Source of the DNA: Gilvimarinus xylanilyticus
Lineage (GTDB): Bacteria > Pseudomonadota > Gammaproteobacteria > Pseudomonadales > Cellvibrionaceae
Length of the DNA stretch: 64,000 bases
Reading direction: 5' to 3'
Assembly: GCF_024195295.1 (NCBI RefSeq)
Contig: NZ_JAMFTH010000005.1
Coordinates: 62,001 to 126,000, forward strand
How positions within the stretch are numbered: position 1 is the first letter of the stretch; each line of letters starts with the position of its first letter. Shown one piece after another: positions 1 to 64,000 of this stretch. Under the pieces are notes generated by a model. The model saw only the letters and a program-made list of their open reading frames with translations, did no database searches and had not been told where the DNA came from. The translations under genes and the position numbers were made by a program.

Positions 1-833
1 ATAACCGTGTTGTAGGCGCGCGCCAGACGGGTAATAGAGTCCAGCAGAATAATGACGTCTTTTTTGTGCTCAACCAAACGCTTGGCGCGCTCGATCACCA
101 TATCGGCCACTTGCACGTGACGGGCCGGCGGCTCGTCAAAGGTAGAGGCAACCACTTCGCCGCGCACCGAGCGCTGCATTTCGGTCACTTCCTCGGGGCG
201 CTCGTCAATCAGCAGGACAATCAGGTGACACTCGGGGTTGTTGCGCGTAATGGCCTGCGCGATGTTCTGCATCATGATGGTTTTACCCGCCTTGGGCGGG
301 GCGACAATCAAACCGCGCTGACCTTTACCAATGGGGCTAATCAAATCGATGATTCGACCGGTTAAGTCTTCGGTAGAACCGTTACCGGCTTCAAGCTTGA
401 GGCGACTGTCGGGGAAGAGCGGGGTGAGGTTTTCAAACAGAATTTTATTGCGGGAGCTTTCGGGCTTGTCAAAGTTAATCTCGTTAACCTTGAGCAGGGC
501 AAAGTAGCGCTCGCCCTCTTTAGGGGGGCGAATCTTCCCCGCAATGGTGTCGCCGGTACGCAGGTTGAAGCGACGGATTTGACTGGGCGACACGTAAATG
601 TCGTCCGGCCCCGCCAGGTATGAACTGTCAGCCGATCGCAAGAAGCCGAAGCCGTCTTGCAGAATTTCCAGCACGCCATCGCCGTAAATATCTTCACCAC
701 TTTTGGCGTGACGCTTAAGGATATTAAAGATGATGTCTTGCTTGCGCGAACGGGCGAGGTTTTCCTGACCCATTTCGCGGGCGATATCAATCAGTTCTTC
801 AATGGGTTTCTTTTTTAAATCGGTAAGGTTCAT
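1..833 (-). CDS. rho: Transcription termination factor Rho (3' end outside window)
   Basis: Hexameric RNA-dependent ATPase that terminates transcription at unstructured C-rich sites. Only the first 277 codons are in the window; the C-terminal third (the E. coli protein has 419 residues) lies to the left. The start is the ATG at 833, giving [18 protein letters not shown]. The Rho_N helical domain occupies about residues 1-48, and the cold-shock-like RNA-binding domain follows (GFGFLRS...[16 protein letters not shown], about 55-115). The RecA-like ATPase then shows the Rho-specific P-loop APPKAGKT. The gene lies downstream of trxA on the same strand, as in many gammaproteobacteria, separated by about 390 nt of leader beyond the trxA hairpin. 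Identification is secure. Confidence 0.97.
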
Positions 834-1225
834 ACAGTTGGACTTGGTTAATTGAAAAGTTTATGCAGGAAGCTAATGCCTGAATGGTTTGTCTGTTAAA
901 CCGGTCGAAAGCGTTAACAGGTTAGTAAAATGATTGGGCGGCCTTAGGGGCGCCAATTGGGTTTGCGCGTATCTTCTTGTTTTGTGACGCAAACTGCAAT
1001 TACGTTTTTGTTACAAACTCGCGCTGAATTGGATTACCCACGGAACTGTCTTCCAGAGCCATCTTCCTAAAGGGGTAGGTGTCCTAAAGGTGTGGAAAGT
1101 TTCAGGGAATCTGTTTGCCGGCCCAAATCTGGCGGGTGTGTGACGCTGATACTGGGCTGAGCTTTACGAGAGCTGTAACAGGTGCTTGGAGTATAGCGAT
1201 AAAAATCTGAAAGTGCAAAACTTCA
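834..1225 (-). other. Long non-coding leader upstream of rho
   Basis: About 390 nt between the trxA terminator-like hairpin and the rho start contain no convincing ORF on either strand. In enterobacteria the trxA-rho interval holds the rho promoter and a long leader where Rho terminates its own transcription; a similar autoregulatory leader is inferred from position and length only. No promoter could be assigned with confidence. Confidence 0.4.
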
Positions 1226-1250
1226 CGCAGACGGCGTAATGCCGCCTGCG
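1226..1250 (-). terminator. Hairpin after trxA, probable weak intrinsic terminator
   Basis: Arms CGCAGACGGC and GCCGCCTGCG pair over 10 positions (one wobble) around a 5-nt loop, 13 nt beyond the trxA stop codon. On the minus strand a TGAAGTTTTGC stretch follows, so the U-tract is poor. Read-through into rho is plausible. Confidence 0.5.
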
Positions 1251-1263
1251 CAAGAGGACCAAA

Positions 1264-1593
1264 TTACAGCGACGAATCGATAAACTCGACCAGCTGAGCA
1301 CGGCTTAAGGCGCCAACCTTAGTCGCTTCGGCGTTGCCGCCTTTAAAGATGATCAGCGTGGGAATACCACGAATGCCGAACTTGGCCGGGGTTTCTTTGT
1401 TGGCATCTACGTCCATTTTGGCAATTTTCAGCTTGCCAGCGTACTGATCGGCCAACTCATCCAAAACCGGGGCAATCATTTTACAGGGGCCGCACCAGGC
1501 CGCCCAGTAATCTACCAGAACAGGCAGATCGGACTGCAATACTTCCGCATCAAATGAATCATCGGTAACGTGAACAATGGCGTCGTTACTCAT
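1264..1593 (-). CDS. trxA: Thioredoxin
   Basis: Cytoplasmic thiol-disulfide reductant of about 109 residues, the standard length. The catalytic pair is Cys34/Cys37 in WCGPC, with the buried Asp in LVDYWA and the cis-proline in GIPTLI. The ATG at 1593 is chosen over an upstream in-frame ATG at 1662 because a GGAGA Shine-Dalgarno lies about 9 nt before it, and because the 23-residue extension would not fit the family. It is followed by rho on the same strand. High confidence. Confidence 0.97.
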
Positions 1594-1795
1594 AGTGAAA
1601 TCGTCTCCAGGTCCGCAATAGGGTGTATGTAAGTGTGCTTGTTCGGGTATATGGGGGCACACGCGCTTAATACAAGCGTGGTGTCCCGCCCGGGCCGTTG
1701 CAGCGCAAACGTCTCTGACGGGGCATTGGCAGCATAATAAGGACTGGACGCAAAGCGATCAAGCGGCCGGGAACTATAAGCGCTATTGCCATCGA

Positions 1796-4189
1796 CTATG
1801 TTCGGGGCAGATTTGCCTCACTCAGCCCGTGTCCCAGCTTATCCAAGGCTTCGCTCAGAGTGGGCAGGGTAATGGGCTTGCACAGAAAGTGATCCATTCC
1901 CGCGGCAAAAACCGCCTCGCGGTGCTCTTCCAGCGCGTGGGCCGTTAACGCCACAATGGCGGTGGCGGGCAGCTTTTGCTCGCGCTCGTACTGACGAATC
2001 GCCCGAGTGGCTTCAAAGCCGTCCATTTCGGGCATTTCGCAATCCATTAAAATCAGATCATAGAGGGTTTGAGCCTCGCGCACGGCCTGCAGGGCCTGCA
2101 CCCCGTCCTCAGCAATATCCGGGGTAATGCCCAGCTTCCCCAGCAAGCCCTTAATCACCATACGGTTAACATTATTGTCCTCGGCCACCAGGACTTTTAA
2201 GTGTGTCAGCCCGGCTTTAGGGCCGGCCTGCTCAGTCGGTGCGGCGGCCTCGTATAGTGCGGATTCCAGCCCCGCTGCCGTGCACAGGGCCGACAGCAGC
2301 TGGCTGGGCAGCAGGGGTTTACGCAACACCTTGGCAATACCCAGCCGAGCCTGGGTATCCACGTCCACCGGCGCATCGGAGCCGGTTAAAAGCACCACCG
2401 GCAGTTTTGCTGCGCTTGAATGTTCGCGCATCTGCGCTATCCACTCCAGCCCCGACATAACCGGCAACTGCTGACACACTAAGGCCATATCGAACGATTG
2501 CTCGCCGATAAGCTCCAGCGCTTTGCTTGAGCCGGGTACGCAGGTGACCTCCAGCTGCCACTGGGCACAGATTTTCTCAATGGCTCGCGCCATGGCCGTG
2601 GCAGGTTCAAGCAATAGCAGATGCTGCCCAGCCAACTCGCCAGGCACCACTTGCACCAAAGGTTCCAGCGCCGGTTTAACATGGGCGGTAAACCAAAATT
2701 GCGAACCCTCACCCTTGCGGCTACGCACGCCGATATCACCGTCCATTAATTCAGACAAACTTTTACAAATGGCCAGCCCTAAACCCGTACCGCCGTAATT
2801 GCGGGTGGTGGCGCTATCGGCCTGGTTAAACGCATCGAAAAGATGTTCCTGCACCTCAGAGCGAATGCCTATGCCAGTGTCGGTTACCTCAAAGTGAAGC
2901 TTGGGTTGGCGCTGGGTGGACTTTTCGGCCATACACAACCGCAGGGAAATACAGCCGTGCTGGGTAAACTTAAAGGCATTGCCCATCAGGTTAATAATAA
3001 TTTGCCGCAGCCGGGTGGGATCGCCCTGAATGCGCCGGGGCACATCGGCGGCAATATAGCAGTAGAGTTCAATACGTTTTTTATTGGCGCCGGGGCCAAA
3101 CAACTGCACTGTATCTTCGGCCAGCGCGTGCAGGTCAAACTCGACCATCTCGAGCTGCATTTTGCCCGCTTCAATTTTGGAGTAGTCGAGAATGTCGTTG
3201 ATGATTTCCAGCAAGGTTTCGCCCGAGCGGTGAATCACATCCAAATAGTGCTGCTGGTTGTCGTCCAGGGGCGTGTCGCGCAGCATTTCCAGCATGCCGA
3301 TCACGCCATTCATGGGGGTTCGGATCTCGTGACTCATGGTCGCTAAAAACTGGCTTTTAGCGCGGCTGTCGTTCTCCGCCGCCAGTTTTTGGCGCCGGGT
3401 TTCCAAGCGCTGTTCTTTCTCGGCGATTAGCTCCAACTCCATCGTGCGACGCTTTTCCAGGTCGTCCAGTAAAGTCTCACGCATGTGATTAATCGCATCG
3501 GTCACATTGTCCAGCTCATCCAGACGGGCGTCGGTTTTTTCGCGCTTAAGTCTGAGAGGCGTAGCCAGGTTATCCAGATTTAACTGCCGGGCATAGTGGG
3601 CGATGGTGTTCATATGCCGGGTTAGCAGGGTGTAAACCAGCCACAAGATTAGAATGGAGACGATCAGGGTTTTAGTACCCTGAATAAGCGCAATAAACAG
3701 CGCCCGCTCCCACAAGCGGTCGTAAATACCCGATAGGTTCGCGGTTATGGTCAAGGTGCCCAGGCTTTGCGGCTGGGTGGTTTCATCCTGGTAAATCAAA
3801 TCGTAAGTTCTGACCAAAAAGCGCGAAGGGTTTTGCGCGACTCGCTGCTCGGTCATATCGGCCTCGGCAGCGGTAATCACCTGGTGCTCGTTATTCCAGT
3901 CCAGCCAGTCGACTTTGACCTTAACCACATCGGCGACATCCAGCACACTGTTTACCTGGATTTGCAGCTGCTCTTGATCAAACCCCCAAACACTTTTGGT
4001 AATACTGGCAAGGGTACTGGCACGCACCTGATCCAGACGTTTTTCCAATGCCGAGATATCGTCGTTAAAACTGGTGTAAAGCTGCAGCACTATCGCAATC
4101 AGGGTGATCAGCGAGCTGCACAGAATAATCAAACCGAGCAGGCGAGCGGCAATGGGGTTGTTGCGGGTATAGCGGGATATGGCCAGCAT
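1796..4189 (-). CDS. Hybrid sensor histidine kinase with two receiver domains
   Basis: Inner-membrane hybrid kinase of 797 residues. A membrane helix at about 15-37 is followed by a periplasmic sensor region to about 160, a second helix at about 165-188, a HAMP-like linker and coiled coil to about 280, a HisKA domain with His287 in [10 protein letters not shown], and a HATPase domain with GTGLGLAI near 467-475. Two receiver domains follow. The first (about 522-635) has Cys572 where the phospho-accepting Asp should be, so it is probably not phosphorylated. The second (about 664-785) is canonical, with Asp716 in LMDCEMP and the KP lysine. There is no HPt domain and no adjacent regulator, so phosphate must pass to an unlinked HPt protein. 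The domain order resembles BarA-type kinases, but a specific role cannot be assigned. Confidence 0.9.
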
Positions 4190-4393
4190 CGAGTGAAAAT
4201 AGCGCCTGTCAGTGTCGAAGCCTTAAGTGTAGCAGTGTCGCGCAGGTTTGCTATCTCTCAAGCCGGCAATTGACTTTGCCGGGTTAAAACGCGGTGCACG
4301 GACACGCCGGCGCTACGCCGGTCGCGAGCCGTTGTAATACCAGAAAGTCCGCGTACTTGCGCCCGTATTTCAAAGGCGACAATAAAGGTTCCC

Positions 4394-4420
4394 TAAAGTC
4401 GATCAGGATGATCGACTTTA
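4394..4420 (-). terminator. Perfect 12-bp stem after hemW, likely terminator
   Basis: Arms at 4394-4405 and 4409-4420 (AAAGTCGATCA core) are perfectly complementary with a 3-nt loop, 8 nt past the hemW stop codon. The run after the stem on the minus strand is not a clean U-tract. Two further short perfect hairpins lie at 4307-4321 and 4263-4282 in the same gap, before the kinase gene. Confidence 0.5.
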
Positions 4421-4428
4421 TTGCAAGG

Positions 4429-5592
4429 TTAATAATACCGACCCAAAACCTCGTTTAAAAACCTCAGCCCCAACTCAGTGGTGCCGATGCGCTCGGTTAA
4501 GGGTTTGAGCAAACCCTGGGTCTGCAGTGCCTGCCACTGGGGCTGTAAGGTTTTTAGTGCCCGCCCGGTATACCGCGGGTAGAGGGCCGGATCGCAGCCT
4601 TCGACCAGGCGCAGAGCATTGAGCAAAAACTCCAGCGGCCGCGCTTCGGGCTCTATCGGTTCACGCCCGGCAATAAAAGGGTTGGCAAAACGCCCCGGGC
4701 CTCGCTGAGCTTGCAGGTAATGCTCGGGCTGGCGGGTTTTCCACTGCCGCACAATGGTGTCGCTATCCGGCAGGGTGATTTTGCCGTGGGCGCCCGCGCC
4801 AATGCCCAGATAGTCGCCAAACTGCCAGTAGTTAATGTTGTGGCGCGCACGCGGGCCGCGTGCATAGGCGGAGACTTCGTAGCGTTTATACCCGGCCGCT
4901 TCCAGTTTTTCGTGCCCCTCGTCCTGAATATCCGCCAGGGTGTCCTCTTCGGGCAGGGTGGGAGGCTGGCTGTAGAACACGGTGTTAGGTTCAATGGTCA
5001 GCTGATACCAGCTGATGTGTTCGGGGGCAAAGTCGATGGCGGTGGCCAGATCGGCCATGCCTGCAGCGCGGCTTTGCCCCGGCAGGCCGTGCATTAAGTC
5101 CAGATTTAGGTTGTCGAAACCAGCGGCGCGGGCAGTGGCCACGGCTTTGTGCGCCGCCGCGCCGTCGTGAATGCGCCCCAGCGCTTGCAACTGGGCATCG
5201 GCGAAGCTCTGAATCCCGATAGAAAGCCGGTTGACTCCGGCGGCGCGAAAACCCGAGAACTTGTCTTGCTCAAAGGTGCCGGGGTTGGCCTCCAGGGTAA
5301 TTTCGATATCCGGCGCAAAGCCGATGGTGGCCTCGGCGTGATCCAGAATCTGCCCAATCGCCTGGGCGGAAAACAAACTGGGGGTACCGCCGCCAAAAAA
5401 TATCGTGCTGATTTTACGCCCCTGGGCCAGCTCGGCATCGGCGTCTAAATCGCTCGCCAGAGCGGCGACATAGTCGGATTCGGGCAGAGTTTGATCTGCC
5501 TGGTGAGAGTTAAAATCGCAATAGGGACATTTGCGCACACACCAGGGAATGTGGATATACAGAGATAGGGGCGGAAGCGTTAGCACAGTCAT
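4429..5592 (-). CDS. hemW: HemW-like radical SAM protein (haem chaperone)
   Basis: Radical SAM protein of the HemW/HemN-like family, 387 residues, the usual HemW length. Cys18, Cys22 and Cys25 in CVRKCPYC form the CxxxCxxC motif that binds the [4Fe-4S] cluster. FFGGGTPS (66-72) is the SAM-binding glycine motif, and LEANPGT and GVNRLSIGIQSF are family signatures. HemW is now viewed as a haem-delivery protein rather than a coproporphyrinogen oxidase; it lacks the extra upstream Cys typical of true HemN. The usual neighbour (rdgB) is absent here. Downstream is a strong hairpin. Confidence 0.93.
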   Translation of the reverse strand: MTVLTLPPLSLYIHIPWCVRKCPYCDFNSHQADQTLPESDYVAALASDLDADAELAQGRKISTIFFGGGTPSLFSAQAIGQILDHAEATIGFAPDIEITLEANPGTFEQDKFSGFRAAGVNRLSIGIQSFADAQLQALGRIHDGAAAHKAVATARAAGFDNLNLDLMHGLPGQSRAAGMADLATAIDFAPEHISWYQLTIEPNTVFYSQPPTLPEEDTLADIQDEGHEKLEAAGYKRYEVSAYARGPRARHNINYWQFGDYLGIGAGAHGKITLPDSDTIVRQWKTRQPEHYLQAQRGPGRFANPFIAGREPIEPEARPLEFLLNALRLVEGCDPALYPRYTGRALKTLQPQWQALQTQGLLKPLTERIGTTELGLRFLNEVLGRYY

Positions 5593-5679
5593 ACCGGATT
5601 AGAATGGCCCGGCATTATGGCACGGCGGACGGGATACGGGGAACGGTCGACGCGCAACTATCCCCGCGCCCGCAGTCAA

Positions 5680-6840
5680 TTAAGGTCGGTGATGCTTTTC
5701 CCATGCGGCAAAGGCGTCGAGAATTTTCTGGGGTTTGTCGGTATACCAGGCGTAGCCGTCGCGGCGTTCCTGGGAAATTTCCATCACATCGTAATGCACT
5801 GAACCATCGCGATCGCCCACCACCGGTTTGTTGGTGCCAATTTCGCAAAAGCGACCCCACAGCGGCCCGGCGCCTTCTTGTTCAATGAATACGTTGTGGC
5901 CGTCGTTATCTTTCTCCCACGAGTAACCGTAAAAACGGTTGGCTTTAAACCAGTCGTGGGCGGCGACTATGGCCTGCTTAAGGGGCTCGCCAGGGTTTTC
6001 CAAGCTCATTAATAACTTTACCAGCTCTGCGCTCTCGGCGGTGGCCAATGCCACCGGCTCAAACTTGCGAGCGTTAATAGGCTCGAGGGTTTCATGGTGA
6101 TGCTGAGCGCCCCAGATGGTCCGCTTGCCGTCGACAATCACCTGGGTATCCAGCACCGCCTGCACCCCTTGGGCAAAGCTGTCCTGGGCACGCTGGGCCA
6201 GGGTATCCGAGACAAACTGCAAGGGCTCGCGCTGGTGGGCCGCGGCATCAATTACCTCCAGCAGTTTGCCCATGGCCTCGTCATTGTAGGTAATGTAATC
6301 GTGATAGCCGCCGGTTAAGGGAAAGTTCTGCGGCCAGCCGCCGCCGGGGTACTGGGCGAGGATAATAAAATCCACCGCTCGCTCCACGCTCTGGGCAAAA
6401 CGCGGCTCGCCGGTGGCTTGGTAAAGCCGCGCCAGATACCAAATTTGGGTGGTGGTGGCGCCGTTATCAAAGGTGGGAATATAGTGCTCTTCCACCCCCA
6501 GCATCTGGCCGCTCTGGCGCGGCTTAACACTCATATCCGTGCGCTTGGACCAGCCGCCCGAGGGGGTTTGATAGCTGAGAATAATATCGCCGATGCGAAG
6601 CGCCTCGGGGGTGCGAAAAAACTCGTCGGGCGCATCCGGGTCAAAGCCGAACCGGTTAGTGTGCGGAGCCGGAAGGGGCTCTTGCAGGCCCGCCTGACGC
6701 AACTCTTGAGCAAACGCGGCTTGATCCTGCTGGGCCAAAGATTGGGACAGGGCGCGGTAGTCGGACAGCGCATCCGCCAGTGACCAGGGGGCGAGGATAC
6801 ACAAACTGGCAAACCACACAGGGGCAAAGCGAGAAAACAT
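5680..6840 (-). CDS. pelA: Secreted pectate lyase, family PL10
   Basis: Pectate lyase of 386 residues that cleaves polygalacturonate by beta-elimination, recognised as polysaccharide lyase family 10 from FDNGATTTQIWYLARLY, GGGWPQNFPL, YHDYITYNDEAM and the DRDGSVHYDVMEISQERRDGYAW tail segments. The ATG at 6840 is used, not the one at 6900: a GGAG lies 7 nt upstream and the protein then begins with a clean signal peptide (MFSRFAPVWFASLCILAPWS, cleavage near ADA), so the enzyme is exported. There is no carbohydrate-binding module and no other pectin gene beside it, so it seems to stand alone. A sigma70-like promoter lies just upstream, divergent from the next gene. Confidence 0.9.
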   Translation of the reverse strand: MFSRFAPVWFASLCILAPWSLADALSDYRALSQSLAQQDQAAFAQELRQAGLQEPLPAPHTNRFGFDPDAPDEFFRTPEALRIGDIILSYQTPSGGWSKRTDMSVKPRQSGQMLGVEEHYIPTFDNGATTTQIWYLARLYQATGEPRFAQSVERAVDFIILAQYPGGGWPQNFPLTGGYHDYITYNDEAMGKLLEVIDAAAHQREPLQFVSDTLAQRAQDSFAQGVQAVLDTQVIVDGKRTIWGAQHHHETLEPINARKFEPVALATAESAELVKLLMSLENPGEPLKQAIVAAHDWFKANRFYGYSWEKDNDGHNVFIEQEGAGPLWGRFCEIGTNKPVVGDRDGSVHYDVMEISQERRDGYAWYTDKPQKILDAFAAWEKHHRP

Positions 6841-6872
6841 AGAAACTCCGGGGGTGATCTTATTGTCCCCCC

Positions 6873-6900
6873 AGTATAATATGGCCTGACCAATTCTCAA
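6873..6900 (-). promoter_or_regulatory. Sigma70-type promoter for the pectate lyase
   Basis: On the minus strand TTGAGA (6900-6895) is separated by 16 nt from TATACT (6878-6873). It lies about 33 nt upstream of the pectate lyase ATG. A short inverted pair TGACCA/TGGTCA at 6887-6909 overlaps the -35 side of this divergent region and could bind a regulator. Confidence 0.5.
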
Positions 6901-6914
6901 TAGTGGTCAGGCTA

Positions 6915-7358
6915 ATGTTTGTTAAGTTATTGGGGCTACTCGCCCTCGCCCATGGGAGTAACGCCGACTGTCTGGAGGCAGAGGCTCTCAAAATTCTGGA
7001 TTACCAATACGAGCAGGCTCTGCGCAAGCCGGACTTGGACTGGATTCGCGAGCGTGTCGCCGAACAGTTTGTCTGGGTTCACAACCATGCGGTACTGGAC
7101 GAAACCCGCGAGATGCTGCTTGAACGCCTGGGCGATGATTACCAATCCCCTAAATCCCGCGAGCAGACCGACGTAACAGTTATTCGCGAGGGCGACACAG
7201 CGGTGATTTACGGGTTATCCACGGTGGACAAGTTTAGCGACGGCCCGCGCCATGCCAATCGCTATCACTATATGCGCACCTGGGTGAACACCGAAAACGG
7301 CTGCCGCCTGATTGCCGCCCAGACCATGAAGGTGTGGAGTACCGAGAGCGAACTGTAG
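6915..7358 (+). CDS. Exported SnoaL/DUF4440-like protein
   Basis: About 147 residues. A short hydrophobic signal (MFVKLLGLLALAHGSNA, with a Cys a few residues later) is followed by an alpha+beta domain of NTF2/SnoaL type: DYQYEQALRKPDLDWIRERVAEQFVWVHNHAVLDETREML, then beta strands VTVIREGDTAVIYGLSTV and YHYMRTWVNTENGCRLIAAQTMKVW. This matches the DUF4440 pattern. Members are often small ligand-binding or ketosteroid-isomerase-like folds without a known reaction, so no function is claimed. A GTG at 6903 is an alternative start. It is divergent from the pectate lyase with a gap of about 70 nt, so shared control is possible but unproven. Confidence 0.65.
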   Translation: MFVKLLGLLALAHGSNADCLEAEALKILDYQYEQALRKPDLDWIRERVAEQFVWVHNHAVLDETREMLLERLGDDYQSPKSREQTDVTVIREGDTAVIYGLSTVDKFSDGPRHANRYHYMRTWVNTENGCRLIAAQTMKVWSTESEL

Positions 7359-7489
7359 GTTGATCCCACTTTGGCCCCTTTTACAATAGGATGACTTGTG
7401 GCCTTCACAGCTCAGCGCTATGCCACTTCGGTAGTTCCTGCCTGTGTTAGGCTACTTATTTGCCATAAAAATAAAAGGACAAGGTCAGG

Positions 7490-8467
7490 ATGAACCGCAA
7501 ATCCCGCTTTCCATTAATGGTCACTGCAGTCGCGCTCGCGGTGGGCGCCGTGGCTTGGTATGTCACCCCCAGCCAGCCCGACCCTTCGCCTGAGGGGACT
7601 GCTCGCGGTAGTAAGACAAGTCTCGCGCCCGGCCCGGCGAGCGCCCCCTCGTTGGCGTCAGTACCGGTTTCGTCCCCCGATATAGAACCCCGCTTACCAC
7701 CGCCCACGCTAAAGGATGAGACAGAATTCGCAAACCAACAGGGTCCCCAGCTGTATAACGAGCGAGGTCTGGACTCGCAGCAACGCGCCATTTATAGCGA
7801 CTATCCGCTGGAAGCATTACAACAGATGTCAGCTAACAACGACGCCTACGCCACCTTGGCGCTAGCCAACAAGCTTGCGATGCGAGCACCTTTTACCGAA
7901 GCCGAACTGCAAGAAATGGATCACAGCCAGGTACACCGCGCTTTTATTAAGCAGGAGCATCAGACTCTGAGCCTCAAAAAGTTTGCCGCTGCGCAGGGCT
8001 CTGTTGAGGCCATCAATGAAATTTTTTACCAGATGTACGGCCAGCATTACGCGTTCGGTGAAAGTACCGAGAGCGATAACCCCGAATTATTGCGCGAGCT
8101 ATACGGTTTGGAAGATCCGGCCATGCCTATCGAATGGGAGCTTCACATGAACGCAGCCGCTTGGGCAGTGGTGCATGGCCGCCGGGGCGATCCGATACGC
8201 TCGCTTATCAACTTAGAAATCCTGGATAAACGCTTTGCACTCAATCGGAATAACTGGTCTGAGGTGCTTAACCGCGCGGAGGCGATTTATGCTGCACTTG
8301 CCGCGCAGCGCAAAGCACTGGGTTTGGCGCCCTTTAATAATAAGGTCGTGGAAGAGTATGGGGGAGAATACACGGTGCGACAAAATGACTATTACGCTTG
8401 GTTGTTGTCCCAAGACACGCTGCCAAGCTCTTTAGACTATTTCAGTGACTCTGTCTCTCACCGTTAG
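7490..8467 (+). CDS. Membrane-anchored protein of unknown function
   Basis: 325 residues, not recognised. The N-terminus (MNRKSRFPLMVTAVALAVGAVAWYV) is a single membrane anchor or uncleaved signal. It is followed by a Pro/Ser-rich linker to about residue 70 and then a helical, charged domain containing an ALANKLAMRAPFTEAELQEM-like segment that may be a degenerate TPR/Sel1 repeat. AGG sequences lie close upstream of the ATG. The 3' end abuts the terminator of the convergent TonB receptor gene. Transcribed alone. Confidence 0.7.
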   Translation: MNRKSRFPLMVTAVALAVGAVAWYVTPSQPDPSPEGTARGSKTSLAPGPASAPSLASVPVSSPDIEPRLPPPTLKDETEFANQQGPQLYNERGLDSQQRAIYSDYPLEALQQMSANNDAYATLALANKLAMRAPFTEAELQEMDHSQVHRAFIKQEHQTLSLKKFAAAQGSVEAINEIFYQMYGQHYAFGESTESDNPELLRELYGLEDPAMPIEWELHMNAAAWAVVHGRRGDPIRSLINLEILDKRFALNRNNWSEVLNRAEAIYAALAAQRKALGLAPFNNKVVEEYGGEYTVRQNDYYAWLLSQDTLPSSLDYFSDSVSHR

Positions 8468-8495
8468 AAAAAAGGGCGCCACATAGGGGCGCCCC
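8467..8495 (-). terminator. Intrinsic terminator of the TonB receptor gene
   Basis: GGGCGCC (8474-8480) pairs with GGCGCCC (8488-8494). On the minus strand a run of six T follows at once. It lies 11 nt beyond the receptor stop codon and touches the stop of the convergent gene, so it may act from both sides. Confidence 0.85.
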
Positions 8496-8505
8496 AAGCA
8501 ACAAC

Positions 8506-10893
8506 TTAAAAGCTCACCTGCAAGCTCAGCCAGTAATTGCGACCGGCGTCTTTGATGTTGTAGTCGTCGGTAAAGATCACTTCGCTGACCGCACCGCGAC
8601 CGGTTTCCAGGGTATAGATACCGTCACCGTCTAAGTCGATAAACTCGGTACTGTAGGAAGTAAAGTCTTCATCCAGCAGGTTATTCACACGACCGTAGAG
8701 CGTGATGTTGTCGGTAATTTCCCAGTTCAGACCCAGGTGGTACAGGTCGTAGTTTTGGTAGTAACGGGGCTTATCCAACACACTGTCCCAACTGCGGTAG
8801 CGATCCGAACGCAGCTCGGCCTGCAAGGTCATGGTGACGTTGGAGAGGATGCTCCAGTTAAGCGAGGCGTTGGCCATGTGCTCGGCGGTATTGGTCAGTG
8901 GCTGACCTTCCTGAGGCCCGCTTTTCTGCTCACTGTCGGTCCAGGTGTAGTTGGCATTGAGCGACCAGGCATCGCTGATTAAGTAGCGTCCCGCCACTTC
9001 CACACCCTGAATATCCACTTTATCGATATTGATTTTCTGGCTGTAGGTGTCGTAACCCAAAGCGTCATATTCACCCAGGTTCACACAGGGACGGGCGCCA
9101 CCGGTGGTTTCACAGCTGTAGACGGTATCGCCACGGGCGATCTTGTCCTCAAACTGGGTATTAAAGTAGGTCACGTTAAAGTTGTGGCCATTCATGCTGG
9201 TCCAGTAAAGGGCCACTTCACTGTTCACGCTGGTTTCCGGCTCAAGCTCGGGGTTGCCGGCAAAGGGCGAGGTCCCCTGACCGCCAAAGCCGGTAATGCC
9301 GTCGTACAAATCGGTGGTTTGCGGAGTTTTATAACCGGTAGATACACCGCCTTTTAAGGTCCAGCTGTCACTGATGGTGTACACACCGTATAAGCGCGGC
9401 GACACTTGGCTGCCAAATACATCGTGCTCATCAAATCGCACCCCACCGGTCAGCGTAAAGGACGTCACCGGGGTCCAATTGTCTTCCACAAACAGCGAAT
9501 ACATTTTTTGCTCTTGCACCGCCCCCGGGTTGTTGCTTTCCATCCCAAAGACGCCGTCTTCCAACTCGCCGTCAATCACCTGGCCGCCGATGACCAAATT
9601 ATGGCTGCCCATGGCTTGCAGGGGGATATCCAGGCGCGCATCCAAGGTGTACTGGCTGCTGTCCAGCGGGCGATCCGGGCGGGGTAAAAAGGTCTCTTCG
9701 GCCAGATTGCGACGATCTTCTTCGCTCATACCGGCGTATTCGCCCACCCCGTCGTACATCTCTTGCAGATGCTGGCGCTCGGCCACGGTCAGCGGCAGGG
9801 TGCGGCCGTCATTGTGAGTATCAACGTACGACAGGGATACCGAGCTGGTGCCAAAGCCCCAGCTGCCGTCGTGGCTTAACGACCACCACTCGCGGTTAAA
9901 CTCCTGGTCGGCGGCATAGCCCGCGCGGGGGTTTACCTGTCCGCCGCGTGCCTGCCACAGAGCCTCAATATTATCCTTGGTGCCCAGCGGATAGGACAGC
10001 TCGCCGGTATCCGGGTTGGTAAAAGGGGTGTTGTCATACACCTGTTCGGAGTAGTCGTAGTCAAAGCGAACCGTGTTGTTCTGGTTGGGGGTGTAGGTCA
10101 GGCTCATGCCGTATTCCTGGGTTTCGCTGTCTACGGTGCGGCCGCCGCTGCCAAAGCCCAAGCTGCGCACATGCACGGTGCCATTGGGGTCTACCGCCGG
10201 CTCAAACTGCGGCGATGAGGCCTCGGATTCGTAGTAACTGCCGCGCACACCCAGAGCCAGAGTATTGGCGATCAGCGGGCCGGTGGCCGAGAAATCCACC
10301 TGACCGTCGTTGCCGAAATCCGAATCCTCTTGAATAGTGCCCGACAGGTTCAGGTTACCGTGCCAGCGGTCGGTGACCTTTTTGGTGATGATGTTAATCA
10401 CACCACCCATGGCGTCGGCGCCGTACAGGGTAGAGGCTGGGCCGCGAATGACCTCGATGCGCTCAATGGCCTCGGCCGGGGGCATATGCCCAAAAGCGTT
10501 ACCGCCAAAGTTGTTGGGGTAGATATCGCCGTGGTTGTTCTGACGCTTACCGTCAATCAGGTACAGGGTGTATTCACCGGTTAAACCACGCATGCTGACG
10601 CTGCCCTGGCCGGTTTTATCGCGGCTGGTGCCAATATCAATACCTTCTTGGTATTTCAGCATATCCAGCAGGTTGACGTGGGGGCGGGTCATGATTTCGG
10701 CTTGATCAATTACCGAGATACTGGCCGGAGCATCGGTGATTTTTTGCTCGTATCCCGACGCGGTAATCACGATTTCTTCGGTGACTCTCGGTTCGGTTTT
10801 TGGCTGCGCCTGTGCCGACAAGGATGCAAACAAAACGGTTGCGCTGCAGCTTAGCAAACCCGCTAAGCGATATTGATCAATAGCCACATTCAA
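8506..10893 (-). CDS. TonB-dependent siderophore-type outer-membrane receptor
   Basis: 795-residue outer-membrane receptor. After a signal peptide (cleavage near AQA, about residue 29) comes a TonB box (EEIVITASGYEQ) and a plug domain with TDAPASISVIDQAEIMTRP, SMRGL, LYLIDGKRQNN and IERIEVIRGPASTLYGADAMGGVINIIT. The beta-barrel ends in an aromatic residue (SLQVSF). The plug resembles the CirA/FepA class of catecholate siderophore receptors, and a Fur box upstream supports iron uptake. The ligand is unknown and no siderophore biosynthesis or periplasmic transport genes are nearby. Confidence 0.88.
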   Translation of the reverse strand: MNVAIDQYRLAGLLSCSATVLFASLSAQAQPKTEPRVTEEIVITASGYEQKITDAPASISVIDQAEIMTRPHVNLLDMLKYQEGIDIGTSRDKTGQGSVSMRGLTGEYTLYLIDGKRQNNHGDIYPNNFGGNAFGHMPPAEAIERIEVIRGPASTLYGADAMGGVINIITKKVTDRWHGNLNLSGTIQEDSDFGNDGQVDFSATGPLIANTLALGVRGSYYESEASSPQFEPAVDPNGTVHVRSLGFGSGGRTVDSETQEYGMSLTYTPNQNNTVRFDYDYSEQVYDNTPFTNPDTGELSYPLGTKDNIEALWQARGGQVNPRAGYAADQEFNREWWSLSHDGSWGFGTSSVSLSYVDTHNDGRTLPLTVAERQHLQEMYDGVGEYAGMSEEDRRNLAEETFLPRPDRPLDSSQYTLDARLDIPLQAMGSHNLVIGGQVIDGELEDGVFGMESNNPGAVQEQKMYSLFVEDNWTPVTSFTLTGGVRFDEHDVFGSQVSPRLYGVYTISDSWTLKGGVSTGYKTPQTTDLYDGITGFGGQGTSPFAGNPELEPETSVNSEVALYWTSMNGHNFNVTYFNTQFEDKIARGDTVYSCETTGGARPCVNLGEYDALGYDTYSQKINIDKVDIQGVEVAGRYLISDAWSLNANYTWTDSEQKSGPQEGQPLTNTAEHMANASLNWSILSNVTMTLQAELRSDRYRSWDSVLDKPRYYQNYDLYHLGLNWEITDNITLYGRVNNLLDEDFTSYSTEFIDLDGDGIYTLETGRGAVSEVIFTDDYNIKDAGRNYWLSLQVSF

Positions 10894-10924
10894 TCCCCAA
10901 AATAAATAATATTAATGATGCGGG

Positions 10925-10939
10925 TGAGAATTATTCACA
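10925..10939 (-). promoter_or_regulatory. Fur box upstream of the TonB receptor
   Basis: TGAGAATTATTCACA matches the 7-1-7 Fur consensus TGATAATNATTATCA at 11 of 14 informative positions. It lies about 32 nt before the receptor start, in AT-rich DNA where the promoter should be. Repression under iron sufficiency is inferred. Confidence 0.65.
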
Positions 10940-11016
10940 AATAGATAGGATTTTCAAGAGGAAATGTAAATTTTTACTTATACTAGAGCCAAAAGCCCCG
11001 TCAAACCACAACATCT

Positions 11017-11066
11017 TGTGGATAACTACAGAAGCTCTTGGATAAATACAGAAACTCTGTGGATAA
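11017..11066 (-). repeat. Three phased DnaA-box-like direct repeats
   Basis: TGTGGATAA at 11017-11025, CTTGGATAA at 11037-11045 and TGTGGATAA at 11058-11066 repeat every 20-21 bp, embedded in a longer shared unit (GGATAAMTACAGAA). On the minus strand two copies read TTATCCACA, the classical DnaA box; the middle one is a one- to two-base variant. They lie in the ~290-bp gap between the MFS transporter 3' end and the TonB receptor 5' end, about 80 bp upstream of the Fur box. Confidence 0.6.
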
Positions 11067-11133
11067 ACGAACCGGTGACTCGGAAAAGGGGAAAAATCGG
11101 TAAAGCAAGAAAGGGAAGGGAACAAAAGCATCA

Positions 11134-11170
11134 CCGCGATGCGCCAATCCGCTGGATTAGCGCATCGCGG
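11134..11170 (-). terminator. Long hairpin after the MFS transporter gene
   Basis: CCGCGATGCGC and GCGCATCGCGG pair perfectly, and the loop itself contains AATCC/GGATT, giving a ~16-bp interrupted stem 8 nt past the stop codon. On the minus strand TGATGCTTTTG follows, a weak U-tract. Probable terminator of the glucoamylase-transporter unit. Confidence 0.65.
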
Positions 11171-11178
11171 GCAGGTAT

Positions 11179-12684
11179 TCAGGGCGTATCGTCCACCCGC
11201 AAGGTCAGCAGGGCAGCCAGCACCCAACAGCCGCCCCCCAGCATCAATGCGTAAATGCTATGACCTCCGAACAGTGTCGCTACCAACAGCCCCAAAATAC
11301 TGGCGGCGAGAATTTGCGGAATCACAATAAAAAAATTGAAAATTCCCATATACACGCCCATTTTATGGCCGGGCAATACACAAGAGAGCATGGCGTAGGG
11401 CATCGAGATAATGGACGCCCAGGCGAAGCCGACCCCCACCATAGACACCAACAGCCAGGCCGGGTCGCGCACCCACCAGAAGGATAGAAAACCCACCGCG
11501 CCCAGCAACAAGTTAACGCAGTGAGTGAGCTTGCGTCCCCATTGGCGAGCCATGACGGGAATTAAAAATGCCGCCAGCATGGCGTAGCCGTTGTAGGAGC
11601 CCAGCAGCACCCCGGTCCAGTCGGCGCCGCTGTTGTAAAGCTCGCCACTGGCATCCAGGGCGCCGTAGTGATGGCTGGTCACCGCCGGGGTGATATAAAT
11701 CCACATCGCAAACAGGGCAAACCAACTAAAAAACTGCACCACCGCCAACTGCGCCATAGCGCGCGGCATATGAAATAAATCGTGGGTGATCTGGTAAATG
11801 CCGTTAGCAGTGCCACCGCGTTTTTGCAGCGCCCCGGCGCTCAGCTGCAAAAGCGCAAACCCAATGCTGCAGGCCGCCAATATATACAGCTCGGCCTGGA
11901 GCGAGAAGGCTGCGATGGCCGCTGTCGCACCAACGCCTATCGCCAACCAGATCAGACCACTTTTTTGATAAAAACCTACAGGTTTAGCGCTCGCCGTGCG
12001 CTCGGTATCGACCTGCCCCTCAGCGGCGTTAAACGCAGCCAACTGCTCGGGCGAGTATTCGCGGGTGCGGATAATCGTCCACCCCACCGCCAGCAATACC
12101 GCCAAGCCGCCCAGAGTAAAGGACCAGATCACCGAGTCGGGCACCACCCCGGGTGCGGCGGTATTACTGATACCCGCGAGATTAGTCATCAACCAGGGCA
12201 GACACGAGGCCACCACCGACCCCACACCGATAAAAAAAGCCTGCATCACAAAGCCCAGGGTGCGCTGCTTTTGCGGCAGCATATCGCCCACAAACGCGCG
12301 GAAGGGCTCCATAGAAATATTAATGGAGGCATCCATAATCCACAGCATACCCGCAGCAATCCAAAGCGTGGGCGAGTGCGGCATAAAAAACAAAGAGGCA
12401 CTGGTGGCCACCGCCCCCACCAAAAAGTAGGGGCGCCGCCGGCCCAGGCGGTTCCAGGTTTTATCGCTAAAGTAGCCCACAATGGGCTGTACCAATAAGC
12501 CCGTTAGAGGAGCCGCGACCCAAAGAATGGGCAGGGCGTCGATCTCGGCCCCCAGGGTTTGGAAAATACGACTGACATTGGCATTTTGCAGAGCAAAGCC
12601 GAACTGTATGCCGATAAAGCCAAAGCACATGTTCCAGATTTGCCAAAAGCTAAGTTCGGGCCTTTGCGCTTGCGGGTGTGTCAT
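11179..12684 (-). CDS. MFS sugar (maltose/maltodextrin-type) transporter
   Basis: 501-residue inner-membrane protein with about 12 hydrophobic segments. The N-terminal half carries FGFALQNANVSRIFQTLGAEIDALPILWVAAPLTGLLVQPIVGYFSDKTWNRLGRRRPYFLVGA, with the DKTWNRLGRRRP loop typical of the SLC45/GPH-like sucrose and maltose transporters. A charged cytoplasmic loop separates the halves. The likely role is uptake of maltose or short maltodextrins from the periplasm for the cytoplasmic GH13 glucosidase. It lies 70 nt downstream of the glucoamylase gene, with an intrinsic terminator between them, so its expression probably depends on partial read-through. Substrate assignment rests on family and context. 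Confidence 0.85.
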   Translation of the reverse strand: MTHPQAQRPELSFWQIWNMCFGFIGIQFGFALQNANVSRIFQTLGAEIDALPILWVAAPLTGLLVQPIVGYFSDKTWNRLGRRRPYFLVGAVATSASLFFMPHSPTLWIAAGMLWIMDASINISMEPFRAFVGDMLPQKQRTLGFVMQAFFIGVGSVVASCLPWLMTNLAGISNTAAPGVVPDSVIWSFTLGGLAVLLAVGWTIIRTREYSPEQLAAFNAAEGQVDTERTASAKPVGFYQKSGLIWLAIGVGATAAIAAFSLQAELYILAACSIGFALLQLSAGALQKRGGTANGIYQITHDLFHMPRAMAQLAVVQFFSWFALFAMWIYITPAVTSHHYGALDASGELYNSGADWTGVLLGSYNGYAMLAAFLIPVMARQWGRKLTHCVNLLLGAVGFLSFWWVRDPAWLLVSMVGVGFAWASIISMPYAMLSCVLPGHKMGVYMGIFNFFIVIPQILAASILGLLVATLFGGHSIYALMLGGGCWVLAALLTLRVDDTP

Positions 12685-12718
12685 GGTGCCATCTCGTGAT
12701 TATTGTGATTATCAAAGC

Positions 12719-12742
12719 CATAAAAGCCGGGCCATCCCGGCT
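12719..12742 (-). terminator. Intercistronic terminator between glucoamylase and transporter
   Basis: AGCCGGG (12725-12731) and CCCGGCT (12736-12742) form a perfect 7-bp stem with a 4-nt loop. On the minus strand TTTTA follows at once. It lies 12 nt after the glucoamylase stop and 35 nt before the transporter ATG, so it should lower transporter expression relative to the enzyme. Confidence 0.6.
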
Positions 12743-12754
12743 CGCGTTTTAGCC

Positions 12755-15133
12755 CTACTGCAGCTCACCCACCGGTGGGTAGTAGTCCCATACTTGGCGG
12801 TCGGCAAAGGAGCGCAGTAGCTTAATATATTCGGCGTGCGTCCAGGCGAGCGGGGTGGCCGAGTTGGTACCCTCGCCCAAGTCATATTCGTAGGTGGCGT
12901 TACCGCCGACACCGTCCCAGACTTGCTCGGGCAGCATCAGCCCCTCGTTGGCAAAGTATTCCATGCTTGCTACATAGCGTTCGGTCAACGCCTGCATATC
13001 CACCTCGCCGCGCGCCTGTGCCAGCGCCAACTCATAGTGGCCGCGCTCGCCGGTTAAGAAAGGCCAGACCCGACCGCGCTGCTCTGGATGGTTTTCACCC
13101 CCGGCCTGATAACCCGCGCCGTCGGTGATGCGCTCGCCATAGCCGTCGCCGCCGTAGCGACGCCAGCCCAGATAGGTTTGCTCACCCGCAGGAAATTCGT
13201 ATTTCACCTGCAGGTAATCGGGCAGCTCCAGGTTGTCGACTTCCGCCAGCGAACCGAGTACCTCGGCGTTATCGGCGGGCAGCACACCATAGCGCACCAA
13301 CTCCAAAAAGCCCGGGTCGACAATCTCGCTCTCGTTCAACTTGCCCTGACCGTTGCGCGGCGTCAGCTTGCCCTGATCATTGGGGTTCTCGTTTTGACTG
13401 ACCCGCAAGTAGTATTGGCCATCGCCGGGCAAGACACCGTCGGTGGTAAAGGTGCGGTTCGCCAGTTTGGTTTTATAGTCGGCGGCGCGCTCGCGATAGT
13501 GACGGGCGCGCTCCGCATCGTCGGCGTGCTCGGCCAGCTCTGCCGCCGTAATCAAGCCGGCTATAACAGCTGCGGTGGTCGAGGGCGAGTGGCCTTCTTG
13601 CTCCTCCCAGCGCTCTTGCTGGGTATAGGGGGGAGTGATGTGGGTGTCATTCCAGCCCAGCTTAACCGCCCCGCCATCGGCCAAAAAGTCCGCCGCCGGG
13701 CGCAGCATTTTGCGATACCAGGTAGTGGCATCGGCATCACTCAGTACGCCTTTTTGCCACAGCTGCCAACCCAACATAATGGGCATGGCGGTTTGATCCA
13801 GCTGTACCGCGTACCACTCAAGGGTTCCATCAACATGGGTTTTTTGCAAAAACCAACCGGGGCTACCGGTGTAGCCCGGCGTCTTGGCACTGGCCTGAAC
13901 TTTCTCTAGATAACGGAAAGCCACCAGCGGGGTTTCACTATCGCCCATGGCCAAAAACGCCATGGCCACCTGGTAGAAATCCCGGGGCCAGACGGCTTTG
14001 TAGCCGGTGGACGACTCGGTCGCAGCGACCACGTCCCCCCAGGGATTGGAGAGCGACGCAATGAGCGCACCCGCGTGGGTTTTATCCTCTTGCGCTTTCA
14101 GTACCATGGCGCTGGTGTACGCAAGCTTACCGTTATCGGTCGCAGCTTTTGTCAGGTCGTTAAGAGGGTCCAGCTGAGTCAGATAATCCTCCCAGCCAAT
14201 GGCCTCGCCCTCGCCATTGTAGTGGGCCAACACCTGATTATAACCGCGCATCAGTGTGGCCTCGGCGCTAGCGCGCGCCGCTTTGGCATCCGCGCCAAAG
14301 CCCAGGGCAAAATCCCAGCTTTGGGGCTCCCCCACAGGCAGCGTCATGCTGTGGCTAAGACTGACATTGCCCCCTTGCGAACCAGTGGTCAGGTAGTGCC
14401 AATCCTGTGCGCCGTCGCTCAAATCGGTATCAATATCCGAAGCGCCCACAAATCCTACCCCGGCACGGCTGTGCTTTGGCCCTATCAGTGCCAGGGCGGC
14501 GTCCCCCTCCTGGGCGTAGGCAATATTGTCTTCGGCCCAGGCCAGGTCATTGGTACCGGTATTGGCCACGTGAGCATTCGTCACCAGGTGCGCGCTGATA
14601 CCTTCAACCTGAGCGGTAAAAATCACGCGCTGCATCAAGGTCTGCTGGTCCGGATCGGTAAAGACATGCTTTTCAATGCTATAGCGCCCGGCGGGATCGC
14701 GATTGGTGATTTTGTAAGCCAGCGACAGAGGACGCCCGGCGTTATCCGTGTGCAGGTATTCAATACTCTGCTCGGTATCGCGGGATTCGTGATGCACAAA
14801 GCCCGGGCCGCTCACCACAAACGCCATATCTTTAATTTGCGCTTCGTGAATCAAGCCAAACATGGTTTCGGTTACCACACCCTGGGCAATCGAAAACCAC
14901 ACCTTACTCACCGCGCCAGTCGCGGCAGCATCGGAATAGGCGCCGCGTTGGTACTGCTCGTAGCTGGTGCCAATACCTGTCTTACCCGAGTAGGCCCAGG
15001 TAGGAGCGGCGCCCGGTGCGCCAGGGGCGTGGGATTGAGAGTCGAATGATTCAGATTGAATGGGGGTGTCGTTGCAACCGGCAACCACACCCAGTACAGC
15101 CAACAATGTGCAAAGCAGGGGACGCTTAACCAT
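12755..15133 (-). CDS. GH15 glucoamylase-type lipoprotein
   Basis: 792-residue glucan 1,4-alpha-glucosidase of family GH15, releasing glucose from non-reducing ends of starch or maltodextrin. The lipobox LGVVAGC (Cys20) predicts a lipid-anchored periplasmic or outer-membrane enzyme. An N-terminal beta-sandwich domain runs from about 45 to 300. The (alpha/alpha)6 barrel carries YKAVWPRDFYQVAMAFLAMGD, LDQTAMPIMLGWQLW, QERWEEQEGHSPSTTAAVIAGL and WPFLTGERGHYELALA, typical of bacterial GH15. The family's catalytic Glu residues fall in these segments. It is transcribed leftward from the operator-bearing divergent region at 15.2 kb. Confidence 0.9.
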   Translation of the reverse strand: MVKRPLLCTLLAVLGVVAGCNDTPIQSESFDSQSHAPGAPGAAPTWAYSGKTGIGTSYEQYQRGAYSDAAATGAVSKVWFSIAQGVVTETMFGLIHEAQIKDMAFVVSGPGFVHHESRDTEQSIEYLHTDNAGRPLSLAYKITNRDPAGRYSIEKHVFTDPDQQTLMQRVIFTAQVEGISAHLVTNAHVANTGTNDLAWAEDNIAYAQEGDAALALIGPKHSRAGVGFVGASDIDTDLSDGAQDWHYLTTGSQGGNVSLSHSMTLPVGEPQSWDFALGFGADAKAARASAEATLMRGYNQVLAHYNGEGEAIGWEDYLTQLDPLNDLTKAATDNGKLAYTSAMVLKAQEDKTHAGALIASLSNPWGDVVAATESSTGYKAVWPRDFYQVAMAFLAMGDSETPLVAFRYLEKVQASAKTPGYTGSPGWFLQKTHVDGTLEWYAVQLDQTAMPIMLGWQLWQKGVLSDADATTWYRKMLRPAADFLADGGAVKLGWNDTHITPPYTQQERWEEQEGHSPSTTAAVIAGLITAAELAEHADDAERARHYRERAADYKTKLANRTFTTDGVLPGDGQYYLRVSQNENPNDQGKLTPRNGQGKLNESEIVDPGFLELVRYGVLPADNAEVLGSLAEVDNLELPDYLQVKYEFPAGEQTYLGWRRYGGDGYGERITDGAGYQAGGENHPEQRGRVWPFLTGERGHYELALAQARGEVDMQALTERYVASMEYFANEGLMLPEQVWDGVGGNATYEYDLGEGTNSATPLAWTHAEYIKLLRSFADRQVWDYYPPVGELQ

Positions 15134-15165
15134 AATTATTATCTCTTATACCAACGAATGCTGAC

Positions 15166-15276
15166 ACAATAATAGTCTCTATCAGGTGACTCAATCGAAT
15201 ACATACGTATTCAATCCACTTAATGCATGCATACGTATGCAGTCTATTGCGCCCCATTTACCCGCTGCACTAATCT
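15166..15276. promoter_or_regulatory. Divergent starch-regulon promoters with two operators
   Basis: Two 14-bp operators are present: 15200-15213 (TGAATACGTATGTA on the minus strand) and 15228-15241 (perfect palindrome TGCATACGTATGCA); centres are 28 bp apart. Leftward, TTGAGT (15194-15189), 17 nt, TATTGT (15171-15166) drives the glucoamylase. Rightward, TTGCGC (15247-15252), 18 nt, TAATCT (15271-15276) drives the GH13 genes. Each proximal operator ends exactly 5 bp before the TTG. The CG-centred palindrome suggests a LacI-family protein; no such gene is in the window. Confidence 0.75.
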
Positions 15277-15371
15277 TTTGGTCATACAGAGTTTAAGCAC
15301 CCCCGGTGCAAACCCGTAGCACCCCATCACAATAACAAGGCCGGGCAGGTACCTGGCGAGGTAGAAGTTTC

Positions 15372-16991
15372 ATGCAGCAACAACCCTGGTGGCGCGGCGC
15401 CATCATCTATCAGGTTTACCCCCGCTCGTTAATGGACAGTAATGGCGATGGCGTAGGCGATATTCCCGGCATTATCAGTAAGCTCGATTACATTAAAAGC
15501 CTGGGTGTGGATGCCATTTGGGTATCACCTTTTTTTAAATCGCCGATGAAAGACTTTGGTTACGACATCAGCGACTATCGCGATGTCGATCCCCTGTTTG
15601 GCTGTTTAGCGGATATCGACCACTTAATTGCCGAGGCTCACCAGCGCGATATTAAAATTATTATCGATCAGGTATTGAGCCACACCTCCGATCAGCACGA
15701 ATGGTTTACCACCAGCCGCACCGACCACACCAACCCTAAAGCCGATTGGTATGTATGGGCTGACCCGAAAGAAGACGGCACACCCCCCAACAACTGGTTG
15801 TCTATTTTTGGCGGCTGCGCCTGGGAATGGGAACCGCGTCGCGGTCAGTATTATTTGCATAACTTTCTTAAAAGCCAGCCCGACCTAAACTTTCATAACC
15901 CCCAGGTTCAGGCACAGATACTCCAAGAGGTAGAGTTCTGGCTTAAGCGCGGCATTGATGGTTTGCGCCTGGATGCCATTAACTTCTGTTTTCACGATCA
16001 ACAGCTACGCGATAACCCGCCTAAACCCCCGGCCGAACGTCAGGGGCGAGGCTTTAGTGAAGACAACCCCTACGCCTTTCAGCGCCACTGGTACAACAAC
16101 ACCCAACCGGAAAACTTAGACTTTTTGCAACGTCTGCGCGAGCTACTTAACCAGTATCCCGGCACGGTGAGCTTGGGCGAAATCTCATCGGAAGATTCAT
16201 TGCAAACCATGGCGGACTACACCCACGGCGGCGACAAGCTGCATATGACCTACAGCTTTGAGCTGCTCACCGAGGACTTCTCGCCGCAGTATGTGCGCAC
16301 CACAGTGGAAACACTAGAAGCGGGTATAGGCGAAGGCTGGCCCTGCTGGGCTATTGGCAACCACGACGTTGCCCGGGTGCTGAGTCGCTGGGGCGGTGAG
16401 CAAGCGTGCGATGAACTTGCCAAAATGCTCAATGCCATGGTGTTTTCCCTGCGCGGCAGTGTGTGCTCTTACCAGGGCGAAGAGCTGGGGCTGACCGAGG
16501 TCGACCTACCGCTAGAGCAACTGCAAGACCCCTATGGCATTACCTTTTGGCCCATGTTTAAAGGTCGCGATGGTTGCCGTACCCCTATGCCCTGGAGCGA
16601 TGGGGTAAACGGCGGTTTCTCCAGCGCCGCCAAAACCTGGTTACCAGTGGCATCAGAACACAGGGCCATTAATGTAGCCCATCAAGATAACGACCCCGCG
16701 TCTGTTCTCAATGCCTACCGGCACTTTTTACGCTGGCGCAAACAACAGCCCGCCCTGTGTTATGGAAGCATCCAATTTTTCGATCTCAACCGCGAGGTTC
16801 TAACTTTTACTCGTAAAGCCGAGCAAGAAATCTTGTGTTGTTTTAACTTCTCGGAAAAACCGCAAACCATTGAACTACCCGAAGGTTTTACCCGGCTGTT
16901 GGAGCACTCCGGCTTTGCGGCCGACCTGCAGAGCAAGCAGTTACATTTGCCCGAATACGGCGTCGCCTTTGTAGCAGAGACAGCGTTATGA
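15372..16991 (+). CDS. Cytoplasmic GH13 alpha-glucosidase
   Basis: 539-residue GH13 enzyme without a signal peptide, so it acts in the cytoplasm. The (beta/alpha)8 barrel starts with WWRGAIIYQVYPRSLMDSNGDGVGDIPGI, characteristic of alpha-glucosidases and oligo-1,6-glucosidases. Catalytic residues by motif are nucleophile Asp201 (GLRLDAINF), acid/base Glu270 (LGEISSED) and stabilising Asp332 (IGNHDVAR). QVLSHTSDQHEWF is conserved region I. It is expected to hydrolyse imported maltose or maltodextrin to glucose. It overlaps the next gene by ATGA (4 nt), implying translational coupling. GAGGTAG about 10 nt upstream of the ATG is the ribosome site. Confidence 0.92.
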   Translation: MQQQPWWRGAIIYQVYPRSLMDSNGDGVGDIPGIISKLDYIKSLGVDAIWVSPFFKSPMKDFGYDISDYRDVDPLFGCLADIDHLIAEAHQRDIKIIIDQVLSHTSDQHEWFTTSRTDHTNPKADWYVWADPKEDGTPPNNWLSIFGGCAWEWEPRRGQYYLHNFLKSQPDLNFHNPQVQAQILQEVEFWLKRGIDGLRLDAINFCFHDQQLRDNPPKPPAERQGRGFSEDNPYAFQRHWYNNTQPENLDFLQRLRELLNQYPGTVSLGEISSEDSLQTMADYTHGGDKLHMTYSFELLTEDFSPQYVRTTVETLEAGIGEGWPCWAIGNHDVARVLSRWGGEQACDELAKMLNAMVFSLRGSVCSYQGEELGLTEVDLPLEQLQDPYGITFWPMFKGRDGCRTPMPWSDGVNGGFSSAAKTWLPVASEHRAINVAHQDNDPASVLNAYRHFLRWRKQQPALCYGSIQFFDLNREVLTFTRKAEQEILCCFNFSEKPQTIELPEGFTRLLEHSGFAADLQSKQLHLPEYGVAFVAETAL

Positions 16992-18838
16992 AAATAATCC
17001 GCACGCTCTTGCTTGGCGCCGCTATAACCACCTTTGGCACTGCCCAAGGAGCCGAGGTTGAACGCATAGAACCGCCTTTTTGGTGGGCGGGAATGCAAGC
17101 GAATACTTTGCAGCTGATGGTATACGGCGACGATATTGGTAGTACCGACTCTGTGGTTATTGACAGCGCCGGAGTTTCGGTAACCCAGCTTCACACCGCC
17201 GATAGCCCCAACTATCTGTTTGTGGATTTAAAGCTCGATGATTCGCTTACCGCTAAGCCGGTCACGCTAAAATTTTACGCCGATCAACAACAAGTGGCCG
17301 ACGCTCAGTATTCTTTTAAAGCCCGGCACGTTAACTCGGCACAACGCAAGGGTTTTTCGGCGCAAGACGTTATTTATTTAATTACGCCCGATCGCTTCGC
17401 CAATGGCGATTTAAATAACGACGAAGTAAAGGGATTACGCGAGGGCATTGACCGACAAGCGCCCGGCGGGCGTCACGGAGGCGATATTGCCGGCGTGATT
17501 CAACACCTGGACTATCTTGCCGACATGGGCTTTACCCAGCTATGGTTAAACCCGGTGTTAGAAAATGCCCAAGCCGAGTATTCCTACCACGGCTATTCCA
17601 CCACCGATTTCTACCGGGTGGATCCACGCATGGGGAGTAATAAGCTCTACGTGTCTCTGTCGGACCAAGCCGCCGATAAAGGCATGGGACTCATTAAAGA
17701 TATTATTCTCAATCACTGTGGTTCCGGCCACTGGTGGATGGACGATTTACCCTTTACCGACTGGATAAACTACAACGCCTCCTTCTCTCCCACCAGCCAC
17801 CGACGCGAATCCCTGCGCGACCCACATGCAGCCGAAGTAGACAAACAGGAATTTAACGACGGCTGGTTTGTTCCCACCATGCCGGATTTAAATCAGCGCA
17901 ACCGGTTTATGGCCCGCTACCTGATTCAAAATTCTATTTGGTGGGTAGAGTACGCGGGGCTTTCGGGCATTCGTGTGGACACCTACTCCTACCCGGACAA
18001 AACATTTTTAACCGGGTGGAGCCGAGCGGTAATGGCCGAATACCCTAACCTGAATATCGTGGGTGAGGAGTGGTCGGAAAACTCGGCCATAGTTGCCTAC
18101 TGGCAAGAGGGCAAGAAAACCTTTGACGGTTATCAGTCTTTTACCCCCAGCATGATGGACTTTCCCTGGCAGCGCGCGCTTTTGAATTCGCTGAACAACG
18201 AGGAGTCCTGGGGCGAGGGAATGGTGCAGATGTATCAGGCACTGAGTAACGATTTTCTATACGCCGACCCGTATAACCTGGTGATCTTCCCCGACAATCA
18301 TGACATGAGCCGGATCTATACATCGCTGAATGAAAACTATGAGCATTGGAAAATGGCGATGATTATGACCCTCACTCTGCGCGGCATACCGCAGATATAT
18401 TATGGCACCGAAATTTTAATGACCAACCCGGGGACCGATGATCACGGAGTAATTCGCACGGATTTTCCCGGCGGCTGGCCCGGCGATAGGGTTAATGCCT
18501 TTAACGCCGAGGGGCTAACCGAACAGCAAGCAAAGGCTCAGGAATTTCTCAAATTCTGGCTTAATTGGCGCAAAACCAGTACCGCTGTTACTCAGGGAAA
18601 ACTGATGCACTATGCGCCTCGCGACAGTGTGTACGTTTATTTTCGCTACACCGATAGCGACACCGTTATGGTGGTGATTAACCACAGCGATTCCCCGCAA
18701 AGCGTAGACCCACAAATTTTCGAGCAGCGATTAGCCGGCTTCACCAAAGCGCACCATGTCGAAAGCGAACAGATAACCACACTGTCGCAAGCGCTGCAAA
18801 GCCGAGCGCAATCGGTTTCAGTGTATGAACTGCAATGA
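16988..18838 (+). CDS. Periplasmic GH13 amylase (cyclomaltodextrinase/neopullulanase-like)
   Basis: 616 residues. A signal peptide (MKIIRTLLLGAAITTFGTAQGA) predicts periplasmic location. An N-terminal Ig-like domain (VERIEPPFWWAGMQANTLQLMVYG) typical of cyclomaltodextrinases, neopullulanases and SusA-like enzymes spans to about 115. The GH13 barrel has catalytic Asp331 (SGIRVDTYSYP), Glu360 (IVGEEW) and Asp439 (FPDNHDMSR). It should cut maltodextrins or cyclodextrins that enter through the TonB receptor into short sugars for the MFS transporter. Its TGA stop lies inside the first operator of the next promoter (18836-18849). Confidence 0.9.
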   Translation: MKIIRTLLLGAAITTFGTAQGAEVERIEPPFWWAGMQANTLQLMVYGDDIGSTDSVVIDSAGVSVTQLHTADSPNYLFVDLKLDDSLTAKPVTLKFYADQQQVADAQYSFKARHVNSAQRKGFSAQDVIYLITPDRFANGDLNNDEVKGLREGIDRQAPGGRHGGDIAGVIQHLDYLADMGFTQLWLNPVLENAQAEYSYHGYSTTDFYRVDPRMGSNKLYVSLSDQAADKGMGLIKDIILNHCGSGHWWMDDLPFTDWINYNASFSPTSHRRESLRDPHAAEVDKQEFNDGWFVPTMPDLNQRNRFMARYLIQNSIWWVEYAGLSGIRVDTYSYPDKTFLTGWSRAVMAEYPNLNIVGEEWSENSAIVAYWQEGKKTFDGYQSFTPSMMDFPWQRALLNSLNNEESWGEGMVQMYQALSNDFLYADPYNLVIFPDNHDMSRIYTSLNENYEHWKMAMIMTLTLRGIPQIYYGTEILMTNPGTDDHGVIRTDFPGGWPGDRVNAFNAEGLTEQQAKAQEFLKFWLNWRKTSTAVTQGKLMHYAPRDSVYVYFRYTDSDTVMVVINHSDSPQSVDPQIFEQRLAGFTKAHHVESEQITTLSQALQSRAQSVSVYELQ

Positions 18839-18917
18839 ATACGTATGTAATTCAGCACTGCATAAGAACTGAATACGTATGCAGTGTGTTGTTTGGTCTA
18901 AGGGCCAAGCCTAGTAT
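18836..18917 (+). promoter_or_regulatory. Starch-regulon promoter of the TonB receptor unit
   Basis: Operators TGAATACGTATGTA (18836-18849, overlapping the amylase stop codon) and TGAATACGTATGCA (18870-18883) have centres 34 bp apart. Five bp after the proximal operator comes TTGTTT (18889-18894), then 17 nt and TAGTAT (18912-18917) followed by TAACC. The predicted start is near 18924, leaving a ~90-nt leader. The layout is the same as at 15.2 and 23.4 kb. Confidence 0.75.
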
Positions 18918-19013
18918 TAACCATAGGTAATGTTGGCTTAATAAGATAATCACCGGCATCCGATTTAGACAAGACAGAACAATAAATTATTATCCTGGCG
19001 AGAGGATCCAATC

Positions 19014-21842
19014 ATGATAAAACGTAAGTTCAATCCCGCTCTGGCACTCGTATCGACTGTGGCTATGGCCGCAGGCTCTATCGATGTGTACGCCCAAGAC
19101 GAACCCATGCTGGAAGAAGTGGTGGTAACCGGCTTTCGCTCGGTTATCGAGCGCTCGCAAGAGATCAAGCGCGAAAGCACTTCGGTAACCGAAGCCTTAA
19201 CCGCCGAAGATATCGGTAAACTTCCCGACACCAGTATCGCCGAATCGCTGGCACGTCTGCCCGGTTTGGCCGGCGAGCGCCGCGATGGTCGCACCAGTGG
19301 CCTGTCCGTGCGCGGTTTTAACGAAAACTATGTAGGCACTACTCTGAATGGCCGTGAACTTCTCGGCATGGGTGATAACCGGGGTGTGGAATACGATCTG
19401 TACCCGGCCGAAATTATCAATCAAGTTGTGGTGTATAAAACCCCCGACGCCAGCCTGATGACTCAGGGCGTGGGCGGTACCGTGGATATGCGCACTATTC
19501 GCCCGCTGGATAACGACCGTATTCTGGCGTTTAACGCCAGCTACGAACAAAACGGTATGGAATCGGCCAACCCCGACTTTGATGACAAGGGCCACCGTCT
19601 GGCTTTTACCTACTCCGACTCTTTTGCCGATAACACTCTGGGTGTATCCCTGTCGCTGGCCTCTATGGAGTCGCCCAGCCAAGAGCAGTACTTTCGCAAC
19701 TGGGGCTTTGCCAACGTTACTGGCAACGCCACTGTAGCCGATGGCGTCACCTTGGCAGGCGATGAGGTTATCATCGGCGGCCACGACTCATTCGTACGAT
19801 CAGGCTTAATGGAACGCGACTCGGTGGCGGGCGTAGTACAGTACGAACCCACCGACCGCCTCAGCATTACCGTCGATGCGCTTTACATCGATTTTCGCGA
19901 GGACAAAGTATTCCGTGGCCTGGAAGAGGGTGGCGCCGAGTGGGGCACACCCAACTACACGGTTACCGGCGTTGAAGACGGCCTGGTGACCAGCGGTTAC
20001 TTTGAGGGCTTCCACTCGGTAATGCGCAACGATGCCGAACGCAAAGACGCCGAGTTGACCACCTTTGGCGTGAACGTGGAATACAATATTAGCGATGACT
20101 GGTCGGTGGCTTTTGACGCGTCTACTGGCGATGTGGAAAAAACCATCACCAACATTGAAAGCTACTCGGGCGTGGGTCGCGCTCAGTCACCCACTCAGGG
20201 CCCTGCCACCGCACGTGCCTGGACCATGACCGATACCGGCGTTATGTACAGCGCCCACCCCAGTATTAACGCCCCCGATTTATCCGACCCCGATCTGGTT
20301 CGCCTGGCCGGACCACAAGCCTGGGGTGGCTCGCTGGCACCGGTAGAAGAGTTCCAGGCTAGTGAAGGTCAACCCATGGGTTACGCCACCGCTCAGGATG
20401 GATTTGTTAACTCGCCTGACTTTGATGAAACCCTGGACAGCTTCCGCATGACCGTAAACGGCGAGGTTGACTGGGGTCTGATCAGTGGTCTGGAGATGGG
20501 TGTGAACTATTCGGATCGCTCTAAGACTAAGCTGAACACCGGGGCCTACCTAACCGCACCTACCTGGCCCAGCGACGGGCCTGTTCCCGAGGAATATTAT
20601 GTGGGCAGTGCCAACCTGGACTTTATCGGCCTTGGTAACATAGTCGCTTACGACTCCATCGCGCTGTATCAAAGCGGCTTCTACACTGAAACTGCAGCCG
20701 AAGATCTGGAAACAGGCCGAAAGGGCGACACTTACACCGTCGATGAAGAGATCACTACTGTCTACGCCATGGCCGATCTGGCTGCCGATTTCGGCGGTGT
20801 AGAGATGACCGGTAATGTGGGTGTGCAATACGTGGATACCGATCAGCAGTCTACCGGTTTTGGCTCTTACACCGGCCCAGATTTGTATGTGTTGGCGACG
20901 CCTGTCAGTGGCGGTGCCAGCTTTGGTAAGTGGCTGCCCAGCATGAACCTGAACTTTATGTTGGCCGACGATCACACTGTGCGTTTCGCCGCGTCTAAAA
21001 CCATTAGCCGCCCTCGCATGGACGATATGCGTCCCAATAACACTGTGAATTTTTCATTCAATGATGCGCAAATCCTGGAACCCTCGGACATCAACAACAG
21101 CCCCTGGAGCGGTAGCTCGGGCAACCCCGAACTGCGTCCGCTAGAGGCAAATCAGTATGACCTGTCCTACGAGTGGTACTTTGCCGCCGATGGTATGTTA
21201 GGCGCTGCCGTGTTCTACAAAGATTTGGTCAATTGGCATCGCGAAGGGGAAACGGTCGCAGATTTTACCCCCTACTACATTCCCGGGTATCACCAAAGTG
21301 CTAACACCGGCGAACCCCCAGTGCTGTTTGAAGGCTTGGTCACCAATCGCGAAGATGGTTTGACGGGTGAGGTTAACGGGATTGAATTGCAAGCAAGTTT
21401 GCCTTTCCATTTACTCAGCGAATCCTTAGACGGCTTTGGTCTGCTGGCCAGCGCCACCTTTAACGATGGCGAACTGGACGACGACTCGGAAGTGCCCGGC
21501 CTGTCGGACGAAATTTATCAGCTGACGGCATACTACGAGCGCGGCGGTTTTGAGTTCCGTATCAGCGGTCGCAAGCGTTCTGAGTATCTGACCGAAACTC
21601 GTGGCACCAGCCTGTCACTGGTAGACACCACCAGCCAGGGTTCAGAGCTGTGGGATGCGCAAATTGGCTACGACTTTAGCGAATCGGGCATCGAGTCACT
21701 GTACGGCTTAAGTGTTACGCTACAGGCGCAAAACCTGACCGACGAAGACACGGTGCAGTTTAACGAAGGCGATCCTCGCCAGATTACTCAGTACCAAAGC
21801 TTTGGCGCCAACTACTTGTTGGGTGTTAACTACAAGTTCTAG
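19014..21842 (+). CDS. TonB-dependent receptor for maltodextrin (MalA-like)
   Basis: 942-residue outer-membrane receptor. Signal peptide (cleavage near VYAQ, about residue 26), TonB box LEEVVVTGFRS, then a plug with TEALTAEDIGKLPDTSIAESLARLPGLAGERRDGRTSGLSVRGFN and the barrel ending in GVNYKF. EDIGKLPD plus SLARLPG is the signature of the large carbohydrate-linked TonB receptor class found in Caulobacter, Xanthomonas and Alteromonadales. With GH15, GH13 and an MFS sugar transporter sharing operators, maltodextrin or cyclodextrin import is the likely role. GAGAGGA precedes the ATG. A strong terminator follows, then the halogenase-like gene. Confidence 0.9.
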   Translation: MIKRKFNPALALVSTVAMAAGSIDVYAQDEPMLEEVVVTGFRSVIERSQEIKRESTSVTEALTAEDIGKLPDTSIAESLARLPGLAGERRDGRTSGLSVRGFNENYVGTTLNGRELLGMGDNRGVEYDLYPAEIINQVVVYKTPDASLMTQGVGGTVDMRTIRPLDNDRILAFNASYEQNGMESANPDFDDKGHRLAFTYSDSFADNTLGVSLSLASMESPSQEQYFRNWGFANVTGNATVADGVTLAGDEVIIGGHDSFVRSGLMERDSVAGVVQYEPTDRLSITVDALYIDFREDKVFRGLEEGGAEWGTPNYTVTGVEDGLVTSGYFEGFHSVMRNDAERKDAELTTFGVNVEYNISDDWSVAFDASTGDVEKTITNIESYSGVGRAQSPTQGPATARAWTMTDTGVMYSAHPSINAPDLSDPDLVRLAGPQAWGGSLAPVEEFQASEGQPMGYATAQDGFVNSPDFDETLDSFRMTVNGEVDWGLISGLEMGVNYSDRSKTKLNTGAYLTAPTWPSDGPVPEEYYVGSANLDFIGLGNIVAYDSIALYQSGFYTETAAEDLETGRKGDTYTVDEEITTVYAMADLAADFGGVEMTGNVGVQYVDTDQQSTGFGSYTGPDLYVLATPVSGGASFGKWLPSMNLNFMLADDHTVRFAASKTISRPRMDDMRPNNTVNFSFNDAQILEPSDINNSPWSGSSGNPELRPLEANQYDLSYEWYFAADGMLGAAVFYKDLVNWHREGETVADFTPYYIPGYHQSANTGEPPVLFEGLVTNREDGLTGEVNGIELQASLPFHLLSESLDGFGLLASATFNDGELDDDSEVPGLSDEIYQLTAYYERGGFEFRISGRKRSEYLTETRGTSLSLVDTTSQGSELWDAQIGYDFSESGIESLYGLSVTLQAQNLTDEDTVQFNEGDPRQITQYQSFGANYLLGVNYKF

Positions 21843-21865
21843 TCTGGTTTAAAGTATGTCGCTAT

Positions 21866-21907
21866 AGCCCTGCTACACTTTCCCTGTGTAGCGGGGCTTT
21901 TTTTATC
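21866..21907 (+). terminator. Intrinsic terminator after the TonB receptor
   Basis: AGCCCTGCTACAC pairs with GTGTAGCGGGGCT (one wobble/mismatch, 5-6 nt loop), followed by a run of seven or more T. It lies 24 nt after the receptor stop and 15 nt before the halogenase-like ATG, so the downstream gene needs read-through. Confidence 0.85.
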
Positions 21908-21921
21908 GCGGAGCGGTTAAC

Positions 21922-23412
21922 ATGAACACAAGAATAAAAAACATCGTCGTGCTAGGCGGGGGCACCGCAGGTTGGATGAGCGCGGCTTTGCTCAAAAAAG
22001 TATTGGGCGGCAGCGTCAATATTACTTTGGTAGAGTCCGACGAAATTGCCACCGTGGGCGTGGGCGAGGCCACTATTCCGCCCATTCAGCACGTCAACCG
22101 GGTACTGGGTATCAATGAGGCGGAGTTTCTGCGTGAGACTAACGCCACTATGAAGCTCGCCATTAAATTTGAAAACTGGTATCGCCAGGGTCAGGGCTAC
22201 TTTCATACCTTTTCATCCCCGGGCCAAAGCAGTGCCTTTTGTCAGTTTCATCACTACTGGTTGCGGGCCAAACGCGCAGGTTTAGGAAAAGATTTATGGG
22301 ATTACGATTTAAACTATTTGGCGTTAAGCGCGGGAAAGTTTGCCAAGCTTGAAACCCGCGATCCGCGTTTGGAGCTTCCCTACGCCTATCATTTTGATGC
22401 GGGGCTCTACGGCGCCTACTTGCGTAAAATCAGTCAAGCATTGGGCGTAAAGCGAATAGAGGGCAAGGTTAATCACACCACCATCAACCAAGACACAGGC
22501 GCGGTGGAACAATTGCTACTGGCCTCGGGTGTAGCTGTCAGTGGTGATTTATTTATCGACTGCTCCGGTTTTCGCGCTCTGTTATTGCAACAAAAACTCG
22601 GGGTTGGCTTTGACGATTGGAGCCATTGGCTGCCCTGTGACCGAGCCGTGGCTGTGCCCTCAGAGCGCCTGGCACAAACTCGTCCTTACACTCGTGCGAT
22701 CGCGCATCATTCCGGCTGGCAGTGGCAAATTCCGTTGCAACATCGTCAAGGCAATGGCCTGGTCTACAGCAGCCGCTTTAGCAGCGATGAGCAGGCCACG
22801 CAAACCCTGTTGCAGAATCTAGAATGCCAACCTGTAGCCGACCCTAGGGTCATTCACTTTCGCACCGGACGGGCGCGGCAACAATGGCATAAAAATGTGA
22901 TTGGGGTGGGCCTGGCCAGCGGTTTTTTAGAGCCTTTGGAATCCACCAGTATTCATCTGGTGCAATCGGCCATTGTGCGCTTGCTTAAGTATTTTCCTCA
23001 CACGGGAATTCAGGCCGATGTTGTTAAACAGTACAACCAAGAGTCGCGTATTGAATATGAACAGGTGCGGGACTTTTTAATTCTGCACTATAAGCTTAAT
23101 CGCCGTGAAGACAGCGAGTTTTGGCAGCAGATGGCGCGCATAAGTATTCCCGAGAGTTTGCAGCATAAAATCGATGTGTTTGCGGCTCAGGGCGTACTGG
23201 TACGCGAGCGCAATGATATTTTTGCCGAATCATCCTGGCTGCAATTGCTGCTGGGGCAAGGAGTAGAACCGCGCGACCACCATCCCCTGGCGGGCGCTAT
23301 GGATGAAGCCCAACTAGCAAACTTTATGCAGCAGACCGAACAGCTAAAACGCGAACCGATCACGGCCATGCACTTTCACGATGATTTCTTACAGCGCTTT
23401 GACCAAGCTTGA
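21922..23412 (+). CDS. Tryptophan-halogenase-like flavoprotein of a TonB/sugar locus
   Basis: 496-residue FAD-dependent protein of the tryptophan halogenase family. FAD motif GGGTAGW (12-18), the halogenase signature WQWQIP (Trp266/Trp268), a Lys at 78 in ATMKLAIKFENW matching the catalytic Lys79 of PrnA, and Glu340 in LEPLESTS matching PrnA Glu346 are all present. Many members of this family sit beside TonB receptors in polysaccharide loci, where no halogenated product is known, so the substrate is open: halogenation is possible but not shown. GGAG precedes the ATG. The TGA stop overlaps an operator (23410-23423). Confidence 0.88.
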   Translation: MNTRIKNIVVLGGGTAGWMSAALLKKVLGGSVNITLVESDEIATVGVGEATIPPIQHVNRVLGINEAEFLRETNATMKLAIKFENWYRQGQGYFHTFSSPGQSSAFCQFHHYWLRAKRAGLGKDLWDYDLNYLALSAGKFAKLETRDPRLELPYAYHFDAGLYGAYLRKISQALGVKRIEGKVNHTTINQDTGAVEQLLLASGVAVSGDLFIDCSGFRALLLQQKLGVGFDDWSHWLPCDRAVAVPSERLAQTRPYTRAIAHHSGWQWQIPLQHRQGNGLVYSSRFSSDEQATQTLLQNLECQPVADPRVIHFRTGRARQQWHKNVIGVGLASGFLEPLESTSIHLVQSAIVRLLKYFPHTGIQADVVKQYNQESRIEYEQVRDFLILHYKLNRREDSEFWQQMARISIPESLQHKIDVFAAQGVLVRERNDIFAESSWLQLLLGQGVEPRDHHPLAGAMDEAQLANFMQQTEQLKREPITAMHFHDDFLQRFDQA

Positions 23413-23486
23413 ATACGTATACATGATGAATCAATAATTGAATACGTATGTAGTGGCTTGAGCGATGACGAACCCGGGCGTAGTCT
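23410..23486 (+). promoter_or_regulatory. Fourth starch-regulon promoter, facing no annotated gene
   Basis: Operators TGAATACGTATACA (23410-23423, overlapping the halogenase-like stop) and TGAATACGTATGTA (23439-23452) have centres 29 bp apart. Exactly 5 bp after the second comes TTGAGC (23458-23463), 17 nt, then TAGTCT (23481-23486) followed by TAACC, as in the TonB receptor promoter. Transcription would start near 23493 and run toward a terminator at 23592-23617, with only the convergent xerC 3' end beyond. Confidence 0.7.
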
Positions 23487-23492
23487 TAACCT

Positions 23493-23617
23493 GTGAGCTG
23501 CGGAGTGAGTGTATGGGCACACGTCAGGGCCACCGGGTTCTGGGCTCCGCACATGCAAGTTAGGCATGACCTCCTTGTTATTTTATGTCTTGCGCGGCTT
23601 TGGCCGCGCTTTTTTTA
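23493..23617 (+). ncRNA. Candidate starch-regulated small RNA (or small-protein mRNA)
   Basis: About 125 nt lie between the operator-controlled promoter (-10 at 23481-23486) and a strong intrinsic terminator, with no conventional gene. Visible structure: GCGGAG (23500-23505) pairs with CTCCGC (23545-23550), enclosing GTGT/ACAC (23509-23512 with 23519-23522) and CCA/TGG; then CATGC (23552-23556) pairs with GCATG (23564-23568). A single-stranded U-rich stretch then begins with ACCTCCTT (23569-23576), complementary to a Shine-Dalgarno site. This layout is typical of base-pairing sRNAs. A 16-codon ORF (23513-23563, MGTRQGHRVLGSAHAS) with GGAG 7 nt upstream is the alternative reading. It does not resemble 6S, 4.5S, tmRNA or RNase P RNA. 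Function is unknown. Confidence 0.5.
23592..23617 (+). terminator. Strong intrinsic terminator of the candidate small RNA
   Basis: GCGCGGC (23592-23598) and GCCGCGC (23603-23609) form a perfect GC stem with a 4-nt loop, followed by eight T (23610-23617). The T-run reaches into the xerC stop codon on the other strand. Polarity is clearly rightward. Confidence 0.9.
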
Positions 23618-24547
23618 TTCCTCTTCTTTTTCATCTTTGCGCTTTTGCGCCCGCGGATGGGCCTGATCGTAAACCTTGGCTAAATGCTGAAAATCCAAAT
23701 GGGTATAGATTTGCGTCGTGGAAATATTGGCGTGCCCCAGTAGTTCTTGCACCAAACGCAAATCGGAGCTGGACTCCAACATATGACTGGCAAACGAGTG
23801 GCGCAACATATGCGGGTGAACTGGCTGACCAGTCCCCTGCTGCAGGCTAAGTTCATGCAAACGCGCCTGCACCGCGCGCCGACTAATACGTGTACCACGG
23901 CTACTGACAAACAGCGCCGTTTCCGTCGCGGCGGTTTGCTGAGCGCGCAGAGGTAAGTAGGCGTTAATCGCCTCTAAGGCGCAGCGGCCCACGGGCAGCT
24001 GGCGCTGACGATTGCCCTTGCCGGTCACGCGAACCGTTCCCTCCCGTAAGTCCAGATCGATCAGATCAATACCGATAAGCTCGGCAAGGCGCAACCCCGA
24101 GGAGTAAAACAACTCGACCATGGCGCCGTCGCGACGACTGATAAAATCCTCGCCCTGGACCTCAACGTATTGCCCGACCTGATCCACATCCAGCGTTTTA
24201 GGCAGCTTACGCCCCGCTTTAGGTGCCTGCAGTCCTTCGGCAGGGTTTGCCCCCAGCCAGCCGCGCCGGACTCCGTAGCGAAAAAAGCTGCGCAGCGCCG
24301 ACAACCAACGCTGCAGAGATTTACTGCTGGCGCCATTGCGGTGTTGTTCGGCCAATAGCAGCCGCAAGTCCTGCGTGTGGATGGCACTAAGTTGAGTTAT
24401 ATCGCGCGCGTAGGAAAATTTTTGCAGCTTAAGCAGATCGCGCTGGTAGGCCTCGAGGGTGCGCTCGGATACCTGCTTTTCGCTTCGCAGATAGCGGCTA
24501 AAAGCGTCCAGTTCGGCGGCGAAAGGCAAGTCGGGGACAGAGGCCAT
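23615..24547 (-). CDS. xerC: Tyrosine site-specific recombinase XerC
   Basis: 310-residue chromosome-dimer-resolution recombinase. The N-terminal SAM-like domain (FSRYLRSEKQVSERTLEAYQRDL) is followed by the catalytic domain with Arg in YSSGLRLAE, Lys in VTGKGNRQR, HxLRH (HMLRHSFASHML), ELLGHANIST and the nucleophile Tyr in TQIYTHLDF. It follows DUF484 with a 13-nt gap, completing the dapF-DUF484-xerC order standard in gammaproteobacteria. Assignment as XerC rather than XerD rests mainly on this context. Confidence 0.95.
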   Translation of the reverse strand: MASVPDLPFAAELDAFSRYLRSEKQVSERTLEAYQRDLLKLQKFSYARDITQLSAIHTQDLRLLLAEQHRNGASSKSLQRWLSALRSFFRYGVRRGWLGANPAEGLQAPKAGRKLPKTLDVDQVGQYVEVQGEDFISRRDGAMVELFYSSGLRLAELIGIDLIDLDLREGTVRVTGKGNRQRQLPVGRCALEAINAYLPLRAQQTAATETALFVSSRGTRISRRAVQARLHELSLQQGTGQPVHPHMLRHSFASHMLESSSDLRLVQELLGHANISTTQIYTHLDFQHLAKVYDQAHPRAQKRKDEKEEE

Positions 24548-24560
24548 GGCGCCGCCGCGT

Positions 24561-25250
24561 TTACTCGGGCAGGTAGCGGGGCATCAGGCGGTTAAGCACT
24601 TCGGCAATATAGCCTAAAAACAAGGTGCCCATGCTGGAGCGGTAGTATTTGGGATCGCGGTTGCCAATAGCCAGCAAACCAAAGGTGCGCCCGTGTACCA
24701 GAGGTACAACTGCGGCCGAACCAATCTCGGAGGCGACATCGCCAAAGATGTAACGGCACTCGGCGTCATTTAAGTGGCCGCAAAACGCCCGATTGTCGCG
24801 TATCAACGCGCCAATATGTTCGCGCGCCTGGCTCAGGTTAACCACTTTGGCCTGGGAGCCGCCCAGGGTATCGGCCGAGCCAAACAAAATGGTGCGGGTG
24901 TAGTGAATATTAAACTCTTTATCAAAGCTGTGGTGCAACGCGTCGATAATATCGCCCAGGTCATCCCCATCCAGTAACTCCAACACCAGGCGTTTGGTTT
25001 TATCAAACAGCCGGTCATTGTCGCGGGCGTTGTCTAGCAGCTGGCTGAGGCGATGGCGCATATCCATATTGCGATCGCGCAGCACCGACACCTGACGCTC
25101 CACCAGGGACACGGCGCTGCCACTGTCGTGGGGCAGCTCCAGCTCGGCCAACAGCGCCGGGTGTTCGTTAAAAAAGCCCGGATGGGCTGAGAGATAACGC
25201 GCTACATCGGTAGCGCTAAGGGCACTGTCCTGTTCGGTGGTGTCGGTCAT
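24561..25250 (-). CDS. DUF484 family protein
   Basis: 229 residues, recognised by position and sequence. The N-terminal helical part has VARYLSAHPGFFNEHPALLAELELPH and SLVERQVSVLRDRNMDMRHRLSQLLDNARDNDRLF. The C-terminal GAF-like fold ends with SAAVVPLVHGRTFGLLAIGNRDPKYYRSSMGTLFLGYIAEVLNRLMPRYL. The biochemical role is unknown; the conserved dapF-DUF484-xerC order suggests a link to division or recombination, but this is inference. It lies 6 nt after dapF and is probably co-transcribed. Confidence 0.9.
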   Translation of the reverse strand: MTDTTEQDSALSATDVARYLSAHPGFFNEHPALLAELELPHDSGSAVSLVERQVSVLRDRNMDMRHRLSQLLDNARDNDRLFDKTKRLVLELLDGDDLGDIIDALHHSFDKEFNIHYTRTILFGSADTLGGSQAKVVNLSQAREHIGALIRDNRAFCGHLNDAECRYIFGDVASEIGSAAVVPLVHGRTFGLLAIGNRDPKYYRSSMGTLFLGYIAEVLNRLMPRYLPE

Positions 25251-25256
25251 ATTAGC

Positions 25257-26087
25257 CTAAAGTCTGACTTGTCCGTGAAATACATTGGTGGCGGGGCCTT
25301 TCATCAACACCGGCTCGCCCGGTCCGGCCCATTCTATGCTGAGGCGCCCGCCGGGCAGCGCAACTATAACTCGCTCGTCCAGCAAGCCCTGCAATCGCCC
25401 CGCAACCACCGCCGCGCAGGCACCAGTGCCGCAGGCGAGGGTTTCTCCGGCGCCGCGCTCGTAGACCCGCAGGCGTATCTCGCCGGGGTTAACCACCTGC
25501 ATAAAACCGGCATTAACCCGTGCGCTAAAACGCGGGTGCGATTCGATTTGCGGCCCCAGGGTATGCACATCGGCGGTATCGACATTGTCCACCCGGGTCA
25601 CGGCGTGGGGATTACCCATGGAGACGGCGCCGATTTGAATCGCGCCGCCTGCCAGTTCAAGATCATATTGGACCGCTTGCGCCGGAGCGTCAAAAGGAAT
25701 AGCGGCGGGCTCTAATACCGGCACCCCCATATCCACGGTCACTTCATCGTCATCGTGCACACTTAGGGTCATCAGGCCGCTGGCGGTTTCAACTCTTATA
25801 CGGCTTTTGCCGGTCAGACGACGATCGCGCACAAAGCGGGCAAAACAGCGGGCACCATTGCCGCAGTTTTCGACCTCGCCGCCGTCGGCGTTAAAAATAC
25901 GATAGCGAAAGTCCACATCCGGATCATTGGGCCCTTCCACCAGCAATACCTGGTCGCAGCCAATACCAAAATGGCGGTCCGAGAGCTTGCGCACTTTTTC
26001 CGGGGTCAGCTTGATTTTCTGGCTGATGCCGTCAATGACAACAAAATCGTTGCCCAGGCCGTGCATTTTGGTGAAGCGCAATCGCAT
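25257..26087 (-). CDS. dapF: Diaminopimelate epimerase
   Basis: 276-residue cytoplasmic PLP-independent racemase that converts LL- to meso-diaminopimelate, the precursor of lysine and of peptidoglycan cross-links. Two catalytic cysteines are visible, in [14 protein letters not shown] and [32 protein letters not shown] is the usual N-terminus, and length is normal. First gene of the dapF-DUF484-xerC unit. Upstream is a 260-bp gap with an array of hairpins, beyond which lies lysA, the next enzyme of the pathway. Confidence 0.97.
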
Positions 26088-26119
26088 AGTTTCATCCGGT
26101 TAGTGTGCTTTTAGCCAGC

Positions 26120-26271
26120 GATTAACCCGGCCTTTCACCGGCGGGGTTAATCATGCGGCACATTTTTGGTGCCGCCATCGGCGTTAGCCGATGCGAGCCT
26201 ATAAAATCCAGTAGGGTCGCGCAACTAGACCAGCGCGCGACTGTGCCAACGGCCGCTACGCCAGATTTTAT
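26120..26271 (-). other. Four consecutive hairpins between lysA and dapF
   Basis: Perfect or near-perfect stems lie almost end to end: GATTAACCC/GGGTTAATC (26120-26152), GCGGCAC/GTGCCGC (26155-26175), CATCGGC/GCCGATG with a GTTA loop (26176-26193), and a longer imperfect one bounded by ATAAAATC/GATTTTAT (26201-26271). No ORF fits. It could be a structured dapF leader, a terminator array for lysA, or the remnant of a palindromic repeat element. Confidence 0.5.
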
Positions 26272-26347
26272 GGGCGGTATTCAAAACAGATATGGACAAC
26301 CTTTTTTGAATATATGGCCGACAGTATCCCACTTGTTGCGAGTTCTG

Positions 26348-27595
26348 TCAGTGCTCAATCACATGCTCGCCGCGAATCAGATCGACGAAATTTTCGCGCT
26401 CGCGAATCACATACACCTGGTCCCCATCCACCAGCAGCTCGCAGGCCCGGGGACGGGTATTGTAGTTAGAGGCCATGGTAAAACCGTAGGCCCCGGCGGA
26501 CATGACGGCCAAATGGTCCCCCGGCTCCAGTGCCAACTCGCGATCCTTACCCAAAAAGTCGCCGGTCTCGCACACAGGGCCCACCAAATCCCAGCGCTTA
26601 GTTGCGCCGCGACGCTCTTTCAGCGGGCGTATATCCTGCCACGCCTGATACAGGGCCGGACGGATATTGTCGTTCATGGCGGCATCGATAATGGCGAAGT
26701 TGTGCTCCTCGGTGGGCTTTAAATACAGCACCTTGGTGAGCAACACACCGGCGTTCGCCGCGATAGAGCGACCGGGCTCAAACATCAGCGCCAGCTTGCG
26801 CTCACCCAGCTTTTGTTTAATGGCGTCCATGTAGTCGGCCACCGCAGGGGGCTGCTCATCGCGATAGGTCACCCCCAAACCGCCACCCAAATCCAAGTGG
26901 CTAATATGAATTCCCTCGTCCGCCAGGCCATCTACCAACACCAGCAGGCGATCCAGGGCATCCAAAAACGGTTCCAGCTCAGTCAGCTGCGAGCCGATGT
27001 GACAGTCCACACCCTGAACATCGATGTTGGGCAACTCGGCGGCGCGGCGATACACTTCGGGGGCACGGGTAATATCAATGCCAAACTTGTTCTCTTTTAA
27101 GCCCGTGGAAATATAGGGGTGGGTTTTGGCATCCACATCCGGGTTGACCCGCAGCGATACCCGCGCGGTCAGCCCCTGCTCGACGGCCACCTGACTGAGC
27201 AGCTCCAGCTCGGGCTCAGATTCAACGTTAAAACAGTGAATCCCCATCTGCAGCGCCTTAGCCATTTCCGCTGCGGTTTTACCCACCCCGGAAAACACAA
27301 TCCGCTTGGGATCGCCACCGGCGGTCAGTACCCGCTCCATTTCACCGCCCGAGACGATATCGAACCCCGCCCCCAGGCGCGCCAACAGATTGAGCAAGGC
27401 AATATTGGAATTGGCCTTTACCGCATAGCAAATCATGCCCGGATGCTGGCCCAGCGCTTGGGCGTAAGCCAGATAGTGTTGGGTAAAAGCGGCGCGGCTG
27501 TATACGTAGGCCGGCGTACCATACTGCGCGGCAATATCGCTCAGGCGAACGTCTTCAACGTACAGCTCACCACTGCGCTGGGTAAAAAAGGACAT
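26348..27595 (-). CDS. lysA: Diaminopimelate decarboxylase
   Basis: 415-residue PLP enzyme converting meso-diaminopimelate to L-lysine, cytoplasmic. The PLP lysine is in ICYAVKANSN; HIGSQ and HLDLGGGLGVTY are further fold-type III signatures, and VGPVCETGDFLGKDR carries the conserved active-site Cys/Glu. The ATG at 27595 (MSFFTQRSGELYVEDV) is preferred over an ATG at 27685, since that would add 30 residues unlike the family and run through the lptM gene. It lies 10 nt after lptM, forming an operon. Confidence 0.96.
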   Translation of the reverse strand: MSFFTQRSGELYVEDVRLSDIAAQYGTPAYVYSRAAFTQHYLAYAQALGQHPGMICYAVKANSNIALLNLLARLGAGFDIVSGGEMERVLTAGGDPKRIVFSGVGKTAAEMAKALQMGIHCFNVESEPELELLSQVAVEQGLTARVSLRVNPDVDAKTHPYISTGLKENKFGIDITRAPEVYRRAAELPNIDVQGVDCHIGSQLTELEPFLDALDRLLVLVDGLADEGIHISHLDLGGGLGVTYRDEQPPAVADYMDAIKQKLGERKLALMFEPGRSIAANAGVLLTKVLYLKPTEEHNFAIIDAAMNDNIRPALYQAWQDIRPLKERRGATKRWDLVGPVCETGDFLGKDRELALEPGDHLAVMSAGAYGFTMASNYNTRPRACELLVDGDQVYVIRERENFVDLIRGEHVIEH

Positions 27596-27605
27596 ACAAA
27601 TCTCA

Positions 27606-27731
27606 CTATTCGGCAGAATCCGACTCGCTGGAGGCGGGTTCTTCGGCGGGTAAATACAGCGGGCCAGTCTGGCCGCAACCGGCACACAGGCATAAAAGGA
27701 TTAAGCTGATTGTCAGGGGTAGTCGGCGCAT
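27606..27731 (-). CDS. lptM: Small LptM/YifL-family lipoprotein
   Basis: 41-residue lipoprotein. The signal MRRLPLTISLILLCLCAGC ends in a lipobox (Cys19), followed at once by GQTGPLYLP, the hallmark of the LptM (YifL) family. In E. coli LptM assists maturation of the LptDE outer-membrane LPS translocon. The gene lies just upstream of lysA, the usual genomic position. The ATG at 27731 is used because an upstream extension would destroy the signal peptide. Confidence 0.9.
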   Translation of the reverse strand: MRRLPLTISLILLCLCAGCGQTGPLYLPAEEPASSESDSAE

Positions 27732-27766
27732 AACTTGGGCTTCGGCAGTATTTAAACAAAGGGCGC

Positions 27767-27795
27767 AGTATAGCGCTGTGCGGAGTAAGGAACAA
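27767..27795 (-). promoter_or_regulatory. Sigma70-type promoter of lptM-lysA
   Basis: On the minus strand TTGTTC (27795-27790), 17 nt, TATACT (27772-27767), about 35 nt upstream of the lptM ATG. Good consensus and correct placement. Confidence 0.6.
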
Positions 27796-27865
27796 TTGCG
27801 GGGCTTGACGAGGGCTGCGCGCCAAGGGCACAATTGTAACCGGTTTCATTTGGTTGAGTGAGCGA

Positions 27866-27978
27866 CCTACTGAACCCTCTCCGGTAGGCGTGCCTATGCA
27901 CATCTACCAGGCTGAACTAAGCCGCATGAGAAATGCGTTTACGCATAGTTTTCGGGTGCCTTTGGGCACCCTTTTTTA
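27866..27978 (+). ncRNA. Candidate structured RNA or attenuator ending in a terminator
   Basis: Compact array of hairpins reading rightward: GGTAG-GTGC-CTAT-GCAC-CTACC (27883-27908), GGCT/AGCC (27910-27923), ATGCG-TTTA-CGCAT (27933-27946), then an intrinsic terminator (27954-27978). CCTAC (27866-27870) can pair instead with GTAGG (27884-27888), competing with the first hairpin, so a switch between two folds is possible. No ORF with a ribosome site is present. The ABC exporter operon begins 128 nt downstream, so this may be its attenuating leader, or an independent small RNA. No convincing promoter was found for it. Confidence 0.4.
27954..27978 (+). terminator. Intrinsic terminator upstream of the ABC exporter operon
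   Basis: GGGTGCC (27954-27960) pairs with GGCACCC (27965-27971) around TTTG, followed by six T. No protein gene ends before it on this strand, which is why a non-coding transcript is proposed. Confidence 0.85.
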
Positions 27979-28105
27979 TGTCTGCCGCTAAATTTTAGTG
28001 CTGTGCTAATACTTTCTTTGCACTTCCTTTCTTGCTATAACCCGCCCTTGGTCGTTAGATGTATAGTCGACAATAATCTTAAAAACCGTCGGCAAAGGAC
28101 ACCGT

Positions 28106-28807
28106 GTGACACAAACCATTATCGAACTGGACAACCTGCGCAAGGACTATCGCAGCGGCGACATCACCGTGGCGGCGCTGCAGGGCGTAAGCCAGAGCAT
28201 TACCGAGAACGAGTTTATCGCCATCATGGGGCCGTCCGGCTCGGGTAAATCCACCCTAATGAATATTTTAGGCTGCTTGGATCAACCCACCGGCGGGCGC
28301 TTTTACCTGGGTGGGCGCGAAGTCAGCGCCATGAGTGACGACGAGTTGGCCGCGGTGCGCAACCGCGATATCGGTTTTGTGTTTCAATCTTTCCACCTGC
28401 TGCCGCGTTTAAATATTGTGCGCAATGTCATGCTGCCTTTGCGCTACAGTGATATCGACCCCGCCGAGGCCCGCGCGCGCGCCGAACAAATGCTGGCGCG
28501 GGTCAACCTCGAACACCGCCTAGAGCATGTGCCCAACGAATTATCCGGCGGCCAGCGTCAACGCGTGGCCATTGCCCGCGCGCTGGTCAACCGCCCCAAA
28601 ATTATTTTTGCCGACGAGCCCACGGGAAACCTCGACAGTAAAACGTCAGTGGAAATTATGGAGCTGTTTTCCGAATTACACCGCGCCGGACAGACCATTA
28701 TTCTGGTCACCCACGAGCCGGAAATTGCCGAATACGCGCAAAAAGTGATTCATATGCGCGATGGAAAAATAGAAAAGGTAGAGCACAATGCGTCTGTGGT
28801 TCGCTAG
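28106..28807 (+). CDS. MacB/LolD-type ABC transporter ATPase
   Basis: 233-residue ATPase subunit. Walker A GPSGSGKS (about 42-49), Q-loop in [14 protein letters not shown], signature [17 protein letters not shown] (about 144-158), Walker [13 protein letters not shown] and H-loop VTHEP are all intact. [20 protein letters not shown] is typical of the MacB/LolD class, which powers mechanotransmission rather than import. The start is GTG at 28106 with AAAGGA upstream. The next gene overlaps it by 20 nt. First gene of a five-gene exporter operon. Confidence 0.93.
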
Positions 28808-29738
28808 CCTCAGTTTACTCTGGTGCGCGAGCGCCTGCGGCGAGAACCTGTTGCTTAGCGGCGAAGTGGCGGCGCGCAACTCGCAAATTTTTGTCGCCCC
28901 CGAAGCGGACAGCTGGATGGTACAAGTGGCCTGGATGGTTGAAGAGGGCACCAAGGTCTCTCCCGGCGACCCGGTGGTGCAATACGACACCGCCAATATC
29001 GCCGCCAACTTGGAACAGCTAGAGGCCGAGCTGCGGCGGGTTAAGTCCGAAAGCAAACGCAACACTCTGGTGGAAGATTTGGCGCTGCGCGAAGCCCAAC
29101 ACACCTACGAGGTGGCGCAGCTGAATTTGCAAAAAGCCAAACTGGATGCCGGCATTCCCCGCGAGCTGCTCAGCCAATTGCAATACGAACAATATCAGCT
29201 GGCGCTTACCCGTGCCCAGGGCGATGCCATTGAGGCGCAAAAAGCACTAGAAGTAAAACGCCAGGATGTAACCGCAGAAAAGAAACGCAACCAGGTGGAA
29301 ATTGCCGGAGCACAGAACGAGCTGGAGCGCGTACAAGTGATGCTGGACAACATGACCCAGCACACCCAACAGGCCGGCACCGCCATGTACGTCGATCACC
29401 CCTGGACCCGCCAGAAAATTCGTGAAGGCGACAGCGTGCAGCGCGGTTTCAGTGTACTGGAAATCCCCTCTACCGATGATCTGCACGTAAAAGCCTGGCT
29501 GAACGAAGTGGACATTGCGCGCCTGCAAGAAGGGCAGACCGTGAATATTACCTTTGATGCCATACCCAGCCTGAGCATGAGCGGCCAGGTCGAACGGATC
29601 GGCAACCAGGCCGAACCCAAACAGCACTGGGGCGACTCGGGGTATATCAATGTCAGCATTCGTTTTCACAACGAGCCCAACCAACCTCTGTTACCCGGTA
29701 TGAGTGTGATGGTAGAAGTCGCGGAGGCATCGCCATGA
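28788..29738 (+). CDS. HlyD-like periplasmic adaptor, first of three
   Basis: 316 residues. A short signal with Cys ([15 protein letters not shown]) suggests export, possibly as a lipoprotein. It has split lipoyl halves ([20 protein letters not shown] near 50 and [19 protein letters not shown] near 205), a coiled-coil hairpin between them, and a beta-barrel segment ([29 protein letters not shown]). It ends at [12 protein letters not shown] and appears to lack the membrane-proximal domain seen in the next two genes. Adaptors of this kind link an inner-membrane MacB permease to a TolC channel. It overlaps both neighbours. Confidence 0.8.
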
Positions 29739-30901
29739 AACAGTTATTGGCCACCGCTATTGTCGCATTGGGCTTGGTCGCTTGCGGCGGCGAAGAGCAA
29801 AATCTGCTGACAGTGCAAACCAGCGAGTTGCCCCTGGCGATTCGCACCACCGGCGAGCTGACCAGTGCCCGCACCGTCGAACTGGGGCCGCCTACGGTTA
29901 AATACAGCTGGCAACAAAAATTGTCCTGGCTGATCCCCGAGGGTACCTGGGTTGAGCAGGGCCAGAAGGTAATGGCCTTTGATGCCCAGCAACAATACGC
30001 CCGCCTGCGCGATTTACAGAATAATCTGGCCACCGAGCGCCAGCGTTTGCAAAGCCAGGCACTGGACACCGAGCAACAAACCGAGCAGTTAGAGCTGGAT
30101 TTAGCCGAGGCCAAAATGGAGCTGGACAAAGCCACTTTAAAATCCAGCAATGTGGACGACTTAATGGCGCGCCTGGAGGTGGAAAAATTAAAGCTCGACC
30201 GTCAGATTGCGGAAAAGAACCACCAGATGGCTCAGGTGCGCAAAACCAGCCAAATTGCGCAGATGCAAGTGGACAGGGAAATTACCCAGGCCGAAGTTGA
30301 ACGCCTAAGCGCCGAAGTACAAGAACAACAAAACGCCATAGCGGCCATGGAAGTCAAAGCGCCGCGCGCGGGCATTGTCGTGTATGTGCCCAACAACGAC
30401 GGCAATAAACCCGCCGAGGGCGATCAGTTCTCGCTGATCCAAAAGGTCGTCGAAATACCCGATCTGGACAGCTTGATTATTGAAACCACCGTAGACGAGC
30501 AAATCGCCTACAAGGTAAAAGTGGGTGACCGGGTCGAGATTCGCCTGGACGCTATACCCGAGCGCACCTTTAGCGGCCAGGTAGAGTCGATGGGGCGCAT
30601 CGTGCGTTTAAAATCCCGCCGCGAACCCAGTAAAGTGTTCGATGCGGTGGTCTCCATTACCAACCCCGACCCCGAGCTGATGCGCCCCGGCATGGCCGCG
30701 CGCTTGTCGATTATCGAGCGGGTGGCCGATAACGCGGTTGCCATTCCCCAACAGGCCATTTTATACCGCGACAACAAAGCCTATGTGCGCGTAAAAACCC
30801 TAACCGGCGAGCGCGAGCGGGAAATTACCATTGCCGCACGCCAGGGCGGCGAGGCCATTGTGACCGAAGGTCTGGAAGACGGCGACGAGGTGATTTTATG
30901 A
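29735..30901 (+). CDS. HlyD/MacA-like adaptor lipoprotein, second of three
   Basis: 388 residues with lipobox LGLVACGG (Cys17), so probably lipid-anchored in the periplasm. Lipoyl half (LSWLIPEGTWVEQGQKVMAFD), a long coiled-coil hairpin (about 80-200, rich in Glu/Gln/Lys/Leu), the second lipoyl half, a beta-barrel (LIIETTVDEQIAYKVKVGDRVEIRLDAIP) and a membrane-proximal domain (VAIPQQAILYRDNKAYVRV). Complete adaptor architecture. It overlaps its neighbours by 4 nt on both sides, so translation is probably coupled across the operon. Confidence 0.88.
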   Translation: MKQLLATAIVALGLVACGGEEQNLLTVQTSELPLAIRTTGELTSARTVELGPPTVKYSWQQKLSWLIPEGTWVEQGQKVMAFDAQQQYARLRDLQNNLATERQRLQSQALDTEQQTEQLELDLAEAKMELDKATLKSSNVDDLMARLEVEKLKLDRQIAEKNHQMAQVRKTSQIAQMQVDREITQAEVERLSAEVQEQQNAIAAMEVKAPRAGIVVYVPNNDGNKPAEGDQFSLIQKVVEIPDLDSLIIETTVDEQIAYKVKVGDRVEIRLDAIPERTFSGQVESMGRIVRLKSRREPSKVFDAVVSITNPDPELMRPGMAARLSIIERVADNAVAIPQQAILYRDNKAYVRVKTLTGEREREITIAARQGGEAIVTEGLEDGDEVIL

Positions 30902-32103
30902 TACGCCGCCTAAGTACGGCTCTTATCCTAACCGTGTTGCTGGGCGCCGCTGGCTGCTCCGATCAAACCACCCAGTCTCACCCCACCATGCGTATTGACG
31001 CGCGGGATTTTGAATTTTCGGTACCCGCCAAGGGCGAACTAATCTCTGCCGTAGAAACGCCGGTCAACGCCCCCACCGGCAACCGCGGCCGCCTGACCCT
31101 CGCCTGGATGGCTGAGGAAAACAGCCAGGTGAAAGCCGGTGAAGTGGTGGCCCGCTTTGACGGCACCGAGCACAAGCTGGAAAAGCAACGCGCCGAACTG
31201 CAACTGGAAAAAAATGAAATCAGCGAAAATATTACCTCGCGCGAGCTAACCCAAAGTAAGTTTTCTATTCACCAGCAGGCGGGCGAGGTGAAGCAGGAAA
31301 AAGAAATGGTGGAAAAATTCAGCGTGGACGATCTGACAGTTTATTCCAAAAACGAAATCATCGATCAACTGCTGAGCAAAGATTATCTGAGTGCGCAGCA
31401 ACTGTATTTGGCCTGGCGCGAGGTCAGTCAGCTCACCCAGGGCGAAGCCCAATTAGAGCTGCTGAGCCTGGAAGGCAAAACCTACCGCGATTCGATTAAC
31501 CTCAACCGCGAAGCGCTGGAGAACCTAGAGGTCACCGCCCCGGTAGACGGGGTATTCGTACACAGCAAAAACTGGCGCGGCGAAAAAGTCCGCGAGGGCC
31601 AAAGCCTGTGGCCCGGCTCTAAGCTGGGCTATATTCCCAGCCTCACCGAATTGCAAGCCAAGCTTTATGTGCTGGAATCCGAGGCCGCCGGACTGGAGCT
31701 GGGACAAAGTGCGCAGATTCGCCTGGACGCCTACGCCGATCGCCCCATTAAGGGCGAGGTAGTCGGGCTGGCCAATATCGCCGCCCCCCGCGATACCCGC
31801 AGCCCCACCAAGTATTTTGAGGTCACTATTGATCTTGAGGTTTCCGACCCCGCGTTTATGCGCCCGGGGCAAAAGCTGGAGGGGGAAATCCGTGTGGCTC
31901 ATAAACCCCAGGTGATCAGCGTACCCAACCAGGCAGTGTTTAAAGATAAAAGCGTCAGCTGGGTGTATGTTTCCACTGGCAGCGGATTTACCAAACGCGA
32001 GGTCAAAACCGGGTTGCGCAGTCTCACCCAAACCGAGATTACCGAGGGGTTAACAAAGGGTGAGCGAGTGGCTCTGCTAGAGCCCACCGGAGAGGTGCAG
32101 TAA
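30898..32103 (+). CDS. HlyD/MacA-like adaptor lipoprotein, third of three
   Basis: 401 residues, lipobox LLGAAGC (Cys20). It follows the same order as the preceding gene: lipoyl half (LAWMAEENSQVKAGEVVARFD), coiled-coil hairpin (about 85-200), lipoyl half (APVDGVFVHSKNWRGEKVREGQSLWPG), beta-barrel (LQAKLYVLESEAAGLELGQSAQIRLDAY) and membrane-proximal domain (VISVPNQAVFKDKSVSWVYVSTGSGFTKREVKTG). Clearly homologous in layout to the second adaptor but divergent in sequence. It abuts the permease (1-nt TAATG overlap). Confidence 0.88.
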   Translation: MIRRLSTALILTVLLGAAGCSDQTTQSHPTMRIDARDFEFSVPAKGELISAVETPVNAPTGNRGRLTLAWMAEENSQVKAGEVVARFDGTEHKLEKQRAELQLEKNEISENITSRELTQSKFSIHQQAGEVKQEKEMVEKFSVDDLTVYSKNEIIDQLLSKDYLSAQQLYLAWREVSQLTQGEAQLELLSLEGKTYRDSINLNREALENLEVTAPVDGVFVHSKNWRGEKVREGQSLWPGSKLGYIPSLTELQAKLYVLESEAAGLELGQSAQIRLDAYADRPIKGEVVGLANIAAPRDTRSPTKYFEVTIDLEVSDPAFMRPGQKLEGEIRVAHKPQVISVPNQAVFKDKSVSWVYVSTGSGFTKREVKTGLRSLTQTEITEGLTKGERVALLEPTGEVQ

Positions 32104-33338
32104 TGCAGATTAAAACCAGTTTACTCGAAGCGCTGGAACAGCTTTGGTACCACCGCCTGCGTACTTTTTTAACCCTGCTGGGGATGATTTTCGGCGTGGG
32201 CGCAGTTATCGCTATGGTGAGTGTGGGTGAGGGCGCCGAGAAAGAAGCCCTGGCACTGATTGAATCCATGGGGCTGCGCAATGTATTGGTAGAGGAAAAA
32301 GAAGTCTGGGGCGATCGCCTGGAAGAGGTGCGCAAACACTCGGTGGGGCTATCCCTGCACGATGTCGAGGCCAGCATGGAAACCTTACCTTTTGCCACCG
32401 CCTACAGCGCCGCCAAAGAAATTGATACCTATGCGCTCTACAGCCGATACGGCACCGGCGACAGCCAAGTGCTGGGCGTGACCCCCAGTTTATTAGAACT
32501 GGCCAGCCTAAAGATTGAGCACGGCCGCTGGCTTAACCCGGACGACGACCGCTATTATCATCAAGTCGCGGTGATTGGCTCGGCGGTCGCCAATCAATTG
32601 TTCCCGCGCGGCGACGCCGTGGGCCAGCGGATTAAAGTCAACCACCTGTGGCTTGAAGTAGTGGGCGTACTGCAGGGTAAAAACCTGAGCAAAGACAGTT
32701 TTCAGGGCGTGCAGCTGGCGGGCGAAAACAACCGCATTTACATGCCGCTGCAAACCGCCCTTAAACGCTTTGAATTTCGCGATATGGCCTCGGAAATCGA
32801 CCGCTTCCGCTTGCAACTGGAAGACGGCATTGCGCCTCAGGTCGCCGCCGATACTCTGGCCCACCTGCTGGACAGGCGCCACGGCCAGGAAGACGACTAC
32901 ACCATCGTAGTGCCCGCCGAGCTGCTCAACCAACACGAACAAACCCAGCGGATTTTTAATATTATTATGTCCTGCGTCGCCGGTATTTCCCTGCTGGTGG
33001 GCGGTATTGGCATTATGAATATTATGTTAGCCACGGTGCTCGAGCGCACCAACGAGATCGGCCTGCTGCGCGCCGTGGGCGCCACGCAAAAGAACGTGCG
33101 CGATCAGTTTATTGTCGAAAGTGTCACCATTGCCGGTATCGGTGGCCTGTTGGGTATTGTGTTGGGCTTTACCCTGGCCGCCATTATTTCCGCCTTTGCC
33201 GGATGGCCCGTGGCCTGGTCGCTGAATGCGGTGGTGGTGGCGGTCTTTTTCTGTACCGCGACGGGTTTGGTGTTTGGTATCTACCCGGCCATCAAGGCGT
33301 CTAAGCTGGACCCGATTACCGCCCTGCAACACGATTGA
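32103..33338 (+). CDS. MacB/FtsX-type ABC transporter permease
   Basis: 411-residue inner-membrane permease. TM1 near residues 20-42 (LRTFLTLLGMIFGVGAVIAMVSVGEGAEKEALALIESMG, the MacB N-terminal signature), then a large periplasmic domain to about 280, and three C-terminal helices (IMSCVAGISLLVGGIGIMNIMLATVLERTNEIGLLRAVGA, then IAGIGGLLGIVLGFTLAAII and AVVVAVFFCTATGLVFGIYPAIKASKLDPITAL). The FtsX family couples cytoplasmic ATP hydrolysis to periplasmic movement. The substrate could be a drug, peptide or lipoprotein; nothing in the sequence decides. Last gene of the operon. Confidence 0.92.
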   Translation: MQIKTSLLEALEQLWYHRLRTFLTLLGMIFGVGAVIAMVSVGEGAEKEALALIESMGLRNVLVEEKEVWGDRLEEVRKHSVGLSLHDVEASMETLPFATAYSAAKEIDTYALYSRYGTGDSQVLGVTPSLLELASLKIEHGRWLNPDDDRYYHQVAVIGSAVANQLFPRGDAVGQRIKVNHLWLEVVGVLQGKNLSKDSFQGVQLAGENNRIYMPLQTALKRFEFRDMASEIDRFRLQLEDGIAPQVAADTLAHLLDRRHGQEDDYTIVVPAELLNQHEQTQRIFNIIMSCVAGISLLVGGIGIMNIMLATVLERTNEIGLLRAVGATQKNVRDQFIVESVTIAGIGGLLGIVLGFTLAAIISAFAGWPVAWSLNAVVVAVFFCTATGLVFGIYPAIKASKLDPITALQHD

Positions 33339-33406
33339 TTGGACGCTGGACAAGATTGTGCAGATTTTCCCAAGTAATAGGGTAGCCTTTACATTTAGCC
33401 GACCTT

Positions 33407-33431
33407 AACGCTCGCCAAACCGGGCGTTTTA
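33407..33431 (+). terminator. Intrinsic terminator of the ABC exporter operon
   Basis: AACGCTCG (33407-33414) pairs with CGGGCGTT (33421-33428), one G-U pair and a 6-nt loop, followed by TTTT. It lies 69 nt after the permease stop. Confidence 0.6.
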
Positions 33432-33515
33432 CGCTGGTGTTGTTTTTGCTTGGTGTTGTTTTCCCATAGGCTTTAAATGCCTACTGACACGAACAAGCAC
33501 AAGCGAGAAAGGAAT

Positions 33516-34247
33516 ATGGAAAGCAGCGCTGGTATTCTCAGCCGATTGGGTAAACGCGAACTGACCGTGTTGGCGGTGATATTTGCCGTTTTAGCCTGTA
33601 TTTGGGGTTTTGTAGAGTTGGCGGACGAAGTCGTCGAAGGCAGTACCGCCGATTTTGATCAGCGCATTTTACTTTCCATGCGCGTCGCGGGCGATGTCAC
33701 GGACCCCATTGGCCCCGGCTGGTTTGAAGAGGTTATGCGCGATTTAACCGCTCTGGGGGGCAATGTGGTTCTCTCCCTGGTGACCCTGGCTGTGATCGGT
33801 TATCTGTTGTTGGCCCATTATCGCCGTTTGGCTGTAGTGGTTCTGGTGGCATCACTGGGCGGACTGGGCGTAAACACGGTAATGAAAAACAGCTTTGAGC
33901 GCGAACGCCCTAATCTGGTCCCCCACGGCTCCCATGTCTATACCGCAAGCTTTCCCAGCGGCCATTCGATGGTGGCCGCCAGTACCTACCTAACCCTGGC
34001 CGTGTTGCTGGCGCGGGCCGAGCGCCGTCGCCGTATTAAAGCCTATTGGCTCAGTGTCGCCCTGACACTGACGGCTCTGGTAGGAATAAGCCGGGTGTAT
34101 CTGGGCGTACACTGGCCCACCGATGTGTTGGCCGGCTGGACCGCAGGGGCGGGGTGGGCCATGCTTTGCGGTTTATTGGCCCTGTGGCTACAACGCCACG
34201 GCCAGGTGGAAAAATCCCCCGAACATCAACCCGAGGATCCAGCGTAA
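33516..34247 (+). CDS. PAP2-family membrane phosphatase
   Basis: 243 residues, integral membrane. The three phosphatase motifs are intact: KNSFERERP, SFPSGHSMVAAST and SRVYLGVHWPTDVLAGW. The family dephosphorylates phosphatidate, undecaprenyl pyrophosphate or phosphatidylglycerophosphate. The ATG at 33516 is preferred over one at 33477 because AAAGGA lies 5 nt before it. The next gene, a lipid kinase, starts right after its stop codon, which suggests paired phosphorylation and dephosphorylation of a lipid. Confidence 0.9.
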   Translation: MESSAGILSRLGKRELTVLAVIFAVLACIWGFVELADEVVEGSTADFDQRILLSMRVAGDVTDPIGPGWFEEVMRDLTALGGNVVLSLVTLAVIGYLLLAHYRRLAVVVLVASLGGLGVNTVMKNSFERERPNLVPHGSHVYTASFPSGHSMVAASTYLTLAVLLARAERRRRIKAYWLSVALTLTALVGISRVYLGVHWPTDVLAGWTAGAGWAMLCGLLALWLQRHGQVEKSPEHQPEDPA

Positions 34248-35168
34248 ATGCGCAACCTGAATGCCGCCCCCCAGGTACGGGCGCTGTTAATTGTGAACCC
34301 TAAAGCGCGCAATGGCGCAGAATCCGACCTGGACGCGGGTATAACCACCCTGCGTGAAGCGGGCTTCAACGTCGAGTTTTTCCAATCGCACAGCCCCGAA
34401 CAAACCCGGCAGGCGATAGTCGAGCGCCACCGCCAGCTGGATTTGGTGATTATCGGTGGTGGCGACGGCACAATCAGCTCGGCCGCCGGGACACTGCACG
34501 AATACCAGCTGCCGTTAGCCGTTCTGCCCCTGGGCACAGCCAATGACCTGGCCCGTTCGCTGGCATTACCGCAAAACCTGGAAGAGGTGTTCGCGATCAT
34601 TGCCGCCGGGCAGCTCACCCCCATTGACCTGGGCTCGGTCAACGGCCGCTATTTTTTTAATGTCGCCAACATGGGACTCGGGGTTAAAGTGACCGAAGAG
34701 TTAACCCCCGAGGTCAAAAAGCACTGGGGGGTTTTCAGTTATTTGAAGGCGTTTTTCGCCGCTCTGATGCGGGTCAAGCAATTTAAGCTGCGCCTTAATA
34801 TCGACGGCCAGGCTTATAAGCTGCGCTCTATTCAACTGGCCGTGGGCAATGGCCGCTACTACGGCGGCGGCAATGTGGTGGATGAACAAACCCGCATCGA
34901 TGACGGCCAGTTGTCGCTCTACTGCATTAAACCCCAGTCCCTGTGGGATCTGCTGACTCTGGCGCCATTGCTGCGCGACGGCCGTCAGCGCCAGGCCAAA
35001 CGGGTGTTTCAAGTGCGGGGGAAACAGATACAATTGAGTACCCGGCCCAAAGGAATGGCCATTCACGCCGACGGTGAACCCATTGCCCACACTCCGGCGG
35101 AATTTAGTATTGTTCCCGAGGCATTAGAGGTCATTGTGCCCCGTGACCAAACCTGCGGAGAATTATGA
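34248..35168 (+). CDS. YegS-like lipid kinase (diacylglycerol kinase catalytic domain)
   Basis: 306-residue cytoplasmic, membrane-associated kinase of the LCB5/YegS family. The nucleotide-binding part has LLIVNPKARNGAESD, VIIGGGDGTISSAAGTL and LAVLPLGTANDLARSLALP; the C-terminal beta domain has FFNVANMGLGVKVT and VGNGRYYGGGNVVDEQTRIDDGQLSLYCI. It phosphorylates a lipid such as phosphatidylglycerol or diacylglycerol; the substrate is not known. The GGDGT motif is intact, so it should be active. It lies between PAP2 phosphatase and DUF2383 in a three-gene unit. Confidence 0.92.
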   Translation: MRNLNAAPQVRALLIVNPKARNGAESDLDAGITTLREAGFNVEFFQSHSPEQTRQAIVERHRQLDLVIIGGGDGTISSAAGTLHEYQLPLAVLPLGTANDLARSLALPQNLEEVFAIIAAGQLTPIDLGSVNGRYFFNVANMGLGVKVTEELTPEVKKHWGVFSYLKAFFAALMRVKQFKLRLNIDGQAYKLRSIQLAVGNGRYYGGGNVVDEQTRIDDGQLSLYCIKPQSLWDLLTLAPLLRDGRQRQAKRVFQVRGKQIQLSTRPKGMAIHADGEPIAHTPAEFSIVPEALEVIVPRDQTCGEL

Positions 35169-35602
35169 TGAGTTTACTAAGATCCGATTTACAGGTGGCC
35201 CTGCGCGATCTGCACCTGGCTCTGCAAGAGAGCGTCGACCACTACCGGGACGCGGCAGAATTCGTACACCAACAGAGTGCGGCCGCAGCGTTTACCGCCA
35301 TTGCCCAGCAGCGCGAACAGCTGGCCGACACCTTCGCCCAGGCCATCCGCGCGGCGGATGATTTGCCCTCGGTACCCGACCCCGAGCTGGAAAGCGGCGA
35401 ACAGTTTATCAACCACCTAACCAACCTGTTTGCCGCCGATGAAATCGATGGCCTGCGCGAGCAGCGCCTGGAGGCCGAACAGCGCCTGGAAGCGTTACTA
35501 CACTCACCCGACTGCGCAGCCCTGCGCGAGCAGCAGCCGGCATTGCAGGCTAAATGCGAGGCGGACATCAAGCGTGCCCGCGAGCGTTTGCAGGCGCTGT
35601 AA
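35165..35602 (+). CDS. DUF2383-type four-helix protein
   Basis: 145 residues, almost wholly helical with a heptad-like pattern. RDLHLALQESVDHYRDAAEFVHQQSAAAAFTAIAQQREQLADTF is the DUF2383 (PA2169-like, ferritin-like fold) segment. A second helical pair, rich in Arg/Glu/Gln, includes LREQRLEAEQRLEALL. It shows no metal-binding pattern I can vouch for. It overlaps the lipid kinase by 4 nt and is preceded by GGAG. The function of the family is unknown; stress-related roles are guesses. Confidence 0.75.
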   Translation: MMSLLRSDLQVALRDLHLALQESVDHYRDAAEFVHQQSAAAAFTAIAQQREQLADTFAQAIRAADDLPSVPDPELESGEQFINHLTNLFAADEIDGLREQRLEAEQRLEALLHSPDCAALREQQPALQAKCEADIKRARERLQAL

Positions 35603-35626
35603 AGCCCTGCGAAACCAGCGCTTTTA
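35594..35626 (+). terminator. Possible terminator after the DUF2383 gene
   Basis: GCGCTG (35594-35599, in the last codons) pairs with CAGCGC (35616-35621), followed by TTTT. The loop is long (16 nt), so the element is weak. It overlaps the 3' end of the convergent dehydratase gene. Confidence 0.4.
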
Positions 35627-36832
35627 CCAATGCCAGAGCGTGCCATCCTCCAGACGGTTTACCGGCAGGCAGGCGCGCTTGTAGGGGTACTTGGCCGCCA
35701 GCTTTTCATCAATATCCACCCCGTGCCCGGGCGCTTCACCGGGTGTGAAATAGCCGCGATCAAACTCGTAGGCTCGGGTAAATACCGACTCCATTAGCTC
35801 GCTGTGGGGCATATGCTCCTGAATACCGAAGTTGGGTACCCAGTAATCGAAATGCAAAGCCGCCCCCATACACACAGGAGACAAATCGGTCGCACCGTGA
35901 AAGCCGGTACGCACATGATAAAGCCCCGCCAAATCGGCGATGCGACGCAGGTGGGTAATCCCCCCGCCGTGGACAATGGTGGTGCGGATATAGTCGATTA
36001 ACTGGTTTTCAATCAGCTCGCGGCAATCGTGAATGCTGTTAAACACCTCGCCCACCGCAATCGGAGTGGTAGTGTGCTGACGGATCAGTTTAAAGCCTTC
36101 CTGGTTTTCCGCCGGAACCGCATCTTCCATCCAAAATAGATGATAGGGCTCCAGCTCTTTGCCCAGGCGGGCCGCCTCAATGGGGGTTAAGCGATGGTGA
36201 ACATCGTGCAAAAGGTGGATATCATCGCCGAATTGCTGGCGAACCTCGCGAAAAAGTTTAGGGGCGAAGTTCAGATATTTCTCTGTCGACCAGACCGACT
36301 CGCTGGGCAGATCGGTATCGGCCGGCTCGTAAGCCTTACCCTCTTTGGCCACCCCGTAAGTGCTGGCGACGCCCGGGATACCACACTGGATGCGAATCGC
36401 CTCGTAGCCCGCTTCGCGGGCGCGGGCCACAGCCTCGAGGGTAGAGGGGATATCCTTACCATTGGCGTGGGTGTAGGTCATGATTTTGTCGCGACTGCGC
36501 CCACCCAGCAGTTGATATAAAGGCATATTGGCCAGCTTGGCCTTAATATCCCACAACGCCATATCCACCCCCGCCAGGGCGGTCATGCCCACCGGGCCCC
36601 GGCGCCAGTAGGCGCCACGATAAATAAACTGCCAGATATCTTCTATACGCTGGGGGTCGCGGCCAATAAGCGCGGGCAGAATATAATCTTCCAGATAAGA
36701 GACTACGGACTTCTCGCGTCCGTTGAGAGTGGCATCGCCGATGCCGTAAACACCCTCATCGGTGATTATTTTAACAGTAACGAAATTTCTGCCCGGACTA
36801 CAGACAATCACCTTGGCGGCAACAATTTTCAC
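35624..36832 (-). CDS. D-mannonate dehydratase of the enolase superfamily (ManD/RspA type)
   Basis: 402 residues, the usual ManD length. GTG at 36832 is the start: AAGGAG lies 5 nt upstream and the protein then opens with [22 protein letters not shown], the family N-terminus. Metal ligands of the enolase superfamily can be placed in [18 protein letters not shown] and [26 protein letters not shown] and the [24 protein letters not shown] segment are typical. It dehydrates D-mannonate to 2-keto-3-deoxygluconate in hexuronate catabolism; some members prefer D-gluconate or have very low activity. No other uronate genes are adjacent. Transcribed alone. Confidence 0.88.
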
Positions 36833-36929
36833 AGGGGCTCCTTGAAATGTAATGCTAAACAGCAAGCCGATAGCGGCCTTATTGTCTTTAAAACCATAAG
36901 ACTAACGTTGATCCCCCCAAATCGCAAGA

Positions 36930-37880
36930 TTAACCCGCCGAGATCAACGAGTTACGACCGCTTTGTTTGGCGCGGTATAAGCGTGAATCAGCGGTTTTGA
37001 TCAGTGCCTGAATACTGTCGCGCTGCGCGGGGGTGGCGGTGGCCAGCCCCATACTCAATGTTACCAGCTGGCCCGCGGGGGAATAGGCGTGGGGAATTTG
37101 CGCTTTAAAAATCAGTTGCTGACAACGCTCGGCCACCTTGATGGCGGATTCGTTATCGGTTTCGGGCAGCACCAACATAAACTCTTCCCCGCCGTAGCGG
37201 GCAAAAAAGTCGCGCGCCCGGGTAGCGCCTTTACTCAGGATTTTCGCCACCTGCTTCAGGCATTCATCGCCCTGCAAATGGCCATAGCCGTCGTTGTACT
37301 GCTTAAAATAATCAATATCGAACATAATAATCGATAGCGGCTGACGATTGCGACGCGCATTGCTCCACTCCAGCTCCAGCACCGAATCCAGCATACGCCG
37401 GTTACCCACCCCGGTCAGGCCGTCTTTAAACGACAGTTCTTCCAACTCTTTTTGCAGCTCACTTAGTTTCTCATCGACTTTTTTACGCTCGGTAATATCG
37501 AACATAAAGCCCACCAGTGACTCTACCTCGCCCTGCTCGTTGCGAATTACATGCACTACATCGCGCACCCACACATACTGACCATCGCGGGTGAGGGCGC
37601 GGTAATCGGCTTCGTGGTCAGTACCTGCCTTGGATTGCGAGACGCAGTAATCCACCGCCCAGTCGCGGTCGTCCGGGTGCATACGTTCGGCCCAGTCGTT
37701 AACGCTTTTCCAGCTGTCCTGGGGCCAGCCCAACAACGCCTCGATTTGCGGTCCGATGTAGGTAAAAGCCAGCGTCTTCCAATCGATGCACCAGGGGATC
37801 GCCCGGGTAGATTCCAGGAGAGTCTGGTAAAACGCCTCCCCCAAACGGGGGGAATGAGGCGGAAAGTCTAAATCAGCCAT
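36930..37880 (-). CDS. PAS-GGDEF diguanylate cyclase
   Basis: 316 residues, no membrane helix, so cytoplasmic. A PAS domain of PAS_3 type (about 20-135, IDWKTLAFTYIGPQIEALLGWPQDSW...MHPDDRDWAV...YRALTRDGQYVWVRDVVHVIRNEQGEV) is followed by a short coiled coil and a GGDEF domain (about 150-312). The active site is GGEEF, an accepted variant, and the RxxD product-inhibition site (RARD) lies five residues before it. It should make cyclic di-GMP, possibly in response to a PAS ligand. Confidence 0.93.
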   Translation of the reverse strand: MADLDFPPHSPRLGEAFYQTLLESTRAIPWCIDWKTLAFTYIGPQIEALLGWPQDSWKSVNDWAERMHPDDRDWAVDYCVSQSKAGTDHEADYRALTRDGQYVWVRDVVHVIRNEQGEVESLVGFMFDITERKKVDEKLSELQKELEELSFKDGLTGVGNRRMLDSVLELEWSNARRNRQPLSIIMFDIDYFKQYNDGYGHLQGDECLKQVAKILSKGATRARDFFARYGGEEFMLVLPETDNESAIKVAERCQQLIFKAQIPHAYSPAGQLVTLSMGLATATPAQRDSIQALIKTADSRLYRAKQSGRNSLISAG

Positions 37881-37996
37881 AGCGGGTTCCGTTAGGCGCC
37901 AATATTAACGTCGCAAACGTGACGTTAAACACAGAATAGACTCCCGCGCCGGGCAAGTAAATATTCACCGCTGCCCGTTCTGCCCGCCGAGCTGAG

Positions 37997-39514
37997 TCAA
38001 TCCAACCGCTCGCTGTTGCTGACAAAAGCGATGTGCGAGCCGTCGGGAGACCAGCTGTGAACGTTCAAACTGCCCTGACCACCATAGACATAGCCAATGA
38101 TCTCGGGGCTTCCACCGGCCGCCGGTATTTGACGCAGATAGACCCGTTTGTAAAAGGGGTGATCAGCGGAGTCAACCGGATCGTCGTAGGATAAAAACAC
38201 CAGGGTTTTGCCATCAGGCGAGACATGGGGAAACCAGTCGTTATATTCATCGAACGTCAACTGGGTTTGCTCGCTGCCATCGGCCCGCATACGCCACAGC
38301 TGCATAACGCCGGTGCGATTAGAGTTAAAGTAGATAAACTGGCCGTCTGGGCTAAATTCAGAGCCGTCATCCAAAGTAGTCGTATTGGTCAACTGAGTCT
38401 CGGCACCCGAGGCGATATCCACCGAGTATATGTCGTACTGGCCCCCGCGATCGGCGGTAAAGATTAGCGCCTTATCATCGGGTGAAAAGCCGTGCAGATA
38501 AGAATGCCCCACCCCCGGCCGGGTAATTTGCGTGGGCCTCACCGAGCCCTCTAGAGGCAGGGTATAGATGGTCGAACGACCCTGCTCCGATTCGGCGTGG
38601 TGGCTTATCCCCAAGGTCTGACCATCCCAGGAAAGCACATGGTCGTTGTTATTGGCGTTGGCAAAGCCGGTCTCAATTCGGCTGATTTTCCCGCTTTCCA
38701 GCTGGTAACGATAGAGCAAACCATCGTCGGCGTTATAGATCAACGATTTGCCATCGCGAGACCAGTTGGGCGCCTGAATGGAATGATCGACACTGTGTAA
38801 TACCCGGCGCTTAAAACTTGTCATATCCAGCACTTCAAGCCGGCTGCCAATGTACTCCTGGTAGGGCACCAGAGTATCGGGGGCGGGCTTTATATAGCGC
38901 AGGTTGCGCACGCTCACCTTCGCCCCCTCGGGTCCCTCTGGCGCCCAGAGCGCCAACCCCACATACAACTGCGACGGTAAATCTCTATGGGAAACCGACG
39001 TTACAACAAAGGGCTGGCCAAATTGCGCCGCCGACATAATAAAACGATTGCCACGCCGCTCTAGCTGCAACACTTGGGGTGAGTCAATCGGCAAGCGATA
39101 GGCGTCTGCGCCCGAGCCATCACCAAACTCCAAACGGGCCTCACCTTTGCTATCTCGCAAAGCTTGCACATAGGATGTCTCAGACTCCAAGGTGGCGCGA
39201 GCCTGCCAACCAACGAGCGAGACACTTGTATTTACATGCACTTCGGCGCGCACGATAAAATCACCCTGCAACTGGCGCCAGGCCAAACCGGGCTCGCCAC
39301 TGCCCGTGCCCGGCTCTTGGCCGTCCACCTGCATTTGATAAACCTGGCTACGCGAGTCATAACTTAGCTCAACCTGCGCCGTCCCCAGTTGGCTGAGTTG
39401 TTCAAACTGGCCCAGAGCCTCGGTTGCCTTTGCATAAGTTGCCATAAACATTACCGCTATCAGCCCCCAAAGCCCCCGAGGGATAATGCTTGGTAGGGTA
39501 AATGGGGGGTTCAT
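37997..39514 (-). CDS. Exported TolB-like beta-propeller protein
   Basis: 505 residues. An N-terminal signal (GLWGLIAVMFMATYAKA) is followed by a beta-rich domain to about 210 that looks like a concanavalin/DUF1349-type fold (GDFIVRAEVHVNTSVSLVGWQARATLESETSYVQALRDSKGEARLEFGDG). Then come at least five WD40-like PD40/TolB blades (PNWSRDGKSLIYNAD, LSWDGQTLGISHH, HGFSPDDKALIFTADRGGQYDIYSV, SEFSPDGQFIYFNSNRTGVMQLWRM, PHVSPDGKTLVFLSYDD, HSWSPDGSHIAFVSN). Such proteins bind other proteins or sugars in the periplasm; the specific role is unknown. Transcribed alone. Confidence 0.8.
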   Translation of the reverse strand: MNPPFTLPSIIPRGLWGLIAVMFMATYAKATEALGQFEQLSQLGTAQVELSYDSRSQVYQMQVDGQEPGTGSGEPGLAWRQLQGDFIVRAEVHVNTSVSLVGWQARATLESETSYVQALRDSKGEARLEFGDGSGADAYRLPIDSPQVLQLERRGNRFIMSAAQFGQPFVVTSVSHRDLPSQLYVGLALWAPEGPEGAKVSVRNLRYIKPAPDTLVPYQEYIGSRLEVLDMTSFKRRVLHSVDHSIQAPNWSRDGKSLIYNADDGLLYRYQLESGKISRIETGFANANNNDHVLSWDGQTLGISHHAESEQGRSTIYTLPLEGSVRPTQITRPGVGHSYLHGFSPDDKALIFTADRGGQYDIYSVDIASGAETQLTNTTTLDDGSEFSPDGQFIYFNSNRTGVMQLWRMRADGSEQTQLTFDEYNDWFPHVSPDGKTLVFLSYDDPVDSADHPFYKRVYLRQIPAAGGSPEIIGYVYGGQGSLNVHSWSPDGSHIAFVSNSERLD

Positions 39515-39622
39515 CGCGCCTCCTCAATGATTCGCAAAACGACAGACATTTGCCGCAGAATGCCTCAGTAAAATTAACCCTGCGAGTATAGTTTTGTTAG
39601 CACCTGTTAAGCTCGAAGCGTA

Positions 39623-39663
39623 TGATATAAATATCATCTAGGTGGCGCCGCGTTGACTATAAT
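39623..39663 (+). promoter_or_regulatory. Palindrome and -10-like box before the GGDEF-EAL gene
   Basis: TGATATAAATATCA (39623-39636) is a 14-bp perfect palindrome lying 125 bp upstream of the ATG; TATAAT occurs at 39658-39663. No good -35 is seen 17 nt before it. The remaining 39515-39760 interval shows nothing else. Confidence 0.3.
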
Positions 39664-39760
39664 GAGCCGGAAGCCAAGATCAGTACCACGTTAGCGTTAA
39701 CAGCGTTAGAGCGTCACAGGCGAGCACAATAGCGACGCCACAAAAACACAGCGGAGCACT

Positions 39761-41842
39761 ATGGGAAACTCTCTAAAAGTCCTGTTTGTGGAAGACTCGG
39801 AATTGGATACCGAACTGACAGTCGCCGAACTTGAGCGCGGTGGCTTTAGCGCAGAACCACACCAGGTACAGACCTACGATGAAATGAATACGGCCCTGCA
39901 AAATCAGCAGTGGGACGTGATTATCTGCGATTATCGTATGCCACAGTTTAGCGCCGAAGAAGCGCTCCAGACTCTGCAAGAAAGTGGCCTTGATTTACCC
40001 TTCATTATTACCTCAGGTGCGGTGAGCGCCGCCGATGCCGTCACCTTGCTTAAGCAGGGCGCTCACGACTTTATGGACAAAAGCTCGCTGGCGCGACTGG
40101 TTCCCGCGATTGAGCGAGAGATTCGAGAAGCTCAAGTACGACGTAAAAAGCGCGAAGTCGAACAGCGGGTGCGAATTCTTTCACTGGCGGTGGAACAGAG
40201 CCCGGTGTCGGTGGTGATCACCGATCCCAAGGGCATCATTATTTACGTTAATCCGCGCTTTGAAGACAGCCTGGGCTATTCCAACGAAGAGGCCACCGGC
40301 CGCCACCTGGGCTTTACTTTTAAAGACGATGAATCAGTGAGCTCACTGCAATCTCTGTGGCAAAGCCCCGCCACGGTCAGAGAGTGGCGGGGCGAGTTTG
40401 CCAGCACCACGAAATCCGGTCAGTCTATTTGGGAATATATTAATGTCTCGCCTCTTACGGATAACAACGGCGAGCTGAGTCACTATATTGTGGTCAAAGA
40501 AGATATTACCGTACGCCGCAGTTACGAAGAACAACTGTTACGCCAGGCGCACTACGACGACTTAACCGGTTTGGCCAACCGAGTGCTGCTAATGGACCGC
40601 TTAAGCCTGGCCCTGGAAAATGCCAACCGCCACAACACTAAGGTTGCTCTGCTTGGTATTGACCTAGACAATTTTAAGAATGTAAACGACAGTTTAGGTC
40701 ACAGCATTGGTGACAACCTGTTAAAAGAAGCCGCCGAGCGCTTGTCTCGCTGCGTTCGTGGCGGCGATACGCTGTCGCGTATGGGCGGCGATGAATTTGT
40801 GGTAATCATCCCTGAGCTCAATGACCCGCGTGACGCCCAAAAAGTCGCCGAGAAAATTCTGTATCAATTTTCTACTCCCTTTGTGATTTTTGGTCGCGAT
40901 TATTTTGTTACCACCAGCGTCGGCATTGCGCTATACCCCGACGACGGCACCAACCCGCACCTTTTATTGCGCAACGCCGATTTGGCGATGTACAAAGCTA
41001 AAGACCAGGGGCGCAACCGGTATTACTTTTTTACCGAGGATATTAATACGCGCTTACTGGATCGGCTGGAGCTGGAAGCAAACTTGCGCTATATCATCGT
41101 TCGCAATCAACTATACCTTCACTACCAGCCGATTTTTGATTTACAAACCAAGCAGTTGGTAGGGCTAGAAGCTTTAGTGCGTTGGCGCCAGCGCGAAGAC
41201 CATCTACGCATGCCGGGCGAGTTTATTCCCCTGGCCGAAGAGATCGGCATAATCTGCGATATAGACAGCTGGGTATTGGCTACCGCATGCCGCCAGCTAC
41301 CCGAGATTACCGGAGCCAATGGCCCGCGTCTGCGCTTGGCGTTAAATATATCACCCAAGCAACTGGAAATGCCTAAGTACGCCGACTTTGTTCAAGAGCA
41401 ACTCGAAATAAACGGCTTACAACCCGATCAGTTGGAGCTGGAAATTACCGAGCGAGTATTGGTTACAGATATCCCCGCCACCGAGGAAAACTTAAAAAAG
41501 CTGTGTGCGCTGGGTGTGCATTTATCCATTGACGATTTTGGCACCGGCTATTCATCGCTGGGCTATCTGCAGAAATACCCTTTTAATACCCTAAAGGTAG
41601 ACCGGAGCTTTGTGAGAAATATCGCCGCCCATGACAATGCCAAGCGCCTGGTAGAAACCATTGTGACAATGGGGCAGGGCTTGGGAATGGACATTGTGGC
41701 AGAGGGAATTGAAACCGAAGCCGAGGAAACCTTCCTGCGTGAGATTGGCTGCGAGCGAGCTCAGGGCTATCGTCTGGGCCGACCCGCCCCGATTAATATG
41801 ATAAAAGGCTTACTGCAAAAAGCCTACCCCGAGACCGAGTAA
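39761..41842 (+). CDS. REC-PAS-GGDEF-EAL cyclic-di-GMP enzyme
   Basis: 693 residues. The N-terminal receiver (about 5-120) has acidic residues in VEDSE and the phospho-accepting Asp in IICDYRMP. A PAS domain follows (about 135-255, AVEQSPVSVVITDPKGIIIYVNPRFEDSLGYS). The GGDEF domain (about 265-430) keeps GGDEF with an RxxD inhibition site (RGGD) five residues before it. The EAL domain (about 440-690) keeps EALVRW, the DDFGTGYSS loop and VAEGIET. Both catalytic motifs look intact, so it may make or degrade c-di-GMP depending on receiver phosphorylation. No cognate kinase is adjacent. Confidence 0.95.
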   Translation: MGNSLKVLFVEDSELDTELTVAELERGGFSAEPHQVQTYDEMNTALQNQQWDVIICDYRMPQFSAEEALQTLQESGLDLPFIITSGAVSAADAVTLLKQGAHDFMDKSSLARLVPAIEREIREAQVRRKKREVEQRVRILSLAVEQSPVSVVITDPKGIIIYVNPRFEDSLGYSNEEATGRHLGFTFKDDESVSSLQSLWQSPATVREWRGEFASTTKSGQSIWEYINVSPLTDNNGELSHYIVVKEDITVRRSYEEQLLRQAHYDDLTGLANRVLLMDRLSLALENANRHNTKVALLGIDLDNFKNVNDSLGHSIGDNLLKEAAERLSRCVRGGDTLSRMGGDEFVVIIPELNDPRDAQKVAEKILYQFSTPFVIFGRDYFVTTSVGIALYPDDGTNPHLLLRNADLAMYKAKDQGRNRYYFFTEDINTRLLDRLELEANLRYIIVRNQLYLHYQPIFDLQTKQLVGLEALVRWRQREDHLRMPGEFIPLAEEIGIICDIDSWVLATACRQLPEITGANGPRLRLALNISPKQLEMPKYADFVQEQLEINGLQPDQLELEITERVLVTDIPATEENLKKLCALGVHLSIDDFGTGYSSLGYLQKYPFNTLKVDRSFVRNIAAHDNAKRLVETIVTMGQGLGMDIVAEGIETEAEETFLREIGCERAQGYRLGRPAPINMIKGLLQKAYPETE

Positions 41843-41860
41843 CTCAAATTGAGTTACTCG
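41836..41860. terminator. Perfect hairpin over the GGDEF-EAL stop codon
   Basis: CGAGTAACTC (41836-41845, containing the TAA stop) pairs with GAGTTACTCG (41851-41860), 5-nt loop, no U-tract. The MITE-like element begins about 10 nt later. Terminator function is uncertain. Confidence 0.35.
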
Positions 41861-41870
41861 TAGTTGCTAG

Positions 41871-42229
41871 GGCCTGTTCACACTAATTAGATGCAGCCTG
41901 TTGCGACTAAAAATTCGCCAATTAAGGCGCGAGGAGAGTGGTTTGGTCACTCCAAATGAACGATGAGCAAAGCTTACCGCATCCTGCTCTCGCGCCTCAC
42001 CTGCGTCCATGCAGGCGACGAAGAGTGGCGGATTTTTAGCCGCAACCCGAATACTTACATGGACGTAAGGTATTAGAGCAATGCAGGAGCAATTGCCGAG
42101 GGCTGGAGCCAGTTTTGTCCCCAGCGTTGTTGCCGATCGCTTATTTGGAGTAACCAAACTGCGCTCACGGCGCCTAGCTGGAAACAAAACTGGCTTCCAG
42201 CAGGCGCATTTAATTAGTGTGAACAGGCC
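41871..42229. mobile_element. MITE-like element, 359 bp, with 19-bp perfect terminal repeats
   Basis: GGCCTGTTCACACTAATTA (41871-41889) is exactly complementary to 42211-42229. Flanking CTAG (41867-41870 and 42230-42233) suggests a 4-bp target duplication, or a TA duplication if the repeat includes one more G. The interior holds no transposase ORF but is a mosaic of nested inverted repeats: 41901-41919 with 42028-42046, GGCGCGAG with CTCGCGCC, 41941-41957 with 42142-42159, and GGAGCCAGTTTTGT with ACAAAACTGGCTTCC. It sits between the 3' ends of two convergent genes. The IS family is not identified; IS5- or IS630-type ends are possible. Confidence 0.8.
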
Positions 42230-42264
42230 CTAGCCCCATCATGGTAAATTCAGAATCACGTCTA

Positions 42265-43680
42265 TCAGGTGCTCTGAGAAGAGTACGCCTTCTGCGCGTA
42301 GCGCTGTAATATATCTTGGTAGTACTCGATCGGCACATCTAGATATTTGGCTTCAGCTACGGCTTTTTTCTGCCATTTTAAAGCCTCTTTTTGTTTACCT
42401 TCAGCAGCACTAACCGTCGCGGCCACTTCATAGTAAGTTAACTCATCCACATAATCGCTATCGACTTCGTCCAGATAAGAGCGCGCCAAAGCAACATCGC
42501 GCCTAGCAGGGTCCTCAGCTGTGGCCAGGTATTTAGCATAGCGTAGCTTGGCAGGTACTAGAGTTTCGGCCGCATCCGCCAACCAGAAAGCCCCTTTGGT
42601 TTCATCTTTTGTGAAAGACGCTCCCCCCAGATACTCAATCGCCAGGGCGTATTTAGCTTCTGCACTACCGAGCATTGCCGCTCTGTATAGCCACCCGGCA
42701 CTTTTAAAGCTGTCCTTTTCACAAAACCGACCTTGCAGGGTATTCAGTCCAAGAAAATAGGCCGCCGCTGGGTGATTGTTCTCCGCCGCGCGCTCGTACC
42801 AGGCATTGGCATTCTCATCCAGGCCTTTTATCTGAACCTCGTCACCGTCGCGGTTTTTCATCTGCACGGTAAATGATCTGGTCGCCCCCAGGGTATACCC
42901 ATAGGTAAATTGCTGAGCGGCATCTCCCGACTCGGCTTCTGCTCTCTGGTTGGCAAGCATTCTCTCCACACCCGATTCTTTTACATAACTATCCTTCAGC
43001 TGAAAAACGATACGATTGCGTACACCCGGTGTCGCCACGGCCTCACCCTGAATTGTACGGGGTTCATAGAGCCAGCCGCGCACCGCTTGTATCGCCGGCG
43101 TGTCAAAGCGCTTGTTGCTACTGTACAAAATCGTGTGATCGCGGGTAGAGCCATCTTCAGCAATCGTGAAAATCACATCGGCCCAGCCGGACACTCCCCG
43201 CCTCAGTAGACTTCGGGGATATTCGGGAGCGACCCGACGAACCACTTTATAGGATTCATTAACAACGCTACCCATACTCAACTCTGGTGAGAGAGCGTCC
43301 AGCACATTGTTTTGGGAATACTCGGAAAGAAGTTTTTGCTTGTCGGCATCAGCCTGGAGCTTTAACTCGTCGCTCAATTGGCCGTAAAGCTTAGTCGCTA
43401 CATTCCCGGCATCGGGGTTTCCATTACTGGCCGCTAAAGCAAACCAGGCATAGCTTTGAGTTAAGCTCTTTTCTACATGCTGGCCGCGATAGTACATCGC
43501 CGCTAAATTGTATTGTGCATTGGCATCGCCATAGGCGGATGCCAACTTAAATTCTTTATAGGCTTTGTCCATTTCTCCATTTTTATAATACTTCGCACCC
43601 AGACGCATATCGGCGTGAGTAGAGAGCGACATCATAGCCCAAGCTATGACGCTAAAAACCTGTAGTTTCATAATGCGCAT
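42265..43680 (-). CDS. Exported Sel1-repeat protein with an embedded TonB C-terminal domain
   Basis: 471 residues. Signal peptide (MKLQVFSVIAWAMMSLSTHA), then Sel1/TPR-like repeats (AKYYKNGEMDKAYKEFKLASAYGDANAQYNLAAMYYRGQHVEKS), a TonB_C-type domain at about 140-230 (RRVAPEYPRSLLRRGVSGWADVIFTIAEDGSTRDHTILYSSNKRFDTPAIQAVRGWLYEP), then more Sel1 repeats (AAENNHPAAAYFLGLNTLQGRF; AAMLGSAEAKYALAIEYLGG). No membrane anchor or Pro-rich spacer is present, so it is not a standard TonB. The start at 43680 is chosen because GGAGG lies 5 nt upstream. It is preceded by a lipoprotein gene 14 nt away. Function unknown. Confidence 0.8.
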   Translation of the reverse strand: MRIMKLQVFSVIAWAMMSLSTHADMRLGAKYYKNGEMDKAYKEFKLASAYGDANAQYNLAAMYYRGQHVEKSLTQSYAWFALAASNGNPDAGNVATKLYGQLSDELKLQADADKQKLLSEYSQNNVLDALSPELSMGSVVNESYKVVRRVAPEYPRSLLRRGVSGWADVIFTIAEDGSTRDHTILYSSNKRFDTPAIQAVRGWLYEPRTIQGEAVATPGVRNRIVFQLKDSYVKESGVERMLANQRAEAESGDAAQQFTYGYTLGATRSFTVQMKNRDGDEVQIKGLDENANAWYERAAENNHPAAAYFLGLNTLQGRFCEKDSFKSAGWLYRAAMLGSAEAKYALAIEYLGGASFTKDETKGAFWLADAAETLVPAKLRYAKYLATAEDPARRDVALARSYLDEVDSDYVDELTYYEVAATVSAAEGKQKEALKWQKKAVAEAKYLDVPIEYYQDILQRYAQKAYSSQST

Positions 43681-43694
43681 TTTATCCTCCATGA

Positions 43695-44210
43695 TTATTC
43701 ATTCACGTTGAAATGAATATGTTCTATTTGGGCTTGGCCCATTATCGTCGCCATTTCGATATGATCAGGCATAGCGTTAATCTGAATGGACTGGTCAAAA
43801 CTTCCGGCCGAAATACTCAACGTTCTTCCCGCAGACCAAGTGACATTTACCTGAATAGGTTCACCCCAGTTCAGTATCTCCGAACGCCGATAGAGGGTTT
43901 CGGCATCATCCGTTTCGTACTTCAGTACCAACTCGTAACCGCCGTTGCACCCTTCCCCAGAAAAAGCCAACTCAGCCAATCGCGTTTTCCAATATTGGTC
44001 TGGGTCGCCATTATAGAGACTTAATCGGGTATAGGATTCAAACTCCGGAATAATTTCAAACTGCACACTGCCCGGTTGCGACATGGCATCTGTCTGCCAA
44101 GTGGCAGCGTCTGCCGATAAGGTGAGGTTTGCATCGCTTTTGGGTTCGGGGTGAGCACAGCCCAACATCAGAAGGGACAAGGTTAAGGGCACGATTGTTT
44201 TTATAAGCAT
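43695..44210 (-). CDS. Lipoprotein of unknown function
   Basis: 171 residues with lipobox LSLLMLGC (Cys18 from the ATG at 44210; an ATG at 44222 is the alternative). The mature part is beta-rich (SVQFEIIPEFESYTRLSLYNGD, YELVLKYETDDAETLYRRSEILNWGEPIQVNVTWSAGRTLSISAG, HIEMATIMGQAQIEHIHFNV) and has two Cys. No family recognised. It lies 14 nt upstream of the Sel1/TonB_C gene and is probably in the same operon. Confidence 0.7.
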   Translation of the reverse strand: MLIKTIVPLTLSLLMLGCAHPEPKSDANLTLSADAATWQTDAMSQPGSVQFEIIPEFESYTRLSLYNGDPDQYWKTRLAELAFSGEGCNGGYELVLKYETDDAETLYRRSEILNWGEPIQVNVTWSAGRTLSISAGSFDQSIQINAMPDHIEMATIMGQAQIEHIHFNVNE

Positions 44211-44278
44211 GGTAAAATCCATTTATTAATTGGTATTAGTGAAACATCCCTGTCAGAAAATCCTTGAACTAAACGCGA

Positions 44279-44725
44279 TTACTCGGCCGCGTCAGCTTCA
44301 TTATTCTCGTTTTTCGCTTCTTCCAGCATTTGCATCAACTCGGCCTGATGCTCTTGGGCGATACGCATACCCACTTGGCTCCCCTCTTGGAATAACTGCG
44401 GCATCACCTCAATGGATTTCTTCCCCACAGGGGTTTCGTAAAATTCGATTAACTTGGCGATTTCTTCATCGCTAAAATACTTTTTGTAAATCACCGCCAT
44501 GTCGTCTTTCATGGCATCCCAGGTAAAGTATTTTTCGGACCACTGGTTAATCACATCCTCGTAGGGTGCAAGCGACGGATTAGCGCTGACCATCATGTTA
44601 ACCATTTGACCCGACAATTGATTCATCTGATCTTTACTGCCTACCAGATTCATTAAATCGTAAACCGGCTCGGCCTGGGCGCCGCTGCATAGCGCCAAAG
44701 TGGCTACTGCGAGTATTTTTTTCAT
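44279..44725 (-). CDS. Exported DUF2059 protein
   Basis: 148 residues. Signal peptide MKKILAVATLALCSGAQA, then an all-helical DUF2059 domain (YKKYFSDEEIAKLIEFYETPVGKKSIEVMPQLFQEGSQVG is the signature), ending in a Glu/Asn-rich tail. Periplasmic; no biochemical role is known for the family. It lies 69 nt downstream of mutM, on the same strand. Confidence 0.85.
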   Translation of the reverse strand: MKKILAVATLALCSGAQAEPVYDLMNLVGSKDQMNQLSGQMVNMMVSANPSLAPYEDVINQWSEKYFTWDAMKDDMAVIYKKYFSDEEIAKLIEFYETPVGKKSIEVMPQLFQEGSQVGMRIAQEHQAELMQMLEEAKNENNEADAAE

Positions 44726-44793
44726 CCTAGTATCCTTAAATTTGATCCAAGCTATGGTTTATAACATAAACTCGCCAGCTTTTGCTGGTAGCG

Positions 44794-45606
44794 TTAACGC
44801 TGACACAAAGTGCAGTACACCGTGGTGCGCTGGCCCAGTTGGATTTCTTTAAGCGGTTTGTGGCAGACAGTGCAGGGCTCGCCGCCGCGGCCGTAGACCA
44901 TCAGTTGCTGTTTAAAGTAGCCGGGCTTGCCGTCGCCGCCGACAAAATCGCGCAGGGTGGTGCCCCCTTGGTCAATTGAGCGATTCAGCACAAATTGAAT
45001 TTTCTCCCACAACAACTGGCAGTTTTTGCGGGTTAGGGTGCCGGCTTTGCGAATGGGCTTTATGCCCGCCATAAACAGCGCCTCGTTGGCGTAGATATTT
45101 CCCACCCCCACAACCACTTTACTGTCCATTAAAAACTGCTTAACCGGTTGTTTGCGCTTGCGCGAGCGGGCAAATAAATACTCGGGGTTAAAGGCATCGC
45201 TTAACGGCTCGGGCCCCAGGTTAGCCAGCAGCGGATGCTCAAAGGGATCGCCCGGATGCCAGAGGATGCACCCAAAACGGCGCGGGTCGTGGTAGCGCAG
45301 CGCCGTATCGGCAAACTCAATATCCACATGATCGTGCAACCGTGGCTCGGCGCCGGGCGGCACAATGCGCAAGCTGCCGGACATACCCAGGTGAATCAGC
45401 AGTACCCCGTGAGAAAATGCCAACAGCAAGTATTTACCGCGCCGATCCACTGTCTGTAAGGTTTGGCCGCTCAGCAGTGCCCCCAAATCGTCGGGGACTG
45501 GCCAACGCAGGCGGCTCTGGCGCACGTTTACCCCGCGCACTGATTTGTCGGTGATGTGCGGTGCAATACCGCGTTTGGTGGTTTCAACTTCGGGCAGCTC
45601 GGGCAT
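44794..45606 (-). CDS. mutM: Formamidopyrimidine-DNA glycosylase
   Basis: 270-residue bifunctional glycosylase/AP lyase that removes 8-oxoguanine and formamidopyrimidines. The ATG at 45606 gives [10 protein letters not shown], where Pro2 is the Schiff-base nucleophile and Glu3 acts in catalysis; the longer reading from 45678 is wrong because Pro2 must be N-terminal. Lys in [22 protein letters not shown], and the zinc finger CTVCHKPL...CTLC at the C-terminus are all present. High confidence. Confidence 0.97.
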
Positions 45607-45689
45607 GACTGACTCGCAAAAAGCGCTATTGTAGCGTCTGCGCCCAAACGGCGTACAATACGGCCCCACTTCTGGCACGAGCGAGCGAC

Positions 45690-47672
45690 ATGTTACTGGG
45701 CGTTGATACCGGCGGGACTTTCACCGATTTTGTTTTACTGGACGGGCAACAGCTGCGCGTACACAAACGGCTGTCTACCCCCGATGCGCCCGAGCGCGCA
45801 ATTCTCGAAGGTATAGAGGCCATGGGCCTTAGCGACACCGCCCGCGCCGGTCACCTGCTGGTGGTACACGGCAGTACGGTGGCGACCAATGCCGCACTCG
45901 AGCGCAAAGGTGTACCCACCCTGTATGTCACTAATCGCGGGCTGGCGGATGTACTGAGCATCGGGCGACAAACCCGCGAAGAGCTCTACAACCTGACACC
46001 CGTACCGCGCGAAACCCCGGTGCCCGTGCAAAACTGTGTCGAGGTAGACGCACGCCTGGGCGCCGACGGCAGCCGTCTAACCGCCCTGACTGAAGCGGAT
46101 ATCCAGCGCCTGCAACAGGCCATTGCCGAGCGCCGCCCGGAAGCTGTGGCCATTAATCTGCTGTATTCATTTATGGACGACAGCGACGAGAAAGCCCTGC
46201 AGGCAGCCTGCCCCGAAAGCGTATTTGTCAGTCGCTCATCGTTTGTATTGCCCGAATACGGCGAGTACGAACGCGGTATGGCCACCTGGCTCAATGCCTA
46301 TTTAGGCCCCAAGGTTCAGGGGTATTTACATCGCCTAGCTGCGGGCGTTGCCCCCAGCCCGTTAGGCGTTATGCAATCCTCGGGCGGCACCATCGACGCC
46401 GCGCAGGCCGCACAACGGGCGGTTAACCTGCTTTTGTCCGGCCCTGCCGGTGGCCTGGCGGCGGCCCAGTACTTGGCACAAACTCTGGGCGATGATCAAA
46501 GCCCGGAAAAGCTGCTGACCTTTGATATGGGCGGCACCTCGACCGATGTCGCTCTCATCGACGGCGCGTTAACCCTGACCAACCAAGGCAAGCTAGGGCC
46601 TTATCCGGTGGCGGTACCCATGGTGGATATGCACACCATCGGCGCCGGAGGTGGGTCTATCGCACAAGTGGACGATGGGGGGCTGCTACAGGTAGGGCCC
46701 GAATCGGCCGGCGCCAGTCCCGGCCCGGCTTGTTATGGCCGCGGTGGCAAACAGGCCACGGTGACCGATGCCAACGCCTTCTTGGGGCGCCTGCACCCCG
46801 ATTATTTTTTGGGCGGGGAAATGGCGCTGGATACCGATTCGGCCCAACGCGCAGTAAACGATTTGGCGCAAACCCTGAACTTACCCCCGCACGAGGCAGC
46901 CTTGGGCATTATCCGTCTGGCCAACGAACATATGGCGGCCGCTCTGCGGGTGATCTCGGTGCAGCGCGGCCACAACCCCGCCGACTTTCGTCTGTGCTGC
47001 TTTGGCGGCGCCGGGGGTTTGCATGTTTGCGCCCTGGCCGATGCCCTGGGTATGAGTCGCGCCCTGGTGCCGGTGCACGGCGGAGTCTTGTCGGCTTTGG
47101 GTATGTTGGTGGCCAAGCCCGAAAGGCAGTTGTCGCGCTCGCTGCAAATACCCTTAGCCCATTGCAACCCGGAACAACTACGCGAGCAATATTGCCAGCT
47201 AAGCGAAGCCGGCAGAGCGCAGCTGCAAGCGGAGGGAATAGCCGCCTGTGACATCAGCGAAAGTCCCAGTCTGGATTTGCGCTATCTGGGACAAAGCTTC
47301 ACCCTAAACCTTCCCTACACGCATCTTGCCGAGGCTGGCGAGGCCTTCCATCGCGCGCACGAGGCCCGCTACGGCCACCGTCTGAATATCGATATTGAAT
47401 TGGTCAACCTGCGCTTAAAATGCGAAGCACCTGGCCGCTCGGTAGAATTACCCACCGTTGCGCCGGGCTCCGCGCAACCCCTGCACACCCTGACACTGGC
47501 CGAGGTGGGGCAAACGCCTGTTTACCGGCGCACCGACCTCGGCGCCGATACCACCCTTAACGGTCCGGCTTTGATCGTCGAGCAAGTCTCCACCACCTTA
47601 CTCGAACCCGGCTGGACTCTGAAGGTGGATGCCTTGGGTAACTTACTTTTAAACAAAGGAGCCTCTGATTAA
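45690..47672 (+). CDS. Hydantoinase/oxoprolinase A-type subunit (HyuA)
   Basis: 660 residues of the ATP-dependent hydantoinase/5-oxoprolinase A family (ASKHA fold). [18 protein letters not shown] and [18 protein letters not shown] are the two phosphate motifs; [46 protein letters not shown] and [16 protein letters not shown] are family blocks. A HyuB partner is usually adjacent but none is in the window. The stop codon lies in the left end of a MITE-like element, so the last few residues (GASD) are encoded by the element. It runs divergently from mutM with a gap of about 83 nt. Confidence 0.9.
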
Positions 47673-47924
47673 GTCCCCAATGGCCTCTGGCTTACAGAGC
47701 TTTTCGAGATCAAGGCGGCGAACTGAAAGCGGGCTGACGGCCCGGTGAGGTGAGCCAACACAGAGATCGGAAAGCTCTGTAAGCCCCGAAGGGCGCGGCC
47801 AAAACGTCCATCCGCTGCGTTGCACTTCTTGCCAAGGACTATGGCCATTGCCTGCGAAGCGCGCCTTGCGGAGTGAACGTTTTGACTCGCGCAGAGACCA
47901 CTGGGGAATTGATCAGAGGCTCCT
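47657..47924. mobile_element. MITE-like palindromic element, 268 bp, supplying the hyuA stop codon
   Basis: AGGAGCCTCTGAT and about 20 further bases at 47657-47689 match the inverted right end (47892-47924) with only 4 mismatches in about 32 positions. An internal pair, 47689-47705 with 47769-47785 (GGCTTACAGAGCT core), matches at 16 of 17. No ORF lies inside. It fills the gap between two convergent genes almost exactly: the left end contains the hyuA TAA and the right end is 4 nt from the hydrolase stop. No clear target duplication. It is unrelated in sequence to the element at 41.9 kb. Confidence 0.65.
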
Positions 47925-47928
47925 AAAT

Positions 47929-48924
47929 TTAATGAACGCGACTAATCTGCCCCAACCAGCGAAACATGCTGCTTAACACCGTTTCGCGGACTGGGTGGGG
48001 AGAGAGCATTAGGTCGTGCATCCCCCCTTCAATTTCCGCCAGAGTGACCTGATCGCCCAGGCCCGGCCCGTAACGACGCATATGATCGACATCCAAGACC
48101 ACATCCGCGCTCATCAACTCGTCGGTCCAGGCGCGGGGCAGTTTAAGTGAACGCGCCGAGTGCAGTACCAGCACCGGACACTGGATAGACAAGCCGGCTT
48201 TAAGCTCGCGCTGGGCGCGGACGATGGCGCGAAGCCAACCCAAATAGATAGGAAACCCCACCACCGGCTTAAACGTTAGGTTGAAATCCCACTCGCCGCG
48301 ATAGCCGCAGTAGATACTCTGGCCGTACAGGCTGGGCATACCGTGGTGATAAGAACATTTGGGTAAGACTCGGCCCATAGCGGCCAATACCTTTAGGGCA
48401 ATTCGGTGCAACCCGCTTAAGGCGAAATCAAAAAAGGGACTGTTGAGTATTAAACCCGACAGCTGCGCGCGGCCCTCTCCCCGGTGGGCGTACAAAGCAC
48501 TGATAAGTCCGCCGGTAGAGTGAGCGTTAATAATCACCCGCTCGGCGCCGCTGGCCTTAATACGCGCTATCGCCTCGTCGATTTCGGGGAAATACTCGTC
48601 AATACTATCGCAGTAATTGGCGCGCACCCCGGTGCGCAGCGAGCGGCCATAGCCATGCAAATCCAGGGCATAAAAACTGAAGCCTTCGTCTATGCAGGCA
48701 TCGGCTAAGTGCCGCTGAAAAAAGTAATCGGTAAACCCATGTAGGTACAAAATAGCAATTTTAGGTGTCACAGGGTTATGGGCCGCGCGCACCAGCGTTG
48801 CATAATATTCTTTTGCCTGAATGGCGACCTCAATCGCCTGGGTTTCAAACCCTTCCAGTTCGCTGTCCGGCTGCCAGGGCAGCTGTCCCTCATCTGTCAC
48901 ATTGCGCTCCTGTGCAAAGGTCAA
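47929..48924 (-). CDS. Alpha/beta hydrolase (lysophospholipase/monoglyceride-lipase-like)
   Basis: 331 residues, no signal peptide. The Hydrolase_4 pattern shows ILYLHGFTDYFFQRHLADACIDEGFSFYALDLHGYGRSLR, the nucleophile elbow AHSTGG (Ser), Asp in the PVLVLHSARS...VLDVDHMRRYGP region and His in EIEGGMHDLMLS. It resembles PldB-like and monoglyceride-lipase-like esterases. The substrate is unknown. It is divergent from the SIMPL gene. Confidence 0.85.
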   Translation of the reverse strand: MTFAQERNVTDEGQLPWQPDSELEGFETQAIEVAIQAKEYYATLVRAAHNPVTPKIAILYLHGFTDYFFQRHLADACIDEGFSFYALDLHGYGRSLRTGVRANYCDSIDEYFPEIDEAIARIKASGAERVIINAHSTGGLISALYAHRGEGRAQLSGLILNSPFFDFALSGLHRIALKVLAAMGRVLPKCSYHHGMPSLYGQSIYCGYRGEWDFNLTFKPVVGFPIYLGWLRAIVRAQRELKAGLSIQCPVLVLHSARSLKLPRAWTDELMSADVVLDVDHMRRYGPGLGDQVTLAEIEGGMHDLMLSPHPVRETVLSSMFRWLGQISRVH

Positions 48925-49004
48925 TTAAGTCCATGTGTGGCACATTTGGTGCTAATCTTCTTACTCAGTCTATAACAATCGTTCCACGTAACGGGAATCA
49001 TGCC

Positions 49005-49721
49005 ATGCAAAGGTTTCAACTTCGCAACGCTCTCGCACTGGGTATATGTGCGATTGTCGCATTTGCAATCTTAGGTTATTTTTTACGAGATGCCGCCATC
49101 TCGGTAAAAGAATACGAGCGCACCGTCACGGCCAAAGGCTTGGCCGAGCGCGAAGTACCGGCGGATATCGTCATCTGGCCGGTTAGCTTTACTCTAGCCA
49201 GTAACAATCTGGCCGAACTTTACCAGAGCATCGATCAAGGCTCTCAGAGTGTGCGCGAGTATTTACGAGCGCGGGATATCGCCGCCTCGGATATCAGCAC
49301 CAACTCGCCGGTTATTACCGACAAATCGGCGCAGTCTTACGGCGGACCCGATGCGCCTTTTCGCTATGTCGCGACCGCGGTAGTCACCGTTTACAGTCAC
49401 GATATAAACACCGTGCGCCGCGCCATGAACGATTTACCCGAACTGGGTAAAAAGGGCATCGTGCTAACCGCGGGCAATTACGACTCACAAACCCAGTATT
49501 TGTTTACCGGATTAAACGATATTAAACCCGCGATGATTGAGCAGGCCACAGTCAACGCTCGGGAGGTCGCGCAAAAATTCGCCGCCAACTCCGGCAGTCG
49601 CCTGGGTAAAATCAAACGCGCCTCGCAGGGGCAGTTCAGCATTAACCCTCGCGACGCCAATAACCCTCACATAAAAAAAGTACGGGTGGTTTCCACCGTC
49701 GAATACTACCTGGCCGATTAA
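49005..49721 (+). CDS. SIMPL-domain (DUF541) periplasmic protein
   Basis: 238 residues. An N-terminal membrane anchor (LGICAIVAFAILGYFL) precedes a SIMPL domain (about 40-238: RTVTAKGLAEREVPADIVIWPVSFTLASNNLAELYQSIDQGSQSVREYLRARDIAASDISTNSPVITD...KKVRVVSTVEYYL). The ATG at 49005 is used; the upstream in-frame extension to 48765 overlaps the divergent hydrolase and lacks similarity. ACGGGA lies 10 nt upstream. Bacterial SIMPL proteins have been linked to oxidative stress and envelope functions; the exact role is unknown. Confidence 0.88.
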   Translation: MQRFQLRNALALGICAIVAFAILGYFLRDAAISVKEYERTVTAKGLAEREVPADIVIWPVSFTLASNNLAELYQSIDQGSQSVREYLRARDIAASDISTNSPVITDKSAQSYGGPDAPFRYVATAVVTVYSHDINTVRRAMNDLPELGKKGIVLTAGNYDSQTQYLFTGLNDIKPAMIEQATVNAREVAQKFAANSGSRLGKIKRASQGQFSINPRDANNPHIKKVRVVSTVEYYLAD

Positions 49722-49754
49722 AGCCACCGTATGTACAGTAAGGAAGAATGAGCC

Positions 49755-50192
49755 ATGCAGTTTGACTTAAGTTTGCAGGACGTTTTCACTCATCTATTTC
49801 AGCTAGGGATTGCCCTGGTGTTTGCACTGCCCATGGCGGTCAACCGCGAGCAACAGGCCAAGGGGGCAGGGCTGCGAACCTTCCCGTTAGTGGCACTCGC
49901 CTCCTGCGCTTACATGTTAGTGGGTATGCAGGTATATGATTCCGGTGAAGCCGAAGCACGAGTCATGTACGGGATTATTACCGGCATTGGCTTTATCGGC
50001 GGCGGCGCCATTTTAAAACACGACAACCAAACGGTGGGAACGGCCACAGCGGCCAGTATTTGGAACACCGGCGCCATTGGTATTGCAGTGGCCTATAGCC
50101 GCTATGAAATCGCATTGGTACTGGCGATTACCAACTTTTTTATTCTGCAATTTGCCACGCCCTTAAAAAAGAAGGATACCGATCAGCCTTGA
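49755..50192 (+). CDS. MgtC/SapB-family membrane protein
   Basis: 145 residues with about four membrane helices. The family signature runs NREQQAKGAGLRTFPLVALASCAYMLVG, then YGIITGIGFIGGGAILKHDNQTVGTATAASIWNTGAIGIAVAYSRYEIALVLAITNFFIL. It lacks the C-terminal cytoplasmic domain of full-length MgtC and so belongs to the short group. The role (magnesium stress or membrane energetics) is uncertain. It lies 33 nt after the SIMPL gene, and its 3' end overlaps the convergent glycosyltransferase by 10 nt. Confidence 0.9.
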   Translation: MQFDLSLQDVFTHLFQLGIALVFALPMAVNREQQAKGAGLRTFPLVALASCAYMLVGMQVYDSGEAEARVMYGIITGIGFIGGGAILKHDNQTVGTATAASIWNTGAIGIAVAYSRYEIALVLAITNFFILQFATPLKKKDTDQP

Positions 50193-51448
50193 ACGCGGCT
50201 TTTCGCTTCTATCCAGCGAGACATAAATTCCGTGCTGCGGGCTGCATGGTACTGAAACATAGCCCCTAGAAAATTGCGCTGCCGATGCTGGAAAAGGTTA
50301 TCGCGCAACTGATTCAAATGCTGCAACCACAAGAACGATAATTGTGGGTAGCGATAGCGCGCGTTTAACAGTTGCTTAGTCCCGTCGGACGCGATCTTCC
50401 AGACATTCTCATCGCTATACAATTGCGCGGCGGCCGCAGCAAAGTCTTCGGCAGTATCGGCAATTGTGCCGGGCCAGGGACAGTCACCGTGCATGGATTC
50501 ACTGGCAATACTCGTTGCGACACTGGGGGTTTGCGTCAGCATGGCATCCATTAACTTGCCCTTTATACCCGCACCAAAGCGCAGTGGCGCTAACAGTACC
50601 CGCGCCGCACCAATCACCGCAAGGGCGTCAGCCGCCCAGCCTTTTATAAAAAACTTTTCTTTGGGGTTGCTAAGCTGGGTCGCTTTTTTGGGCGGATAAG
50701 AGCCGTAAATATGCAACTCGGCCCCGGGCACCTGTTTGCGAAGCTGCGGCCAAATGCTCTGCTTTAGCCAGAGCACGGCATCCCAGTTGGGCGCGTGACG
50801 AAAATTGCCTATGGTGACAAAGTGCTCGCGTTCGGCGTAATCGGACAAGGTCCTTTCACACGGCTCTACCATAAACGGCAGGTGATACAAAAGCGATGAA
50901 GGCACCGAAAAATACTGTGTCAGCAGAGCAATTTCTTTCTCGGAAATCATTAACGTTAGGTCGCAGCGAAAGATGGCCGCCACTTCACGCAGGATCATAT
51001 CGCTCTGGCGCATACTGTCAAAAAGCGCACCATCGTCAACCAACACGGGTCCGGCGTTAGGGTCGGTTTTAAGTTCCCTTTTCAGCAGGGTTTCGCGCGC
51101 GGCGCGCAAGCTGTGTAAATCTTCCGTGTCCAGCACCCGCATGGCATCGGGACAGGCCTGGGACACGCGCCAGCCAAATTGCTCTTCGGTCACAAAACGG
51201 TCAAATATCACCACGGCAGGATTTAACCGGGCGACGAACTCGTTAAAGCTCTCGCAGTTGAGGGCAATTTCGTGAGCCGTCACATTCACCGCCGCCAAAT
51301 CCATCTGGTGATCGCTAAGCGCCGCGGCGCAGGCGAAGTGAACTTCGTAACCGGCGCTGTTAAGGCTGGCCAAAAGCTGAGCAATACGCGCCCCCGCCGC
51401 CGATGAATTGGGCTCGGGCCAGACGTAACCTACAAGTAACGCACGCAT
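50183..51448 (-). CDS. GT4-like glycosyltransferase
   Basis: About 421 residues, GT-B fold. The N-terminal half has LLVGYVWPEPNSSAAGARIAQLLASLNSAGYEVHFAC. The C-terminal half has FVTIGNFRHAPNWDAVLWLKQSIWPQLRKQVPGAELHIYGSYP, FIKGWAADALAVIGAARVLLAPLRFGAGIKGKLMDAMLTQTPSVATSIASESM, matching the donor-binding region of GT4/GT_4_1-type enzymes. The ATG at 51448 overlaps the LpxR stop (TAATG), implying coupled translation and an envelope-glycan role such as LPS decoration. Acceptor and donor are unknown. Confidence 0.82.
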   Translation of the reverse strand: MRALLVGYVWPEPNSSAAGARIAQLLASLNSAGYEVHFACAAALSDHQMDLAAVNVTAHEIALNCESFNEFVARLNPAVVIFDRFVTEEQFGWRVSQACPDAMRVLDTEDLHSLRAARETLLKRELKTDPNAGPVLVDDGALFDSMRQSDMILREVAAIFRCDLTLMISEKEIALLTQYFSVPSSLLYHLPFMVEPCERTLSDYAEREHFVTIGNFRHAPNWDAVLWLKQSIWPQLRKQVPGAELHIYGSYPPKKATQLSNPKEKFFIKGWAADALAVIGAARVLLAPLRFGAGIKGKLMDAMLTQTPSVATSIASESMHGDCPWPGTIADTAEDFAAAAAQLYSDENVWKIASDGTKQLLNARYRYPQLSFLWLQHLNQLRDNLFQHRQRNFLGAMFQYHAARSTEFMSRWIEAKSRVQG

Positions 51449-52422
51449 TACAAACGCCACGCTAAGCTGATCGCGCCAAAGCTATCTTTACTGGTTTTGT
51501 TGCTATCCATTGAATTGCCGGTTTTGTAACTCAAGGCCAGACTAAAATTATCCCAACTGTAAGTAAGACCCACAGTAGCGGCAGCCAGCTGGTGCTCCAG
51601 ATCATCGGCGGCGTTATCGCGATAGGTATTGCCGTTAAGCAAAATGTGGTTAAAGACATATTCGGCCTCGAAACCGGCGTAGATATACCAACCGCCTTCA
51701 ACCGCCATAGGGGCACTAATACGCCCATAGTGCAAGGCGGTGGTGGCAAAACTTTGCGAGAGGCCGCGCCCAAACCTTAGGATTGCACCGCCGCCCACGG
51801 CACTTTCCAAGTTACCCACACCGGCCTGGGCTAACAGCACTGTGTCCCAGTTATCGGCCAACTCATACCGCCACACGGCAGTGCGCTCCAGGGCAAATAG
51901 AAATTTATTGTCTAGCTGGTAATCCCAACCTTGGGGTTGTTCAGAGCCGGTGATTTTATGCACCAGCTCCTGCGAGCGCTCGGCGCCCGAGGCTGGCCCC
52001 ATGATGCCTAAAGTCGTACGCACTAAATCGGCAAAATCTTCCTCAACAATAGCATGGCTTACGCGGTAAAGTAGTAAACCCGCATAGGGGGAATCTTCCG
52101 GGTCGGGCACCGGTTGGGTAATATCGCTGGGGGTTATCATGGCCTGCCCCAGCGAGTGCTCGCTAAACATGGTGGCATCCGCCGAGGGTTTTTGCATCCA
52201 CGCCAAAGGCTTGGCCAGCAGAGGTGTTTGGTAGGGTGTGTCACCCTCGGTGGATAAATCGTAAAGGGAAATAAACAACCCGTTGGTGTAACCGCCGTCC
52301 TTGCCGATAAACAAGTCGTTTTGCCAAACAACCGAGGCCCAATCAAAGGCTTGGGCTTGGGCGGAAGAAAATGAGAGTAGAGCGGTTGTCAGGGGGGCGA
52401 GGGCTTTATTCGTCTTGGTCAC
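51448..52422 (-). CDS. LpxR-like outer-membrane lipid A deacylase
   Basis: About 324 residues from a GTG at 52422, which gives a plausible signal peptide (VTKTNKALAPLTTALLSFSSAQA); a GTG at 52470 would give a longer, less usual leader. The mature protein is a beta-barrel: WASVVWQNDLFIGKDGGYTNGLFISLYDL, HSLGQAMITPSDIT, PDPEDSPYAGLLLY, LEHQLAAATVGLTYSWDNFSLALSYK and a C-terminal aromatic-rich strand (GAISLAWRL). The ND, YTNG and SPYAG motifs fit the LpxR lipid A 3'-O-deacylase family (DUF2219). It overlaps the upstream DUF3144 gene and is coupled to the glycosyltransferase. Confidence 0.8.
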   Translation of the reverse strand: MTKTNKALAPLTTALLSFSSAQAQAFDWASVVWQNDLFIGKDGGYTNGLFISLYDLSTEGDTPYQTPLLAKPLAWMQKPSADATMFSEHSLGQAMITPSDITQPVPDPEDSPYAGLLLYRVSHAIVEEDFADLVRTTLGIMGPASGAERSQELVHKITGSEQPQGWDYQLDNKFLFALERTAVWRYELADNWDTVLLAQAGVGNLESAVGGGAILRFGRGLSQSFATTALHYGRISAPMAVEGGWYIYAGFEAEYVFNHILLNGNTYRDNAADDLEHQLAAATVGLTYSWDNFSLALSYKTGNSMDSNKTSKDSFGAISLAWRL

Positions 52423-52699
52423 TGCGCATATACACCTTGTAGTTTTCCCGATAGTCCTCAAGGTTATCACGCAGTAAATCCCGATACTGGTTAGTCAGAT
52501 AGCGCAGCGAAGGCTCTATCTCTTCGGTGTACTCCTTGCGGTCCACCGAAGCCCCGGCCACGGTAAAGGCATTAAACCGCGCCGCGGCGTGCAACAGTGC
52601 CGCACTGACCATGCTGGCATCGGCCTGCTCGCAGGAATCGTTGGCGCGCTGGATAAAAGCATCCACCAAATCCCAAAACTGATCTTCTTTGTCGCTCAC
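52406..52699 (-). CDS. DUF3144 small protein
   Basis: 97 residues, helical and acidic: FWDLVDAFIQRANDSCEQADASMVSAALLHAAARFNAFTVAGASVDRKEYTEEIEPSLRYLTNQYRDLLRDNLEDY matches the DUF3144 family found in gammaproteobacteria. Cytoplasmic. No known role. Its 3' end overlaps the LpxR-like start, so the two are co-translated. Confidence 0.85.
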   Translation of the reverse strand: MSDKEDQFWDLVDAFIQRANDSCEQADASMVSAALLHAAARFNAFTVAGASVDRKEYTEEIEPSLRYLTNQYRDLLRDNLEDYRENYKVYMRSDQDE

Positions 52700-52706
52700 A
52701 GCAACC

Positions 52707-53096
52707 TCACTTCATAAATGTCATGCGGCGGATTTTACCACTTTGAAACTGGTAAATCTTAACCACTTCCATCTCTTGGCGGGTGTTTTGAACTTTAAAG
52801 GTGGCCCGCTCTAAGGTAATCACCTTATCGTTTAACTCGATGGTATTGAGAATTTCGCTGGTGGGCTGGTGTTTGGCAAACGCACTGGTCGTCGCTTCAA
52901 TTAGCGCGCCCTTGCCCGATGTCATGGGCGAGTCGGGGTAGTTATACACCTCGATATCATCGTGAAAGAAGCTGGCGTAGTGCTCGGCATCATGACTATT
53001 GTAGGCCGCCACCTGTCTCTCAACGGTGGCGCTGTGCTGCGCGAGCGCCAGGGCGCTCAAGGACCAAAGGCTGATGATGGCAATCCACGATTTCAT
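52707..53096 (-). CDS. Exported SnoaL-like small protein
   Basis: 129 residues from the ATG at 53096, which has AGGAGA 7 nt upstream; the longer frame to 53159 lacks a ribosome site and a sensible N-terminus. Signal peptide MKSWIAIISLWSLSALALAQ. The mature part is an NTF2/SnoaL fold: ATVERQVAAYNSHDAEHYASFFHDDIEVYNYPDSPMTSGKGALIEATTSAFAKHQPTSEILNTIELNDKVITLERATFKVQNTRQEMEVVKIYQFQSGKIRRMTF. A catalytic role is unknown. It lies just upstream of DUF3144. Confidence 0.8.
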   Translation of the reverse strand: MKSWIAIISLWSLSALALAQHSATVERQVAAYNSHDAEHYASFFHDDIEVYNYPDSPMTSGKGALIEATTSAFAKHQPTSEILNTIELNDKVITLERATFKVQNTRQEMEVVKIYQFQSGKIRRMTFMK

Positions 53097-53167
53097 GCTG
53101 TTGTCTCCTGTTACTTGTCGCAAAGTGTAGCGCAAGCGAAGAGTACAGCCAAAGGTCAAGGTCCTAT

Positions 53168-53923
53168 TTAGGGAACTGCGGCAGTTACCCTGCGCTTAAT
53201 CTCCCGCTCAAAGCGCTCGCCGGCGCCGTAGCTTAGGTGATAATAGCGATCGCTGACGGCAATAAGTTTATTATCTATAACCTGATACCGTCGCTGGGAT
53301 TCGGTCTCGACGTGCAAGCTAATAAAAATAAAAATCCGCCCAGAAGCATCAATTCGGCTGCTGCTGGCCAATGGCACGCCCTGTTCATCAATCCATACTG
53401 AATAAACCCCTTCATACGACTTTACATACTTTCGCTGGCGTTTACTCAGCCGACTTTGGGGCAAATTAAAATCCAGCCTTTGTACCTCGCGACCATCCAA
53501 TTGGTCACTATGGGCGCCGGTAAATTCTCCCTCGGCCATTACCCGGCGCATTTGCTCCGCGGCGCGCACCGCGGCGCGCACCGGCAGCGCAGAAAGCTCG
53601 TGCACGCCGTCAATGGCCGGGGTGGGGACATCGGTATTGTCAATTCGGGCCTGCTCTTCGGCGTCTATTTGCGCAAGCAGCTCGGCACTGTGAACAATAC
53701 TCAGACGCTCGCCACTGTCGGAGACCCGCACCTGCGCTTCGCCTTTGCGGGTAATCTTGTCATCGCCCTTGCCATTGGACTCCACCACCTGAGCGTGCAC
53801 CTGATACTCGCCTGCCACCGGATGGCTTAAACGCTCTAAAGCTTGCTTTAGGTCATCCAGTGGCGCTGCCAAAGCCTGACCACTAAAGCAAAGAAACAAA
53901 ATTCCGCTCCACAAACGCATCAC
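53168..53923 (-). CDS. Exported protein of unknown function in the GntR-ABC operon
   Basis: 251 residues. Signal peptide (LWSGILFLCFSGQALA), then a beta-rich body with helices: GEYQVHAQVVESNGKGDDKITRKGEAQVRVSDSGERLSIVHSAELL, REVQRLDFNLPQSRLSKRQRKYVKSYEGVYSVWIDEQGVPLASSSRIDASGRIFIFISLHVETESQRRYQVIDNKLIAVSDRYYHLSYGAGERFEREIKRRV. The strand pattern hints at a LolA/RseB-like half-barrel, but this is a guess. It overlaps the preceding small gene by 4 nt and is the last gene of the operon. Confidence 0.75.
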   Translation of the reverse strand: MMRLWSGILFLCFSGQALAAPLDDLKQALERLSHPVAGEYQVHAQVVESNGKGDDKITRKGEAQVRVSDSGERLSIVHSAELLAQIDAEEQARIDNTDVPTPAIDGVHELSALPVRAAVRAAEQMRRVMAEGEFTGAHSDQLDGREVQRLDFNLPQSRLSKRQRKYVKSYEGVYSVWIDEQGVPLASSSRIDASGRIFIFISLHVETESQRRYQVIDNKLIAVSDRYYHLSYGAGERFEREIKRRVTAAVP

Positions 53924-54261
53924 GATTTACACAACTCCTTTATACCGATAGCCAGCAGTATCACACTTAGGCTCAAGCTAGCCCAAACACCCCGGTAAAG
54001 TACCTGGTCAGCCATTAGGCGCCAAGACGTGTGTGGTACCGTCAAATCGTCAGAACTAAAACTGACTTGGCTTTTCAGTTGCAAAAGCCACTGCTGCAGC
54101 ACAGACACCCATTCGGACGTTAAGTTTCCCCGATAACCATAGTGAGCCTCCAAAGTTGACAGCGTCACAAGCTTTTCGGGAATAACCAGCACAACTCCCT
54201 GCGCCTGAACCGTCACGGTAAAAAAACAAAGTATCAGAATAACCAGCCCTTGCCACTTCAT
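53920..54261 (-). CDS. Small exported membrane protein in the GntR-ABC operon
   Basis: 113 residues. Signal sequence (MKWQGLVILILCFFTVTVQA), a short extracytoplasmic domain (LEAHYGYRGNLTSEWVSVLQQWLLQLKSQVSFSSDDLTVPHTSWRLMADQVLYRG) and a C-terminal membrane helix (VWASLSLSVILLAIGIKEL). Not recognised. It is 17 nt after the permease gene and overlaps the next gene by 4 nt, so it probably serves the same transporter. Confidence 0.7.
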   Translation of the reverse strand: MKWQGLVILILCFFTVTVQAQGVVLVIPEKLVTLSTLEAHYGYRGNLTSEWVSVLQQWLLQLKSQVSFSSDDLTVPHTSWRLMADQVLYRGVWASLSLSVILLAIGIKELCKS

Positions 54262-54278
54262 TGTGGTCCCCTTATTTC

Positions 54279-55181
54279 CTATAGTTCAAACCGACGATTG
54301 CGTAACCAGATTGCAGTGCCAAGAGAGACTCCGGCGACTATCCATCCCATATACAAGCCAGGCCGGCTAAGCAATTCAATGGCGGCCGCTAAAATACTAC
54401 TATCGTCGGGCGTAGCTTCGAGTGATTGCAAACTAAAACCATCAAAGTATTGGATCAATATCTTAAATACATAGCTCTGTCCGAACAGCAGGTTTTCTAC
54501 AAACCAGGCGACCAATAACACTAACAGTAGAATGCCGAACGGATGTTTTTTGCTCCACGCCGAGAAAAGTAACAATACCGAGAATAGCGGTAGCCCCCAA
54601 AGTGCCGCGAACCATAAATACGCGAAGCTAACTTTAGCCACCGCAAGAGCATCCATTGCCGACCACAAGGTGAACGGGTCAAGTGATAAGGAAGATGTTC
54701 CCACCACAACGGTCAATGCACTAAAAACCAAGGTGGTGAGCATTGCTCCCAACCAATAACATATCGGCATGATTAACAAAGCGATCAAAAGCTTCACCAG
54801 CACAACGGTCGTCTCGGTTACCGGCAGACTTTTAAAAAACAGAACACTACGATCCTGCCGGTCAGTCAATAGTGCTGACAAACTGTAGGTAACCATATTA
54901 ACGACAGCGACCACGGTAAAAATTAAATAAATGATGTACTGAATATGCACCAACTTATCCAGAATACCGCCCTTAGGAACACTGTTAGGTGCTGAATCGT
55001 TATTCCAGGGTAAATCCATCTCCAGATTCAGCTCGAAAGACACAGACGTATCTTGGAACAGCGAATACACAGACATTAGCGAAATGGAAATAATCAGCAC
55101 TGATAACCAAAGCGGGGCCTTTATCAGTTGACCGGGACTTTCCCAAAACTCACGTTTTACTTGTGTAAGAAAAGTATTCAC
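54279..55181 (-). CDS. ABC-2-type permease
   Basis: 300 residues with about six membrane helices (PLWLSVLIISISLMSVYSLF near 25-45, HIQYIIYLIFTVVAVVNMVTYSLSALLTDRQDRSVLFFKSLPVTETTVVLVKLLIALLIMPICYWLGAMLTTLVFSALTVV, then two further hairpins). LTDRQDRSVLFFKSLPVT is the coupling segment of ABC-2 permeases. It overlaps the ATPase gene by 4 nt. The substrate is unknown; in related GntR(YtrA)-regulated operons the system responds to cell-wall antibiotics, which is only a hint. Confidence 0.85.
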   Translation of the reverse strand: MNTFLTQVKREFWESPGQLIKAPLWLSVLIISISLMSVYSLFQDTSVSFELNLEMDLPWNNDSAPNSVPKGGILDKLVHIQYIIYLIFTVVAVVNMVTYSLSALLTDRQDRSVLFFKSLPVTETTVVLVKLLIALLIMPICYWLGAMLTTLVFSALTVVVGTSSLSLDPFTLWSAMDALAVAKVSFAYLWFAALWGLPLFSVLLLFSAWSKKHPFGILLLVLLVAWFVENLLFGQSYVFKILIQYFDGFSLQSLEATPDDSSILAAAIELLSRPGLYMGWIVAGVSLGTAIWLRNRRFEL

Positions 55182-56038
55182 GCTTGGCTCCCCCCTTGCA
55201 CTTTGGCCACAAACACTTCGGCGAGGGACGCGCGGGCGACATCCCCTAACGCCTGCAATGCCTGCGGATCGGCATCTTCGTATATGTATTGCTTGCCTCC
55301 CAGCGCGCGAATTTCGCCAATGGGCTTTAACGCCTCGGCCTGCGACTGCTGCTCGCCCGCAACGGTGACCTTGCGGTAGCGGGATTCAAAGGTATCGAGA
55401 TCGCAATCGAACACAACATCACCGTCGACAATAAACATGACATCGGTCAGCAGGTGTTCTATTTCTTCCACCTGGTGAGTGGTAATAATGATGGTTTTGT
55501 CATCATCGTAGTAATCGTTCAACAGCGCGTCGTAGAAGGTGCGACGGTAGAGCAAATCAAGCCCTAGGGTGGGCTCATCCAATACCAACAACTTGGCGTC
55601 GATGGCCATCACCAGCGCCAGATGCACCTGAGTTACCATGCCTTTGGACAACGTGCGGATACGACTGTTTAACGGTACCTTGGTTTTTGCCAGAAAGTCG
55701 CGCGCCCGCTGCTCGTTAAAATTGGGGTGCACTCCGGCCACATAAGCAATTGCCTGCTTTACCGTCATCCAACGGGGCAGGGTGGCGGTATCGGCGATAA
55801 AACACACTTGCTCCAGCATCTTGGCGCGCTCGCGTCTGGGGTCAAAGCCCAGCACATCAATATCACCGTCGGCGACACAAAGTCCCAACAGCGACTGTAG
55901 CAAGGTAGTTTTACCCGCGCCATTAGGGCCGATTAAACCCACAATGCGGCCAGCGCCAATCTCCAAATCCAGTTTTTCCAGCGCCTGCTTTTTACCGTAG
56001 CTTTTGCTGAGCCCTGTGGTTTTTATTACCTGATTCAC
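55178..56038 (-). CDS. ABC transporter ATPase (YtrB-like)
   Basis: 286 residues. Walker A GPNGAGKT (37-44), Q-loop, Walker B KLLVLDEPTLGLD and H-loop ITTHQVEEIEHLL are intact. The signature is LSKGM rather than LSGGQ, as is common in the CcmA/YtrB exporter class. The C-terminal 70 residues (YRKVTVAGEQQSQAEALKPIGEIRALGGKQYIYEDA) form the extra domain of this class. It overlaps both gntR and the permease by 4 nt. Cytoplasmic. Confidence 0.93.
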   Translation of the reverse strand: MNQVIKTTGLSKSYGKKQALEKLDLEIGAGRIVGLIGPNGAGKTTLLQSLLGLCVADGDIDVLGFDPRRERAKMLEQVCFIADTATLPRWMTVKQAIAYVAGVHPNFNEQRARDFLAKTKVPLNSRIRTLSKGMVTQVHLALVMAIDAKLLVLDEPTLGLDLLYRRTFYDALLNDYYDDDKTIIITTHQVEEIEHLLTDVMFIVDGDVVFDCDLDTFESRYRKVTVAGEQQSQAEALKPIGEIRALGGKQYIYEDADPQALQALGDVARASLAEVFVAKVQGGSQA

Positions 56039-56397
56039 GGCTGCTCCTTCAGATTTTCAATGGTCTGCAACAATGTCGCTTTATCGATTCCCAGGCGTTT
56101 AGCCTGAGCTAAGAGTTCGGGCAGCTGCTGCACAAATTGCTCGCGCTCGCGCTCGAGCAGCCGTGCATCTGCCCCCTCACACACAAACATGCCCAAACCG
56201 CGGCGCTTTTCTACCAACTGCTCATCCACCAGCGCCTGATAGGCCTTGGCAACGGTCAAATGATTAATCTGATAATCCGCCGCCACCTGGCGCACCGAGG
56301 GCAGCGCTTCGCCAGGGGCTATATCACCGGCTACAATCAGCGCCACCATGCGCTGGTATAGCTGTCGGTAAATGGGTTGATCATCGCGCCACTGCAT
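56035..56397 (-). CDS. GntR-family repressor, YtrA subfamily
   Basis: 120 residues. A winged helix-turn-helix (DDQPIYRQLYQRMVALIVAGDIAPGEALPSVRQVAADYQINHLTVAKAYQALVDEQLVEKRRGLGMFV, about 4-72) is followed by a short dimerising helix pair, with no large effector domain. This is the YtrA pattern, usually encoded first in an ABC operon that it represses. A perfect 10-bp inverted repeat upstream overlaps the promoter and is the likely operator. It overlaps the ATPase gene by 4 nt. Confidence 0.92.
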   Translation of the reverse strand: MQWRDDQPIYRQLYQRMVALIVAGDIAPGEALPSVRQVAADYQINHLTVAKAYQALVDEQLVEKRRGLGMFVCEGADARLLEREREQFVQQLPELLAQAKRLGIDKATLLQTIENLKEQP

Positions 56398-56421
56398 GCC
56401 TACTCCGCTCGCCCTTCGATA

Positions 56422-56463
56422 TAGTGTTATACATGACTATAACACTAAACAAAAATTGGTCAA
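56422..56463 (-). promoter_or_regulatory. Promoter and operator of the GntR-ABC operon
   Basis: TAGTGTTATA (56422-56431) and TATAACACTA (56438-56447) form a perfect inverted repeat with 6-nt spacing. On the minus strand TTGACC (56463-56458), 16 nt, TATAGT (56441-56436) make a good sigma70 promoter whose -10 lies inside the repeat. Autorepression is the obvious reading. Confidence 0.8.
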
Positions 56464-56619
56464 TAGAGTGACGAGCTGCAAAAGACACAGATTGGGGAAC
56501 AATTCAAGACTGTAATAGGGCGACGATTTGCGCATAATGCGCTGGGGCCTTACATCAAAGGGCCTAAGCCCTCAAAGACCGCTGTGCGGCGAACAAAAAT
56601 GTCCAACAGAGAAACTTAC

Positions 56620-58947
56620 ATGAGCAGTATTTTTCAACGCATTGCCGACGAGCTGAGTATTCGCGAACAACAAGTAGACGCCGCCGTGGCGCTGCTGGAT
56701 GAAGGCGCTACCGTGCCGTTTATCTCCCGCTACCGTAAAGAGGTCACCGGCGGGCTGGACGACACCCAGATGCGTAACCTGGAAGAGCGGCTGCGCTATT
56801 TGCGCGAGATGGAAGACCGCCGTGAGGCTATTCTGAAAAGCATTGCCGAGCAAGACAAGCTGACCCTGGCGCTGGAAAACGACATTCGCGCCGCCGACAC
56901 CAAAACCCGGCTGGAGGATTTGTACCTACCCTACAAACCCAAGCGCCGCACCAAGGGCCAGATTGCCATTGAAGCGGGCCTGCAGCCACTGGCCGATGCT
57001 CTGCTGCAAGACCCCACTCTGGAGCCCGAAGCCGAGGCCGCTAAGTACCTCAATCCCGAGCACAAAATTGACGACGCCAAAGCGGCGCTGGACGGCGCCA
57101 AGTATATCCTGATGGAAAAGTTCAGCGAAGATGCCGAGCTGTTGGGCAAGCTTCGCGGCTTTTTGCAGCGTGAAGCATTGATCTCAAGCCGCGCCGCGAC
57201 GGGTAAAGAAGACGATAAATCCCAGGATGTACAGAAATTCCGCGATTACTTCGAGCACGACGAAGCCCTAAAAAGCACTCCGTCGCACCGCGCCCTGGCC
57301 ATGTTCCGGGGCCGCAACGAGGGCGTACTCACCATCGCCATTACCCTGGGCGAGCAGGAGCCGGGCGCCACTCACCCCTGCGAGGTGATGGTGGCCGAAC
57401 ACTGGGACCTGCGCGATCAAGGACGGGCCGCCGACAAATGGCTGGGCGAGGTGGTGCGCTGGACCTGGCGGGTGAAGTTGCTCACTCACCTGGAAACCGA
57501 CCTGCTGGGCGAGCTGCGCGACCGCGCCGAAGAAGACGCCATAAAGGTATTTGCCAGCAACTTAAACGACCTGCTGCTAGCAGCCCCCGCCGGACAAAAG
57601 GCCACCATCGGCCTGGACCCGGGCCTGCGCACCGGGGTGAAAGTCGCGGTGGTGGACGCCACCGGTAAGGTCTTGGATCACGGCGCTATTTTCCCCACCG
57701 CCCCGCAAAATAAGGTCGCAGAGGCGGAGAAAGTACTTACTAACCTGTGTCGCAAGTACGATGTAGAACTGATCGCCATCGGCAATGGCACCGCCAGCCG
57801 CGAGACAGAAAAGTTCGTTAAAGACATGCTGAAAAAGCAGCCCGAGCTGAAAGCCCGCCCGGTGATGGTGAACGAGTCCGGCGCCTCGGTTTACTCGGCC
57901 TCGGAGTTTGCCGCTAAAGAGTTTCCGGATTTAGACGTAACCATTCGCGGCGCTATTTCCATCGCCCGCCGCCTGCAAGACCCCCTGGCCGAGCTGGTAA
58001 AAATTGACCCTAAATCCATCGGGGTGGGCCAATACCAGCACGATGTCTCGCAAACCCAGCTGGCTCGCTCGCTGGATGCGGTTGTGGAAGACTGTGTAAA
58101 CGCCGTGGGGGTAGAGGTAAACACGGCCTCGGCCGCACTGCTAGCACGGGTTTCGGGCCTAAACGCGTCCCTTGCCAACAATATCGTCGAATTTAGAGAC
58201 AAGAACGGTGCTTTTACCAATCGCAACCAGCTCAAAGACGTCACCCGCTTTGGCGCCAAAACCTTTGAGCAGGCGGCGGGCTTTTTGCGGGTAAGCGGCG
58301 GCGACAACCCACTGGACGCCTCGGCGGTACACCCCGAAACCTACACGGTGGTAGAGGCCATTGCCGAGAAAAACCAGCGCGATGTGAAAGGCCTGGTGGG
58401 CGACTCGGGCTTTTTAGGCAGTCTTAAGGCGCAGGATTACGTGACCGAGCAATTTGGTGTACCCACCATTACCGACATCCTCAAAGAACTGGACAAACCC
58501 GGCCGCGACCCCCGCCCGGAGTTTCGTACCGCCGCCTTTAAAGAGGGCGTAGACACTATTAAAGACCTAGAACCGGGAATGATTCTGGAAGGCACCGTCA
58601 CCAACGTCACCAACTTTGGCGCCTTTGTGGATATCGGTGTTCACCAGGACGGTTTGGTGCATATCTCGGCACTTTCTAACACCTTTGTGAAAGATCCCCG
58701 CGAAGTGGTGAAAGCCGGTGATATCGTCAAAGCCAAGGTGATGGAGGTGGATGTGGACCGCAAGCGCATCGGCTTATCGATGCGCCTGGAGGACACCCCC
58801 GGGGAAAAGACCGGCGGTGATAACAAGCCGCGCCGTCAACCGGGCAGCAAACAGGGCCAGCGCAAGCAAGGCGGCAACAAACCCCAGCAGGCCTCTGTGG
58901 GCAGCATGGGTGCGCTGCTACAACAGGCCATGAAAAAAGGCAAATAA
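56620..58947 (+). CDS. tex: Transcription accessory protein Tex
   Basis: 775 residues from the ATG at 56620 ([48 protein letters not shown] matches the family N-terminus; ATG at 56599 and GTG at 56584 are alternatives). The N-terminal helical domain, the YqgF/RuvX-like domain ([42 protein letters not shown]), the helix-hairpin-helix region ([26 protein letters not shown]...[12 protein letters not shown]) and the S1 domain ([31 protein letters not shown]) are in the usual order. A basic Gln/Gly/Lys-rich tail follows. It binds nucleic acid and affects transcription and stress tolerance. Confidence 0.96.
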
Positions 58948-58955
58948 GCCCTTAA

Positions 58956-59035
58956 CTTCTGGCGGCTTCGGCCGTTACAGAAGATACCGGAGCCCCTTCG
59001 TTTCTTGCCCGAATACGTCGTAGGGGCTTCCGGTA
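58956..59035. terminator. Two hairpins between tex and the convergent esterase gene
   Basis: CTTCTG/CAGAAG with an inner CGGC-TTCG-GCCG tetraloop (58956-58983), then TACCGGA and GCCCC paired with GGGGC and TCCGGTA (58985-59035). Neither has a good U-tract. Probably a shared termination region. Confidence 0.4.
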
Positions 59036-59042
59036 CATCCCT

Positions 59043-59918
59043 TTACTTGCTTTCGTTTTTAACCCCACAGAGCGGCTGCAGGTAACGGTCGATATCTTCC
59101 AGAGTGGGCGCCAAAAAACCTAAGGGTCTTCCCATCGCCGCTACTAGTTTCACGTGGCTTACCCCTTCGTAGGTTTTGCGCTCGGCGCTCACACCGGCCT
59201 GTTGCAGCTTCTGCTCCAGCGACACAGCAGATTTAGGCGTCACCGTCTCATCATCCGCGCCGTGCAGAATAAGGGTTGGCGGGTTATCGGCATGAATGTG
59301 ATTCACTGTAAGGGCGTCTACCTGACGGCTTTTATCGCTGCCAAAAATACGCGTCCACTGGGCTTTCTCGGTGGGTAAGAAATAATCGTGCGGCCCGGCC
59401 AGGCTCACATAGCGATCAACCTGCGCTCTGCTAGCTCCCCAGGCATCTAGGTATTGGGCGTCATAACTGACCAGACCCGCCATCATAGCGCCGGCGGAGT
59501 GGCCCATTAGCACCAGGGATTTGTCCTCCGCCATCTTCTGCACAGGTTCACTTGCCACCGCCCGGGCGATATCATCCACAAAATCCGAGTAGGTGACTTC
59601 GGGGTACAGGCGGTAGTCGGGAATTGCCACCGTGTAACCACGCCGAGCGAGAGCGGCCCCCACAAAGCCATACTGCTCTTTTTTACCGCTATCCCAGCTA
59701 CCGCCATACACAAACATCACTAAACAGCTGTTGGCCTCTTGGGGGCGGTAAATGTCCATGGTTTGGCGCGGGTTATCACCGTATGCGATATCCGTTTGCG
59801 CGCGGTAGTGGGAAGCCCGCCCTAAAGTGTTCAAAACATCGGTGCCACTGCAGCCGCTAAATAAAAAACTTATAATAATCAGAGCAAAACAGGCTCTGCC
59901 TCCGCTTGAGGTGTGCAT
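59043..59918 (-). CDS. Alpha/beta-hydrolase lipoprotein (carboxylesterase type)
   Basis: 291 residues. The lipobox FLFSGC (Cys23) predicts lipid anchoring. The fold is that of the BD-FAE/esterase group: TMDIYRPQEANSCLVMFVYGGSWDSGKKEQYGFVGAALARRGYTVAIPDYRLYP, nucleophile elbow GHSAGA (Ser), Asp in LILHGADDETVTP, His in YEGVSHVKL. The oxyanion motif is YGGSW rather than the usual HGGxW. The likely role is ester hydrolysis, perhaps of acylated plant polysaccharide, but the substrate is unknown. Transcribed alone. Confidence 0.85.
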   Translation of the reverse strand: MHTSSGGRACFALIIISFLFSGCSGTDVLNTLGRASHYRAQTDIAYGDNPRQTMDIYRPQEANSCLVMFVYGGSWDSGKKEQYGFVGAALARRGYTVAIPDYRLYPEVTYSDFVDDIARAVASEPVQKMAEDKSLVLMGHSAGAMMAGLVSYDAQYLDAWGASRAQVDRYVSLAGPHDYFLPTEKAQWTRIFGSDKSRQVDALTVNHIHADNPPTLILHGADDETVTPKSAVSLEQKLQQAGVSAERKTYEGVSHVKLVAAMGRPLGFLAPTLEDIDRYLQPLCGVKNESK

Positions 59919-60129
59919 TTAGTTCTCTCAGTTAAAGTTTTGTCGGGTTTACGCACCGCATAGGGAAATCGATCAGTATCCCGCACAGCTTAGCTTTTAC
60001 AACACCCTATCTCATATAACTCCTATGGGTCACAGCTAGGCTTTTGTGTATACCCCTAACATTAAGGGTACCGAAGCGAATATTTATTGCTAATAATACG
60101 ATCAGTCTACACAAAACCTGGGGGGAAAA

Positions 60130-60696
60130 ATGAATCATCCACAACTTACCTGGGCACCCCTGTGTCTAATTTTGTTAATCAGCTGCGCCGCAGAAGATGA
60201 TGGAGACAGTTACAGTGATGGTTACGGGGACGACTATTACTCTAGTGCCGATGACACCAGCAAGGAGTGTGATTATGAAGAGTTAATTACACCCACAGAG
60301 AGGCAAGAGGCGAATCAATGCGGTACACAAGTTTCGATGCAATTTGCTGCAGCAGATAATTACTATGAAGCCGCTGTGGTGGCTTGTCAAACAAGCAGTC
60401 AAGCTGATGGTGATACCAACTACAATTCATACCTAACAACAACCGAGCTAGCACGAAAAGCAAAAGACCGCCTATGCGGTGGAACCTCGGGCGGAGGACT
60501 TACCGATACAACTGAGGCGAAATACTACAGTTTGTGCACTTATTTAGACGGACTTCAGGTATGGGCCACATGTTATGGACCCAAAACCCTCACAGACCAA
60601 AGCTGCCCAGCGGACAAGCCCTGGAATTTCTTAGAGCAACACTCCTCCTCAAGCGCTTGTATTAATGCACGAGATAATTATCTTGAGAACTATTAA
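60130..60696 (+). CDS. Cys-rich lipoprotein of unknown function
   Basis: 188 residues. Lipobox LILLISC (Cys19), followed by an acidic Asp/Tyr/Ser-rich stretch (EDDGDSYSDGYGDDYYSSADD), then a domain with eight Cys likely to form disulfides (ECDYEELI, ANQCGTQ, VACQTS, RLCGG, SLCTYL, ATCYGPK, QSCPAD, SACINA). Not recognised. Base composition looks more AT-rich than the neighbourhood. The next ORF overlaps its end. Confidence 0.7.
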   Translation: MNHPQLTWAPLCLILLISCAAEDDGDSYSDGYGDDYYSSADDTSKECDYEELITPTERQEANQCGTQVSMQFAAADNYYEAAVVACQTSSQADGDTNYNSYLTTTELARKAKDRLCGGTSGGGLTDTTEAKYYSLCTYLDGLQVWATCYGPKTLTDQSCPADKPWNFLEQHSSSSACINARDNYLENY

Positions 60697-61453
60697 AGTC
60701 CTAATGGTATTTCTGGCCGTGGCTACGGGGGTCGGATTATCCACTTTTCTCAAGCCATTGAAAACGCCGGACGCCCAGCGTCCGGCTAAGCCCAGCACCA
60801 CCAGCCCATTTTCGCAGCGTATTGAACTCACCAATAAAAATTCGATAGTCGAAAAGCAAAAAAGCCCACTCCCGAAAAAAGAAAGCACTCCCAAAAACCT
60901 CAAAGACGCCATTCACTTAGGCATGAACTACGATGAACTTATCGAAGCAGATCCGAGCATTACCGAACAACACCTGCATCAATTATTCACCCGCAACACC
61001 CATATTAATTTGCAATGGCTACACGATAATGGATTTCCAGAAAGCACCATTCAGTCTTTATTCAACCTGTGGTCCTCAGGAAACGCTAAAGCATTGCAGA
61101 GAAAAGACGTAAAACCTTTAGTAGTTAGTCGCTATAACACTCATCAAAGCAATGGGATATACAAAGCCCAGACACAGTTTAGTCAATTTGATCGGCGGCT
61201 GAATGTGTACTTTCCGTTACCCGACAATTACAGTGCCGACTCGGTGATCATTCACTGGCGCCATAGCGATGGTTCTACACTTTCGCACTTTGATAGGCAC
61301 CCATTACAGTCCGATGGGCAGTATCACAATGCTTGGCTACGGTTGCCGGGCGGCTGGGAAAGCGGTGAATACGACGTTGCCGTCTACGCGGCAGATAGCC
61401 AATTAACACCACTGGCGGCAAATCGCTTCGCAATTTCATCTCCGTCGAATTAA
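60665..61453 (+). CDS. Membrane-anchored protein of unknown function
   Basis: 262 residues from the ATG at 60665; TTG at 60683 or ATG at 60704 are alternative starts, as no strong ribosome site is visible. An N-terminal membrane anchor (IKVLMVFLAVATGVGLSTFL) is followed by a Ser/Pro/Lys linker (to about 80), a helical segment (LKDAIHLGMNYDELIEADPSITEQHLHQLFTRNTHINLQWLHDNG) and a C-terminal beta-sandwich (RRLNVYFPLPDNYSADSVIIHWRHSDGS...LRLPGGWESGEYDVAVYAADSQ) that looks Ig-like. It overlaps the preceding lipoprotein gene by 32 nt. AT-rich. No family recognised. Confidence 0.65.
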   Translation: MHEIIILRTIKVLMVFLAVATGVGLSTFLKPLKTPDAQRPAKPSTTSPFSQRIELTNKNSIVEKQKSPLPKKESTPKNLKDAIHLGMNYDELIEADPSITEQHLHQLFTRNTHINLQWLHDNGFPESTIQSLFNLWSSGNAKALQRKDVKPLVVSRYNTHQSNGIYKAQTQFSQFDRRLNVYFPLPDNYSADSVIIHWRHSDGSTLSHFDRHPLQSDGQYHNAWLRLPGGWESGEYDVAVYAADSQLTPLAANRFAISSPSN

Positions 61454-61944
61454 AGACGCGAACTATTACCCGGCATTTCTATAAACTGGCCCACCCGTTT
61501 ACCTGTTTGCGTGTTCACATAGCTTCTGCTGTGGCGCATCACCCTAAACCGCTCGCCCAACTCTGAATAGAGCACCAGCGTTTGTGCGCAAGGTTTTAGA
61601 TACTGATATTCACAGGCGATCTCATACTCAACGTAAAAACCCTCAGCAGGCGCTTTGGCGGGGTCCAACTGCCAGTTGGCACCTACCAATGTATCGCTCA
61701 GACTTTTACCGGAATTGTCGCTAAACGCGGCCTGGCTTTTGGCAAAACGTTCATAGTCCATGCGCTGATTCAACAATTCACTGTGCATGTCGTAGGCTTC
61801 GCGATACTCACCAGCATTAAGGTGCTCGATATACTGCAGGGCTGTTGCCTGCGCGTTTTGTCGCTCCTGCGGGCTTGGCTCGTAGGCCCGGACGGAGTGG
61901 AAGCACAATAAGCACAGAAGAGTTGCGGTTAATCGCCGTAGCAT
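61450..61944 (-). CDS. Exported DUF4019-type protein
   Basis: 164 residues. Signal peptide (LTATLLCLLCFHSVRA), then ALQYIEHLNAGEYREAYDMHSELLNQRMDYERFAKSQAAFSDNSGKSLSDTLVGANWQLDPAKAPAEGFYVEYEIACEYQYLKPCAQTLVLYSELGERFRVMRHSRSYV, which fits DUF4019. Periplasmic, function unknown. Its 3' end overlaps the convergent gene by 4 nt. Confidence 0.7.
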   Translation of the reverse strand: MLRRLTATLLCLLCFHSVRAYEPSPQERQNAQATALQYIEHLNAGEYREAYDMHSELLNQRMDYERFAKSQAAFSDNSGKSLSDTLVGANWQLDPAKAPAEGFYVEYEIACEYQYLKPCAQTLVLYSELGERFRVMRHSRSYVNTQTGKRVGQFIEMPGNSSRL

Positions 61945-62082
61945 TCATTACCCCCAGGTAATCACTTTGCGGGCTAATATACGCGACCACTGTCAGGCTG
62001 CAAGAGGCCGATAAACGGTCTGTGAATCAGCACGTGACTTGTGCAATAATTAGCCACCCATGGCCCGACTGTAACCACCGCT

Positions 62083-62631
62083 TTGAAATTACCACACCTG
62101 TCTAACACCAACCTCTATTCGCTACAGAACCCGGTGTCGAATCGTGTTCAAGCCAGCGAACCCGTGCAGCAGAGCGAGCGAGCGCGGCCGGTTAATCAGC
62201 CCGAATCCGCGAGAAAAGGCGAAAGCAAAGAGTCGTTAGTCCCGCTGGAAGGCGAGCTGCTGGAGGCCGGCTTATTTGATCCGGACACTCTGGATATTGC
62301 CGTGCAGCAATTACTGCAGCGCGGCCGGGACGAGGGAGGTGAAGGTTCTGCCGCTGAGCGCGAGCTATACCGCGAGCTAAACATTGTAGAGCGCGGGGCC
62401 AGTGCTGAGCCAAGCGCAAACAACCCACCCAACAATCCACCCGACACCCCACCAAACAATCCATCCAACAACGGCCGCTTTGCCTTTACCGATTTGCGCA
62501 GCGCTCTAGACTACTGGGAATCGCTAAAACCGGAGCATACCGCCCCAGAGGATTTACCCGCCCCCATTGCCGCTTACCGAGCGGTGGAGTCCGGCCCCAC
62601 ACTTAGGTTAGGGTTGTCAGCCTACGCGTGA
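62083..62631 (+). CDS. Hypothetical low-complexity protein
   Basis: 182 residues from a TTG at 62083 (start uncertain, no good ribosome site). Polar, Glu/Ser/Pro-rich, without a signal or membrane segment. A central Asn-Pro-Pro tract (SANNPPNNPPDTPPNNPSNN) separates an acidic helical part (LEAGLFDPDTLDIAVQQLLQRGRDE) from a C-terminal segment (FAFTDLRSALDYWESLKPE). No family recognised. It could be a real cytoplasmic protein; codon use looks ordinary. Confidence 0.5.
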   Translation: MKLPHLSNTNLYSLQNPVSNRVQASEPVQQSERARPVNQPESARKGESKESLVPLEGELLEAGLFDPDTLDIAVQQLLQRGRDEGGEGSAAERELYRELNIVERGASAEPSANNPPNNPPDTPPNNPSNNGRFAFTDLRSALDYWESLKPEHTAPEDLPAPIAAYRAVESGPTLRLGLSAYA

Positions 62632-62694
62632 TGCCCGCAACAATTGTGACCGCTAGGATCAGCCAATAAAGCCCGGGCTGAAACGAATAAACGG

Positions 62695-64000
62695 TCAGCC
62701 GTCGGACTCGACCAGCGCTGGCGCCGACCCCATGGCTTCGTACACATTCACCAGTGCCAGCAAATAATTCAGCTTGCTGGATACCAAATCTTCTTTAGCA
62801 CCAAACCAGCTTTGCTGCGCCAAGAGTAAATTTAAAAAGTCGGTATCACCCGCCTCGAAGCGCGCGTTGGAAATATCATATAACGTGCGGTTGTTGGCGA
62901 ACTTATCCCGCGCGATATCCAGCTGCTGCGCGCGTAGGCGCTGAGTTTCCAGCTGATCAATGGTATCGCGATAAGCGTCTGCCAGGGTGTACTGATAGCT
63001 GGCGTAGTCGATATCGGCATCCAGCTCGGCCAATCGAATTTGCGCACGAGTCTGGCCGCCGTCAAACAACAGCAGCGATGTCGCTTCACGAATGCTGGCG
63101 GCCCATTCACTGCCACCGGCCAGTATGTCGTCAATACCCCAGCTTAAGCTTAAGGTTAAATCCGGCCAGCGGGCGGTTTTAGCCTGGTGAATCAATGCCT
63201 GGTTTTCCGCCAGTGCCAGCGTGGCAATCTGTACGTCCGGGCGCTGCTGCAAAAGCTCTGCACTTTGTACCGAAGCTACTTGCGGCAAGGTTAAATCGTC
63301 AAAGCTTGTTTTCAGCTCGGGGGTTTGCAAATCCAGGCGGCCTAACATTATGGCCAGTGCGCGGTGGTTGATGGCCAAATCGCTTTGCAAACCCACCAAT
63401 TTATTGCGTGCGCTTAACACCAGGTTTTTCTGCTGGCGCAGCTCTAACCCAGAGGCGCCACCCGAATCGTAGGTCAGCTGAAATAAATCCAATAATTTTT
63501 CACTGGCCTCCAGGTTCTGCTCGGCCACTTCATACAAAGATTGCAAACTCAACGTATCGAAATAGGTGCGGATAAACTGCGCCTGCAACGCAATAAAGCT
63601 GGCACGCTCTTCCCACTTGGCCACTTGCAGCTGGGTTTCACGCTGACTGATTCCCGCTGCGCGCTCGCCCCACAAATCAACGGTATAGCTGGCGCTAAAA
63701 TTCAAACCACTGCCATTACCCGTATGGTCAGTATCGTCGTAGCTGTCGCTGTTGCTTAGCGACGCACTCGCGCGCGGCCAATTGCCCGCGCGCGCCGAGG
63801 TTAACATCTCGCGGGCGCGCTCAACCCGCAATTGCGCTATCTGCAAATCCAGGTTGTTGTTCTGCAGTTGCGCCAAATACTGCTGTAACTCTGCGGGCAA
63901 AAATTCGTTCCAGGTATTTTGCGTTAGTGACGTGAGTTCGCGCCCGCTTAACGCATCCTGATACGCTACGGCCGCCAGCTCTTCAGGGGTGTGCTGTTGC
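62695..64000 (-). CDS. TolC-family outer-membrane efflux protein (5' end outside window)
   Basis: At least 434 residues; the reading frame stays open to 64000, so the start lies to the right. It is a TolC/OprM-type protein with two internal repeats of helical hairpins: LQNNNLDLQIAQLRVERAREMLTSARAGNWPRASASLSNSDSYD, YTVDLWGERAAGISQRETQLQVAK, TYFDTLSLQSLYEVAEQNLEASEKLLDLFQLTYDSGGASGLELRQQKN and QRPDVQIATLALAENQALIHQAKTARWPDLTLSLSWG. It forms the outer-membrane exit duct of RND, MFS or ABC pumps. It could serve the MacB-type system at 28-33 kb, but 30 kb separates them; its own operon is beyond the edge. Confidence 0.9.
   Translation of the reverse strand, partial: QQHTPEELAAVAYQDALSGRELTSLTQNTWNEFLPAELQQYLAQLQNNNLDLQIAQLRVERAREMLTSARAGNWPRASASLSNSDSYDDTDHTGNGSGLNFSASYTVDLWGERAAGISQRETQLQVAKWEERASFIALQAQFIRTYFDTLSLQSLYEVAEQNLEASEKLLDLFQLTYDSGGASGLELRQQKNLVLSARNKLVGLQSDLAINHRALAIMLGRLDLQTPELKTSFDDLTLPQVASVQSAELLQQRPDVQIATLALAENQALIHQAKTARWPDLTLSLSWGIDDILAGGSEWAASIREATSLLLFDGGQTRAQIRLAELDADIDYASYQYTLADAYRDTIDQLETQRLRAQQLDIARDKFANNRTLYDISNARFEAGDTDFLNLLLAQQSWFGAKEDLVSSKLNYLLALVNVYEAMGSAPALVESDG

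Follow-up and report, generated by a model that had tools for sequence, protein, structure and literature searches.

The window analysed here, a 64,000-nucleotide stretch of the Gilvimarinus xylanilyticus genome, contains a starch cluster made up of an MFS transporter, a GH15 enzyme, two GH13 enzymes, a TonB receptor, a Trp_halogenase-family gene and xerC. The features considered in this work lie at and between the last two genes and are as follows, in window positions:

21922-23412, plus strand: Trp_halogenase-family gene of the starch locus, the upstream neighbour
23410-23423, plus strand: upstream operator TGAATACGTATACA, which overlaps the halogenase stop codon and is kept within the genus
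23439-23452, plus strand: proximal operator TGAATACGTATGTA, with 8 nt from its ATACGTAT to the TTG of the -35
23458-23463, plus strand: -35 hexamer TTGAGC, its TTG present in all eight Gilvimarinus genomes
23481-23486, plus strand: -10 hexamer TAGTCT, behind a 17-nt spacer; TANTNT in all eight Gilvimarinus genomes
23493-23616, plus strand: predicted small RNA of ~124 nt, placed from promoter and terminator
23500-23550, plus strand: domain closed by GCGGAG (23500-23505) and CTCCGC (23545-23550), in the three closest species alone
23509-23522, plus strand: GTGT-ATGGGC-ACAC, inside that domain
23514-23518, plus strand: TGGGC motif, in all eight Gilvimarinus RNAs
23552-23568, plus strand: putative CATGC/GCATG hairpin, formed in the G003 and G. 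chinensis folds
23569-23587, plus strand: CU-rich, then U-rich, largely unpaired stretch ACCTCCTTGTTATTTTATG, a candidate seed or Hfq region
23592-23609, plus strand: intrinsic terminator GCGCGGC-TTTG-GCCGCGC with a 7-bp GC stem, followed by seven T (23610-23616)
23615-24547, minus strand: xerC-like tyrosine recombinase, the convergent neighbour

An earlier note on this DNA had described an operator pair and a TTGAGC-N17-TAGTCT promoter facing the intergenic interval, and both were located there. The GC hairpin it reported is likewise present, with seven base pairs, but the run it counted as eight T has seven; xerC does converge on the interval, its ORF ending at 23615 on the minus strand. The RNA start was placed 7 nt past the -10, give or take 2 nt. 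A sigma-70 consensus scan of the locus did not pick the TTGAGC/TAGTCT promoter, which scores 7 of 12 against that consensus by eye; it is recognisable because it matches other promoters of the regulon. The scan returned two other promoter-like sites, both on the operators themselves (0.2 in shuffles), and one terminator was found in the locus (0.4 in shuffles).

Exact ATACGTAT sites number 24 in the genome of the window against 22 for the reversed control, a count of the exact core that imperfect-core sites would escape. Pairs of TGNATACGTATNCA-like sites were located in five regions, three of them in the window (15200-15241 between the GH15 and GH13 genes, 18836-18883 before the TonB receptor gene, and 23410-23452 at the unit described here) and two outside it, 5' of an alpha-amylase and of a pullulanase gene; the small RNA unit is therefore one of the five paired regulon regions found. 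A single TG-type operator site also lies 5' of a transporter-like gene (L119). We then compared the distance from operator to promoter in 15 stretches around such units. A TTG-N19-21-TANNNT promoter could be placed 4-15 nt downstream of an operator 43 times, 36 of them at exactly 8 nt, where 0.14 would be expected from the shuffled tails of 136 ATACGTAT sites; the sample is partly biased in that some loci were found by patterns containing that spacing, and its GH13, GH15 and TonB-receptor promoters were chosen independently of spacing. By eye, the alpha-amylase and pullulanase promoters of the window's genome do not show the 8-nt spacing.

The centre of the proximal operator lies ~47 nt upstream of the predicted RNA start, outside the core promoter. 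Such a position, outside a weak core promoter and always 8 nt away from the -35, fits activation better than simple repression, and this layout suggests that the regulator of the operator pair is an activator. We infer control by maltodextrin from the operators shared with the GH13, GH15, alpha-amylase, pullulanase and TonB-receptor genes. Nine LacI-type genes are present in the genome; none lies within the window, and no ATACGTAT was found in the ~3-kb loci around the nine. A third ATACGTAT lies within the promoter spacer of the unit in Gilvimarinus sp. 2_MG-2023 (2MG; L190 9768-9836), where it resembles an added repressing site.

The promoter and the GC hairpin with its T-run are found in all eight Gilvimarinus genomes, so that the conservation in relatives called for by the earlier note holds for both elements. 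The distance from the -10 to the end motif of the terminator is 119, 119, 119, 119, 120 and 118 nt in six genomes, and is shorter in G005 (77 nt) and G002 (73 nt). In the window, G003, G. gilvus and G. algae, the unit is flanked by the halogenase gene and by xerC, which converges on it; in G. chinensis by the halogenase gene and, ~500 nt further on, a codirectional large gene; in 2MG by the halogenase gene and a convergent Chondroitinase_B-type gene; and in G005 and G002 by a DUF1552 gene and again a converging xerC. Since the neighbours come in four arrangements, the unit is not a part of any neighbouring gene. A large gene of ~2160 aa is found beside the unit in three species (L179 9705-17605, L180 720-8602, L188 10583-16000), accompanied by a DUF1552 gene in two of the three and preceded by a ATACGTAT site in L180 and L188.

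The best conserved parts of the unit are the operators and the terminator, and xerC converges on it in six of the eight genomes. Both facts are what one would expect if there were no functional RNA here at all, with the operator pair a spare one (an auxiliary site or a titration site) and the terminator shielding xerC from read-through. Yet the -35 and -10 are also kept, at the spacing of the regulon, and the unit persists without an adjacent xerC in G. chinensis and 2MG. The RNA body (the unit minus its first six nt and the terminator) is moreover better conserved in close pairs than four-fold sites of xerC, dapF and the halogenase gene, as available for each pair (the halogenase gene alone for G. 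chinensis): body and four-fold-site identities are.85 and.56 for the window and G003,.80 and.40 for the window and G. chinensis,.86 and.39 for G003 and G. chinensis, and.81 and.53 for G005 and G002, with a weaker pair in G. gilvus and 2MG (.65 and.43). We thus regard the absence of a functional RNA as improbable. The other 23 of the 28 Gilvimarinus body pairs have identities of.39-.65, near the shuffled level (means.47-.49, maxima.58-.60, from 15 shuffles each), and are therefore uninformative about the body.

The GH13 leader, which has the same promoter type and was used as a control, is.56-.60 identical among the three closest species, against.76-.83 for the RNA unit. Among these species the TonB-receptor leader matches the unit in conservation (.78-.92), and a conserved transcript therefore need not be a small RNA. 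That mRNA leader (window 18918-19013;.92 identity to G003,.78 to G. chinensis) has TCCTGGCGAGAGGA preceding its start codon and is possibly a regulated leader. As judged by these alignments, selection acts on the RNA body between close relatives, and the sequence is replaced rapidly over greater distances, a pattern common among small RNAs.

A small protein encoded in the unit, as in SgrS/SgrT, is another explanation. In the window, the ATGGGC has a GGAG seven nt upstream and opens a frame of 16 codons, and TGGGC is present in all eight RNAs. However, frames of at least 8 codons that end inside the RNA vary from 8 to 27 codons in seven of the eight genomes and are absent from G005; frames that run through the terminator likewise differ, from 4 to 113 codons in Gilvimarinus; and no peptide shared among the Gilvimarinus RNAs was seen. 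On the minus strand, AACAAGGAGGTCATG (window 23565-23579) gives an SD-like start in three species with a frame that is not conserved: it leaves two nt between SD and ATG, and by eye the frame is 20 codons long in G. chinensis and lacks a start in G. algae. A coding function is accordingly very improbable. The unit thus combines its own promoter, an intrinsic terminator with a U tail and no conserved coding sequence with constraint above neutral in close pairs, and we consider it quite likely to be an independent, selected, non-coding transcription unit.

We generated predicted secondary structures for the RNA of the window and its relatives. The window RNA is slightly more stable than shuffled sequence, with a z of only -1.98 and 12 of 200 shuffles folding as well. 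RNAalifold on six species retains the terminator alone, with one doubly changed pair. The earlier note had pointed to GCGGAG/CTCCGC and CATGC/GCATG stems and named compensating changes in them as a check. Both stems are present as sequence, but the second is missing from the minimum-energy fold of the window, and the other five Gilvimarinus RNAs lack the two stems by eye. The covariation did not materialise, with every pair unchanged in the three closest species and RNAalifold returning the terminator alone; stems unchanged in the three species that have them are neither supported nor refuted.

The CU-rich CCUCCUUGUU before the terminator is unpaired in the folds of the window and G003 and partly so in that of G. 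chinensis. Its CTCC is kept in G. gilvus, where it is paired in the fold, and in G. algae, is replaced by CTCTTC in G005 and G002, and is gone in 2MG, where the stretch is degraded. CCUCCUUGUU and TGGGC are candidate contact sites and nothing further. An Hfq gene is present in all eight Gilvimarinus genomes. The presence of Hfq would also suit a decoy RNA that sequesters a protein (CsrA/RsmA or Crc-Hfq) in place of an antisense RNA. Decoys of this kind usually carry several sites; by eye, a single GGA occurs in the window RNA, within a stem, and a AANAANAA run is absent, and a decoy therefore seems a very doubtful reading.

Analogous units were sought in 144 genomes of the family with a pattern made up of an operator, a -35 and, at a small-RNA-like distance, a G followed by a T-run. 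This pattern matched 25 genomes, seven of them Gilvimarinus, and 21 loci were read; we would like to note that the patterns used beyond the genus are narrow, and that a genome without a match is not thereby shown to be without a unit. Several of the 21 loci are plain gene leaders and some were left unclassified. Three matches of a first, shorter-gap pattern were rejected as GH13 gene leaders by reading frame. Units ending in a terminator were found in G008, G120, G123 and G130, of genus g2 (probably Cellvibrio), and in G026, of g20. A query with one g2 unit matched in 6 of 21 g2 genomes, and an exact g2 core pattern in 7 of 21, which are all its matches among the 144. All seven g2 units have an operator and promoter upstream and lie beside starch genes, as does that of G026; the units of G008, G123 and G130 have a single operator and not a pair. 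In G068 a unit lies at C1, about 871,440-871,580. The seven g2 RNAs have TATCGTCGCTGTTGAT in common directly 5' of the terminator, which for G039 is owed to the choice of pattern; TATCGTCGCTGTTGAT was not found in the Gilvimarinus genomes. Across genera the units have in common the promoter, the starch-gene location, a C/U-rich stretch and the terminator type, and nothing more.

In G120 and G026 a codirectional pullulanase gene follows the unit immediately, no further operator intervening, and in G026 the pullulanase frame runs open through unit and terminator, although a better start lies past the terminator (an ATG with GGAG in front and, by eye, a signal-peptide-like sequence). In these two genomes it is plausible that the unit is a terminator-containing 5' leader or attenuator of the pullulanase gene, which elsewhere would survive as a remnant where that gene is not adjacent. 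Among the eight Gilvimarinus genomes, seven have a convergent gene after the unit and the eighth, G. chinensis, has an unrelated large gene; the window's own pullulanase gene lies elsewhere (C1:1940898), behind an operator pair and a short leader of its own; and a remnant should not keep its length, promoter, terminator and a body of 80-86% identity. Hence we consider a leader or attenuator an improbable origin for the unit as a whole.

A scan with the Rfam 15 covariance models, covering the window and the loci of five relatives with the g2 and g20 units left out, gave no match at the gathering score, in agreement with the earlier note that no known RNA family is recognisable. The best sub-threshold match by E-value is SorX (20.1 bits against a gathering score of 46.6, E 0.01), and sub-threshold matches mostly end at the terminator. 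No small RNA of Gilvimarinus or Cellvibrio japonicus was found among the papers searched, judged by title and abstract. The paper on C. japonicus RNA-seq on starch (GSE206866; PMC10714805), which also names a data set on glucose (GSE90955), reports on protein genes, and in the portion available to us no small RNA was noticed; in the main text of a LacI-regulon survey (PMC4052901) the term 'small RNA' is absent. Sugar-regulon small RNAs are already known, and this unit would add its own regulon type and host group.

Spot 42 and SgrS are sugar-linked, Hfq-dependent antisense RNAs, controlled by CRP or SgrR. The unit differs from both in standing under regulon operators, and neither family was matched by Rfam in the window or the five relatives' loci. 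A parallel in function is Vsr217 of Vibrio, which is reported to be made with the maltose regulon and to repress fbp (PMC8265627), thus showing that wiring from a maltose regulon to a small RNA exists. The unit would resemble Vsr217/CtrR in that these are described as maltose-regulon-induced, trans-acting and Hfq-dependent in an E. coli reporter (PMC8265627, PMC10370196), and in G120 and G026 its counterpart precedes a starch gene, just as malK is preceded by Vsr217. In contrast, Vsr217 is MalT-controlled and is located within the 5' UTR of malK, no Rho-independent terminator being predicted between the RNA and malK, whereas the unit has operators of another type, stands alone, has a strong terminator and shows fbp pairing within the range of shuffles. 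Its neighbours are the halogenase, DUF1552 and xerC genes and others, and no position 5' of malK under MalT was found for it. MalH of E. coli is, like the unit, tied to maltose uptake, but is described as an intermediate in the degradation of the 3' end of malG (PMC8081044), unlike a unit with a dedicated promoter. The MalR starch/maltodextrin regulon of Shewanella likewise brings together GH enzymes, a transporter and a TonB receptor, all governed by a regulator of the LacI type, and the sections of that paper available to us list no RNA gene (PMC2996990), unlike the Gilvimarinus locus.

The separate small-RNA-like unit under a starch-regulon promoter that the earlier note proposed is thus borne out by its operators, promoter, terminator and conservation in all eight genomes of the genus. 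Given this anatomy and conservation, the independence from neighbours and an Hfq gene in the host, we favour, with moderate confidence, a trans-acting, probably Hfq-dependent antisense RNA that is independent and controlled by the starch regulon. The interval would be a gene in its own right, specifying a ~124-nt non-coding RNA and turned on together with starch uptake by a regulator recognising the TGNATACGTATNCA pair common to the GH15, GH13, TonB-receptor, alpha-amylase and pullulanase promoters. Transcription induced by maltodextrin would yield an RNA with its 3' end at the intrinsic terminator; it would most likely act in trans with Hfq through the unpaired CU-rich (anti-Shine-Dalgarno) stretch CCUCCUUGUU, which may pair at ribosome-binding sites and so lower the translation of mRNAs unwanted during growth on starch. 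It is possible, though we think it unlikely, that the Gilvimarinus, g2 and g20 units are one fast-evolving family of small RNAs in the starch regulon, which imposes a hierarchy among polysaccharides in specialist degraders and, in some lineages, also serves as a pullulanase leader; were this so, sensed starch would shut off the translation of other polysaccharide systems through anti-SD pairing. Gilvimarinus and Cellvibrio are degraders of plant and algal polysaccharides, and an RNA wired into the starch regulon would give a handle on the choice between polysaccharides. The public RNA-seq of the relative C. japonicus on starch may already contain the answer, with the reservation that standard libraries may miss small RNAs.

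Pairing with fbp was assessed on 10 FBPase leaders from seven of the eight genomes in a crude test (whole-length duplexes, starts called mechanically), in which the best leader was equalled by 13 of 200 mononucleotide shuffles. G. gilvus (G004, ~850 contigs) has no class I fructose-bisphosphatase match; the other seven genomes have one or two. Among 18 regulon leaders from six genomes, the GH13 leader of the window alone stands out (6 of 300 shuffles as good, with a 10-nt exact complement), and this pairing has no repeat in the relatives. The SD-like complement AACAAGGAG precedes an ATG in 48 cases in the eight genomes, three of them the unit itself on the antisense strand; the reversed control gives 18, and SD sites by themselves would produce such a difference. 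The genes downstream of 16 other matches in G000, G003 and G007 (the other 29 were left out) include nothing convincing. One gene, perhaps a GH9 cellulase by resemblance, is common to G003 and G007 and is not among the G000 matches; near-identical, orthologous-looking leaders recur with other seeds too, and it was therefore given no weight. The g2 core, searched against the leaders of seven stretches, gave two 9-nt matches and no more, in genes of a single type. Finally, the GH13 leaders of six species, that of the window at 15277-15371 among them, repeatedly contain ACAATAAC motifs, which resemble A-rich Hfq/Crc sites.
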